Below are positions 1 to 64,000 of a DNA stretch of 64,000 nucleotides, in pieces; position 1 is the stretch's first letter; every line of letters starts with the position of its first letter. The stretch is from Malus domestica. Taxonomy: Eukaryota; Streptophyta; Magnoliopsida; Rosales; Rosaceae. Location of the stretch: positions 6,407,001-6,471,000 of the forward strand of contig NC_091673.1 in NCBI RefSeq assembly GCF_042453785.1, in the 5' to 3' direction. A model generated the notes under the pieces. The model was given only the letters and a program-made list of their open reading frames with translations, was not told the origin of the DNA and searched no databases. The position numbers and the translations under genes are program-made.

Positions 1-304
1 CGATGGCACTCTTAAATCCGTCGTTGGTGGAAGTTTAGGGTGTTTTTGTGGTGGTCTTGGTGGTTGCCGTGTGTTCGAGAGGGTGAGAGAGAGAGATCTG
101 AAATGGAAGAAGAAGAGAGAGAAGGAAAGGTTACGGAAAATGGGGAGGAAATTAGGGTATAGGACCCTACCTAAAGTCCAACACAACAATAGCTTAGAAA
201 TTTTAGGTAAAACAAACACCAAAATTACGCACCTTAATCCCGTTTAAGGGCGTTTTTGTAATTTCACGTCCTCGGAATTAAAAATTCCGGGACGGGCTGT
301 GACA
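1..304 (-). repeat. 3' LTR (partial) of the Gypsy element
   Basis: This is the first 304 bases of the window, identical by eye to 6642-6945. It ends with the terminal TGACA on the plus strand, which is TGTCA at the LTR start on the minus strand. The rest of this LTR lies outside the window. Confidence 0.92.
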
Positions 305-317
305 ATCTCCCCTCCTT
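305..317 (-). other. Polypurine tract of the Gypsy element
   Basis: A plus-strand run of pyrimidines lies directly next to the LTR edge. It reads AGGAGGGGAGATT on the minus strand, the expected site for plus-strand priming next to the 3' LTR. Confidence 0.7.
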
Positions 318-364
318 ATAGAATTTCGTCCCCGAAATTCCAGCCACCAACCAAACTCTCAATA

Positions 365-685
365 CTAAAAAAATAGCCTCGGATACATATCTCTCATCCG
401 TTCTTTTGTCTCCCAAGTAGCTTCTTCTGCTGAATGGTTCATCCACAATACTTTTACCAAGCTCACGATCTTATTCCTCAGAGTCTTATCTTTCCAATCC
501 AGTATAGTCACTGGTTCCTCATCAAGTCGAATCCGGATTAATCTCCAAAGGTTGAACCAGAATCTTATGCGACAAATCTGCCACCTAGTGACAACGCATC
601 GAACACAAAATACATTATGTGCCTTAGCCAATTCTGAAGGCATCACAAACTTGTATGCAACTTCATCGATTCCTTTAGTGATCAA
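365..685 (-). pseudogene. Gypsy integrase C-terminus / chromodomain-like tail (open fragment)
   Basis: This is the longest open piece of the decayed pol, about 106 codons. Its second half has the signature seen at the end of plant Gypsy polyproteins: ILDWKDKTLRNK, then VKVLW.NH..EEATWE, then a MYPRLFF-like end. It lies about 50 bases from the polypurine tract, as expected for the last part of pol. No complete integrase catalytic core can be joined to it in frame, so it is a relic and not a gene. Confidence 0.7.
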
Positions 686-2248
686 AACGATCTGATGTGT
701 CTAAGACTTATCTTGTCTTCCTTTCCAAATCTTGCTATTTCTTTTCATGGTGAAATTTCCAAAAATATCAAACCATTTACCTTACACACTCGATTAGTGG
801 CATATCCATCTGTTGATCTCTTTTGCCATTCATGGTTACTTCAGGTTAACTTAATCACCTTAATACTTTGAGGAGACTCATCCATAGTCTCAGGGTCTAC
901 TAAAACTCTTTCTTGATCGAATCATTCTCTACCCAGAAACATTCCATTCACAAGTCATCAAAAACCGACTCACATGACACATTTCATGGTCCTTATGGCG
1001 TTACTTCGGAAACTGCACAACCAACATACTTAAGAAACTTAGCAGTTCCGTAATCTAATTCTCTTTTCCATAAAACAAATAAGTAGTGTTGCACTGTCTG
1101 GGAAAGGTTGTTACTCAACACTGGAGTAAATGTACTAACTTGTTACTTAACAAGTATAACTTCTTCTCGATCTTCCATTCTTAATTTTTCTTCCGTTGGT
1201 TTTCAATCCACAAGATGATACTCTTGGCAACGTGCCAGATATTAATCTTACTGTAGTCTTCTCACCAAGTGCTTCAACTAGAACAAACTTTACGATCACC
1301 CTGATCGTACAATCATGTTCATTAAGCAATACAATTCACTTTCGCTGCCTCATATCAAAATCCTTCCAAGTAATGGATATTGAAGACTTTTTGGATTCGT
1401 AAAAAAAATCTTGCATTCCTACTAAAATATAATGTCTCCATAACTTCACAGCAAGAATGGTAATCGTGACTTCCAAATCACCAGTAGGGTAATTCATCTT
1501 ATGAGATTCCATTCATCGTGGAACGTATGCAATCACCCTAACATTTGCATCAACATGCCTCCAATACCATTCAAGAAACATCACTAAAAATTTATGATTA
1601 CCACTATTCTATGGGAATACCAAAATACGTGCATGAGTGAGGAAATACTTCAGTTGTTGAATCCTTTGCTCACAATTTCCTTCCCACTCATACATGACCT
1701 CTTTTCTCAACAGTCTCGTCAATGACAAAGCAATGACTGAAAAATCTTTCACAACCATCCAAGATAGCCTGGTAAGCTAAGAAATTCCAAATCTCAATTA
1801 CGACTCGTGGTTGTTCCAAATTCTCAATTTCTGCTATCTTTTAAGGATTCACTTGAATACCTTAAGAATATATAACAAATCTCAGAATGCCACCTGATTC
1901 ATCTAACTTTAGCATTTGCTACTTAGCATACAACCGACATTCTTCCAATCTTTGTTCCACCGACTTAATACGTTTACATGCTCTGCTCTGGCTCAGAATA
2001 TGCCAGAATATCTTCAATGAAAATGATATCTATTTATCAAGGCATTATTGGAATACTTCATCCAATAACTCATAAAACAGCATGAGTATCCATATAGCAT
2101 CACCAAACTTCATAAAGACTATAACGAGTCCAGAAAACCATCTTATGATCAACGTCACTTATAATATTCAATTGGTAGTAACCAGATCTCAATTCAATCT
2201 TTGAATCTTCGCAATTACTTCTGAGCTGGTTAAATAAACATCAGTACA

Positions 2249-2540
2249 TTACCATGGATAACGGTTCTTAATCGTTACCCGACTCCATTGTCTATAATCA
2301 ATGAACAATCTCTAAGTCCATTTTCTTTCTCACCAACAAACTGGTGCTCCTCAAAAGTGTTGTACTAGGTTGAATGAAACTTTTATCAACCAATTCTTTC
2401 AACTGAATTTCCAATTCCCTTAACTCATCCTGAACCAATCTTTAACATAGATTTATACCTGGCAACAATTCAATAGTGAACCTCATATCTCTGCCCGAAG
2501 GCAATCCAGGTATACTTTCAGGGAAGACATCAAGAAAGTC
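2249..2540 (-). pseudogene. Gypsy protease/reverse-transcriptase start, decayed
   Basis: The minus strand shows DVFPES.PGLPSGRD, then a TIELLPG segment, then ELK/ELVDKSFIQPS and VRKK, followed by a broken stretch corresponding to the conserved tyrosine/arginine block of Ty3 reverse transcriptases. Stop codons interrupt it, including one just after the PG motif. It is clearly homologous to RT and clearly not functional. Confidence 0.75.
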
Positions 2541-4313
2541 TAACCCCTTTTGACATTATTCACACTACTCCAAACAACATCATTTAGCACCACATGAGCT
2601 AATATTTTTGACAGCCTTTCAAAAACAATCTCTTTGCTCTCACAGCGTAAATAACGGCCTGACTCAATCCACTTTGCATACTTACAAAAGTAATCTCTGG
2701 TCATCCAGATCGATGGAAAGTGACTGGTTTCCCGTAACAATCCATTTAGTCACAATTATAACCAACCAATCTAATGGAAATAATTTAACCGACACAATAT
2801 ATATTCTATTATTATTAAGCATTCTAAATAAGTACAATACTAACATAAAATAATCTACCAGGTTGCTTGCTTAACGAATCCACGAATGAGTTATTAATAT
2901 TACGGTCTGCAGCCCGCAATACTGATAAATCATCGTTGTCTCGATAAGTAGGCAACCACTCTCAAAGATATAACATTACTATTTTGTTACTCAATGCAAA
3001 ATACATACACTCGTCTCAACTACATTTATTTACTACTTTCTAGGTAATAACATACATAATAAGAAATATATCAGCCGAAGTCAACTAGAATGACCAATAC
3101 GGTTGATTCAACTCTTATCTTAATAATACGTCGGCCGGATCCACTTCGCGTGGTCGGTACGGCCGAGCCTATAACTCACTAATTTCTCATGGTCTGTACA
3201 GCTGAACATATAACTCATCAAATCTCTCTGTACTCACGGTCAATCCGACCAAACTACTAAGTCCATAACTCTGCTGAATCGACACTATGATATCATGGAA
3301 AATTATTGAGTACAACTGATTCTAGGGACGATTCACAATTCTGTGTCCCCTCTGTTCACATAAACACATTCATTAATTTCACACTTCCCAAAGTGTTAAT
3401 TTTTGTACCTGCTGCACAAAGTACATTTCCTTTACTCGAGACACCTTGTCTCAAATATCTGGGATTACCAGTATATCCATCACTTTTACTCTGACCAGCG
3501 ACATTAAAACCTCAACTGGAAAAATTAACTCTAGCTTCACTTCTTTTGAAGCTCTGAGTCTTTCGATATTCTTGATATGACGAATCATTAACTTTATCGT
3601 TCTTTCATCTAATTCCCATTCTTTTCTTATTCATCTTTACTCTCGCTGATCATATTCTCAGAGTCCTCAAGGCTCAACAACATCTCATATACTCCTGGTA
3701 AGAAATACCATGGATAGGGGTCACCCAAAAATACCACTTCCTTTTGTCACCCAGCCTAAAACAACATAACACCTCCACCAAATTCACAACAATATCTGGA
3801 TGGAACGAGGCAAGTCTGAAAACTTTCTATAATATCCCTCGATCATCACCTTCCTTGTCTCATATTTGTAAACTCTTGTTTACTACCATCAATAAATGCC
3901 AGAGGGATAAACTTTTCCTTAAACAATTTTAAATCGGTTGTTCCTCCGATGACAACAAATCATACTCCTGTTTCCACCAGGATACAAATTCATACCCAAA
4001 ACCAGGTAGTCGTCTCGACCCCCTGTCAGAAGGAAGATTCCTTTGACTTGCATAATCTGAAACATCTTTTCCAAATGGTTAAACCGTTACTTCGCTCCCT
4101 CAGGTTCATCATTTCATAAGGTGATTCAAATTCGACTCATAACCCGTCTTAAAATGTCCCTTTTTATAATAGACTGAATCACCATAATAATAGTTTTCCC
4201 TAAACCACTATATTAGGGAGACTAAATTCCTCTAACTAAGTGGCTTGCTACAAGACGGTGTAGTTCTGACAGAATTCACTAGAACTTCTCAAAATGTCCA
4301 AGATTGCAACCAT

Positions 4314-4325
4314 GCTCTGATACCA
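4314..4325 (-). other. Primer binding site (initiator tRNA-Met type)
   Basis: The minus strand reads TGGTATCAGAGC two bases inside the LTR border. This is the standard complement of the 3' end of plant initiator tRNA-Met and sets the element's orientation. Confidence 0.85.
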
Positions 4326-4327
4326 AC

Positions 4328-6945
4328 TGACACACCCCGTCCCGAAGGAGGCATGCTGGCCGTCACGTGAGAGTGACGTAACCATTTGCACAGTACGGAA
4401 GCTTTAAGATACAATTTATAAGTTGATACACCCGAAGGTGAGTCCTAATTTTGTCCAATCTGTCAGAACCCCGCTGTATTCCTCGTAGTCACCACACCTT
4501 TGTGATTCCTAAACCTGGAGGGGCGCAAAACCAAAATTGAGTGGGTCAGTAAAACAATTCTTTTCCAAATCCAAACATTTTTCAAAACGTTGTAACCCCT
4601 CTCTGTAAAACCTGTATATTTTCCCAGAAATGTAAAATATAAATATACATATATATTCTCAATACTTTAATTCATTAACTCAACATTTTTTCTTTATCAA
4701 TCATGCCATGCCATGTCTAATTCAACAGTTAAGTATGGATGCATCAACAGTAATCATATCAGGTGCAAGAAAGTAATCAACCGGAGGCCCTCTAATAGCC
4801 CTGTACGGTTGAACCTAGAGCTCAAAATCTATCACTATCACTCTACCGGAGTCACCTCTGTGACCCGTCCGGCCTTCTGCACACAAGTTACGCTCTAGTG
4901 CTTCTCATAAATCATCTGTGCACATAATCTAAGGTCACCCACCAGTCGGAATCTCACTAACACTCTCGCGACTGGCCTGTCGTACCCACTCCGCGTGGAC
5001 TGTACGACTAGCATCTACTTGGATCCAAGGCGAGCGTGCGATGCGGTGAATACTATAAGCACTAAACCATGGTGCAGGATTTGAGCTCAATATATATCAT
5101 CATCATCATAACAGTAATTAAATACTCACCTGTGCGTCCACCGCACCATTTCAACATATGCATCATAAATCAATTCTTACCTGTGCGTCCACCGCACCAA
5201 TTCATACATATGCATCATAAATCAATTCTTACCCGTGCGTCCACCGCACCAATTCATACATATGCATCATATATTAATTCATGCATGGCATTTCAACTCA
5301 CATTTCTATATACTTTTCATATACTTTTATGCATTTTCATTTAAAGCATAATTTCATGCATTTTCAATTTCTGGGAAACGTCAAGTATATATATATATAT
5401 ATACGGAAAACAAAACTGCCCACTCACCTGGAGTTCGCCCTACAACTCCCTAGCACAATACGCCAAGGCGTCATGACGATCGGCGCCTAAAACAATAATC
5501 AATTCCAACCTCAGAATTCATATCGATAGAATATATAACTTATATAAAATACGTCACTACGTAGATTGATCCGGAAGATCCACCACTCAGATTTTAATCC
5601 ATAACTTCCAGAGGTCCACATTATACCTCTAGGACAACATCCTAAAATTTCATTACCATCCAACGGTCGGATCTCCGTCAATTTCCAAAACTAAGTGACG
5701 GTTAACATTTTATATTATGGACTTACAATTCCAATTCCGGAAGATCCGTAACTCGGATTCCCAATCCGTAAGTTCCAATAATCCTCAAATATTACGTATT
5801 ACAACGTATCAAAGTTTGGTGACGATCCAACGGTCGGATCGTCAATTCACATTTTCACCTAAATGTGAAAATTATAAAACGTTATTTGAACACCTAACCA
5901 ACAATCCTCAATAACTTTCTCATACGGTGTTCAATTTAGGTATATGAATATACCATAGTGATCTACTCGACGTCACGGACGTCGACATATTTTTAAAATA
6001 ATTTTATTTTTATTTTTTATTTTTACTGTAGCACCTTCTTCTTCCTTGGGTCGCCGGACTGGTTTTTCCGGCGGCCGTTTTCTGGGCAGTTTTTCAAATT
6101 GCCATAACTTTGTCATTTCTCAACGAAATCAAGTGATTCAAAAACGAAAGTTGTAGCCCTTGAAGAGACAAAGAGAATGGTACCTTGCACAACACCTAGT
6201 TAGCCGTGGTTTGGCCGGAAACTGCCTCGAAAGCCTCGGAGGTCGCCGGAAACTGGGTATTTTTCAAATGAGTATAACTTCTTCAATACTCAACGAAATT
6301 GAGTGAAACAAAAATGAAAGTTGTAGTACTTGACGAGACGAAGAGATTGATACCTACCTCGACTCCTAACTCGCCGGGGATTCGCCGGAAAACGCCTCGA
6401 AAGCTCCGGCCAAACTTTGAACTTGTCGATCTCCGTGTTCTTACGTCCAAAAACTTCCAACGAAGCACTCCGAGCTTCCTTGGGACATCCTAAAGCTCAC
6501 TATGAGCTTGGTTTGGCCTAAAACACAACCAATTCAAAGATCATGAACAGTACACATTCACGGCAACTTTAGAAACTAGGGTTTTCGAAGTGAAACTTAC
6601 TTGAAATGGGTATCATCGTGATCGTATGGTCTTCAGGAGTACGATGGCACTCTTAAATCCGTCGTTGGTGGAAGTTTAGGGTGTTTTTGTGGTGGTCTTG
6701 GTGGTTGCCGTGTGTTCGAGAGGGTGAGAGAGAGAGATCTGAAATGGAAGAAGAAGAGAGAGAAGGAAAGGTTACGGAAAATGGGGAGGAAATTAGGGTA
6801 TAGGACCCTACCTAAAGTCCAACACAACAATAGCTTAGAAATTTTAGGTAAAACAAACACCAAAATTACGCACCTTAATCCCGTTTAAGGGCGTTTTTGT
6901 AATTTCACGTCCTCGGAATTAAAAATTCCGGGACGGGCTGTGACA
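4328..6945 (-). repeat. 5' LTR of the Gypsy element (2618 bp)
   Basis: Borders are TGACACACC on the left and GGGCTGTGACA on the right (plus strand), giving TG...CA ends. At 2.6 kb it is a long LTR. It holds a three-copy array of 51-52 bases (5126-5280), a short TA microsatellite near 5385-5402, and a two-copy tandem block of about 169 bases (6090-6420). Confidence 0.88.
5126..5280. repeat. Tandem array inside the LTR, 3 copies of 51-52 bp
   Basis: The units start at about 5129, 5180 and 5232. Each has the core TGTGCGTCCACCGCACC followed by CATATGCATCAT. The core contains GGTGCG-type inverted halves. The array may lie in the U3/R region, but no function can be read from it. Confidence 0.8.
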
Positions 6946-8417
6946 TGCATAATTTCACAATCTTGTATAAATGATACATACTAATAAAACATAACGTAAG
7001 TTAATCTTTGTACTACAAAAGCTTTTATGATCACATCATAATAAAATAACGCATGTTAAAACATTAGGTAATTCTCAATTTAATACCTTCAAGTAAGGTA
7101 ATTTTCAAATTTTTATACATCAAATTTTTTTTGTCCCAATTTCATACCCTTATTTTTTTTACGATACTTGATGCATGCAACAATTCAAACACGAGAGACA
7201 ACAAATCCACATAATAAATTAGGTTAGAAAGAAAGAAATATAGCATAAAATTACCCATTTGGTAAACTGGTTCCTCTTGTTCTTTGTTCTAAAAAGACAA
7301 TAGAGCAAAATTCTAATAGAAAGAAAGAGACACCAAGGGCAAAGCTTACAAGTTCCTCTTCCTCTTTGTTTTTAGTACTAGTTTCTCAAGTAACTTAAAA
7401 AGATAATAAAACATATAAGACTACTATTATTAGTATTTTAAAATTTAATTGTGCATTTTTTACGAGCATTTTACTTTATGAAATATAAAATATTTGGAGT
7501 GCTATAACTTTTTTAAACATAATTAACTCTTTTTAAAATCGCAACGTGGGTCCAAAATTTCTCTTCACTTCCACTTTTACCTAAATTTGCCAATATTTTT
7601 AGTGTTACACGTGTATTTTAATCCTCTTGGAAAGTCCCCAAAACATGAAAAAACATTTTTGTTATTTGTTTGGATAAATGAATATGAATTGAGATATTCT
7701 CCGGATTATGTCTGAAGTTAACAAATTCGGAAATTTGAACCACTCGATTGAATCCTTCAAACCCTAATGCATTGACCATCTTTACATAAAATCTGAATTT
7801 TTTTTCTTTCAAAAAAACGATATTATCATAAAGATGAAAAAGTAGATTAAGTCTTATATTTAGTTTATCATAATAATATAATTCAAATTTTCTTTTAACG
7901 AAAGTTAAATCTAAAATTCTTATTGTAGCAGGAGATGGGGCCATGCCCTGTAGAACTACTTTAATTGAATAGTGTGATTACTTTTATGTCGTTTAATTTG
8001 AAAAAAAAAAAGGTGAGCAGGCCAAATGCCAACGAAGGCCAAGACAATCCATGCACGTGACCCGCCAGAAACTTACCTGCAATCTTTGCCCTTTTGCATA
8101 GGCCATCCCATTTTTCTCTCTGATCAATTCCACACTTCCCTTCAGTCCAATCACCACCCCTATCTTACTTTTTTATTTTTTGTCCCCCTAATTTATACTT
8201 TTTCTTTTTGAATTTCTTTTAGCCTCTCAAATAAAAAAATTGGTCCAAATCGCAGACTACATCATTGGTGATACATAATTTATAAGAACTTGAAATTCTT
8301 ACATAATTTGGATAGAGAGTGTTTGACCGCGTTATTCGTGGACATGAGATTTTTGGTATTTTGATCAGTCTTGTTATCGTGCAATCATGTCGAGTTAAGC
8401 TGTATATGGTCTACCGA

Positions 8418-8632
8418 ACCTATTGATGATTTAGAACCTATTCGGAATTGTTAATAAAAATCATTAAAAGGCGAACACATTGATGATTTAGAATCTATTC
8501 GAGACTGTTAATGAAAAACACTAAAGGTGGACCTATTGATGATTTAGAACTTATTTGAGATTGTTAATGAAAAACATTAAAAGCCATTGATGATTTATAA
8601 TGAGCTCGAGACTGTTAATAAAAACGTTAAAA
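8418..8632. repeat. Minisatellite, about 4 copies of 50-58 bp
   Basis: The phrase CATTGATGATTTAGAA.CTATT..GA..TTGTTAAT.AAAA recurs four times at spacings of roughly 50-58 bases, with growing divergence toward the right end. It lies about 1.2 kb upstream of the NIK3 coding start. Confidence 0.75.
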
Positions 8633-8816
8633 GTAATTTTTAATAACTAAAAATAGTTCTGACAACGTTTGAAAAACATAAAACATTATTAGCAAAAATG
8701 CTTCCTTGCTAAGTGGATATTCACAACGTAATTCCAAACGCTTGATCTTTAATTAAAATTTTAACGTTTTTAATCTAAACACTTCAAAAAAATAACATTT
8801 ACAATCAAAAGTACAT

Positions 8817-8985
8817 ATAAAAGAAAAGAAAACTAATAAAAAGAACTTGAAAACTTTGAGTTTTAACGATAATGACAAAATAAAGAGTAAAGTAAATAGT
8901 ATCAAGATTGATTTTTTAATATAAAAATATAATTTTTCGTTAAAATGAACATTACCGGAAACTTTTCTTTAAAATTCTAGTAGAA
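8817..8985. mobile_element. MITE family 1, copy 1
   Basis: About 160 bases with the family phrases CTTGAAAACTTTGAGTTTTA, GACAAAATAAAG, AGTAAATAGTATCA and TTTTTCGTTAAA. The same phrases in the same order recur at 20360, 22828, 24282 and 26908. The ends are weak inverted repeats (AGGAAAACTAAT... and ...TTAACGAAAA on the other strand). It has no coding capacity. Confidence 0.75.
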
Positions 8986-9801
8986 GAAGTCACAAATTAC
9001 TTCGGTGTCAATAGCAACCCCAATCATTCATCCCTACCAAGTTGTTTCCCTCCCAAATAATCAAAAACCCTATTTTTCACTGCCCTTTTGTTTTTCCTTC
9101 TTTTTAAAAAGGCACAAATTTTCTTTTTTAGTTGATGGGTTCTGTTGGCATCTGTATCTGTGTCTCGAGTTTGGCCCTTGCATTGGCCCTTGCGTGTTTG
9201 GTTTTTTCTGGTGTGGGTGAGTGAGTTTCATTTCACGCTCCTTTTCACTCTTTGAATGGAAATTCACTCCTTGTAAACCAAGATAATGGTGGTGGTGGTG
9301 GTAGTGGTATTGCAGGAATCACAAAGGAAGGACTGAGCTCGCCTACAAACCAACAACACAGCCCACATGGAATTTATGGGGATCGCCCAAAACTTATAGA
9401 AAATCAAACCCACTACTTTCAGATCTCTAGGATCCCATATATCCAGGCTTGTATCTGTTTGTTTCTCGAGAAAATTCTCTCCCTTTTGCTGCTTGTCTCA
9501 GCTCATACGGTGCGCATTCTCCTTAGTTTGATTCGGATTTCCGTTTCCGAGCAAGGTGCTTTCTGGGAAAGTGATTTTAGCAATTGGATTTTTGTTTCCT
9601 TCAAGTTTCATCCACAAAGACACTGACTTTTTCTGGAAGTGAAAAGCCGGAAAGAGCAGTGGGGTTTGCTTTCTAGGATTCTGATTGTGAAACTGCTGCA
9701 TATTCTGGATAAGGCAATTGGATAATGGCTAATGCTTTTGGTGGTTGTGGTGCTTTTGAATAAAAGCTGCTTCTTGCTCTAATTAGCACAAAGAAAGTTG
9801 A

Positions 9802-12800
9802 ATGAGGAGAGAAAAAGACAACATGGGAAGAAGCACTTTCACGTTGTGGAAATTGGGTTTACTTGTTTTGGCACTGGTGGAGGCTGCTTCTGCAACTCTT
9901 TCTCCTACTGGTGTAAATTATGAAGGTTCATTTAATTTTTTCATTAATATTTTAAGAGGAAAACACCATATATATTTTTTTTCCTCAATTTGTTCAGTTA
10001 ATGCTCTCACTATTGCATTGTCTCAATTGGGTGTAGCCTAGGATTTGCTTTTTTTTTTTTTTTAAACAAGAAAATGGAAAAGAAAATTCCTGCAGAAAAT
10101 AACCCTTTTATCTTGGTTTTGGAAATGTTCACAGTTGAAGCATTGGCGGCCATTAAAAGCGATCTACGTGACCCACATAACGTTTTGGAGAACTGGGATA
10201 GTAACTCTGTAGATCCCTGCAGCTGGAGGATGGTTACTTGTACTCCTGATGGCTATGTATCTGCTCTGTAAGTTCTTCCGGATATTTATGGCTACAAAAA
10301 AAAAAAAATAATTCAGAGTTTTCTTTACTATTTGCCTATTTGATGAATTATTTTCTCGGTAAATGATTCTTATTTTTTGTGTTTAGGGGATTGCCTAGCC
10401 AGAGCTTGTCCGGTATCTTATCTCCGGCGATTGGAAACCTCAGTAACTTGCAATCTGTGTAAGTTTGCACCTCCTTCATGTCGTTTTTTATTTGCTCCTG
10501 TGAAATTTGAATGCGAATTGATATTGTGTTGCAGAAGTGTTTTGATTTGAACAAACGCGACTGTTTTACTTTTGCAGGTTGCTTCAAAACAATGAGATTT
10601 CGGGTCCAATTCCTGCTTCAATTGGGAATTTGGAGAAGCTTCAGACACTCGACCTCTCCAATAATAATTTCAATGGTGACATACCAGATTCATTGGGCAA
10701 CCTAAAGAACCTGAATTATTTGTAAGTTTCAAAATCATCTTATTACCTCTTTTAAACTTCGATAACCACGTGAATTTAGCTAATGCTTACACCTTTTTCT
10801 CTTGTTTTTCGAGCAAGACAGGCGGTTAAACAACAACAGCCTTACAGGACCCTTCCCCGAGTCTCTCTCCGCAGTTGAAGGTCTCACTCTTGTGTATGTC
10901 TTTTCCCCCTTCTTTTGTGTGTTCTACTTTTTTTTTTGCAGTATGAATGGGAAAACCTATAAGTCGAGTTTTGTTTGTTGATAATTTCAATGAACATTTG
11001 TGTAGGGACCTTTCTTTCAACAATTTGAGTGGTTCCTTGCCAAAAATATCCGCACGAACTTTCAAGTGAGCTATATTGTTTTTCGATCCACTAATGTGTA
11101 GTTACTCGTAGAGTTTGGTTCCTTTCTCAGCCTTATTTTCTTTTCACTTCAGAATTGTTGGAAACCCTTTAATTTGTGGAGTAAAGTCTGAGAACTGTTC
11201 TGCAGTCTTTCCAGAGCCACTATCCTTCCCACCTGATGCTCTAAAAGGTATATTTGCACGTTTGGTTTATGTTCCTTCCTTTAGTCTTCCTTGTGACACT
11301 GGTGATTCATGAATTTTGCTTTCTTAGAATCAGACTCTGGAACAAAACGCCACCACATGACTATTGTCCTCGGTGCAAGCTTCAGTGCTGCCTTTGGTGT
11401 CATAATAATTATTGGGTTACTTGTTTGGCTGCGATATAGACACAACCAGCAGATATTCTTCGATGTCAATGGTAAGTTTTCTTATATGTAATTTTCCTGC
11501 TTTTCTAGATTGCAATACTAGTATCTCAGATAGCTTAACATCTTGATAGGGGTGCTTGAATTTTAGGTGGTATGGTTCCGATTCGTCCTTTTATTACTTA
11601 CCTTAAGGGCCACACTGCCCCAACTCTTTAATAATGGTGCAAGTCTGAGTGTGTGAATGTTTCAATCAGTAATCTTTCAGATTTCAGCTTTTGATATTTT
11701 GGTAAAATGTGGTAACATTCATTAGAAATGAATAGTTCAGAAAATTCCAAATCCAAGGGCTTGTTCTCTCTTCAATTTTTTCTATCCAAACACAACAAAA
11801 AAGATTTTGTACGTAAAAAACGCAAGAGTCAATTTGGTCATATAAAGATTGTTAGCACATGATGGTAATAGGAGATAATAATAATAATAATCATAATAAT
11901 AAGATTCTCAATACTTGGGAGCAGCCTCTCCATAAATGGGGGTAAGGCTAGCCGACGTTCACCTCTCCCAGACCCTGCGTAAAGCGGGAGCCTTGTGCAC
12001 TGGATCAAGAACAAAATAAGATTCTCAATACATGACTAAAATCTAAATCATGAATAACCCTTTCCTTTTGTAGTTAGGTAATCTTAGGGAAAGTGTTTTG
12101 AGTCGTTGAACCTTCTCTTTCGGTGAACCCTTAGGATTTGAATTGTACTTTGAGAATTTCTTGATATTGTTTCATGCAACCAGTGATACTCTTTTTCCCC
12201 GCCAACGATAATCCATGAATTCTTAATCTGGTGGATTGTGCAGCAGATCAGTATGACCCAGAAGTGTGCTTGGGGCATTTGAAGAGGTATACATTTAAGG
12301 AGCTCTGGGCAGCAACAGACCATTTCAACTCAAAGAACATTCTAGGTAGGGGTGGTTTTGGGATTGTATACAAAGGAAGCTTGAGCGACGGGACTCTGGT
12401 TGCAGTTAAAAGGCTGAAGGACTACAGCACCACTGGTGGTGAGATCCAATTTCAAACAGAGGTTGAGATGATTAGTTTGGCTATCCATCGGAATCTTCTG
12501 AGGCTTTGCGGGTTCTGTTCAACCGAGAACGAAAGACTTCTTGTTTACCCTTTTATGCCTAACGGAAGTGTAGCCTCTCGATTAAGAGGTTAGCATGTTG
12601 TTTTAATTCTGCTTGCTGTTATGTCACCCTCTAATCAGAACCTAGCATCCTATAATCTCATCTCCAGTCCAACGCCCGGTACTTCCAAAACTAAGCTGCA
12701 AAACGATATAAAAAATTACTTTATTCAACCTAACATGTTGATAATGATTCAACTAATATAAACCGTTTATTATTGTCCAGCATTTCATTGATCGCAACCA

Positions 12801-14017
12801 TTTGTGTTCCTTGTTATCTGTTCAATTTGAGAGTATTCTTGTAGCGCTAAGTTGACAATATTCAAATCTGACATGCGACTGTTGCTAAATCCCTTTTTTG
12901 CATTCTGTGTGTTTTTCCCCAGATCATATACATGGTCGACCAGCTCTAGACTGGGCAAGGCGAAAGAGAATAGCCTTAGGTACAGCCAGGGGTTTGGTTT
13001 ATTTGCATGAGCAGTGTGACCCAAGAATTATCCACCGTGATGTTAAAGCCGCAAACATTTTGCTCGATGAAGACTTCGAGGCAGTTGTTGGAGATTTTGG
13101 GTTGGCAAAGCTTTTGGATCACAGAGAATCTCATGTGACCACAGCTGTCCGCGGCACTGTTGGTCACATCGCTCCAGAATACTTGTCAACTGGTCAGTCA
13201 TCAGATAAAACTGATGTGTTCGGGTTTGGGATCTTACTCCTGGAGTTAATCACAGGTCAAAAGGCTTTGGACTTTGGACGAGTTGCAAACCAGAAGGGTG
13301 TAATGCTTGATTGGGTACGCTATCTCTCCCTTTCGCTCTCTCACACAGACATGCATGCTCATATGTAATATTTACCTAATTGCATGTATGAAATAACTGT
13401 GATCTCAATGTAATGTTTGATTGGGTAACACTCTCTCTCCCTTTCAAACCACGTATTAACACGTGGCCGTTGGCGTTCCCTCCTGTTTCTGTCCTGATGG
13501 TACATACATGTGATCCTTAGAGCGTTGCTAGAAGTGTCAAGAAACTTGGCTTGTTACATGAAATATTAATGTGTTACTTGCATAACTGCATTAACGCAGA
13601 GTTGGTTTTTTCACTGCTGATATACGTGTGAGAAAATACCATGCACTACAAAGAAAAATGTCTTTCAACAACTCACATGGTTGTGCAACACAAATGCAGG
13701 TGAAGAAGCTCCATCAGGAGGGAAAGCTAAATCTCATGGTGGATAAGGATCTGAAGGGGAATATCGACAGGGTTGAACTGGAAGAAATGGTTCAGGTTGC
13801 CTTGTTATGTACTCAATTTAATCCCTTGTACCGACCAAAAATGTCAGAAGTATTAAAGATGTTGGAAGGTGATGGCTTAGCCGAGAAATGGGAGGCCTCG
13901 CAGAAGGTGGAGACACCGAGGTTCCGGTCGTGTGAACACCCGCGTCAAAGATATTCAGATTTTATAGAAGAATCTTCGCTTGTGGTAGAAGCTATGGAGC
14001 TTTCTGGCCCTAGGTGA
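9802..14017 (+). CDS. NIK3: NIK3-like LRR-II receptor-like kinase (NSP-interacting kinase family)
   Basis: Membrane receptor Ser/Thr kinase. Exons: 9802-9925, 10135-10267, 10387-10458, 10578-10721, 10822-10893, 11006-11065, 11153-11247, 11328-11471, 12247-12588, 12923-13314 and 13700-14017. All junctions keep frame, giving 631 residues, or 624 from the in-frame ATG at 9823, which starts [14 protein letters not shown] and looks like the true signal peptide. Numbering below is from 9823. An LRR cap with PCSW...C is followed by about five LRRs, then a transmembrane helix at about 237-260. The kinase has a glycine loop GRGGFG (308-313), Lys329, HRD (426-428), DFG (446-448) and an activation loop [10 protein letters not shown]. 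The C-terminus [15 protein letters not shown] is the NIK3-type end. Eleven exons is the usual LRR-II layout. NIK-type kinases act in immune and developmental signalling; NIK3 is preferred over NIK1/2 from the [10 protein letters not shown] stretch and the tail. Confidence 0.93.
11915..12014 (+). mobile_element. 5'-truncated SINE in NIK3 intron 8
   Basis: The segment has the 3' signature of a widespread plant SINE type: GAGCAGCCTCTCC, GGGGTAAGGCT, CCAGACCCTGCGTAAAGCGG, then GTGCACTGG. It is flanked by a perfect 17-base target duplication, AATAAGATTCTCAATAC, at 11898-11914 and 12015-12031. No A/B box remains, so the copy is truncated. It lies deep in a 775-base intron, away from the splice sites. 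Confidence 0.82.
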
Positions 14018-15550
14018 CAACCTTTTTTCAAAATTTTCCCCTGTATACCATACCTCCTCTCTTCGTTAAGTTAATTTAAGTTTGAAATATCAGAAATATG
14101 TGATTGTATTCATCTGTAAAAATGAGAAAGAAAAGTCCATGTAAAAGCTGCTTTTTTTTTATCGCTTTTTCTTTTTCTTTGTTGGAAAATCAATTGAGTT
14201 GATTGAGGTTTCTGTCAAAGAGATTTTGGAGTCATTTCAGAAATTTGTATGTAGTTGCTTTTGTTCTAGTTTTATTAATATTTGAGATTCATAAAACAGA
14301 AAACCATAGCAGGCTTTCGGTTGTTGTTTCTTTGGGTTCATGTAGGTCTGTGTTACTTAGTATGTTAAATCAATAACGTAATGTTGTTTCACTTCTCTCA
14401 CGTGGTAGTGCCTTGTTAAATTGGAAGATGAGAAATGCTAGTGAGCTTTTTTCAAAATTGGAACTTTTCATGGACTCTTCTTCGGTCTATGTTTTTTGGC
14501 ACATTATCTTATACGTTAAACTACGAGTTAACATAAAGTTCATGGAGAGTCCCCTTAACATTTCTCTTGGAATACTATCCCAGTGGCACAGATAGGTATT
14601 CTTCCGATTGTAAGAGATGGTATCCAAGATTTTCAAACCAACGGACTAGGATGCTCTTTCCTCCTAATTCCCTCTCCTCCCCGACCCCTGCTCTTACACT
14701 TTCTTGTTTCTCTTTCTCTCTATATAAAAAAATCAATACAAGATGTTAACACGATTTAAACGTAAACATTCAAGTCAAAAAAAGGAGGAAAGGAGAAGGA
14801 GATTAACACGAGAGAAGATCCTACTCCCAAACGAATTATGCAGAAGAATGACCCAAAGGACAATTGTGCCATAGCCTAGCAAGTAAAAGCCCATGGGCCA
14901 ATGAGTTCCAAATTCCAACCCATAATTTACATAGGTTGAGTCAAATGTATCAGTAATTCAGTATCCCTTTCTTCCTACAGTTGTCGAGCTTTTCTTATCA
15001 AAGCAACTCCGCTTTTGCAAAAGAAACAACAAAGAAGCAGAAGACTCATCCAAAACCTTATTTTTCACTTGCTCCTTTTTCATTTTGCTAGCTAAATATA
15101 TTATGTACACATATTTTCTGGTATGTATATCATTTATACATATGGTTACTCTTAAACACTCATTAATTAACGAAGTTACTATCAAGAGCTTGAAAAATTC
15201 GTAATGCGTTCATTATAATACACTTTTATAAGGAAGAAGTGCATAGTGATTGTTCGGTATATTAATAACATTTCTCTAAACTAAAACTTGTGTGATTGTA
15301 ATGTTTTCTTGTTGGTACATAAGTAACGATATGTTTTGGTCCTTAAATGTAATATTTTAGGCAGTAAAAGTCATATTTTAGGTTTTCAAACAGTATTTTC
15401 TCTTAACCGTGCGTTGCTATATTAAATGTTGAACAAGTAATTTCCTCTCAATATGTTTTTTTGTTAATTTTTTTGAAAAAAAAATTAGGGTTTTGGGGTT
15501 TCATTAAACTGTTTCTATTACTTGTCGTTAATTAGAAAAACGAAAAATTA
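14018..15550. other. NIK3 3' region and intergenic DNA
   Basis: The AT-rich 3' flank of NIK3, with T-rich stretches after 14150, probably includes the 3' UTR. A hairpin MITE lies at 14649-14826. Nothing else here looks like a gene. Confidence 0.55.
14649..14826. mobile_element. MITE family 3 (pyrimidine/purine arms), copy 1
   Basis: The left arm AGGATGCTCTTTCCTCC...CCCTCTCC pairs with the right arm GGAGAAGGAG...GAGAAGATCCT. The centre carries CTCTATATAAAAAAATCAA and ATGTTAACACG, as in the copies at 23008 and 63551. Confidence 0.65.
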
Positions 15551-15792
15551 AATACTTTATTTAACGAACAAGAATAACGTTGGACTGGTACGAATCTTGG
15601 AGCATTGCAATGATGCAATCCATGCAGACAAAACTTGTTTCTGTGTTTCGCGTGCAGCGTGCTCCAGCCACCTGGAAGACATCACAGTCGCCGACGCACA
15701 GCTTCCCACAGACTCCACCACCACGCGTCACAATCCCAACGGATGGAGTGAACGGCAATCGCTATCAATGTTCCATGGGCCTCAGAACTCCG

Positions 15793-15800
15793 CCACGTGT
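15793..15800 (+). promoter_or_regulatory. G-box in the TBL2 upstream region
   Basis: CCACGTGT is a CACGTG G-box core about 540 bases before the TBL2 start codon, in a stretch (15580-15850) that is less AT-rich than its surroundings. G-boxes bind bZIP and bHLH factors. Its use here is inferred. Confidence 0.35.
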
Positions 15801-16331
15801 CCTCGTATGTGTCGGCGGGAACAATCCTATATGTGTCATTCGGCAGTTAATACCAGAAAACTCAAAATTTCAAAAGCACTTCTCCCAAAGCTACCCTTCC
15901 GCTTCGTACATTAATGACGCGTTTTATTTACTCCGAAACCCTTTCCAAAATGACTAATCTGCCCACAGCTTATACGATACACCTCCAGATTCGGATGTAA
16001 ATTGAGGACAAAATGAAGGGTATTTACGTCTACGAAATTAGATGTCGACGGGTATCTTTGTAATTGTATTTTTCTCGCTGTCGCTCTCTCTCTCTCCACG
16101 CCAAAGAGCAGAAGCAGCCCTTACTGTTCCAGCACTCTGCTTTTCTACGCACCGCTCCCTTATCTGTCGTTTATCTTTTTTATTTAATTTTGTGTATTTT
16201 TTCTTCCATATTTTCACAAATGTAAGGATGTCATTCCACGCTTCGTCTTGCTTATCTCCTCTCCTGATCATGCAAACGAAATTCACATTTCACTCGCATT
16301 TGCAGTAGATCCTCTGCATTGTCTTTCAGCC

Positions 16332-18779
16332 ATGGTTTGGAAGAAGCCTGCATTTCCCGAGCAGTTTTATTCACCCAAAAGAAAGGTTATTTCTGGGTTT
16401 GGTTTAGGAATTGGAGTTTCAGTGATTGTACTCGGTGTACTGTTTTTTACCGACTTCTTTAAGACTCCTGCAGTGGAAACTTCGATTCAAGGGTTTTACA
16501 GTTTGAATTCTTCTTCTGTTTCATGGCCTTTCTCCTTTTCCAGCAGTTCAGAAACGCAGGATTTTGTGGACAAAACGCATGAAGCAAATGAGTCAATAGT
16601 TGCTGGGAAGCAAAATTTTACTGATTTGGAGAAGCCCCATTTGGGGAATTTTACAGAGGAGGGTAAGGATGGAAGCTTTGGGGTTGGAGGAGAAATGGGT
16701 AAGCAGAAAAACAGTGAGAAGGGGTCAGCAATTGCTGAAAACGGTAACTTTTTGAATTCAAATGGGGGAGGAACTAGTTTGGAGATTGCCCATTTGGGAA
16801 ACTCCTCTGAGGTTTCGAAAAATGGAAGCTTGCATGGTGAGGAAGGGAGGGTTAATGGGAATCTTAGCCTGTCTGGGAAGGAAGATATGCATGCAGAGAA
16901 GGCAGTTGAAGGTAGTTTTTCAAGGAATACTAGTAGTGTGGATGGTAATGCTGCCAAAATTGTGAAGAAGAAAAGGGCTTGGAAGGCAGCGCATCGAGGA
17001 AATTCGACTGTGAAAATCGCCGACTATGATTCTCAAATGGGGAAAATGCAGACTGATTTGTATCAGAAATGTGATATTTTTAATGGTAGGTGGGTGAGAG
17101 ATGATTCAAAGCCATATTATCCTGGAGGTTCTTGCCCATACATTGATAGGGATTTTAATTGTCACCTCAATGGGAGGGCAGACAGTGCTTTTATAAAATG
17201 GAAATGGCAGCCAAATGAATGTGACATCCCAAGGTAAAATCCATCTTCAATTTCTTGATGAATTTTGTGTTTTTGAGCTTAAAAGAAAACTTTAATCTAA
17301 TGAATTTTGTGTTTTTAAAGAAGTGCTCTAACATTGAATATGTGAGTTATGCTCGTTGGCCTGGGCAGTGTGCCCGCCACCCGTGCACCTAAGTCCTCTT
17401 TTACTCGTAGTTTAGAGTAGTTTAGAATATCGATTCTTCTAAAAGGAAAGTGCTCTAGCATTTTTATGTAGCGGTCATTGAACTTCTGCCATGTAAATCT
17501 TCTTCTCATGCCTTTGTTTCTTACTCATGTGATCCTCAGTCTGAATGCCACTGATTTTCTGATGAGGTTGAGGGGAAAGCGGTTGGTTTTTGTGGGGGAT
17601 TCACTGAATAGGAACATGTGGGAATCTCTGGTTTGTATTCTTCGTCATGTCATTCGAAACAAGAAAAGAGTTCATGAGATTTCTGGGAAGAAGGAATTTA
17701 AAAAGAAGGGCGTTTACGCATTCAGATTTGAGGCAAGTGTCATACATCTTTGTATGTTCTAAAAACAATCAATATTTGGAATGAAAATGTCTAATCATCC
17801 ATGCTATTGCCGCACTTGCAGGATTATAATTGTTCAGTGGATTTCGTTGTTTCTCCATTCCTTGTTAGGGAATCATCATTCACGAGTAAAAACGGTACGT
17901 TTGAGACATTAAGGTTGGATTTGATGGACCGGACAACTTCAATGTACCATGATGCGGATGTCATAGTTTTTAACACTGGACACTGGTGGACTCATGAAAA
18001 AACATCTCGAGGGTGCGCACCGTTGTTTGCTTTCTAAATCCCTTGCAGTGTGCTACCAATCAAACTACTATCTCACTTGACTGATTTATCTCATTTTTGC
18101 ATTTGGTGGTTTCACAGAGAAGATTACTACCAAGAAGGCAATCATGTGCATCCAAGACTCAAGGTTCTTGAAGCATACAAGAGGGCTCTCACCACTTGGG
18201 CCAGATGGGTTGACAAGTATATTGATGTCAACCGGACTCAGGTTTTCTTCAGAGGATATTCAGTTACCCATTTCAGGTATCGGACGATGTTTTCTCGTCA
18301 CTTTGACTCACCTCTATATCGGTCTCAAACTTTTGAATGTTGTTGTTGTTGTTGGAGGAATCCCATTTTGCTCCTTTCAGGAAGTTTATATTTGTTTAGA
18401 TTTCAATGAAAATGGAACTGTTTAATTTGGTTGTAGCGGAGGGCAATGGAACTCAGGCGGACAGTGCCACAAAGAAACGGAGCCAATCTTTAACGAAACT
18501 TATTTAGCGAATTACCCCTCAAAGATGAGAGCTCTAGAGCATGTACTTAAAGAAATGAAATCTCCGGTGATTTATTTAAACATAAGTAGGCTTACCGATT
18601 ACCGAAAAGACGGACACCCTTCCATTTACAGAATGAAATACAAGACAGTAGAAGAACAAATTACGGCTGAGAGGTCTCAGGATTGCAGCCATTGGTGCTT
18701 GCCTGGAGTTCCAGATGCTTGGAATGAATTGCTATACGCCGCTCTTTTGAAGGCCGGATGGGGATCACGCAAAAACTGA
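16332..18779 (+). CDS. TBL2: Trichome birefringence-like protein (TBL1/TBL2 clade, PC-esterase/DUF231)
   Basis: Probable Golgi polysaccharide O-acetyltransferase of the TBR/TBL family, which acetylates wall xylan, pectin or glucomannan; the substrate of this member is unknown. Exons: 16332-17233, 17540-17732, 17822-18012, 18118-18276 and 18437-18779, giving 595 residues with all junctions in frame. An N-terminal anchor helix at about residues 18-42 is followed by a long low-complexity stem with several N-glycosylation sequons. The conserved domain starts at CDIFNGRWV and holds the GDS motif (FVGDSLNRN) and the C-terminal DxxH motif (DCSHWCLPG). Both catalytic motifs are present. Intron 2 has a GC donor (17733-17734). 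The ATG at 16332 is the first in frame after an upstream reading frame with no ATG. The TBL2 assignment over TBR or TBL1 rests partly on NIK3 being its neighbour. Confidence 0.9.
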
Positions 18780-20359
18780 AGAAATTTGTATGCAATCGTT
18801 TGGTATTCTTTAATCGTATCGGCTTAATTTTGTGTACTGTGAGAGTTTCTTAAGTAGCCTTTTACATGCTGATATTGGTCATCACTTTTCTTCTTTTCCT
18901 TTTTTCTTGTACACAAAATTTGGTCAACAAAAGTTTAATGAATTTTCTCAAATTGGAACAATTTGCAAATTACAGGGACAAAATTCGATTCAATACAATC
19001 GAAATAAAGAATGCATGAATGAAAGTGAAACTTTGTGAATGAGTACACGGACTATGAACATGCTTTGTCCTTGTGTAAATGTAAATTCCTGATCTAATAT
19101 TTGACAACAAAAGTAGACGATTTTAGCACAAAAATCTCCATCGTGCCGGATGTATGAATTGAGCACCCGAGACGCCTTAAATGCTTGAATCATCATATAC
19201 TCCAGGTTTTGAGTGGAGCTCTAAATCTTGTAGCACATAGCATGCTGCATCTTCTCTAATAACTTTCTTTAAACAAGGATGCACTTGTCCTTTAATGTTT
19301 CACTAGAACACAAGCCACACACAAAATGAGCACAATCTCTTAACAAATATACACTTCACCGTGTCTACATAAACAAAGATGAAAATTACCTTCACCGCAT
19401 GATTGATAAATTGATTTGATATATAATTATACATAGCTTCTCCCAATATACCATACAAAATGAAAGATTATGGTTTTGATTAGGTTGAAGAACTAAACTA
19501 TATATGGGATGATATTCACATACAAAATGCAAACGAGCTAAACTGTAGAGTTAAGAATACAGGCATGCAATGGGCATTCCAGTGCATCTGTTCTGCTCAT
19601 TACTAACTAATTAGTATGAAAAGGGAGACAATACGATTTACTTTGCAATATTGAACTGATGTCATCGACTGGCCATGTTAGCAGGAAGCAGACTTAAGAA
19701 GCGAGATAAAGCGCCAAAAAAAGAGAACAAATAATATCTACCATTTTTCCAATTTCTGCATAACTAATAAATCAAATTTATCATCACACCATAAGAAAAA
19801 TAAATTCCAACACGTACATTCACAAGAAGGGAGTAAAACCAAAGGTGTTACTCATTTTGCAGCAGATGAACAGATAAACAGAAGAGTGCTAACCGTCTGC
19901 TCAAAATACTACCGACACTTGTTTTATTACATTTAATACTGGAACTTATATAAACATTACAGAACAAAAAAGAGAGCCATAGGGACTCATGACTGAGTCC
20001 GTTGCCGATTTGTGACTTGCCGGTTCGCTAAGCACGAGCCCAAACCTCTGCTACCTCCAGATCATATGATCAGTATGTATGATAATTGCACTTGGTGTAG
20101 TTGCAGCAGCCATTGACTGAGCTCAGACTAACTGTTTGAGTTTTGGAGGAGGTTTGAGGCAAATCCTCACTCCATGTCCAATGCTTTTAAGCCCCATATT
20201 TTGGATAATGGGGTCTTAAAATCAGTGGAGAGATTAACCCGCTGGCTATTGGCTTTAAATACTTGATCAGCAAGTGAGGGATATGCTCTGTAGTTGAAAA
20301 CTTGACAACCCGTCTACTCCTCCACTAACGTAAAAAATTATGCCACATGCTTTTACTTT
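18780..20359. other. TBL2 3' flank and intergenic DNA
   Basis: No coding signal. The stretch 19970-20300 is less AT-rich and slightly structured, but I recognise no domain or RNA in it on either strand. Confidence 0.5.
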
Positions 20360-20525
20360 GAAAAAAAAGAATAACTAATGAAAAATATTTGAAAATTTTG
20401 AGTTTTAATGATAAAGATAAAATAAAGGGTAAAGTGAATAGTATCAAGAATGACTTTTTAATGTAAAAATATGATTTTTTGTTAAAGTGAACAATACCGA
20501 GAGTTTTTCGTTAAAGCTCCCTTTA
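20360..20525. mobile_element. MITE family 1, copy 2
   Basis: It carries the family phrases ATTTGAAAATTTTGAGTTTTA, AAATAAAGGGTAAAGTGAATAGTATCA and TGAACAATACCGAGAGTTTTTCG in the standard order. This is a well-preserved copy of about 160 bases. Confidence 0.78.
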
Positions 20526-22827
20526 AAAATTTCACCATCAAAAGTAAACAGAAAAAGTCTCACCAGATTACCATCTTGCCCTTTCACCTAATGTCCATGC
20601 AGTTCTGCAGAACACAAACATTTTTCTGGTTCCTCAGACTGCATATGGAAAAATTTACGACGAGGGGCTTGTTGAAAATTATGAAATCTCACAGGATTAT
20701 TAGTGTAAGAGAAACATTAAAAAGGCAGCTAAACTACCTTTTTTAGTGCATTACTTTTCTAATTATTGGGGGTTTTTAATACTTTTTATGTAGCACAGTG
20801 GATCCACTCAGTTATCACTCATGCTCATCTACTCCTTTTTCCAACTCAAATCCCTCTAATTAGCCGCTAATCTCCTGTGCAACTAACACTGAAGCCCAAA
20901 CTGGTTAAACCTAGCGCTAGCTAGCTTAGCTAACTCCATCGGTCACAGCTTGTTATCAAATTGTGTGTGTTTTTGGAGGACTTCGACACTGTGGCCATTA
21001 TTGACAAGCAATGGACCGTGTCATTGCATTTGCATGTGTGGACATCTGCTTTGAAGTGGAAAGTGGGGCATTAAACTTTTATGAGCTGCAATTGTAGTGG
21101 TATTTCAAATTAATTACACACTGTAACAATATTTTAAGATAATTGGGAATTATTCCCTTGACGACTCTAATGATTTTTCTTTCACCCAAAAAGAAGTGGT
21201 ACGTGCTTAGACTCTCCACCAAGGCTTCATCTTATTGGATGTTTCTTTATGCACTACAAAGAAAGAAAGCAAGAATCAGTACTTGATGTGCAATCTCACT
21301 TCTGCTTTATCTGTTTATTTCATTTGTTCATTGATGCTATAACATCATGAAATTAATCAACCTTCTTACGCCGAAACAGATTGCAGATTTTGATCCCTAT
21401 TTCGACCATTTTTGTCTTGTTTTGTCTTGCCAATGTTGTGCAAGAACAAGCAAACCTAGGTAAGTGAGGCACAACAGTACAAGGTAGATGATAAGAAAAA
21501 TCAACTTAATTTAGTCACATGAAATGATAAAAGTGTTGTGTAATGCTTGCTCTTAGTTGTCTTCCACCTCGTATTGGTGATAGAAAATCCCATATGAAAT
21601 GATAACCTCTATCATTGAATCAATTTCTGTGAAACGAAATAAATTATTACCAGCACTTCAGAATAGTCGATTTTTACTTTCCTATCTTTTATTTTGTTCA
21701 ACCTCAAAGGTGACTGAAGTTGTGACCTTTCTGTTCAAATTACGAGAGTTCCAATCCAAAGACATCCATCTATGTTGATGAGGGGCGTTCTCTATCTAGT
21801 GCACATGACATGTTATATGCACATTTAGCTTATAACCATTAGTAAAGGAGAGAAGATGAACCCTGCCAACGACTCAATGAAGGGAGGAGAGAGGAAAGAA
21901 AACAGACAGCGACTCACGGTAAATTTTCTACCGGGTTTCCAATTCGGGTTTCATTGACTAGAATGTAATTTAAGCTAAAGATTCATCTCATCCGTTGATT
22001 TAAACCTTACAATTACTGTTTATATGTGTATTTAATATGCATATCTAGAAATGTGCACCAGAGAAAAATTGATTGATGTTGGAACCGAACCGGGGATTTT
22101 AAACTTATGGGACAACAACAATAGCACAGCCCAAAGTGAAGTAAGGGAAACTCACTTTTCTTGGGCCAGTTCACATTAGTGACAACAACAAATCAACAAA
22201 ACTCAACAGATGTTTATTATTTTCTTTCTAAGAAATGCCAAAGAGACTTTCGTAAAATGAGATTTTCCATAGATTATCTACACCTAAGAGTCTAAAGACC
22301 ATCTTCAAAGAATATGTTAAATTATAAGAGTCAAATTACAATTGATGACTGATGTGGCAATCTGAAATCTTGTGTCAAATTTTGTACTTTTTTCGATCGA
22401 ATTGTCAAATATTATTTTATTATTTAAAAAGAACTTTAAATGTTTGTAGTTATTAAAAAAATGTTAAAACAAAATTTTAATTGGTTGAAATGTTAGTGGA
22501 ATAAGGGACTCACTATTAAAATGAATTAAAAATAATTTGACATTGATGTCAAATTTGATTCCAAATTACAAAGCCTTCAAATCTAGTTAGCAAATAACAA
22601 TTCGATTGGAGAGACTTTTGATGTCAAATATGCACAATGGCATTCCACCTAGGATTTTGACATTTCCTCCAGAGATGCTCTAAGGTTATTGTTACAAATT
22701 TCATGCCAAAAACACGAGGTGACAGAGAGTCCAAAGAGAATCTCCCTTTTGAAAGTCTCCTTAGCATTTCTCTTTCTTGTATGGCTCTTCGTCGCATTTG
22801 TCGAAGAATTCTATGCATTTATTTATA
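20526..22827. other. Intergenic DNA without recognisable genes
   Basis: AT-rich with short scattered open stretches only. No domain, tRNA or rRNA was seen on either strand. Confidence 0.5.
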
Positions 22828-22985
22828 GGAAAACTAATGAAAAAAAACTTAAAAACTTTGAGTTTTAATCAAAATGACAAAAATGAGTTGTACGTGAATA
22901 GTACCATGAGTGACTTTTTAAAGTAAAAATGTCATTTTAGTTAAAAGTGAACAGTACTGGGAGTGTTTCGTTAAAACTTCCTTTA
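22828..22985. mobile_element. MITE family 1, copy 3 (diverged)
   Basis: The phrase order is the same as in the other copies (GGAAAACTAATGAAAA, ACTTTGAGTTTTA, GTGAATAGTACCA, GTGAACAGTACTGGGAG, TTTCGTTAAAACTTCC). It has more substitutions and is probably an older insertion. Confidence 0.7.
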
Positions 22986-23007
22986 TTTATTGGCATTTGG
23001 AATAAGA

Positions 23008-23175
23008 AGTAGGATTATCTCCCTTCTAAATTTCATCTCCTCCTCTCTCACTTTTCTCCGTCTTTTTTTCTATAAAAAAAGTCAACACAAAATATTGACG
23101 TAACCTTATTGTGAGCATTCAAATAAGAAAGACTAAAGGGGAGGGAAATTTGTAACAGAGAGAATCCTACTCCTT
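23008..23175. mobile_element. MITE family 3, copy 2
   Basis: The end GTAGGATTATCTCCCTTC pairs with GAGAGAATCCTAC at the right. The centre has CTATAAAAAAAGTCAACAC and ATTGACGTAACC. Length and arm composition match the copy at 14649-14826. Confidence 0.65.
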
Positions 23176-24281
23176 ACAATAATGGGCACCACCTCGAGCA
23201 AGAATTAGTAGACAAAATCACCGCCCAATGTGACTACTAATATTAATTAACATATCGAATGTTGCCGACTGACATTGCTCAGATTCGTATTCGTATTGCT
23301 CTGCCATTTAGATTAATAGTAAGCAACAATTTCACGCGTAAAATTGCTGACAAAATTATCATCCAATTTTTTAGAGCCGTTTAAGGTGTTAAGTGTCGTT
23401 TTAATTAAGTTTGACTTTGTTAACGACATCCTTTGTTCTTTAATTTTCTGCTAAGCAATGATATAATCTGATATAATTATTAATTATGCAGCACAGATCA
23501 GAAAAGAGAATTTACAGATAAACTAATAGATTATACTCCCAACAAGTTATTCAAATATATCCTGATGAAGATAATGGGGAATTCATGTTCCCCATCGATA
23601 TGAATAATGAATAGCAGGATAGCATGATCAGCCATCAGACATCTTCCAAGTTGATTGCAGTTCCATTTTTGTCTCCCAAATGCCTTTTGAAAAACAATAC
23701 TTTACCCCAAAATACCTCCATTCTTTTGACCAGAAAAAGAAAGACTAGCTTATTTCCTGGGACTAAAACTAAATGCTCTTCGCTCCACTTACTCTTCATT
23801 TTCTAGGTATTTTTTTAGCATCATGGCTTATGCACCAGAAAATTAAAAAATTAAAAAAAAAATAAGGTGGGCAAAGTTTTCTCTTCCTAATTAATAACCT
23901 TCGTTATATTATTTTACGATCCTATTTACTCATGAGTAAAACATAACAAGAGTACATGCACAAAGAATGTCAATTAGTATTTTTTTTGTAACAAAAAGTT
24001 TAGGGGAAGATTGGTTACTCTCATCATCAGTATTAGGGTTTATCCAAAGCCTCGAGCCGGAAGGATTTACACATAACACTTAACTATCAGTTATCACCGA
24101 TATAAATTTACGTAAAAACTTACATTTCTTTAGCATCTAAGTACGTACAAACTATTCGATACTCCAAAAACTATGTACTCTAACCTTTTTTCACGGTCAT
24201 GTGTGTGTGTGTGTGTATGTATATATATGTGTGTGTGTGTGTATGAGACTAAGATGAGATCCATGGACTGTTTTTTTTAAT
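23176..24281. other. Intergenic DNA without recognisable genes
   Basis: AT-rich with no gene signal. A GT/TA microsatellite lies near 24203-24243. Confidence 0.5.
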
Positions 24282-24437
24282 AGAAAAACTAATGAAAATA
24301 ACTTGAAAATTTTGAATTTTAACGATATAAACAAAATAAATGATAAAATAAATAGTATCAGGATTGACTTTTTAGTGTAAAAATATGATTTTTCATTAAA
24401 GTGAACAATACCGAAAATTTTTCGTTGAAGTTCTCTT
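24282..24437. mobile_element. MITE family 1, copy 4
   Basis: The standard family order is AGAAAAACTAATGAAAATAAC, TTTTAACGATATAAACAAAA, ATAGTATCAGGATTGAC and GTGAACAATACCGAAAATTTTTCG. It is about 155 bases long. Confidence 0.78.
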
Positions 24438-26907
24438 TTTTATTTGTGATGATTGAACAAGCATTGTAAGTACTATTGAAAAGAAAATGTATATATCAAA
24501 CACAACAAAGAGCCAAAGTTTCAATTAATTAAAATTACGTGATTTACCAGAAATACACTTGAAACTATTGCTAACAACGATCTATCTTTTGAGTAATCAG
24601 AATTAAAGATCCTTGTCAGTGTTGTCAACTCCTGGTCAAGCCTTCTTCTCAACCACCAACAACCAATGATTCCCCTCTTTGACTGGGGCAACAACATAAA
24701 ACAATGCAAAAGCCACGATTCGTTAGAATTTACAATTTTTTTGACCCACATAAAAAAAATGCATTTACAAATTCTCAAAAAAAAAAAAAAAAGCTATTGC
24801 ATATAAGTTGAGTATGAATTTGCAAAATTAATTAAAGCAACGTGCAATTATCTCTACCCTTGAAAATTAAAATTTTCCTCTAATAATTTAAAATATGGTG
24901 TAAAATACTTAGTTGACAAATTGAATTTCATTTATCAATAGATTTGTTCTTCTTCCGTTTGAATTCGTTTTGATAATTCTTCTAGCTACTTTGATAGGTG
25001 CAATTGTACAAATCAAACACGCATCATGCATGGTTATGAAGCTGAGCACCTGTTAAGCACCAACATTTTGTCGGATTTAGCATCATTGATCTTTGATAAT
25101 TGTCCCCCCAATTTAAGCTTCCTCAGATGTGGCCTTTCTGAACGTGGGATGTGGTGATTGGTCATGTTCACGTTTACCTTAAAAGTCAATTAGTAAAAGA
25201 GAACTGGGCATCTTTCGAAATATAGCTTATAAATCTATGTCAATCTATGAATTAGGGACACGTGCTTACTGTTTTGACTTGAAGATAGATTGCAACTTCC
25301 CAAGATGCACCGGGCATTTAGTTGTGAGCGGTGCTAGAGATGTCAATTTTTTTATGTTGTATTTTATAGATTGAATGATGTGCAGTTGATAGTTTGATTT
25401 ATTTTTAAATTATTAATAACATAATTTAATTATCAACCATCATTTTGTGTTTATAAATATGGTCTAAAAAATATGGATAATTTTATAAAGGTAAAATTTT
25501 ATAAATAAAATTTGTAAACCAAATAATGTGGTTGTAGATGATTGAATTATTATTAAAATATCGATTAACCTGCTTGTTTTTTGTTGGTGACACATTATTT
25601 AGTTTACAAATTTAATTTAAAAATTTAGTCTTCCTAGTATTAGCCCAAAAAATATCTCTATCATTTTCTTTATATTTGTGATTCTCCAACTTTCTCGCTA
25701 CTTTATTGACACCTATTTTCAAAACTTTGGCTCTCCCTTCATTGACTATATATAAGAGAGCAATTCATGCACTTATACGACCAACCTTGTTTCTCATTGA
25801 CCATAACCTATATATAGAAAGCAATTCATGCACTCATACGACCAACCTTGTTCATCATGTGGGTTAATTCTGCATCAAATTAAGCTCCTCCAAAGCCATT
25901 AAATCTTCGAAGGTACTCCAACTTTGTTGATCATTTACAATTTTATAGTGATACTGTGATTGTTATATTTGGTTGGAAAGCAGTAATTATTTAGAGTAAT
26001 GTTAAGGAGATCGTCTATTTAAACTATATCATGTAAAGCATGTGACATGATTATTAATAATTAAATTATTATTTAAGTTTTTAATTAACGTATTTATTTT
26101 ATATTGGTAATACATCACATTTATGATTTTAAAAGATGAAGAAACATTTTAGTGTGCCGATAACACAGCTCGGTACACTAAGTGTAATAATAAGATTAAT
26201 TAGAAATCTGAATATTATATTCAACAAGATAAGCAAAATGATGGTTTTTTTTTTTTTTTTTGGTTAGAATAGGCAGAAGGATGTTTGCTTATTGATAAAC
26301 TGTCGGTTTTTCTTTTACGATTAGATATCAACCCGTCCGATTTCTTTGTTTGACCGGAGGACATTCTGTCCAACGGTAAGAACGGCAAGCCATTAGATTC
26401 TCTGAAACATATTTTAACTTTAAAATTATTTCTGTTAAAAGCAATTTAATCATTTAAATTATTTTTCAGACAAGGCCTTGATCATTTGGCAGCAGCTCGG
26501 TTTTCTCACGTGTAACATCAAAAATCTTTATATATATATATATATATATATATAGACCCATATGCGCAATATTAACTTGTCAATTACATAAATAACTTTA
26601 CTGGTGATATCTTTCTAAGTTAATTAGCTAGAATAGAATGTGTGTATAAAAAATAGCAAGAATGTGTCTTTTTGGCTCAAAATAGCTAGTATGGATTTCA
26701 ATCTTTGATATATTAATAATCTTCGTATGGGCGGACTCATTCACTGGCAAGTGTGAATTGCCTACTTAGACTTCGAAAAAATCTACCTACTGGATCAATT
26801 TTTTCTCACCTAGTAATTGAGCAAGGTGGTGGCTCCGGTTTGCGAATCTCCTTCACAAAACCAAAACCACAACTACAACTACAACCACAACCACAACCAT
26901 TTTTTTT
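24438..26907. other. Intergenic DNA rich in MITE remnants
   Basis: No gene. Fragments of MITE family 2 lie around 25370-25640 and at 25990-26135. A TA microsatellite lies near 26528-26555. A pair of near-identical lines of about 50 bases (25745-25800 and 25800-25855, CAATTCATGCACT.ATACGACCAACCTTGTT) forms a short direct repeat. Confidence 0.55.
25990..26135. mobile_element. MITE family 2, copy 1
   Basis: It starts with AGAGTAATGTTAAGGAGA and carries ATGATTATTAATAATTAAATTATTATTTAAG, written here as joined short phrases, and ATTGGTAATACATCACAT. The same layout recurs at 29264, 32231, 33375 and 34631. Confidence 0.55.
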
Positions 26908-27247
26908 AGGAAAATTAATGAAAAGGGTTTGAAAATTTTGAGTTTTAACGATAATGACAAAATAAAGGGTAAAGTGAATAGTATCATAATTGACTTTTTA
27001 ATATAAAAATATGGTTTTTCGTTAAAGTGAACAGATGGCTTCTATCAGGAAGGCGGCGCAAAGGAGGCTCGAGGGCTTGTTAAGGAAGGCAACAGGGGCC
27101 GACGAAGGGGGGAAAACAAAATGCGTTTTCTGGTCCCCCCTGAGCCGGGGGGTGCTTGTGGGGGGGGGGGGGTGTGCCACGACGAAACAAGGGAATTTAA
27201 GGCTGCTTTGCGTTGGATGCCGATAACTTTTTGTTAAAATTCCCTAT
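26908..27247. mobile_element. MITE family 1, copy 5, split by a GC-rich insert
   Basis: The left part (26908-27032) follows the family to GTTAAAGTGAACAG. The right part resumes at about 27220 with GCCGATAACTTTTTGTTAAAATTCCC, which is the family's end. The 188 bases between do not belong to the family. Confidence 0.75.
27033..27220 (+). other. GC-rich insert with a 63-codon open frame, origin unknown
   Basis: The insert stands out in an AT-rich region. It is rich in G and purines, has a 13-base run of G (about 27162-27174), and stays open from an ATG at 27035 to 27226 (MASIRKAAQRRLEGLLRKA...). GATG occurs at both edges (27032-27035 and 27217-27220), so a short target duplication is possible. 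It could be a captured piece of a host transcript, a filler from break repair, or an assembly artefact around the poly-G. I recognise no protein family and do not call it a gene. Confidence 0.5.
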
Positions 27248-27573
27248 TTATTATCTGTTTCATTTTAAGAAAACTACATTAAGATTTTATTTTTCACATT
27301 TATAAAAAAAAATCTTGACTCTATTACTACTTCGTAAGAATAAAAACCATAAATACACACTTACAGGTTATCACCTAACTAAGTTAGCGGTGAAGAATAG
27401 TTGAAAGAGTAGTAATTTGTGGCATTTTTCTTTGCATGCATTTACCACGAAAATTTCAGCCTCATAAATCCTCTGGTTTGTTGACTAGTCAAAGCGCTTG
27501 TATTGTATGCGTGTAGGGTTATATCAAACCAAACACTGATCTGTACACTAGGTTGTTTTGTTTACATGACTCA

Positions 27574-27612
<39 letters not shown>

Positions 27613-30410
27613 AACTCCGCCACCATTAAAAGTCACGGATGTAGTGACTTTTATATCTTTAAAAACTCTCATACCCTCTCTTTTCTTCTTCCAACTCCTA
27701 CCATTGCATAACAATGTGTCAAATGGGGCCGGTCGTGCCTCCACATTTTATCTTCTTCGCTTTTGTGAGTTACTGTACTCGGCGTGGCAGTAAGATGACT
27801 CTGTTTGAGTTGATCATACTTAGCTTGACACTAGTCTTACATGGATTATGTCATACTTTTGTTTGTGTTGAATAACATCGCCCAAATTCGCCCGCTTCAT
27901 ATCGATTTCAAGTTGTGCCATAGTCTACCCTTAATTATAATTAAACGTTAAAAACACTATAATAATTACATAAGGGTTAGAATCTGGCAACATACTTTTG
28001 ACACCAATTTTGTAAGGGTGTACTTTGTAATGCATTTCAACGATTCGAACATGTTCTTATTTCGTTCTTATTTTGAACTGTTTATATTTTAGTACATCAT
28101 TCATAGATCATCCTTACAAAAATTAGACAAATCCAAAATCATTAAGACATTTATTTGTAGTGAATTAGAAAGTCAATGAACACGGTTCTACAAAGAAACA
28201 CTAAATTTACTTCAACGGTCATATGATTTTAGATTTGGGTGAGTTTTGATAAACATGATCTTTGAGGTAAGACATAAAAAATAAACAATTCAGATCGTTA
28301 AAATACATTACGAAGTTGGTCATGCGTAAAAGACGTGTGTTCCCAAATCTTAACTCGTTAATCATTATTTAATCAACATTATGAAACATGAATCATTCTA
28401 AATTTTTATCCACTGCCGTCGATGTTTTTATCATGCATTATTTTCATATGTGTTTCATTTTCAAGTTTGATTTTTCTTTAGCAAGTAGCATCATCAATGT
28501 GTAGACAAAATGCGAAACTAGATATGCCCAAATGCATGCATATGAATTATGAAATATACATATGCCAAGTTCAAATTCACCCATATGCTGGTGGGATCCA
28601 GTTCCCCTCCTTGAGAACCTCTAGTAAGTCCCACATGTAATGCATGACCCACCACTAAAATTCGTCTTGACTAATAAATCAGACTTTTATATAATAATTT
28701 TTCTTTTGTTTTATGAGAAATAATTTTTTCTGTTCTTGAATGCCTTATTTATCACATTTATTATGACAAAATAAATTACTACAATTTCTTTTTTACTGAA
28801 GATTGCATTTTTTTAATTCTCCATAAATTATTTTTTGAACAACATATCTTTGTTAGATATAGTTCTCGATTTCACGTTAGTTTTTTTATTGTCTTTTTTA
28901 GCACATTCAACAAAAAAAATTAATTTCTTATTTGGCATATAAAATAGAAAGTTGAATGTTATTTTGAAAAAAAAAAAACAACGTTGCAAGTGGTGAATCG
29001 TTCTGATAGACAAGTTTTTTCTTCAAACACTATGTATTGGGTTTCAAACCTCTCTTTATAATTTAAATGAATTTAAAGCAAAACATATATATTTTTAATT
29101 TAATTACATGAAAATAATACTGCAAGGAGAAGCACGCGTAGTAATTTTGTAGTGTACAAGATATACATGCATATGATGTTTTTATTTTACTTAATTATAT
29201 CTTGTCAATATATTTATTTTATTAATATACTACAAACGTAAAACATATGAACACTACACTCTTATAAAGAATGTTATACAGACAAACTATTTAAATCAAT
29301 TTTATAAACCATATGACATAATTGTTGACTATTGATTTATTACTTACTTGTTAATTAACATGTTTATTTAGTATTGTTGACGCATTACATGATTTACAAA
29401 TTTGGTCTAAAAACTTAATTTACATATCATTCCTCCACTACGCGTGAAACTATAACTTGAATAAATTTTAACCACCAAAACAACAAATAATCTACTAGAG
29501 TTGGGGACACAATACTTGACGGGATGATATCCGACTTGTCACATTGCCATCCCTATATAATAGAGACTATGCACGCAAAATCGAAACTAATAGTTGTATT
29601 ACGTTAGATTGCACTTCCTCCACGAAACATAGACAAAAACCGCTACGATAGGTTTGGAAGGCTTAGTGCCTAGATGTCTAGACAGGGCCTAATCGATTTT
29701 TATAATTTTAATTAAATTTATTATAAATAAGTATCTATTTATATTTAGAAAATACATAATTGTATTGTGATACACAAATTCTAAAATAGAATAACATTCA
29801 GATTATAAAGTATTAGAACATAATGAAAAATATGAGAGACAAGCATATAATAATTGTTCATCCACGTATTCAATATGTCTCTTACAATTTATTAAAAAAA
29901 TAAATACAAAATAAAAATTGTCGATTTAAATTACATTTGTAAACTAAATAATGTGGTTGTAGATAATTTGATTATTAATTAAGTATTAATTAACATGATT
30001 ATTTCTGAATGAAGCTATATCAATTCGATTTAAAAAATTTGAACTCTTTAATGATACCCTATCATATCACATTCAATCATACATCACTTCTCTTCTAATT
30101 GGTCGGGCAACAAACACACTCCCCAAGAACACTTGCAGTTACCCTCTGCCACTCCATTGCCAGCAATTTCCATCTCGGTTAAAAAATTGGAGTTAAAATA
30201 TAACAATTAATACATGTGAAGAAATATCGTTAAGTCTATGTTGAATCATCATCTGGCAGGCAGTGGCAGAGACAAATATATTCTTTTCTTTCTATTTTCT
30301 TTTATCTCTTCTCCCTGTAGTTTTTGCTGGAGTTAGAAGAAGACATTAATATAGCAGCAGCAGCAGCAACAGCAGCAGAAGAAGATAAGCTTGTGGGGTT
30401 GTATACGTTG
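27248..30410. other. Intergenic DNA upstream of the KNOX gene
   Basis: AT-rich with a TA microsatellite near 27579-27610 and MITE family 2 copies or fragments at 29264-29432 and 29925-30005. It ends in a pyrimidine-rich leader (30280-30320), which is probably the KNOX promoter/5' UTR. No other gene is visible. Confidence 0.55.
29264..29432. mobile_element. MITE family 2, copy 2
   Basis: It has the family order AATGTTATACAGACAAACTA, CATATGACATAATTGTTGA, TTAATTAACATGTTTATTTA, TTGACGCATTACATGATTTA and ACAAATTTGGTCTA. Decayed ends make the borders approximate. Confidence 0.5.
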
Positions 30411-33400
30411 ATGGAGGAAATGTACGGATTGCAATCAACGGCCGACTATGGGGACAAAGGGTTTGAATCAACGACGGAGTACGATGACAGGGGGGCGTTG
30501 ATGACTCCGGAGAATCTGATACTGCCGCTGGATTACCACAGCCTTCTGCACTCGTCCGTAGCCTTCCTCGAGCACAATCACCATCAACATCAACGGGAGG
30601 CGATGTTCGGATCGAACGACATCGTGTTGTACTCGGCAGCGTCAGAAGCTGCTTCGACGATAATCGCGCAACGCGAGGAGGACGTGTTCGGCGCCATCAA
30701 AACCAGAATCGCGTCTCATCCGACGTACCCTAGGCTCATTCACGCATACATCGAGTGCCAGAAGGTGAACAAATACCTAATTAATTATTATTTAATTAGT
30801 ATCAACTCTTGTTAATATCAGGATTTGTGAATGCTTTATTATTTGTGTGATGTAGGTTGGGGCGCCGCCAGAAATAGCGAGTTTCTTGGACGAAATCCGA
30901 CGAGAAAATGGCTTGTACAAAAAGCAGGGAGACTACTCATGTAATTCTAGTTCGATGTCGTCCTCCACATGTTTGGGAGCCGATCCCGAGCTCGACGAGT
31001 TCATGGTCCCCCCTTCTCTTTGTTTCTCTTTATTCTTCTTACTAATTTTTATTGTCTTTTAATCTTAATTTTTTGTTTATTGTTTCTTGTCTCTCCGTTG
31101 TTTATAGGAAACCTACTGCGACATTTTGGTGAAGTACAAATCAGATCTATCCAGGCCTTTTGATGAAGCCTCCTCTTTTTTGAGCAAGATCGAAACGCAA
31201 CTCACAAACCTCTGCACTTCATCATCTGCTCATGCCTCTTCCTCCGTTAGAACCCTCTGCGGTCAGTCTCTCTCTCTCTCTCTCTCTCTCTCCGATGATG
31301 ATTATGCGAGCGGCCCACTTACTGAGAACTATGAAAACATATGCATGCTCGCATAATTATGGACGTTTTTTTATCATATATGTGTGTGTGGCAGTAATGA
31401 TACAAACAAACACCTAGGTAGCCACAAAAACCCTAGTACCTCTACAACGGAAAGAGACCCTTCCGTCTTATACTTATATTTGCCAAAGTTTTTAGTAATG
31501 CTAGCTCTTCTTCGGAATTCTAATCTGGAAACGGTTCATTGTTATATCTTATAATCGCCTGCCTTCTCTCTCTCTCTCTCTCTCTCTAGCTACGCATTTT
31601 GTGCCTGTGTCTGTGTTTCTAAATTCCATCCTGGTTGTTTGTTGTCTGTTATGTTTGTTTCCTTTTTCACCTTCTTTATCTCATCAGTTTTTACTCAAAG
31701 ACGCCATATAAGAACCAGCTTGAAAAGCAAAATCTTTTCTTTTTTGTTTCAAAGATTCTGACTTTGACGTTTCAGAGATTTGTAGTCTCATCTCATGACA
31801 CTCCAATAGTTGTTTGATTGTTTCATACAGTGCCCCTTCAAATGTTTCTATGTTTCTTTTTTATAGTATAGCGCCCTTCTTAACTTAGTCTTTTTCACAT
31901 GCTCATAATCTATATCAATAATCCCTAATCATGGTTCTTTTTTTTTTCCCTTTTCTTTCATTCTTTGACATGTTCAGTTCCAAGTTGAAACTCATGTAAT
32001 CTGGATTGTCAACTTCATACCATGCATGACCTAGAAATTAGTGATCATGATTGATAATTACCTTATGTAGTGCATGCATGTTAATTTTAAGTTGGATGAT
32101 CTTGTTAGGAGCTTCCATATTACAGTCAATACATATTTGTATATATTTTATGGATGTTGCATTTGCTGAATATGACTAAAGTGATCATACAAAGTTGGTG
32201 GCAAATGTGTACTGAATAGATCAGTTTATTTCAAGGGTAATGTTATATATAAACTAAATGTGTAGATGAAATTTTATTTGATGGTTGAATTATTATTTAA
32301 GTATTGATTAAGATGTATATTTTTTTATTGATGATACATCATTTAATTTACAAATTTAATCTACCTCACATTACTCTTATTTCAAAAAACAAAAAATCAG
32401 AAGAATCGTCCTTGTAGTTTTTGTTTTGTTGTGATTGTTGAGCAAGTGTGAGGTATCTGAACAGTGTTGTAAAGATGGTATGATAAGTCATTTCATGGTA
32501 TAGTAGCAGTAGCTCAGCTTTAACGTAAAGGGTTCATATCGACTAGAGTTGTGTAATCTACACTCTTATTTTTATCTCTCACACACCTTTCTTAACTATT
32601 AACTATTAAAGTAAATGAATTAAAGAAGAGTAAGGGACAAAATTTAACAAAGTGTGAGAGGTAACATTTACTGATGGATGTATCAGTGTGACTGTATAAA
32701 GGATTGACATGAATGTTTAGGGGAATTGATAAATATTGTTCATGATCAGCAGTGGGGAAGCTTGGCATAAGTAATTAAATATTATACCTATACCCTTAAA
32801 TTCTTTTAAGAAAATGCACCTTGTAGATTTAAAGATCACAAAATTAGAAATAGGAGGAAAATTAAGGGTGGTTTAATATTATTTATTTTTCAGTTTATTT
32901 ATTTAATGTTTTGAAATTTGAAAAGTTTGGGGAGATATTGTTCATGATCAGCAGTGGGGAAGCATTTGGCAACTGTTCTTTAGTTTTTCATTTTTAGCCT
33001 AATTTTAGTTTTCAGTTCTCAAATGGGCAAGAAAATTGTTTCAAATTGCTTGTTATGTGATATATGCCATGCAATGTTACTATATATGCGCTTTTGGTTT
33101 AGAAATCTTTTGAAACTTGTGCATAGTTATAAAGTTTGGGGGATATAGATCTACTGTTAGTTTTATCCTCCTATTTGCGTTTTTAAAGTAATGTAGTTTT
33201 ATTCACAAAACGTAATTGTTATGAATATTTGTCAAGTTTATTTGTTAGAAGTGTTAGACCACTCAACTCAACTGATATCTTAATCAGAGACAATTTAGGT
33301 ATGACAAGTAATGATGTGTAGTCAGGTTCCTTATTGATTCTCAAGTTCCAATACAGCAAGAGTAGTACTTGCATGCAGCAAAATTTTAATTATATGACAT

Positions 33401-36400
33401 AGTTGTTAATGATGAAATTATTATTTATATGTTAATTATCATGTTTATTTTTTATTGTTGACACATCGTAAAGTTCACAAGGTCTAAAAATTGGTATAGC
33501 TAACTTTGAATATTAAAGAAGGATAGAATCAAATCTATCTGTACTTCCCTTGGCCATGATCTTTAGGAAGAAAAGTGGATTAGCTAGCTAGCACATATAG
33601 GAATATTACTAATAATCACGTGAGTGCATATCATACACTGCCTTCGGAATTTATTTTTTATTTTTTATTTTTTATTGTTATCATGATCTGCTTTCTGTTC
33701 TTTATAACTTCCCATCCCTTTGCCTATGATAACAGCCAAAAAATTAACAAGATCTAGACTTTAGTACAAATCATTTTGTCTCAAGAAATGATTTCTTCAC
33801 ACAATTTTTGCACACCCGTCCTCTTGTTCAGTCATTGAATTGAACAAATAAAGCCGTATCAAGGGCCATAATTACAAAACGGTGTGCATAAATTGCTGAT
33901 CTTGTTGATAATATAAGAAGAGTTCCTTTTGTTATTCCATCACTTATTTGAGCAAAGATTTGTACATTTAAGCATCTCAATCAGAGTAAAACTGTGGTTA
34001 CTTCCATTTGCACGAGCGTGGAGCTTGTGCAACCGGAATGCAAGTAGCAGCCTTAGACATTGAAAAAGGGTGGTGGATGATTAGAAATCTCGTTATCTTT
34101 GGTGAAGTGTCATCGTAATCTTATAGGTTATGATTCGCAAGTATTATTGTTTTTTATATGAAAGTACATAATACCTTTTCAGCGATGTGGTTTCATATTT
34201 AATTCGCCTCGTGCTCTCACTGCTGCATCAGTAGATTCTTTAACGAATTACCCGAATGAAAAGGTAGAGAGGTAGAACATTTCTTAAGCATGCGACCATG
34301 GCAGACGTTCAGTTGGACATAAACATAATATTGGCATATATTCACGTGGTTTCGTGGCTTTATCTTGTTGGCTCCTGCATTTGTAAAAATCTTGTTTTAG
34401 GTTTTTAATTCAAGACTATCCGATTAGTGTTTGGTTGGAATTTCTTTATTTTTAAATGTTCTCTTAAAGTTTCTGTGTTCTTTGAACGTTTTTCATGCAT
34501 TATGGTACTCAAACGGTTTCTGATCGATTAAAGTCTAGCTACTAATCTTTTAATCCCAAAACTTTCGCATGCACCATCGAGTAAGTACTCGTACCAATAT
34601 ATCATATACTTTGAAATTTTCAAATAGCTAGGGTAACGTTAGGGAGACAAAATTTGTAGACAAAATTTACAAACTAAAAGATTTGTCACTAATAACATAA
34701 CAATTAACTTTTATATCATTTAGTTTATAAACTTTTGTCTATAAATTTAATCTTTCTAACATTATCCTTTCAAATATATTCTAGAAGGATAGTTCAATGA
34801 TTCACTTGTTTAGTTGAAGATACTTGAGTTGTTTTCAACTTTTCATTGATTTGACGTTTGAGCTTATTTGCAAGTAAACTGTGTTGATCTTACTTCGCAC
34901 TTTGCATTTAACATATGTAGCCATAGAATATTGCTGATTTCTTATTCTATAAATTAGGCTTATGATCCGTATCTTTATTTATGTTGCCTTACATGATGCT
35001 TATGGCATGAGAGCAAAGCTTGTCACTGTGCTATATTCATTCATAGCACTAATAGAAGGTTAATTACTGGAAGTCTTGAGATAGCTTTAGGCCGAACAAG
35101 TGACGTTACTATATACAAGAAGCATAATTCTGGTGTCCGCGTTGCATGTTCTCATGGTTTCGTTGTGTCTAACTTTCCTCACACATAACTTGAGAAGAGA
35201 GAGTGACGCAATCATACTCTGGTGTTCCGGACTTCCAGTAGCATATTCTCGTTGTGTCATCGTTTGTTCGTCAAAGCATAGCATGAGAAGAGACTCTGTG
35301 TCACAGACTTGAGCTTTTTTGCTTTCCTTTTCTTTTTTACGTGCTTTTGTCTTCGTTGTTGTATTGTATGCTGCCGCATCCAAGTAAGTTAGACGGTCGA
35401 ATACAAGCTTACCCATTGGAAACTTGAATGTAACTTGGATTATAGGTTAGTCTCTCTATACCTAACAGAAGACCTTTAAATTCCCCATATTTTGTTTGTT
35501 CATCTGGTAAAAATGGTGAGGGGTATTATGGAGGACTGGATAATAAAAATTACTGCTACTGCTACAACTGCATATGCAAGAAGGAAGGAAGAGAACTTTA
35601 TAGAAAAGCCCGGATCGAGGGGGTGGTCGAAGTTTTCTCCACACATTCGCATGTGGACTCCCGCAGTTTACGCCGAGAGCAGCTTTTATGTCTTTCAACT
35701 CTCTCTCTCTCGCTTTGTTCTGGCCAGTACTGCCACTTGTGTTAAGTGCTAGTCATTTCCATGGACGGGCATCTCTTCCCGCTGTGGGTCTTTGCGTTTC
35801 ATTATTGCTTCACACGTGTCTGCTCACTACGTGTACTTTTGAGTGGCATCGGGGCCCCCTGAAATTCAATCCTTTCCGCTGCACCAAACCCTATCACATC
35901 CCTTTTCTTTTAACTTCCAAGGGCATGGAAATGACTTGGGTGGAAAGTATTCTTTCTAGCTGGGGCGTCTCAAATTATTAATACAAGATATTGTAGCATT
36001 TTATGTTACGAATATAAGATCATGCGGAAAATGTCTTGCACATTATGTTAGTTATTCGAAATGTCACGGTGGATATTAACTGTGATCGTTTCCATGGCAT
36101 TTACTAACTGGATACCTAAACATTGAGGTGTATGAATGGATAGATTTTTGAGTGTGACTGATAAATAATGTGGTACATCATGTGTCATTATACAAATAGT
36201 GAGATATGTGTGTTAAAAAACTAATAACTTAAAAAATAAATTTTTTAACACTTCTATTAAAACACGCGATATACTACTTGTATTCCTCTTACGATTAAAA
36301 ATTTCTCGTGTGAATGTCCAAAGGAGTGTTTTACTGGGCATCTTCTAGGGTTTTTCCTTAAAGTTCATCATTCTGTTTGGTCACCGACTTTGCCCACCCA

Positions 36401-38226
36401 CTCACACATGCACGTTTGTGTGGTTTGTGTCAGTTCTGATTTGATTGAGGGCCCCGGCTGTCTTGTCCATTCTGAGTCTGACATTGTTGTTTCTCCTTCT
36501 CTCTAAAGTCTTAATCGAGATATGTAGAAAAAGAATGTGATATACGGTCTATTTTATTTTTTACATATTTTTTTTAATTTTTGATCGTTGGAGGATAAAT
36601 TGAAGAGATAAAAATTAACAAAAAGAATATAAGAAGTAAAAAAATATGTGGATAGCATACTCCTAAACAATATTATTGACTAAAAAATTCTCAAGTGTTT
36701 TGAAGTTTTTGATATTTTGAGTATTTTAATTTTTTATACATTTTAATAGAGGTCTAATGTTAAAATACCGAATGAGGATCTCCTCTAGATCATCTTTGCG
36801 AGGATTTCAAAGATTTTCTAATCAAATTCGTTTATCGTAAATCGTGCGGTTAGTTTTCATCAAATATTATTTATATTTAATTATAAATAAAAAAATTATA
36901 ATATTTTTAATCGTATGATATATGAAAAACGGATGTAATTGAATGATTCTTGGATCCTTACAAAGAAGATCCGGAGAGGATCCTTATCCTAAAATACCCA
37001 GAATACGCGGGTACTTTGAAGCACCCAAAACAGTCCCCTACCCACACCCTCTGTGAAAGAAAGAATGGCACCCTGTACTGTAGTGCCTTGGCAAACGAGT
37101 TCATGGTGTTGATCTTTAGGACAAAGAAAAGGTTCATGGTGTTGGTCCTTCTTCCGTTCTCTTTTTACTTTTTAATTTTTTTGGTGATATGAATTGGAGA
37201 AAGATTTCCTTGTCGCGGTACACTGCTACTGTTGTATTAAGTGGATCATACTGTGCTAGGTTTAATTTTTTTATTTCACAACCGGTTTTAGATATTGACG
37301 GTGACGGTACTATAGAAGTTACTCTTAATCCGTAGTCACAAATTTAAGTATGACACTTTTAGATAGTCACCTATACGTAATGCTTGTGCTTCAGAGTAAA
37401 CTTGAAATCTATATCCCATTTGGGAAGTTTTGATATGAGAACAAAGAAATCACGTATGTTTTATTTGCACATTGTTATTTATGCATTGCAATTGTCTACC
37501 TCGTAAAATCTACTAGTTTGTTTTCCCCAAGATGTAACGTTAGTACAACCCTCTGCTGAGAAAACAACATTGACTAGTGTAGTGGTATTACATAGCACCC
37601 TATTATCTCGATCGAAATGGATTTAATGGTTTAATTCATATAACCTGATGGACAATGTTGGTGATCAGATGAAGGTGGTGGCATGTCATCGGATGAGGAT
37701 TTCAGCGGAGGCGGAATAGATGTGCAGGAAGCTCAACAAGGAGGTGAAGATCGAGATCTCAAGGATCGGCTTATGCGTAGGTTTGGCAGTCATCTCAGCA
37801 CCTTGAAGCTCGAATTCTCCAAGAAGAAGAAGAAAGGAAAGCTGCCTAAAGAAGCAAGGCAAACGTTACTTGATTGGTGGAGTACGCATTATAAATGGCC
37901 CTATCCAACGGTACTAAACCTCTCTTCTCACGTTATAACACTTAGTTTTATAACACCACGTGACGTTACAGTCACACCTCAGTATTTTTCTCATCTTCAC
38001 CTAATAACAATGTTTGACAATCAAAATGTGGTTGTTTAGTTTCTTCCCTTGCTTTAATCTCATTCAGGAGGCTGATAAGATTGCACTGGCCGAATCAACG
38101 GGGCTAGATCAAAGGCAAATTAACAACTGGTTTATTAATCAGCGTAAGCGTCACTGGAGACCATCGGAGAACATGCAGTTTGAGGTGATGGATAATCTTA
38201 CTGGACCATTCTTTACAAATGAATGA
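30411..38226 (+). CDS. KNAT6: Class I KNOX homeobox transcription factor (KNAT6/KNAT2 type)
   Basis: Nuclear TALE homeodomain factor that keeps meristem cells undifferentiated and sets organ boundaries. Exons: 30411-30764, 30856-31005, 31108-31261, 37669-37910 and 38068-38226, all in frame, giving 352 residues. Domains in order: a short N-terminus ([10 protein letters not shown]), KNOX1 (about 90-135, ..[18 protein letters not shown]), KNOX2 (..[23 protein letters not shown]), an acidic linker, the ELK box (249-269, [12 protein letters not shown]), a run of basic residues, then a three-residue-loop homeodomain with PYP and the recognition helix [12 protein letters not shown]. Intron 3 is 6407 bases, very long for this genome. 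The start is the first in-frame ATG; an upstream open frame with a GCA-repeat has no ATG. KNAT6 is preferred to KNAT2 from phrases such as SSEAAS, GAPPEIA and KYKSDL. Confidence 0.93.
32231..32373. mobile_element. MITE family 2, copy 3 (KNOX intron)
   Basis: The ends AAGGGTAATGTT and AACATTACTCTT-like (as ..CATTACTCTT) are inverted. Inside are GATGGTTGAATTATTATTTAAG and ATTGATGATACATCATTTAA, split here only for reading. Confidence 0.6.
33375..33500. mobile_element. MITE family 2, copy 4 (KNOX intron, decayed)
   Basis: The family phrases ATGACATAGTTGTTAATGATG, TTATATGTTAATTATCATG and TTGTTGACACATCGTAAAG are present, but the terminal repeats are worn and the borders approximate. Confidence 0.45.
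34631..34771. mobile_element. MITE family 2, copy 5 (KNOX intron, best preserved)
   Basis: Inverted ends of about 35 bases: AGGGTAACGTTAGGGAGACA at the left matches the reverse complement of the right end (AGGATAATGTTAGAAAGATT). The total is about 141 bases with no coding content. The clear TIRs make it the reference copy in this window. Confidence 0.75.
36771..36986. mobile_element. MITE family 4, long terminal inverted repeats (KNOX intron)
   Basis: The left end GAGGATCTCCTCTAGATCAT pairs with the right end read backward (AGGATCCTCTCCGGATCTTC). Homology between the arms continues for about 60 bases through the GATT..AATCAAATTCGTTT part. The centre is AT-rich. It lies about 0.7 kb before exon 4. 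Confidence 0.7.
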
Positions 38227-39227
38227 GGTGCATGCATGTATATTCTCTCAAATGCTTAATTATGCTTCTTTTCCTGATAATTTATGTGTACATGATCTGG
38301 AAAATGCAAACTTTACTGACATTCGTCAATTACCCAATCTTCAAGATGATTAGGGGGATTTGATTGTAATTTGCTTCAATGTATACTCTATGGAATTTGA
38401 CCACGGTTGATAATGAATGAAATGCTTACATACCCTTGCTATCACTTGCAAATGATCTGGGCTCAAAACGCAAAACTCTTATTAATAAGTGCAAATATGA
38501 GCTTAACCAAGTTTACTAGAATAACGCTCTCATTCTTTTGCGCTCAAACTCGGATTTTGATATCATAGTTTAGATAATTCAGTGCAAAATATAACTTATA
38601 TTGAAGAAGAAAAAAAAAAAAAAACCCTAATATGTAGGCCCTAAAAGGTATACGAACTATAATCAACCAAGAAAAGTGATTAAAAGCCATTTACATTTTC
38701 ATTTGATTTATTTTTCTCTTGCAATTATTGTTAGAGGCTATGAGATCGAATATTCACTTTATTGATCAGAAAAAACCAGGTGGAATATGTTTACTTATAT
38801 AGAATGAGTACTGATGTGATTTTGATTGTTGACCTTCTAAGTGTTTATGAACACATAGAAATTAAACAAAGTGTGGGTTTTCACGTAACAATCCATATTC
38901 CAATAGTTCACAATTTAGGCATGTCAATTCCTTCTTTCCTTCTCCAATTCATGACTTCCTCATTCAAGTAACTAGACACGTCATAAAATTTTGAATAACA
39001 AAGCGGTTTATGATTGGTGGGCCCATGTCAAGCTACACTTCTAATTTGAGTCCATGCATCACTATTGGGCTTAGGCAGATATTGCTTACCAACATTGGGC
39101 TTACTTTGGAACCGACGACCCATAATTTACCGGATTCCAACTTTCATGAATCGGGCCCTCTTATCCGATCCCTGATCTCAGAACGCGCGTCTACCCGTTG
39201 TTGTTTCAGTAACTGACGCTAACTGTC
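38227..39227. other. KNOX 3' flank and MENG upstream region
   Basis: No further gene. The stretch from about 38938 to 39227 is the part repeated upstream of the second MENG copy (61959-62526, there interrupted by a SINE), so the duplication included the MENG promoter. Confidence 0.7.
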
Positions 39228-40864
39228 ATGGCTTCGCTCTTCCGTTCTCAGCCGGTCAGCGCCTACCCAGTTTTCGGTTCAGACGCAGTCCGGTCCGGTC
39301 CTCCAGGACCTCCACCGCACGCCAGGCGCTCTTCAACCGCATTGCCCCTGTCTATGATAACGTTCGATTCTCTCCTCTCTCTTTTTTTTCTTAAATTGTA
39401 GTGTCACTTTTTCTTTCTTTGTTAATATTTATACAGTTTTTAGCTAAATGATTTGTTGAGCTTGGGTCAGCATCGAATATGGAAAAGAATGGCAGTTTTG
39501 TGGAGCGGGTAAACATTAAAATTAACATTTTTTTTTGGCTCTATTTTTGGGTGGAATATATATATTTGGGTCCCCGAATTTCAAGTTTTTGAATTTTGGG
39601 TTGCAGAGCAAAAATGGGAGCGTTTGTGTTGGATTTTTGCAGTGGAAGTGGGGATTTAGCGTTTCTCTTATCTGAGAAAGTTGGCTCCAATGGCAAGGTT
39701 TGTTCTTTGTTGTAATTGGCCTGAAAGATTGGTAATTTAATTTTAATATGAGCTGATGTTTGTGATTGGGATAGTAAAATTTGGCTGCATTGGCAGGTGA
39801 TTGGTCTCGATTTCTTGAAAGAGCAGTTGTCAATTGCTTCGTCGCGGCAAAAGTTGAAGTCGAAAGCCTGCTGCTTGAACATTGAGTGAGCACTGGTAAA
39901 TCTAGTGGTCAATCAACTAAAAATGTTTGAACTTTAACTCATGATGTTAGAAATGTTTTGTTTTATTATGTGAAACTCTTTAATAGATACTAAATTACTG
40001 ATCAGCATTACATTACTGAGAATAATCGATCATGTTATGCATTGCATCTTGTTAGGTGGGTTGAAGGTGATGCAACTGATTTGCCGTTTTCTGACCGTCA
40101 CTTTGATGCCATCACTATGGGTTATGGGCTAAGAAATGTAGTAGACAAATATAAGGCCATGGAGGAAATGTTTAGAGTTTTGAAAGCAGGTTCCATTCTC
40201 TCGCTTTCGATTGATGATGATGTAGTCCTGGGTAGGTCACTTTTTTCTCATTTTTCCTCGGCATTACAGGCTCGAGGGTATCAATCCTTGATTTCAATAA
40301 AAGCACCAATCCAGTTGTGTCTGCAGTTCAGGTACTCAACCAGATACAATAAGTTTTTGCCTTGTAACGCGTACACCAATTTCCCGTTATGTTTTATTGT
40401 CGCAGACAAGTGCTGAATGCTTCAGGAACTTTTGCTAGGAATTGATGATTGACAATCTTGTTGTCCCAGTGGCTTCTGGTTTTGGACTTGAGGAGGATTA
40501 CAAGTATTTAAAGAGCTCAGTCATGGCATTCCTGCCAGGTGCATTTTCCTCGCTTTAACTCTTTATTTTTATGGCATATGCACCACACGATATTTCTATC
40601 TGTTTAAGCTCTCTTTGTACTATTGTGTTTATACGTTGTATCTTCAAATTTCATGAAATCTTGGGAATTGTTCTGTTTGGAGGCCTTTAGGCATGGCCTT
40701 AATAAATGGTTAAGTGGATAATAGGTTACTAGTTTGTTGATTAAAATCTTTTTGTGAACACAGGGGACGAGTTGGAGAACCTGGCTTTAGACGTAGGTTT
40801 TTCCAATGCCAGATATTATGAGATTGGCAGAAGCCTCATTGGGAACTTAGTAGCCACACGATAG
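39228..40864 (+). pseudogene. MENG: MENG (demethylphylloquinone/naphthoquinone methyltransferase), transit-peptide exon frameshifted
   Basis: UbiE/COQ5-family SAM methyltransferase for the methylation step of phylloquinone (vitamin K1) synthesis in plastids. Exons: 39228-39361, 39444-39508, 39607-39697, 39797-39885, 40056-40189, 40270-40331, 40439-40538 and 40764-40864. Exons 2-8 join in one frame to the stop, with RQALFNRIAPVYDN entering from exon 1. Visible motifs are LNDLLSLGQHRIWK, the SAM loop VLDFCSGSGDLA (usual form LDLCCGSG), the DAITMGYGLRNV motif and the end IGNLVATR. The ATG at 39228 is out of frame with the domain. Against the copy at 62527, ten bases are missing after ATGGCTTCGCT. 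No in-frame upstream ATG was found before a stop. It is either a pseudogene, a gene with an unseen upstream start, or a sequence error; the substitutions in conserved motifs favour decay. Confidence 0.8.
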
Positions 40865-41287
40865 TTTGATTCATGTATATGCTGTTTCAAATTGTGTCTT
40901 AGTGAACACAAAGTATGTGCCTTCGGGAAATAAGAAAAATGTTGTGCCTCATACATTTCTTTTCAATTATTCTTTCATAGTTGTGAACATCAATCTTTAA
41001 GACCATTTCTGATGATCAATTTTACTTCTACAAATGAGAACAAAAATATTGCTCACTGTCTGGCTCTGAAAACTGAGAAAAAATATTTTATTTTTTTTGA
41101 TCTCTGGCTCAACCATTCTCACTATATCTACAAATCCTCGAATGCCATTTGTACTTCGTCTCAGTTACTCAAACTTGACGTATTCTCTGACTGAGCTGAG
41201 CAGGGGCAAGTAGCAGCCTGAGATTCCTCAGCTCCTTCATAGGAGAACTTAGTTGCAAGCCCTGGAATTTTTGAAACCTTTCGTTTT

Positions 41288-41514
41288 TGTTAATATGTAT
41301 GCAGATATATCAGATAGAGAGAATTATCAAGAACTTAGAGAGAGAAAGTAAGAAGAGAGAGAGAGATGAATATCTTGTGTTGAATATTACTTACTCATGA
41401 AGTCATTACATTTAGACTTATATAGAAGCTCAAATACATGTAACAAACTAACTAACTAAATGCACAATCTATTGACAAGTGTCATAATCCCACACACTAA
41501 TATATATCCTAATA
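41288..41514 (-). repeat. 3' LTR of the Copia element
   Basis: 227 bases, TGTTAATATG...CCTAATA on the plus strand, nearly identical to 46910-47134. The last bases have changed from the CTAACA seen in the other copy. Confidence 0.9.
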
Positions 41515-42730
41515 TCCCCCCTCAATCTTAGGTTTGGATGAACCAAGTATGAGATTGGTACAATGAGACCGAAACAAAGGAGAACTAAGTCCTTTTGTTA
41601 GTATATCCGCATACTGCTCCCTGGAAGATACAAATTGAACCATGAGACGATGTTTGGCAACCCGTTCACGCACAAAATGAACATCTATCTCAATGTGTTT
41701 CGTACGCTGATGTTGAACAGGATTGAAGGACCAGGCTATGGTGGACAAATTGTCACAAAAGAGAACTGAAGCTGTTGGAAGTTTGATGTGCAAAAACTGA
41801 AAAGCTGTTGGATCCAATCAAGTTCAGCGGAAGTGGAAGACATAGCCCGATATTCCGCCTCTGTAGAGGATTGTGACACGGTATTCTGCTTCTTAGATGA
41901 CCAGGAAATGGGATTGCCACCTAAAAACACAATTAAGCCCGTTGTAGATCTTCGATCATTAGGGTTGCTAGCCCAATTTGCATCACTAAAAGCTTTTAAC
42001 TGTAAGTCACTAGCAGAATATGATATACCAAAGGTCATAGTACCCTTTAAGTATCGCAATATTCTCTTGACTGCAGTGTAGTGAGAAATCATAGGGGCTT
42101 GCATAAACTGACACACTTGATGAACAGAAAAAGCAATATCCGGTCTGGTGAAAGTAAGATACTGCAATACACCTACTATACTTCGATAAGCTGCAAGATT
42201 GTTAAAAGGAGAACCATCATCCTTGAGTAATCGATTGTAAGGCAAGCAAGGTGTATCACACGACTTGCAATCAACCATTTCTGATTTCTGTAATAACTCT
42301 TGTATATACTTGGTCTGAGACAAGAAAAAACATGTACCAATTCGATCAATTTGGATGCCAAGGAAGTAGTGCAGATTTCCCAGATCTTTAATATCAAATT
42401 CAACTGTAAGAGAGTCAATGACTTGTTGAATGACAGAAAAAGCACTGCCGATGACAATTATGTCATCAACATAGAGTAGTAAAATCACAATCTCAGTACC
42501 AATATGCTTAACAAACAGAGAAGAATCAGCATAAGTGGAAGCAAAACCAAGAGAAGGCAGAAAATTGGTGAACCTTTCATTCCATGCCCTTGGGGCCTGT
42601 TTCAAACCATATAAAGATTTGTGCAGTTTACATACAAACTCAGGATGAGTTGGATCTTCAAACCCCGGAGGCTGAGCCATATATACCTCTTCGTGTAACA
42701 AGCCATGTAAGAAGGCATTTTTAACATCGA
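41509..42730 (-). pseudogene. Copia reverse transcriptase and RNase H (broken)
   Basis: The RT motifs [13 protein letters not shown] and [10 protein letters not shown] are present, as are the RNase H motifs SDANWA...DRRSTTG and [11 protein letters not shown]. The frame shifts near 41740-41810, after which the C-terminal part (DILTKGL) continues to a stop at 41509. At about 42729 a TAG replaces the glutamine expected before [10 protein letters not shown]. Confidence 0.88.
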
Positions 42731-43921
42731 GCTACCTTAACGACCAATTAAAATGTGCAGCCAAAGCTAGTATTAATCGAATAGTAGTAGGTTTGATGAC
42801 AGGGCTAAAAGTTTCCCCATAATCCAGTCCAGGTTCTTGACTAAAGCCCTTGGCTACCAGCCGAGCTTTATGCCTGGAAATAGAACCATCAGAGTTCTTC
42901 TTAAGCTTGAAAATCCATTTGCAGCCCACTAAGTTTTTTCTGAAAAGGTAATGGAACCAAACTCCAAGTTTCTTGAGTATGCAGTGCTTCAATCTCTTCT
43001 TGCATAGCTTTATACCAAACATGGACCTTAATGGCAGATTTATAAGTTGCAGGCTCACACAGTGACAAATCAACATAACTGGAATCACTAAGAGTGCTGA
43101 GGAAAGCTTTCTTCTTAACAATACCATTCTTGCTCCGAGTTTGCATAGGATGCATATTTAAATGAGCAATAGGCAACATTGGTTGTGGATGATTAGGACT
43201 AAACTCAGGATCCACAGGGAGTAAGGAGGAAGAGCTTGCTGAGACAGTAATGGACTGAGGAGATGAAGCATCTGTGGGATTCAAAGTAGAAGAGTCTAGG
43301 GTGGAAAGTGTTTGAGGAGGTATGACATATGGTATTGGTGCAGCTGCTAAGGGTAGTGAAGGATGAATATCAGAAGATGCAGGTGATGAGGCACATGCTA
43401 TGACACACTTAGACTGAGCTAGCAATTGTTGATATGGAAAAATGGATTCATCAAACACAACATGCCGAGATATAAAGATCCTCCCCTTCAAGACATCAAA
43501 ACAAATAAAGCCTTTATATTTAGAGGCATACCCCAGAAAAACACACTGAGTAGTTTTAGGTTGTAATTTGGAAGTGTTATAGGGCTTTAGTAAAGGAAAA
43601 CACGAACACCTAAAAACTCTAAGATGAGTAATCACAGGAGATTTACCAAATAGTAACTCAAATGGAGACTTATGATTTAAAACTGGTGTAGGCATCCTAT
43701 TGATTAAATAGGCAGCAACCTGACAAGCAAAAGACCAAAACTGAGAAGGAAGCTTAGCATATTGCAGCAAGGTAACAGTAGTTTCTATAAGATGCCTATG
43801 TTTTCGTTCGGCTAAGCCGTTTTGCTCAGGAGTGTATGGACAAGAAATTTGATGTAACATCCCTTTGACTTTGAGAAAAGCTTGTAGTTTATGACTTATA
43901 TACTCTCCCCCACCATCTGTT
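42731..43921 (-). pseudogene. Copia integrase C-terminal part and linker (broken)
   Basis: It starts at TDGGGEY with PYTPEQNGLAERKHRHL, the conserved integrase end, followed by the polyprotein linker and the CKWIFKLK...ARLVAKGF approach to RT. A frameshift lies near 42930-42945. The upstream half of integrase is separated from it by the solo LTR. Confidence 0.85.
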
Positions 43922-44577
43922 TGTAGTACTTTTATGCGCAAACGGAAGCGAATTATAACAAAGTACCTAATATCCATGTTGTAGGTGAAAGCTAAAACAA
44001 ACAATCTCAAACTAACACAAGAGATTTACGTGGTTCGGCGTAAAGTCTACTCCACGGGCGAAGCACGGCGATGAATTTCACTAAACAAATGGAGATTACA
44101 AAAGAGTGTTTAAACTTTCACAACCCAAATCCCACAAATTACGAACCCTAAACCAAACGAGTAGAGAATCCAAAGCTAACGGAGAAGATTCTCCCAAATT
44201 GCTCTCTAACTCACAAACTCACAAATTGACTCTCACCAAATTTGCCAAATGAATGAGTCATGAATTTGCCACACTTATGACTCCAAACAGTGACCTCCAT
44301 CCAAAACCAAAATAGAGAAAAGCTCTCTAAACCATGATGAGGCACACTAAATACACTAACCCTAAGGTCCTATTTATAGTGCATAGGACTTAGGTTACAA
44401 TAAGAATCCTAATAGGAAATAAATCCAAATCCTAATCAAATAGGTAATTAACAAAATCTCTTCATCAAGGAAACTAACTAAGAAGTCAAAACCAAACCCA
44501 AATAGGACACCAAAACCAAATAGGTAACACAAACCTAATTTATTGCATCATCCTAATTTTGAGCCAAAAACCCAACA
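43922..44577 (-). mobile_element. Solo LTR (656 bp) nested in Copia integrase
   Basis: The ends are TGTAGTACTT...AACCCAACA on the plus strand (TGTTGGG...TACTACA on minus) with a perfect 5-base duplication CTGTT at 43917-43921 and 44578-44582. A TATA-type site CTATAAATAG lies on the minus strand near 44371-44380. Removing the insert restores the integrase phrase IKILQTDGGG, which fixes the borders. No internal region remains. Confidence 0.85.
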
Positions 44578-45380
44578 CTGTTTGCAAAATCTTAATGGTT
44601 GCAGAAAACTGAGCTTTAACAAAGGCATAAAAGGAGACAAATGTATCAAAAAAGTCAGATTTATTTATAAGTGGGAACACCCAACAAAATCTAGTACATT
44701 CATCAATGATAGTTACATAGAATTTGAAACCATCAATTGAATTATAGGGTGCAGGGCCCCAAAGATCACTGTGTACAACTTCAAAAGGTATTTGATATTG
44801 ATGAGTACTAGATTGAAAAGGCAATTTTGTAAACTTTCCTTCTAGGCAACTATGACAGACTATTGGTACATCATCCTTGGAACACCTAATATTAGCTTTA
44901 TTTAGTATAGTAGAAACAATATTATTGGTAGGGTGACCTAACCTACTATGCCAACGAGATGAACTAATGAGCTGTCCCAGATATGCAGAAACCATGATGT
45001 TTGGCAAGGGATGGGATGGGATAAAGTCCATTACTGCATAGCCCTTTGTAGAGGATCCTCCCTGTGGCCTTGTCTTGAATCCAAAAACAGAATGCATCAA
45101 AAATCAACCAGCAGTTGTTATCAAGACAGATTCTATGCACTGATAATAGATTCTGAGACAATTTGGGCACATATAAAACAGAATTTAATTTGATAGGATG
45201 AACTGGTGTATGAATAACAGTGCTGCCAACATGAGATACTGTCAAACCTTCTCCATTAGCAGTTTGAACGGTCTCATTGGTTGGATATGGAGAGGCTAAA
45301 GACAAGTTACTGAGATCAGTGGTCATGTGATTCGTAGCCCTAGAATCAGCAAGCCAAAGTTGAGGGGAAGGCTGAGAGGA
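44578..45380 (-). pseudogene. Copia GAG-pre-integrase and integrase N-terminal half
   Basis: The protease/pre-integrase stretch (LNSVLYVPKLSQNLLSV) is followed by the HHCC zinc-binding part (WHSRLGHP...CHSCLEGK) and HSDLWGPAP of the catalytic core. The frame changes once between the two overlapping open pieces near 45000-45100. It ends where the solo LTR entered. Confidence 0.85.
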
Positions 45381-46650
45381 AGATGCCTAAGAAGATGATG
45401 AAACCATTGTATGCATGGCTTGCATTGCAGGCTGAGAAGGAAACTGAGGTGCTGAAGGAGCATAGGAATACGGAGCCATGGATGGTTGATGTGGACCAAT
45501 GTATGAAGGACCCTTATCATTGTAAAAGCAAAACCAAGTTGTGTGGTTATTCTTTCCACAAATCTGACAACTAGATTTATCCACTGTCTTGGAGTGACAA
45601 AATGGTGCAGTATGACCATATGCATTACATAACTGACAAAACACAGATTGAGCAAAAGGCACGGCTAGAGATGGACCAAGAACACCGGAAGTAGGGACAA
45701 GAGTCTGATTAAAGAACTGTTGTCTTGATGCAGGATACCGATACCCTGGATTGAACTTTCCTTTACCCTTCTGCCTATTATTGGTAAACTGTCTGAAACC
45801 ACCATTATGACCATTAGATGATCCATTATATGAACTATAAGACACATGACCAGGATGAGATTGAGTATGATAAGAGGAAGACTTAGGTTCAGATATGACA
45901 TTGGTATTGGCAACCATGGCAGACAAAAACTGAGATGAGACATTGCTCTCCACAATTAGTTCTTCTGCGAGTAATTGAGACCTAAAGTCTTTAAGAGAAA
46001 TGACACTTTCCCTTCCTCGAATAACACATCGAAAAGTATTGTACTCAAGAGGTAAGCCATTGAGTACCAATATGACAATATCCTCATCAGCAAAGTAAAC
46101 TCCAGCAGCAGACAAGTAATCTCGAGCCTCCTTAATTTGCTGCAAATATTTAGACACAGAATCTGATCGTTTCTTAATGGTTTGCAGATTTGATTTCATC
46201 TGAAATATGCTGGTTCTTGAAACAGTAGAAAACTGTTCTTTCAATCGATTCCAAAGATCACAGGCACTAGAACTTCCAATAACACATGAAATGGAAGCAG
46301 GTGATAAAGTTGCACTAATCAGTTGCATCAATGCTCGATCATGCAGTTTCCAAACAACGTATGCATCATTCTCAATTTGAGAAGAAGAATTACCAGATAC
46401 TATACCAAATTCACTTGAATTAACAAGAAATCGAGGATGACAGAGATTAGAACCATCAACAAACTGCATAATCCCATGACCTTTCTAACAACAATTGCAT
46501 TTGAAATTGCCAATTCAAGTAATTTGTATCATCAAGCTTAATATTCACAGAAGTAGGAATTGTGGAAATAAGAGCAGTAATTGGAGATTGAAGAATCTGA
46601 AGTTGTGATGCAGTTACCATATTCGCAATTTTCGAAGAACAACTTGTCAC
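45381..46650 (-). pseudogene. Copia gag with CCHC knuckle
   Basis: The start is LDDTNYLNWQFQM, the UBN2-type gag head, then a frameshift near 46460-46490, then a long open part to 45387. Two Cys/His clusters occur, CQLCNAYGHTAPFC and CQICGKNNHTTWFC, the second fitting the CX2CX4HX4C knuckle. The gag is nearly intact apart from the shift. Confidence 0.85.
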
Positions 46651-46909
46651 TTAGACACCAAAACAAACACCTGGTGTGCAGCAAAGATTCAACACAACGT
46701 CAAAGATCCCAACTTGCAGCAAACCCTAGAAATGGAGAGAAGAAGAAGAGTGCACTCGTACAGAGAAAGAACACAAGCACGAGTAGCAACAAAGCCGAGA
46801 AACGGAGAGAAGAAGACTGGCAATCGTAGAGGTTATATCAATTTGGAGAAGCGAAAGTAATCAGAAGGATCGAACAGAGTAGCGTTAGCTGATCCGGCGA
46901 TTCATACCA

Positions 46910-47134
46910 TGTTAATATGTATGCAGATATATCAGAAAGAGAATTATCAAGAACTTAGAGAGAGAAAGTAAGAAGAGAGAGAGAGATGAATATCTTGTGT
47001 TGAATATTACTTACTCATGAAGTCATTACATTTAGACTTATATAGAAGCTCAAATACATGTAACAAACTAACTAACTAAATGCACAATCTATTGACAAGT
47101 GTCATAATCCCACACACTAATATATATCCTAACA
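46910..47134 (-). repeat. 5' LTR of the Copia element
   Basis: 225 bases, TGTTAATATG...CCTAACA, ending 25 bases before the CRK2 stop codon. The element therefore inserted just downstream of CRK2, in the same orientation. Confidence 0.9.
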
Positions 47135-47159
47135 GTTTTCACTTTTCACCATGTTGTGA

Positions 47160-49792
47160 TCACCTTGGATAGAAAGAACTATGTGAAACACTCGCAACTG
47201 AAGAAGCACCATCTGCATTTAGAGGGTAACATTGGTCGTCGCCGTGGTCATTGAGTTCCATGGTCTTTTCATCTATAAAAGGTGGATTGGTGGGCGCAGG
47301 TAGGTGCAGCTCCTTCTTTGTTAGCATCTGCAGCGCCTTTGACATTGTTGGTCGTAAAGAGGAACTCTCTTGGGTGCATAGAAGTCCTATCTGAACCACT
47401 CTGAATATCTCATCCTTAACATTGTCATGGCAATTCTGCAACATTAAATTTGGGTCGTACAGTTCCTCTACAGTCCCTGCTTGAAAGTGCTTCCAGGTCT
47501 GTTTGGACAAAAAACACAGGAACAACGAAGTAAGAATGGGGATCTACTGTATACTGCAAATTCGAAGATCAAATTGTTTTATGAATGGAAGAAAAGGAAG
47601 AATTTATTGGGAAATTTACAATTGTAACTATGCCATCTGAGTACTCTGCAGATTTGCTCCTGTTGTTCTGCCTTCCAGTGATGATCTCCAATATAAGCAC
47701 TCCGAAGCTATAGACATCTGCCTTTTCTGTCAACTGGCCATGAGCTAGGTATTCTGGAGCCATGTATCCCCTGAGGTAGGTTAGAAACAACGGTAAGCTC
47801 AACTTTTTTCAGTCTTATTCATTTATCTTCGCTAAAATAACACGAAATGAATCTACTATAAATAGGCTTACAATGTTCCTGCAATTGCTGTGCTGATGTG
47901 ACTCTTATCTTCCTCGAAAGACCTGGCCAAACCAAAATCTGCAATTTTAGCACGAAGCCTTGAATCCAAAAGTATATTGCTCGCTTTTATGTCTCTGTGA
48001 ATGATCCTTGTTTTTGAGTTGTCGTGAAGGTAGGCTAAACCTTCTGCTGTTCCGACAATGATATCATATCTCCTCTCCCAGTTAAGTGTTTTAGCTCTTT
48101 CTTGATCTGTCGAAATTTGTTGAAAACATTGAGGGGAATGCAGAAACATGCACATACCACCTAGTTAAGATTTGTATAAATTAGCATAAATCTACGTAAT
48201 TACCGAAGATGAAGCGGTCAAGACTCCTGTTCGGTAGGTATTCATAGACGAGAAGGCTTTCAGGTCCCGAGCAACTGCAGCCTAACAACCTGACCAAGTT
48301 TCTGTGTTCCACGCTGCTTATAATGTTGATTTCATTGTAGAAATCTGCTGCTCTGTGTCTGTTGTTGAAGAAAAGCCTCTTCACTGCAATCTCTCTCCCA
48401 TCAGCCAGAACTCCCTGCAAGGAGAAACCCCAGTTAGTTTCCGAGTACAGAGGCATCAGACATTTAAGACAAACAAAAGACATGGAGACAAACTACCTTA
48501 TAAACAGTTCCGAAACCTCCTTGTCCAAGCTTGTTGACAATGTCAAAAGACCCCGTGGCCTTTTCAATTGTTGAGTACTTGAAGTTTAAGCTACTGTCGT
48601 TTAGGGTTTTCGCCCACTTCTCTGCATCATATGATCCTGCAAAACCCCGAAATTCTTTAGCAGTCCGGTAATCTCTTACATTTAATATACCATTTTGTCG
48701 ATCACAGATGTTCTTTTAATTTCACCATTGAAGCAATACAGTCTGATAGCATTGCAGAATTTCTACTAGCTTTTTACCTCTTCTTTTCTTTTGTATATAT
48801 CTGTGCTTCCAGATATAAAATCCGATGGCTACTCCAACTACCAAAACTACCAAGGAGCTGACAACTGCAACTACTATGACAATAGTGGTACCTGCAACAA
48901 AGTTCCGAAGATTAGGCGAGCAAAACTACACACCAGGCTCAGTCTCGAACCACCGAAGCACCCTACCATCCCCTCGCTTAAAGTGATTAAGGGGAATCTA
49001 TGTTAAATAGAAGGGGTAGAAATTTCATGTACCTCTGGAGCTTCCATTTCCCATTTCCTTGTTGAGAAAATCTCTGTCTGAATACCTCATAAAGCACCCG
49101 GTGTACAACGCTCGCCCCTCGGACCAAGGCAAGCATCCCAACATTGATGCAGATGCATTTTCCAAACACTGTCTGCAAGAGCTCTCATCCAAAGTTCTCC
49201 AGCAATCAGCCAACACATAAGCTGACTCGTTTGCCATCCCACTCACGCTCACCTCACCCCTTGCATATCCTCGGTTGCTTGGCGCAGACTCAACCGCACG
49301 CTTCACAACCTGCCTTGCCGAGGCTCCGAACGCCGAACTCTTCCTCGTGGTGTTCCCACACTCAACACTATCTTCCGATCCTCTAAACTCCTCGTAAAAG
49401 CTATAGTTTTCAGACCTCATGAAGCAACCGTCGAGGAAAATCCGACCCCCAGTGTGAGGAAAACATTGGGGAAGCACTGTACGCGCCTCGGCGTAGCATA
49501 GCACACAGTCTAGAAGAGAAAGGTCTCCATAGCATTGAGCTAGGCCGTAGTTGGTGTCGGGGCCTGAACCGGTGACTGCCACTCCGAAGCCGGAAGTTTG
49601 CATTTGTTCACTGATGTTTGCCATATTGCTGACAAAATTCGGAACAAACACGGTTGTGTTGTGCTCACGTTGGTTGGCGCACATTATTTGGACCGTCTTC
49701 GTTCTTGGATCTCCGACAGCCATTCCTAGTAACAGCAGGATCTTCAGCGGAAGCAAATGTTGGGAAAGAATTGAAACGTTGCATTTCTTCAT
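47160..49792 (-). CDS. CRK2: Cysteine-rich receptor-like kinase, CRK2 type
   Basis: Plasma-membrane DUF26 receptor kinase of the stress/ROS signalling family. Exons on the minus strand: 49792-49033, 48891-48778, 48636-48497, 48414-48204, 48106-47872, 47770-47620 and 47498-47160, all in frame, giving 649 residues. The start [10 protein letters not shown] opens a signal peptide; an upstream ATG at 49891 in the same frame lacks this feature. There are two DUF26 repeats, each with C-X8-C-X2-C ([13 protein letters not shown] and [13 protein letters not shown]). Exon 2 is the transmembrane helix. The kinase has the glycine loop GQGGFG, the VKRLFF lysine, [14 protein letters not shown] and APEY, and the protein ends HSSFYPR. 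All catalytic residues are present. The exon layout (one for the ectodomain, one for the helix, five for the kinase) is normal for CRKs. Confidence 0.92.
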
Positions 49793-51726
49793 TTTTTTTT
49801 GGGATGAATTGGAAGTTTGATTTAATTTGCAGCTGCCTCCATCCAAATTTATATGAAGGAATGTCGTGGAAGAAATAAGGATTGCTGTCAATTGGGCAAA
49901 TGGGGGAATTAGGAGTTACAGAAGGACATTTGGCACAAAAGTAGCAATGCAACCTGGACGAAAAAGAAAAGATAAAAACAAACTAAAACCAAACTTGGTT
50001 TTGAAGTGGATAAATTGCATTGAGATTTAGGCACCGTCCTTAAAGTCAAAAGGGCAGGTCTTGGATTTGGGTTTGTACCCAAAACTTGTAGTATGCAGTC
50101 CCAAGTTTCTTCCTTTGTCTTCACATTTTCACAGACAATTTAAACAAGAAACGTTTCTGTAATCAGCCTCCTGAAACTGGAGGTAGACTTACCTACGCCC
50201 TCAGATGCCATTGGGACAACTTGAACTGATAATACAGTGTCATGTTCGAAACGATACACAAGACACTATGATATTGATATTGATATTGATACTGATATGA
50301 AACAAGACACATTGCTTTTATGGTTGATTTGGGATGAAATCCTAAGTGTAGGTAAGTTCTGACTTTAAAATTGAACGATGATTTTTATGACACGAATATA
50401 ACGTCATGTTGACACGAATGGTGATATCTCGTAAACAATAAAATATTGTTTGTAAGTTTCTCAAGAGACCCCGATAAGAGTAAACAGTGTAGCCCCTCCC
50501 AGAAAAGTTGCCATCTTGAAAATTGGCTTTTGGATGAAATCTACACAAAAGACAAGGCCATGAGGTGAAGACAGCACGGAACATAACAACAAGTGGATCC
50601 CACATGGGCCCCACAAGCATTCCCAATTTGGACCCCGCAATTTGGATTGAATGTGAAAGAAGGTCGATTCCAGAGATAAAAGGTCTGCATTGAATTATAG
50701 AGGGAGGGAGGAGGTGTGATTCCCTGTAACCCACATAAATATCCAACCAGATGAGACCCCACCAATCCCTACCTACCATCGTCCCATGACCTCCAGCCAG
50801 CCCGCCATTGCCATTTGCCACCAACAGCTAACGGTCAACGTCTAAACTGCTAACGTTCTATACTGGTCTCCGGTGACGACTCAAATCAAGATGTTAGGCA
50901 GCTAGCTTAATACTGTACTGATATTGTAGAAAATTTAGTGATTAGTACTAATAACATGTCGATACATTTTTTATTCAGCGACAATAATATTAACATATTA
51001 TCAATGACATATGATCAATCCATTCATAGCAGCTTGCTCGAGAAACATGAGAGCATCGGCAGTCATCAATAGGGGCACCTAGACTGAACAGCTAATAAAT
51101 GCAAAAATAAAGGATTTTTCCCTACGTCCATATTAGCTGCAGCCAGCAGGGATAGACCGGAGTATAATTGAATTTTTTCGAGTTATATCCTAAATAAAGG
51201 GTATGAATTGCAGATAGAAATATGTATATAACTAAACTGTCAAGGAATTCTTACCAGAATTTGGTTCAGAAATCAATCCATGAGAGAAGAAAAGAATGAA
51301 GAAGTTGTAGGCAAAGTTTTGAGTGCATGAAAATTGGATTTTTTCCTTAAACACGAGACCTATAAATATTTATGTACACGTACCTTCTGTTTATGCATTG
51401 GATCAGTGAAACTATGAGTTTCTGCAGGTGAGGTGAGAAGCTTAATCGAGGACTTCTGGCTTCTGGTTTTTGGCTTTTGGCTTCTGCTGTTGTGAAATGA
51501 ATTAGCTAGCTAAAGAGAGAAAAGCCAACTCGAAGAAGAATATGTTCAGATGAGAAGTCAAGAATGATCTACGGCTGTACTGGAAAAGTTTCCTCTTTGC
51601 TATTCAACTTCAAACTTTCAAATCAAAAGACTGAAGACTGAAGACTGAAGACTGAAGGAGGAGAAATTGCAAACCACGCGGTGTTGGACCGAAAAGCCGA
51701 CAGCTATATCACACACACACGCAAAC
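49793..51726. other. CRK2 upstream region
   Basis: No second gene. A TTGACC W-box core lies near 50833-50838 on the minus strand, fitting pathogen-responsive CRK promoters by inference. A short GAAGACT tandem (8-base period) lies at about 51628-51655. Open stretches on the minus strand at 50342-50824 have no recognisable domain. Confidence 0.5.
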
Positions 51727-52473
51727 ATGTATACATATATGTGTATAGGAGGAGGGATAGCTATGTCCGGCAGTAGTTGCTGCATTTGACTGTTGTGAGA
51801 AATGAATGTCTCCATTTAACAGTTTTACCCTAATAATAATAATCTCTTGTGATGTGTCTGGGATTAGTTTTCATGGTTAAATAAAGTGAGAGTTGACAAT
51901 TGAAGCTTTTTGTTTTTTCTTCATAAAATACCAGCTTGGTTTTCATATGCACTACAAACTCGTTTTGGTTTAGTGATATTTGTCTCCGCTGTTGACGTAA
52001 TATTAAATTTGACTCGCATGCATGACGAGAACGATATATATTTGTGACAAATTTAACATCTAATTGTTAAAGTGCCAATTACAGTTTTATTTTTTTTCGT
52101 CCCCAGCAAAATTCAACAAAGGCTGTTAGCTCAGCACAAGTTTGTATGGAAAGATAATGTTCATATTGATGCCTTGTTTTCTACTCATATATAGCTCTTT
52201 GGCACAGATGACATATTCAACGTGAAAACAAACCACCCACTGCAATATAAGTCAATAACATTTAGTCTTAATCATCATTCCAAATAATTAACAGATGCAC
52301 ACAAATTAATATCCCGAGGAAATAAAAAAAAAAAAAAAACCAAGTGGAGAAGAATGTTGATAATAATAAATAATTGTTGCTATTATTAATGTTATTGCTG
52401 TTGTTATATTGTAACTATCTAATAATATATATACATATATATATATACATATATATATATATGTTATAGCAAC

Positions 52474-53212
52474 TGTTGGAAGTTTTGAGACTCTTGTCCC
52501 ACATTGGGGAAAACAAGATTCCCAAGGGCCTTTACATAGATTTAATGCTTTAATCTAGTAATTACAACATGGGCTATTTGGAAATGAATTGAAGGCTTGG
52601 GCCTTATGGTTGTGTGGATTAGACTTGTATAATATAGCCTAAATACAATTAATATTAATTAATCAAGACAAGGGCCTTGGGCCTTGAAATTTAAAATTAA
52701 TCTAATTCATTAATTTTAATTTTCGGATTAAGTTTTTAATTAATTTATTAATTAAAAACGTTTTGATTAAAAGACACAGCTCTTAGAAAGAGTTGTGTAC
52801 CTTCAAATACACTGAACATGTATTTGAAAGGGTGTGAAACAGCCTATATATCTGCAATCACAGTTTCCAAATGGATCATCTTTTTCTTGCTCTTTCATTC
52901 TGTACGAATTTTCTAGAGAGTAAACACACAAAAAGCAAATTCGCTAGAGTTCTAAAATCTAGTGCGGATTGTAGAATTAGGTAGTTGAATCTTGGTCGAG
53001 CAGACGTTATAGAACCACAAGCACATGAGTGGGACGAAAATACTGTTCGAAGGACATAGCTTTTACGCTAGCCTCTACCTTTTGTAATCAAGTTAGTAAC
53101 ATTAATTTCTGTATTTATTGTGTAATTTTCGTTTTGTATAGCAAATATATTTTGGTTAATAAAATATTAGAATTTCTGTTATTTTTGTTTATTTCTAAAT
53201 TGTTCTCCAACA
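52474..53212 (+). mobile_element. Solo LTR (739 bp)
   Basis: It begins TGTTGGAAG and ends TCTCCAACA, so the ends are short inverted repeats with TG/CA. Copy B of the spacer reads straight through this point, proving an insertion. The flanks are GCAAC and ACAAC, a target duplication with one mismatch. A TATATAT motif near 52852 may be its promoter. No internal retroelement genes remain. Confidence 0.82.
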
Positions 53213-53264
53213 ACAACTTGGTGTTTCAAACCCACCATTGTCATTTAATTTGAATGTTTATCTT

Positions 53265-53665
53265 TGTTGATGCACAAAACCGGAGGGATCTTGGAACAAC
53301 ATAAATCTGACCGTGAATCTGTAAGAAAGTAAAGAACACAAGATGTATCGTGGTTCACCCCAATGTTTGGGTTACGTCTACACTGATGTTGATATTGTTT
53401 CACTTTGAATGGTGAATATACAAGAAGGCTAGAGGCAGTGTGCTCTCTAGCCTATTTTCTGTGTTTGCCCTCTTTGAGATGTTTCCTCTCTTCCCATGGC
53501 CTAAACCTTGACCTCCCCTAATGAGGAGAGTGATGAGTCATTTTATAGAATAAGGGCTTCTCACTTATTACATATTTGCCCCTTCATTTATTACATAATT
53601 ACATTTGAGTCCCCCGAGTATTTATACGAGGTCTAAATACGAAGGCCCTAAATATGGTACAAACA
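53265..53665 (-). repeat. 3' LTR of the Dof-carrying element
   Basis: 401 bases, TGTTGATGCAC...GGTACAAACA on the plus strand, alignable without gaps to 56507-56907. Confidence 0.9.
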
Positions 53666-53883
53666 GTAGTCCCCCAAGTCTTCAGTCAAGATAGTCTTTT
53701 GGCTGGAGACTTGAAATTCAGTCCATGTGTGGGCTGAAGTAACTAGATGTCGTCTAGAACTGATACTCGATATGAGGGGGTGCTCAATGTGAAATGATGC
53801 TCAACTAGAAGTAGCACATGTTGCGAGGCTGCTCGGCTTGTGGCTTATGTTGCCTTGGTTGGCTCGGCTTGTGGCGTTGAAGA

Positions 53884-54330
53884 TGAGGGAGTCCATTTTA
53901 TAGAATAAGGGCTTGCTTCTCAATACATAAATGATGGGCTAGAGTTGATGCTGGCGGTGATGCGGTTGCTCAGCAGGCGGCGATGCTCTCTAATGATGGT
54001 GAGGGAGTCCCTTTTATAGAATAAGGGCTCACTCCTCAATACATAAGTGATGGGTTAGAAGTGATGCTCGCGGCGAGGCGGTTGCTCAGCTGGCGGCGAT
54101 GCTCTCTAATGAAGGTGAGGGAGTCCCTTTTATAGAATAAGGGTTCGCTTCTCAATACTTAAGTGATGGGCTAATGGTCTCTTTCTAAAGAAGGTGAGGG
54201 AGTCCATTTTATAAAATAAGGGTTTGCTCCTCAATACATGAATAATGGGTGCTCTCTAATGAAAGTGAGGGAGTCCCTTTTATAGAATAAGGGTTTGCTC
54301 CTCAGTACATAAATAATGGGCTAAGTCCCC
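53884..54330. repeat. Tandem repeat in the element, unit about 115 bp shrinking to 70 bp
   Basis: The phrase GAGGGAGTCC.TTTTATAGAA recurs at about 53886, 54007, 54118, 54198 and 54267, followed by variants of CTCAATACATAAGTGATGGG. The first three units also hold GCGGTTGCTCAGC.GGCGG. The unit resembles part of the LTR itself (GAGTCATTTTATAGAATAAG). Confidence 0.8.
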
Positions 54331-54487
54331 TAAGTATTTTTCATGAGGCCCAGTTGCGGAAGCCCAATATATGGTACATAGTGTAGTCCCCCAAATCTTC
54401 AGTTAATAGAGTCTGTTGGTTGGAGACTTCAAATTCAATCCATGTATGGGCCGAAGTGTCAGTTGTTCGGAGGCGGTCTTTATATAC

Positions 54488-54692
54488 CATGCACTGAAGC
54501 TTTGTAGGTGAAGCTTTGAAAGTGAAGTTTTATAGGTGAGGCTTTGAAAGTGAAGCTTTGAAGCTGGAGCTTTTGTAAATAAGGTTTTGAAGCTAAAGCT
54601 TTGTAAATGAGGCTTTCGAAGTCGGAGCTTTTGTAAATGAAGCTTTCGAAGCTGGAGCTCTGTAAATGAAGCTTTTGAAGCTGATTGACATG
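54488..54692. repeat. Minisatellite of GAAGCTTT-type units
   Basis: GAAGCTTTGTAAATGA and GAAGCTGGAGCTTTTG phrases alternate about a dozen times. Its translation on the minus strand gives a meaningless repetitive peptide (KLHLQSF-like), which should not be called a gene. Confidence 0.8.
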
Positions 54693-55639
54693 AGTGATAC
54701 TCATGAATGTTTATGTATGATTGACATGAGTGATGCTCATGTATGGTGGTGATTGTCATGAGTGATGCTCATGTATGATTCTTTGGATGACGAGTTGTAC
54801 TTTTGATCACCTGGTTGGTGATAATAACGGCAGGCTGCTGAATAATTTTGGAGTACTGGACGTACTTTTGATTACCTAGTTGGTGATAATAGCGGCATGT
54901 TGCCGAATAATTTTGGAGTACTTGACGTACTTTTGATTACCTGGTTAGTGATAAGCAAGTGGGTGTCCGGTCAGACAAGAGATCACCATGAGCACGTGGC
55001 TCATCAGTCTATAAGTTGGTAGACTTCTTTAATCAGCAACAATGTTGATCAGTGGATTTAGTTGCTCAATAATTCATGATAATAATTGACAATATAAGTA
55101 CGACCGTATAATGAATAAATCAAATTGACAAAGTTTGTCAAGGCAAAATATTGTATTACGTGCCTTCTATAAATAAATAATTTATGCAGTCGTGTGGTAA
55201 ATCACATGTTATATAAATCAATAATGTGATAGTAATCATGTGATATCATAAATAATAATTATATTATTTAATCATAAGTCATCATGATATAAAAATAATA
55301 AAATGATTATTTTATAATTAGTCATCATGACAAAAATAATAAGATATTAAATAAACAATGATATTGAGAAAACATAATGATGTTTGCTGAAAAGGAAAAG
55401 TAAAACTTATTTTATTTTATTTTTCTTTTGGCAGATGGCAGATGGAATAATAATAGGATTAATAATAGAGTGATGGCAGATTGCAGACGAAATAAAAACT
55501 TATCTTTTTAGACAATGGAGTGGGCATCTTCTTTGGTGGTCAACAAAAGTTATCGGTCTTGATAAAGTTCTTATCTCTATTTTTGACGAAATTATGGTCT
55601 GCCTCCTTTATTCCTTGCTTTTGCAATGTCACCCATGTG

Positions 55640-56210
55640 CTCTCGCAGAGGAAAGCTCATGGCTCACAATGTTCTATATAGTTGAGGGCGCTGTAATTCT
55701 CCAACAAAACCATCTCTCCATGGAAGTCCTGCCCTGCTCGCTCTCAGCCTGGTTGCTGCTGGGACCTTGTCCCCATCCCAATTCCAACCACAGCAGACCA
55801 CTGGAATCAGGTGATTCACAATATGAGAGTCAGACGTGTTCCCCATTGAATTACAGAACTGCATCAAGTTATTGAGGTGTGAGAACTTCATTTGATCAGG
55901 AAAAGAAAGGTGGAAATCAATTGGGATGTGAAATATCGACGACGAAGAAGGGCTCTGATTATTGGGTTTCTTAGGAGAAACTTTCTTGTTCTTTCTACAC
56001 CCGCCGCCACGGGGATGTTTCTGAGCGTCCCGCCTTTGGTCCAATACTTTTGCAGGTCTTGCAAAAGTACCTAGGTTAGGAGAGGTTGTAGTTGTTGTAG
56101 TAGCAAAACTTGGTGTAGGTGGAATCGCACCTAGGGCACTTGAGGGCTTGGCCATGCTGGGGCCTCAACCTCCGCTCGACCAATGGCCTCGAGTACGTTA
56201 ACATGTCACC
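55640..56210 (-). pseudogene. Captured Dof zinc-finger transcription factor fragment (frameshifted)
   Basis: On the minus strand one frame gives an N-terminal [10 protein letters not shown] followed by the Dof finger start [21 protein letters not shown] stop then replaces the residue before PRYFCKTC. A frame change follows, after which the adjoining frame supplies the finger end GGGCRKNKKV and a Ser-rich tail. The four zinc cysteines of the CX2C...CX2C layout are all visible (CPRC and CKTC). Dof proteins are plant-specific DNA-binding regulators of AAAG sites. The fragment lies wholly inside the LTR element and in its sense direction, so it is a transduplicated copy, now broken. The tail (55664-55960) stays open but matches no domain I know. 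Confidence 0.85.
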
Positions 56211-56487
56211 GAATAACGCTAGGACGAGTCCATCGGAGAGTCCTCGCGAATCGTTCCTTGTAGCCAGTCAAATGAATCCATGCAAACTTGCAGAGAATTA
56301 TGACCCATCAAACAAAACTAACCGAACCCAGATGAAAGAGAGAGTGAGAGTGAGAGTGAAGGAAAGAGAGAGATTGTGTCTCTATATGGGTTTTGCAGAT
56401 CCACGGTGGACAGTGGTGAGGTTGTGAAGGTTTCACGGTGATGAGATAAAAATTTGAGAGAGAATCAACATAGCTTTTCGTGTCTTT

Positions 56488-56506
56488 TCCCACAGACGGC
56501 GCCAAA
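56488..56506 (-). other. Primer binding site of the Dof-carrying element
   Basis: The minus strand reads TTTGGCGCCGTCTGTGGG directly beside the LTR. This GGCGCC-type primer site is common in plant Gypsy-type elements and fixes the orientation. Confidence 0.75.
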
Positions 56507-56907
56507 TGTTGATGCACAAAACTGGAGAGGTCTTGGAACAACATAAATCCGACCGTGAATCTGGAAGAAAGTAAAGAACACAAGATGTATCGTGGTTCAC
56601 CCCAATGTTTGGGCTTCGTCCACACTGATGTTGATATTGTTTCACTCTGAATAGTGAATATACAAGAAGGTTAGATGCAGTGTGCTCTCTAGCCTATTTT
56701 TTGTGTTTGCCCTCTCTGAGATGTTTTCTCTCTTCCCATGGTCTAAACCTTGACCTCCCCTAATGAGGAAAGTGATGAGTCATTTTATAGAATAAGGGCT
56801 CCTCACTTATTATATATTTGCCCCTTCATTTATTATATAATTATATTTGAGTCCCCCGAATATTTATACGAGGTCTAAATACGGAGGCCCTAAATATGGT
56901 ACAAACA
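56507..56907 (-). repeat. 5' LTR of the Dof-carrying element
   Basis: 401 bases matching 53265-53665. Most differences between the two are C/T or G/A changes, as expected from decay of methylated cytosines. Confidence 0.9.
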
Positions 56908-57288
56908 ATCTTAATCAGGGAATTGTTATTGGCACTTTAAAATTCTCATTTTATACTCCAAACTTTCCATATGTAGAAAGAAAAATACACTTGTGAGGAG
57001 TGTAGAATGAGATTTTTAGAGTGTCAATAACACTTCCCTATCAATGATTATATTTGTATACATCGCACCAAATTAACCCAGAAGACATATCTAATTAATT
57101 TATTGAAAATGAGAGTTTCCCCCTTAAAACTTATTTTCTCTCACTTAAACCCCATCCTCTTTATTTTTTCAGACTTAAACCCCATTTACTAGAGTCCAAC
57201 TAAGCAAATTTTGTAACATCCCACATCACTTAGGGGAGTGGATCCTGTAAGTTTTATATGTATATTCTCATCTCTACCTAGCACGAGG

Positions 57289-57395
57289 CCTTTTGAGAGC
57301 TCATTGGCTTTGGGTTCCATCAAAACTCCGAGGTTAAGTGAGTTCGTGCGAGAGCAATCCCAGGATGGGTGACCCACTAGGAAGTTCTTGTGTGA
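57289..57395 (+). other. 5S rRNA-like domain in the left Cassandra LTR
   Basis: The 5S internal-promoter landmarks are recognisable: CCATCAAAACTCCGAGGTTAAG, here given as two joined pieces of the A-box side, then GCGAGAGCAATCCCAGGATG and GGTGACC of the C-box side. In Cassandra this domain is known to carry a pol III promoter. It is not a functional 5S gene. Confidence 0.85.
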
Positions 57396-57648
57396 GTCAC
57401 AGAAACAAAACCTTGAAGACATGGTCGGGGCTTAAAGCGGACAATATCGTGTTATGACGGAGTAGAGCCTGGGATGTGGTGAGGGCCCGAGCCGGAATGT
57501 GACCATTTGGTATCAGAGCCAATCGCTGGCCAGAAGTGTGGACGTCGGGCCCCTAAGGGGGGTGGATTGTAACATCCCACATTGTCAAGGGGAGTGGATC
57601 CTGTAAACCTTATATGTATATTCCCATCTCTACCTAGCACAAGACCTT

Positions 57649-57750
57649 TTAGGAGCTCATTGGCTTCGGGTTGCATCGGAACTCCAAAATTAGCGAGTTC
57701 GTGTGAGAGCAATACCAGGATGGGTGACCTATTGGGAAGTTCTCGTGTGA
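57649..57750 (+). other. 5S rRNA-like domain in the right Cassandra LTR
   Basis: The same domain as in the left LTR but more diverged: AACTCCAAAATTAGCG replaces the usual AACTCCGAAGTTAAGCG, while AGGATGGGTGACC is kept. The changes lie in the A-box side, so promoter activity of this copy is doubtful. Confidence 0.8.
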
Positions 57751-57860
57751 GTTCCCAAAAACAAAACCGTGAAGGCGTGGTCAGGCTCAAAGCGGACAAT
57801 ATCGTGCTACGGCGGAGTCAAGCCTGAGATGTGGTGGGGGCGCCGGGATGTGACAAATTT

Positions 57861-58639
57861 CCTTAACAAGCTTGGTATGTTAGTTTTTATAATTCTTGTG
57901 TTCCTAAAATACCCTTATAGATTGTACCGTGGGTGAGGGTTTGACTTAAGATTTACAATAAATTTTGTATTTTATTGATTTCAATGCAATTAAATGTCAA
58001 TTAACCTATTATTTTATTAGGCTTTCTTTTCTCAATTTTTTTTTTACCAACAATTGTTTTATTGTGAAACTAACTTACCTTATTAGCATGCAATATATAA
58101 TATAAATAAAAATATTATGGTGTTTTACGTTGAAACATGGAAAAATAATTTGTGTCAAAAAAAGTTGTACAAAATAATTGTTGTATTTTTTTTTCATTTC
58201 ATGGAAAATAATTTACCTATCTATGTTAGTACCCACTTAGAATACAAATACTGTAAAAATAAGTTACCTACCCCATAGGCATGATATTGTAAAGAAAAAA
58301 AATATAGGTAAATAGTTTGTATCAAAAGAATGTAGGTCAATTACTTTGTATCAAAAAAATGTAGGTAAATTAGTGAATTTTAAAAGTATAGGTAAATAGT
58401 TTGTAATACGTGGTTTTAAATCAGGAGCTCATTGCTCATTGCTCATTGAGCATAATTGAAGGTGAGTAATAATATTTATTGACATATTTAGGGTATTGTG
58501 GCATAAGTTGTAAAGATTTTATAATGATAGTTCATTTATTTGCCAACATGACAAACTATTTGAATTTTGGGTTTTATTTGGATGTTTAATATGAGATGAG
58601 TTTTTGTCTAAACAATAACAGCTACAAGGGTCTATATCT
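57861..58639. other. AT-rich insert or flank between Cassandra and spacer copy A
   Basis: Not present in spacer copy B. It contains repeated short phrases (GTAGGTAAAT, TTTGTATCAAAA.AATGTAGG at 58300-58400) but no gene and no clear element borders. Confidence 0.4.
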
Positions 58640-58862
58640 AAACAACCCATTAATTTATGAACCAGTCTCTTTGCAGAGAAAAATTGCCAGACTAATTATA
58701 TTTAGCTTTTGTACTTTCCAAATAAATTATAATATGATATTTTATTCCATAAAATTCGATGAATTCAGTGCGGTGCTTGAAAATTGTAGCAGCTGCAGTT
58801 TGATCTACATGTGCACCCCAAGAGCTGGCATTGTCATTATTCCTTGATTAACTGTTAATCTT

Positions 58863-59955
58863 GGACCGTCTTCGTATATGCATACATATATGTGTGTTGG
58901 AGGAGGGGTAGCTATCCCCGGTAGTAGTTGGTTCATTTGACTTGTGAGAAATGAATGTCTCCGTTTAACAGTTTTACCCTGTTTAACAGTTTTACCCTAA
59001 TACTAAATCTCTTGTGATGTATCAATGATTAGTTTTCATGGTTAAATAAAGTGAGAGTTGACAATTGAAGCTTTTATTTTTTATTTTTTATCTTCATAAA
59101 ATAGCAGCTAGGTTTTCATATACGCACTACAAACTTGTTTTGGTTTAGTGATATTTTTCTCCGCTTAGTTGGTTGACAGAATATTAAATTTGACTCGCAT
59201 GCATCACGAAAACTATATATATTTGTGACAAATTTAACATCTAACTGTGAAAGTGCCAATTACAGTTTTCTTTTCTTTTTTTTCGTCCCCAGCAAAATTC
59301 AACAAAGGCTGTTAGCTCAGCGCAAGTTGCTCTGGAAAGATAATGTTCATATTGATGCCTTGTTTTCTACTCATATATAGCTATTTGGCACTGATGACAT
59401 ATTCAACGTGAAAACAAACCACCCACTGCAATGTAAGTCAATAACATTTAGTCTTAATCATCGTTCCAAATAATTAACAGATGCGCACAAATTATTACCC
59501 CGAAGAAATAAAAATAAAAAACCAAGTGGAGAAGAATGTTGGTAATAATAAATCATTGTTGCTATTATTAATGTTATTGCTGTTGTTATATTGTAACCAT
59601 CTAACATATATATATGTTATAGCACCTTGATGTTTCAAACGCACCATTTGTCATTTAATTTGAATGTTTATCTTAATCAGCATTATCACTAATTGTATTT
59701 GTATACAGCGCACCAAATTAACCCCGAAGACATATCTAATTAATTTACGAACCAGTCTCTTTGCAGAGAAAAATTGCCAGACGAATTATATTTAGTTTTT
59801 GTGCTTTCCAGATAAATTATAATACGATATTTTATTCCATAAAATTCGATGGATTCAACTCGGTGCTTGAAAATTGTAGGAGCTGCAGTTTGGTTTGCAT
59901 GTGCACCCCAAGTGCTGGAATTGTCATTATTCCTTGATTAACTGTTAATCTTGAA
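58863..59955. repeat. Spacer duplication, copy B (uninterrupted)
   Basis: It matches copy A across all four of its blocks without the retroelement insertions and shows the pre-insertion state at each site. It adjoins copy A directly at about 58863, so this is a tandem duplication. Within it, TTTAACAGTTTTACCCTG occurs twice in a row near 58966-58998. Confidence 0.85.
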
Positions 59956-60470
59956 TTATTTTTTGTATTAAATTTGACTTTAGTATGGTTGCTTGTTTCA
60001 GTATAATTCTCACCGACATTTGAAAACGCTGGTTCAACCAATTATATATATTAAATTAAAATAAAGAAATAGAGTTTCACTTTCGTAACTTTGATTTTGA
60101 TTTTATTCGAGAAGTACACCAAAACTGCCTAATACAAACAAAATCTCGAAAAGTTTATTACAAGAAAACTGATAACGTGACATTGTGACAATCGTATCAT
60201 TTCAAAATAAAAAGATTGCATATCAATAATATAATTCTCTACGTATATTTTACAAAGGGCATTCAGGTCTACTTACCCATGTTGTGAAAACATATAGAAG
60301 TTGCACAAAATTTGACTGTAATTAGACTCTAGGAGCTGCGGGGCTGGATCATTTGACATTCACAAGTCTGTAGGAATTGCTTAAGCTCATAGATCATCTG
60401 AACTCGCAACATTTACATCGTGGATGATGACAAATACAAAATGTTCATCTCGGCTCAATCCAGCTTTGGG

Positions 60471-61904
<1,434 letters not shown>

Positions 61905-61958
61905 CTGTGAAATTAAAACAAGAACACAAATTTAATCCAATGCTTAAAGATAGAACAT

Positions 61959-63394
61959 GTATTCCTTCTCCAATTCATGACTTCTAAGCATGTAATTTGT
62001 TGTGTTATTGTATACTTGAAAATGTCACTTAGTATTACGGTCCGGTGGTATTTCTCTTCGCTTAGAAGTGAGAGGTCTTGGGTTCGAATCTTGTGGATAT
62101 CGAATTTGATACCAAATTAGGCTGCCCAGGCCTCATTGTGTGGTTTAACCAAACTCTCAATCTCCTTTAATGTAAAAATATCGATGTACTAAAAAAAAAA
62201 ATGTATACTTGAAAAATCAGGAAACAGGTCAATTAAAAAGGGGCTGATCCCATAACTTTTTATCCTTTTCGGTTATCTGATTCATAACGTCATAAAATTT
62301 TGAAGAACAAAGTAGTTTATGATTGGTGAGCCCATGTCAGCCTGCACTTTTAATTTGAGTCCATGCATCACTATTGGGTTTAGACTGATATTGCTTATCA
62401 ACATTGGGCTTACTGTAGAATGGATGACCCATAATTTACCGGATTCCAACTCTCATGAATTGGGCCCTCTTATCTGATCACTGATCTCAGAAGAAGCGTC
62501 TTCCCGCCGTTGTTTCAGTAATTGACATGGCTTCGCTTCAGTTACATCTTCCATTCTCAGCTGGTCCGCGCCTACCCATTTCCCGGTTCAGAAGCGGTTC
62601 GGTCCTCCACCGAACGCCAGACGCTCTTCAACCGCATTGCCCCTGTCTATGCCAACGTTTGATTCCTCTCCTTTTTTCTTTTTAAATTGTAGTCACTTTT
62701 TCTTTCTTTGTTAATAACTTGCATATGGGCACACATAAATTGTGTGAGAAAATTCGTATTTTTGTTTTTGAAATAGAAGGAGAGAGGAAGGGAGTGATAG
62801 AGAATGTGGGAGTGTGAATTATTTATTTATTTATTTAATTTTTTTAATTAGAGATATGTTAGGATTACATGTAGGTGAGGTTTTGAAAAAAAAAACAAAA
62901 TTTGGTTGTGTAAAATTACATTTCTACCCCATATTTCTTATTCATGTTCTGTTTTAATTAGAGGGTTAAACTGGTAATTTTATAGGATTTTGATTGAGTG
63001 TTTTATTAATTAGTAGAGATTAATTTGCCTAGATATTTATCTTCTGATTTTTTAAATAATTTTTAGTTAAATGATTTATTGAGCTTGGGTCAGCATCGAA
63101 TATGGAAAAGAATAGCAGTTTCATTGAGCGGGTAAAACTTAAAATTAACTATTTTTTTGCTCTATTTTTTGGTGGAATATATATATGCTTTTTTATCAGG
63201 ATGTGGAATATATGTGTATATATATATATATATAAAATATGTATGTATATAAAATATATGTATGTATGTATTTGTGTATGTATGTATGTATATTTGGGTC
63301 TCTAAATTTCAAGTTTTTGAATTTTGGGTTGCATAGCAAAAATTTGAGAGTGTGTGTTGGATTTGTGCTGTGGAAGTGGGGATTTAGCGTTTCT
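61959..63394 (+). pseudogene. MENG: Second MENG copy, truncated and broken
   Basis: Duplicate of the MENG upstream region and exons 1-3: exon 1 62527-62656, exon 2 63067-63131, part of exon 3 from about 63335. Upstream identity to 38938-39227 is clear. Exon 1 keeps the ten bases missing from the first copy but lacks 14 others, so it too is out of frame. A tryptophan codon in exon 2 has become leucine, the exon 3 acceptor AG has become AT, and a TGA follows. Exons 4-8 are absent: exon 3 stops at TTAGCGTTTCT and unrelated DNA begins. Intron 1 is enlarged by about 300 bases relative to copy 1. Confidence 0.88.
62023..62201 (+). mobile_element. tRNA-derived SINE with intact target duplication
   Basis: It is flanked by a perfect 14-base duplication TGTATACTTGAAAA at 62009-62022 and 62202-62215. 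The B-box GGTTCGAATC lies near 62092 and a plausible A-box (GGTCCGGTGGTATTTC) near 62039. It ends in an A-rich tail just before the second duplication. Because it splits the duplicated MENG upstream block, it inserted after the duplication or was lost from copy 1. Confidence 0.85.
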
Positions 63395-63486
63395 GATAGC
63401 ATTTTGTCCATCACAGATGTTCTTTTAATTTCACCATTGAAGCAATGCAATCTGATAGCATTGCAGACTTTCTACTAGCTTTTTAC
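63395..63486. pseudogene. CRK2 intron 2 fragment fused to MENG exon 3
   Basis: 63400-63486 matches 48691-48777 of CRK2 intron 2 (ATTTTGTC.ATCACAGATG, CACCATTGAAGCAAT.CA, GCATTGCAGA.TTTCTACT). The match ends exactly at the donor dinucleotide of CRK2 exon 2, where an LTR begins. Five bases (GATAG) lie between it and the MENG part. Its direction relative to MENG is the same as in the first block. Confidence 0.85.
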
Positions 63487-64000
63487 TGTTGTATTGGGAT
63501 TCCTACTATTGAGAGATTCCTATTATCTTAGGTTTCCTAGTTGAACTTGGCTTCTCTACCCTCCCACTTCCCATATACTTCCATCCCCTTCTATTTGTGC
63601 AGTCACAGTTAAGCTACGTCAACATTTTATATTACTATTACTTTTTGTTTTATTATCTCTATAAAAAAATCAATATAAAATGTTAACGTGGCTTAACTGT
63701 GACCGCAAAAAATAAGAGGGGATGAGAGTGTATGGGAAGTGGGAGGGCAGAGAAGCCGGGTCCTTCCTAGTTTGGGGTGTATTTCTTGTAATCAATTGTA
63801 TTTATTCTTTCTTTATTATGTTAGGATTGTATATGATTGTATATATACCTCTGAATGAGAAGAAAAGAAAACACATTGGAAATCATTCTTTCTTCTTGGC
63901 ACCAGAGCTGAGTTAGAGAAAAACACCGAGCCTTAATTGGGTTGGTATTGCCGTGCTTAGCACACTTTTGTTGTGCCTCTATTCCGGCATGAACAGCGAG
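63487..64000 (+). mobile_element. LTR of a further retroelement, right end outside the window
   Basis: It begins TGTTGTATTGGG at the point where CRK2 homology stops. It contains a TATA-type stretch (TGTATATATACC near 63838) and then a transcribed-looking leader to the window end. A hairpin MITE interrupts it at 63551-63755. The CA end and the target duplication lie beyond 64000, so the family is unknown. Confidence 0.6.
63551..63755. mobile_element. MITE family 3, copy 3: near-palindromic hairpin
   Basis: The left arm (63551-63632) and right arm (63672-63755) are inverted copies of about 83 bases with few mismatches: CTTCTCTACCCTCCCACTTC against CTTCTCTGCCCTCCCACTTC on the other strand. The loop is about 40 bases. 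A transcript through it would fold into a long hairpin. Confidence 0.8.

Follow-up and report, generated by a model that had tools for sequence, protein, structure and literature searches.

The element and its surroundings

The window analysed here is a 64,000-nt stretch of the Malus domestica genome (C13:6407001-6471000, on contig NC_091673.1), and the genome searched comprised 651 Mb in 19 contigs. At window positions 53265-56907 lies an LTR element of 3,643 bp whose sense direction is the minus strand (Table 1). Its two LTRs, each of 401 nt, are identical at 378 of 401 positions, with 20 transitions and 3 transversions between them (K2P 0.0605). The LTR alignment and the Pfam Zn_ribbon_Dof matches reported below confirm a sequence-only reading of this locus, which had noted Dof zinc-finger motifs on the minus strand between 401-nt LTRs flanked by ATCTT.

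The primer-binding-site-like string TGGCGCCGTCTGTGGG, which we take to be of the tRNA-Asp type, recurs with at most three mismatches in the sibling elements L011, L012, L014, L015, L019, L022 and L023, and the polypurine-like motif ACTTGGGGGACTAC adjoins the 3′ LTR, with up to two mismatches, in L011, L012, L014, L015 and L022. Pfam detected no protein domain above the cut-off, and hence no gag-pol domain, in the three sense frames of 53666-55860; outside this interval, the internal region consists of the leader and the Dof piece. The LTRs, target-site duplication, primer-binding-site-like and polypurine-like strings and the lack of a gag-pol domain identify the element as a non-autonomous LTR retrotransposon, in agreement with the earlier proposal that a host Dof piece lies in sense direction inside such an element.

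The TATTCTATAAAA-like box of the tandem repeats at 53878-54324 occurs in both LTRs too, and a second, degenerate copy of the polypurine tract and LTR start adjoins these repeats at 54324-54457. Stretches resembling 53878-54457 are present in L011, L014 and L022. With its TATTCTATAAAA units and degenerate LTR start, this region could possibly represent extra promoters or the trace of an older template jump.

Removing the element and one copy of the duplication from the filled site yields the empty site TGTTTATCTTAATCA. The empty site is supplied by a diverged repeat (51727-53264 and 58878-59747, 88%), the second copy of which is itself flanked by 215-bp direct repeats (at 58649 and 59739; 92.6%). 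The surroundings contain further repeats. A MITE-like insert of about 121 bp at 56918-57038, with the inverted ends GGGAATTGTTATTGGCACT and AGTGTCAATAACACTTCCC, is absent from the paralogue near 59680. Direct repeats at 57211-57489 and 57567-57845 (84%), starting near TGTAACATCCCAC, enclose 5S-rRNA-like text and TTGGTATCAGAGCC, and are presumably a Cassandra-type TRIM; Rfam gave no 5S match at gathering score for them and nothing at all in 53200-58000. Copia-type remains occupy 41739-46484 on the minus strand, spread over several frames (RVT_2, 9.6e-47; gag, 9.6e-23) and accompanied by 225-bp direct repeats at 41288 and 46910.

Table 1. Features of the window element and its empty site (window positions)
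Feature	Position	Strand	Basis or remark
Target-site duplication ATCTT, left	53260-53264	.	paralogue 59665-59679 uninterrupted at site
3′ LTR	53265-53665	-	94.3% identity to other LTR; TG..CA ends
Polypurine-tract-like ACTTGGGGGACTAC, adjoining 3′ LTR	53666-53679	-	sequence resemblance
3′ part of internal region, partly common to siblings	53666-55673	-	
Tandem repeats, five TATTCTATAAAA-like boxes	53878-54324	-	
SPX-like gene piece	55674-55729	-	98% to C15:13394810-13394865; common to sibling L012
DP transcription factor gene 5′UTR piece	55726-55807	-	begins directly behind likely intron end ACCAG
UPF1 piece	55808-55859	-	94% to C6:5585051-5585102
Spliced Dof mRNA piece	55861-56358	-	50 nt 5′UTR, exon 1, part of exon 2
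Leader behind 5′ LTR	56359-56506	-	conserved in siblings over ~75-150 nt
Primer-binding-site-like TGGCGCCGTCTGTGGG	56489-56504	-	sequence resemblance
5′ LTR	56507-56907	-	401 nt, paired with 53265-53665
Target-site duplication ATCTT, right	56908-56912	.	matches left ATCTT
Empty site in paralogous repeat, TGTTTATCTTAATCA	59665-59679	+	reads through without interruption

The Dof piece and its neighbours

The captured Dof piece includes the start codon. Zn_ribbon_Dof was matched on three frame pieces (E 2.7e-10 for the CPRC piece, 3.3e-5 and 0.017), with the CPRC piece alone above the curated Pfam cut-off. When the genome was searched with the Dof query, the one full match among the 40 scored of 74 first-look candidates was the window copy itself. 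The next matches, both over query positions 1-350, were C14:26423035 (85%) and C6:30171921 (82%); these were followed by weaker matches over the Dof finger and by matches confined to the 3′ part. The captured copy sides with C14 against C6 at 26 sites and with C6 against C14 at 3, among them the final base of exon 1. On this comparison, we assign the parent gene to the C14 locus and its homoeologue to C6. The joined exons of the C14 gene contain an open frame of 327 codons, with a Dof domain in exon 2 (E 3.1e-34).

Compared to C14, the captured copy has the 5′UTR and exon 1 joined directly to exon 2, and the parental intron (691 bp in C14, 564 bp in C6, with GT..AG ends) is precisely missing. 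Because the 691-bp intron was removed exactly and exon 1 fused to exon 2, it was RNA that was captured; a comparison with the introns of the parent gene had been proposed as a check in the sequence-only reading, and its outcome favours capture. That reading had placed the fragment at 55640-56210. Dof is present there, with a true extent of 56358-55861; the stretch 55640-55860 is not Dof and consists mostly of the UPF1, DP and SPX-like pieces. The stop that it described was found as a CAA-to-TAA change, and in place of its single frameshift, comparison to C14 shows three deletions of 1 nt each as well as an in-frame loss of 36 nt. The stop and frameshifts fall in the Dof finger, leaving no open frame with an intact finger.

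The captured copy is unlike both genes at 20 sites where C14 and C6 agree, and 15 of these changes are C-to-T or G-to-A. They are distributed 7/9/3 over codon positions 1/2/3, with one more in the UTR; the corresponding counts are 2/4/15 for the C6 branch, which has five UTR changes besides, and 0/0/3 for the C14 branch. The third-position share is thus 3/19 in the captured copy and 18/24 on the C6 and C14 branches combined (Fisher p 1.7e-4). As the changes in the captured copy lack a third-position bias, it has decayed without visible constraint, and most likely it is functionless. Its divergence (20/498) does not differ significantly from the ~12/401 of each LTR (p 0.47), and the two events, capture and insertion, are thus indistinguishable in time. 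The 21-mers of the insert are identical to C14 mRNA in 127 of 478 cases and to C6 in 40 of 478, and given the sharing with C14 mRNA, the copy may at most be a source of small RNAs matching its parent.

A separate processed pseudogene, placed by LINE-type retroposition into an existing LTR element, would also be intron-free, as the Dof stretch is. However, no flanking duplication of at least 5 nt was found at the ends of the Dof stretch; the presence of one had been named in advance as evidence against capture, and we reject a later independent Dof insertion because there is no such repeat. Moreover, the Dof stretch ends mid-exon, fused to the UPF1 piece, and in L011 this UPF1 piece is preceded by other cargo, which means that what stood at this place was exchanged rather than interrupted. 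We consider retroposition the least credible of the explanations weighed here.

The slot behind the leader in the window element is a mosaic of the Dof piece, a UPF1 exon piece, a DP 5′UTR piece and an SPX-like exon piece. The UPF1 piece ends where its parent reads CACCTG/GTAAGT, with GTAAGT as the likely 5′ splice site; its copy in L011 matches UPF1_Zn_bind at 2.3e-5 (24.8 bits; cut-off 25). It is joined to ATTCCAG, which in the DP gene L013 follows ..TTAATACCAG, a likely 5′UTR intron end, with E2F_TDP (1.1e-10) downstream. The UPF1-DP join thus connects the putative donor of one gene to the putative acceptor of another, both splice sites being recognised from their sequence. The SPX-like piece stops where its parent has GTATTG, another likely 5′ splice site. 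We presume that this parent, at C15:13394810-13394865, is an SPX-like gene; Pfam gave no match in the parent stretch searched. The block 55812-55726 was considered as an element motif and rejected; L013, L016, L017, L018, L020 and L021 were left out of the element count as copies of the host DP gene, the DP domain having been checked in L013 alone among these six loci. A weak LTR-like stretch (74% over 130-150 nt) is also present in L013.

Sibling elements, joins and the route of capture

We found seven siblings through shared cargo blocks (L011, L012, L014, L015, L019, L022 and L023) and L034 through its cargo, and picked L057-L061 as close LTR pairs regardless of cargo, reading 2 kb behind the 5′ LTR. 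The LTR pairs of L011, L012, L014, L015 and L022 have perfect 5-bp duplications and K2P values of 0.067-0.086. The LTR search returned 3,368 first-look candidates, and all 40 that were scored reach 93% identity or more along almost the entire LTR; the copy number of the family is likely to be large.

The Pfam scan covered the window and every sibling except L034, 12 siblings in all, with L011 scanned as ORF pieces. Host protein domains at E 0.01 or better were present in 8 of these 13 elements: besides Dof in the window, cystatin in L011 (1.2e-10); CSN3 in L012 (8.9e-11); PheRS (1.6e-11), Rad21 (2.3e-6) and CDC48 (1e-5, below the curated cut-off) in L019; carbonic anhydrase in L022 (0.0069, below cut-off); DUF7810 (4.7e-53) and DUF3475 (3.9e-18) in L023; WD40 in L058 (1.6e-6); and the aquaporin family in L061 (6.5e-6). 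None was found at this threshold in L014, L015, L057, L059 and L060, although the DP block is present in L014 and L015. Among the five siblings chosen by LTR alone, two contain a host domain.

The recognisable cargo lies in the sense direction: cystatin; CSN3 with a piece that we take to be DnaJ-like; CDC48, PheRS-alpha and Rad21; DUF7810; WD40; and aquaporin. In the cargoes of L011, L012, L014, L019, L022 and L023, sense frames or ORFs gave host domains at E 0.01 or better in five of six, and as a control, none of the 18 antisense frames of the same cargoes had a Pfam match at E 0.05.

Genome searches assigned parents at C4, C13, C12 (CDC48), C1, C5 (PheRS) and C12 (Rad21) to the L019 cargo of about seven pieces; at C13, C17 (CSN3), C15, C9 and again C15 to L012; at C7 (cystatin), C16 and C5 to L011; and at C9, C16, C1 and C17, among others, to L023. 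Multiple pieces were present in all five elements whose cargo was searched in this way (window, L011, L012, L019 and L023). Two apparent parents were rejected and dropped from the gene counts: C8:3445943 (L056) proved to be the leader of a sibling, and the C11 "parent" assigned to one piece of L023 sits inside another sibling. Because of these two cases, the remaining unnamed parent loci (C4, C13, C1, C9 and the C15 piece) may not all be genes.

Dof homology was found in none of the 13 sibling loci. The suggestion that the family spreads a Dof sequence therefore finds no support, given this result and the single full match among the scored candidates of the Dof search. The sequence-only reading had also held that absence of Dof from other members would speak against capture. 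The members examined do lack it, but the capture is nonetheless real because pieces of other host RNAs occupy this slot in the siblings. By these matches, the host gene mosaic at this one slot differs from copy to copy among the copies examined.

Read-through into a downstream gene, or 3′ transduction, is known for plant LTR elements (PMC13317346) and might be considered as a source of such cargo. Yet the cargo sits behind the leader and ahead of the 3′ internal region, the cargo of one element matches loci on different chromosomes, and cargo tends to begin at gene 5′ ends. We regard 3′ transduction as very improbable here.

A base-level comparison covered seven parental introns (two in PheRS-alpha and one each in Dof, CDC48, CSN3, cystatin and the C16 gene), and the cargo lacks every one of them; the spacing alone suggests that three more are missing in the C17 gene of L023. 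The sample of seven is biased, being drawn from split matches to the exclusion of contiguous pieces, and since introns were recognised by a split parent match, the count is no census of kept versus lost introns. The L023 cargo piece 746-1133 recurs at C11:8590579-8591031 in L057 (LTRs at C11:8589865 and 8592791) with 60 bp extra, which are possibly a kept intron.

The joins are of more than one kind. Some lie within CT or GA tracts or have a short overlap of a few bases. The Dof 3′ junction overlaps by 1 nt only, and the 5′ junction falls at the CT-rich end of the leader, its exact base being uncertain by several nucleotides. We read the parental 3′ end of 17 pieces: four end exactly before a likely 5′ splice site GT (UPF1, DnaJ-like, CSN3 and SPX-like), four end within 2 nt of one (CDC48, PheRS, Rad21 and the C5 gene), and nine have no splice-site end (Dof, DP, C4, C13, C1, C15, C9, cystatin and C16). 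Chance estimates for exon-end joins, made for 15 pieces, depend on an assumed exon length of 180 nt, and when the null is GT alone, p is no better than ~0.05. In seven pieces a start codon was identified, and all of them begin within -115 to +62 nt of it: DnaJ-like at -115, Dof at -50, CDC48 in the 5′UTR, PheRS at -21, Rad21 at +13, CSN3 at +62 and cystatin at -75, or at +57 if an upstream ATG in the same frame is taken. The UPF1 and SPX-like pieces begin inside the coding part. The DP exon start is preceded by at least four different upstream sequences across elements (L011 and the window; L014; L015; L019, L022 and L023). Compared at the base level, the Rad21, C1 and PheRS joins do not qualify as clean splice joins and were rejected as such; Rad21 begins 13 nt past the ATG with the sequence running on unbroken, and C1 misses by one base.

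The best explanation, and in our judgement a highly probable one, is that a non-autonomous LTR retrotransposon belonging to a large family acquired host RNAs when reverse transcription switched templates. Synthesis of the minus-strand cDNA would have run from the 3′ LTR towards the leader and then off the element RNA, continued on the spliced Dof mRNA up to its 5′UTR and re-entered the element leader within the CT-rich stretch; the cDNA, with an LTR at both ends, would then have inserted at ATCTT. We infer template switching as the maker of the joins, with proteins probably supplied by an autonomous partner and with some joins, UPF1-DP above all, produced by splicing of RNA that was chimeric or incompletely spliced. 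Except at exon ends, the pattern of joins is, by sequence, that of template switching on spliced RNA. The pieces that end at donors (4/17 exactly and 4 within 2 nt) are not predicted by plain template switching on mature mRNA, and the exon-end joins point to splicing of chimeric or unfinished RNA, with cis- and trans-splicing inseparable.

An intron-bearing mosaic might instead have formed at the DNA level (Helitron, Pack-MULE or break-repair filler) and entered an LTR element, whose transcript was later spliced and reverse transcribed. The splicing step would remove introns and join exons of different genes, as in the exact joining of the UPF1 piece, ending at its likely donor, to the DP exon start. 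The different sequences upstream of the DP exon start, the other pieces ending at or near likely donors and the possible kept intron in the C11 sibling also fit such a course. However, random filler should be strand-mixed, and the 18 antisense frames taken from six sibling cargoes gave no Pfam match; piece starts tend towards gene 5′ ends, and some joins lie in CT/GA tracts and mid-exon. On balance, we think a DNA-level origin unlikely. A more speculative variant of RNA-level capture, which we put forward tentatively and consider somewhat doubtful, is a serial exon collector, in which the reverse transcriptase copies 5′ portions of incompletely spliced pre-mRNAs again and again, while splicing of the chimeric RNA joins donors and acceptors of different genes. 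If true, the exon chain behind the single LTR promoter would draw on several genes and keep changing from one copy to the next.

Relation to known gene-carrying elements

Strict size limits place the window element (LTR 401 nt, element 3,643 nt) neither among LARDs, with LTRs over 4 kb, nor among TRIMs, whose whole length is under about 1 kb. Pack-MULEs and Helitrons also carry mosaics of host gene fragments, but are DNA transposons. Hallmarks of Pack-MULEs are terminal inverted repeats and a 9-bp target-site duplication, whereas the window element has LTRs, a primer-binding-site-like string and a 5-bp duplication, and no inverted repeats of at least 60 nt were found in 50000-62000. Pack-MULEs carry introns plus exons (PMC4717578); in the family described here, the introns compared are absent.

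Among LTR elements, maize Bs1 contains pieces of three host genes (PMC13317346), with exons only (PMC4717578). The window element likewise holds host gene exons without introns inside LTRs. Unlike Bs1, cargo here varies among the examined copies of a large family, reaching about seven pieces in L019, and the search of the window copy revealed no gag domain. The short non-autonomous soybean TRIM GmaRetroS15 carries intron-free exons of three host genes and has a 5-bp target-site duplication (PMC4717578). The window element shares the intron-free exons and the 5-bp duplication, but is 3.6 kb long with 401-nt LTRs and was found in one Dof-bearing copy; in the soybean survey, all gene-carrying elements but two were in at least 2 copies (PMC4717578).

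LTR elements of maize, rice and sorghum carry host gene fragments, with 425 elements and at least 189 captures counted (PMC2774510). Under the conditions of the maize survey, none of the 425 gene-bearing LTR elements had more than one standard nuclear gene (PMC2774510, PMC3726574), whereas several pieces per element occur here in all five elements with genome-searched cargo. The parts of PMC5659011 available to us cover Rosaceae LTR families and contain nothing on captured genes. Our search of the openly available literature found no account of Dof capture by an LTR element, no occurrence of the string TGGCGCCGTCTGTGGG and, judged by titles and abstract openings, no account of this element family. 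Gene capture by LTR elements is already known from Bs1 and GmaRetroS15; multi-gene cargo that varies from copy to copy appears to be new.

Because the Dof, CDC48 and cystatin pieces resemble genes, elements of this family may give rise to false gene calls. Accounts of gene capture by LTR elements usually present it as a matter of single lucky events. Varying mosaics at a fixed slot would make the frequency of capture, the choice of template and the role of splicing countable in one genome, and the family would be a natural exon shuffler at the RNA level.
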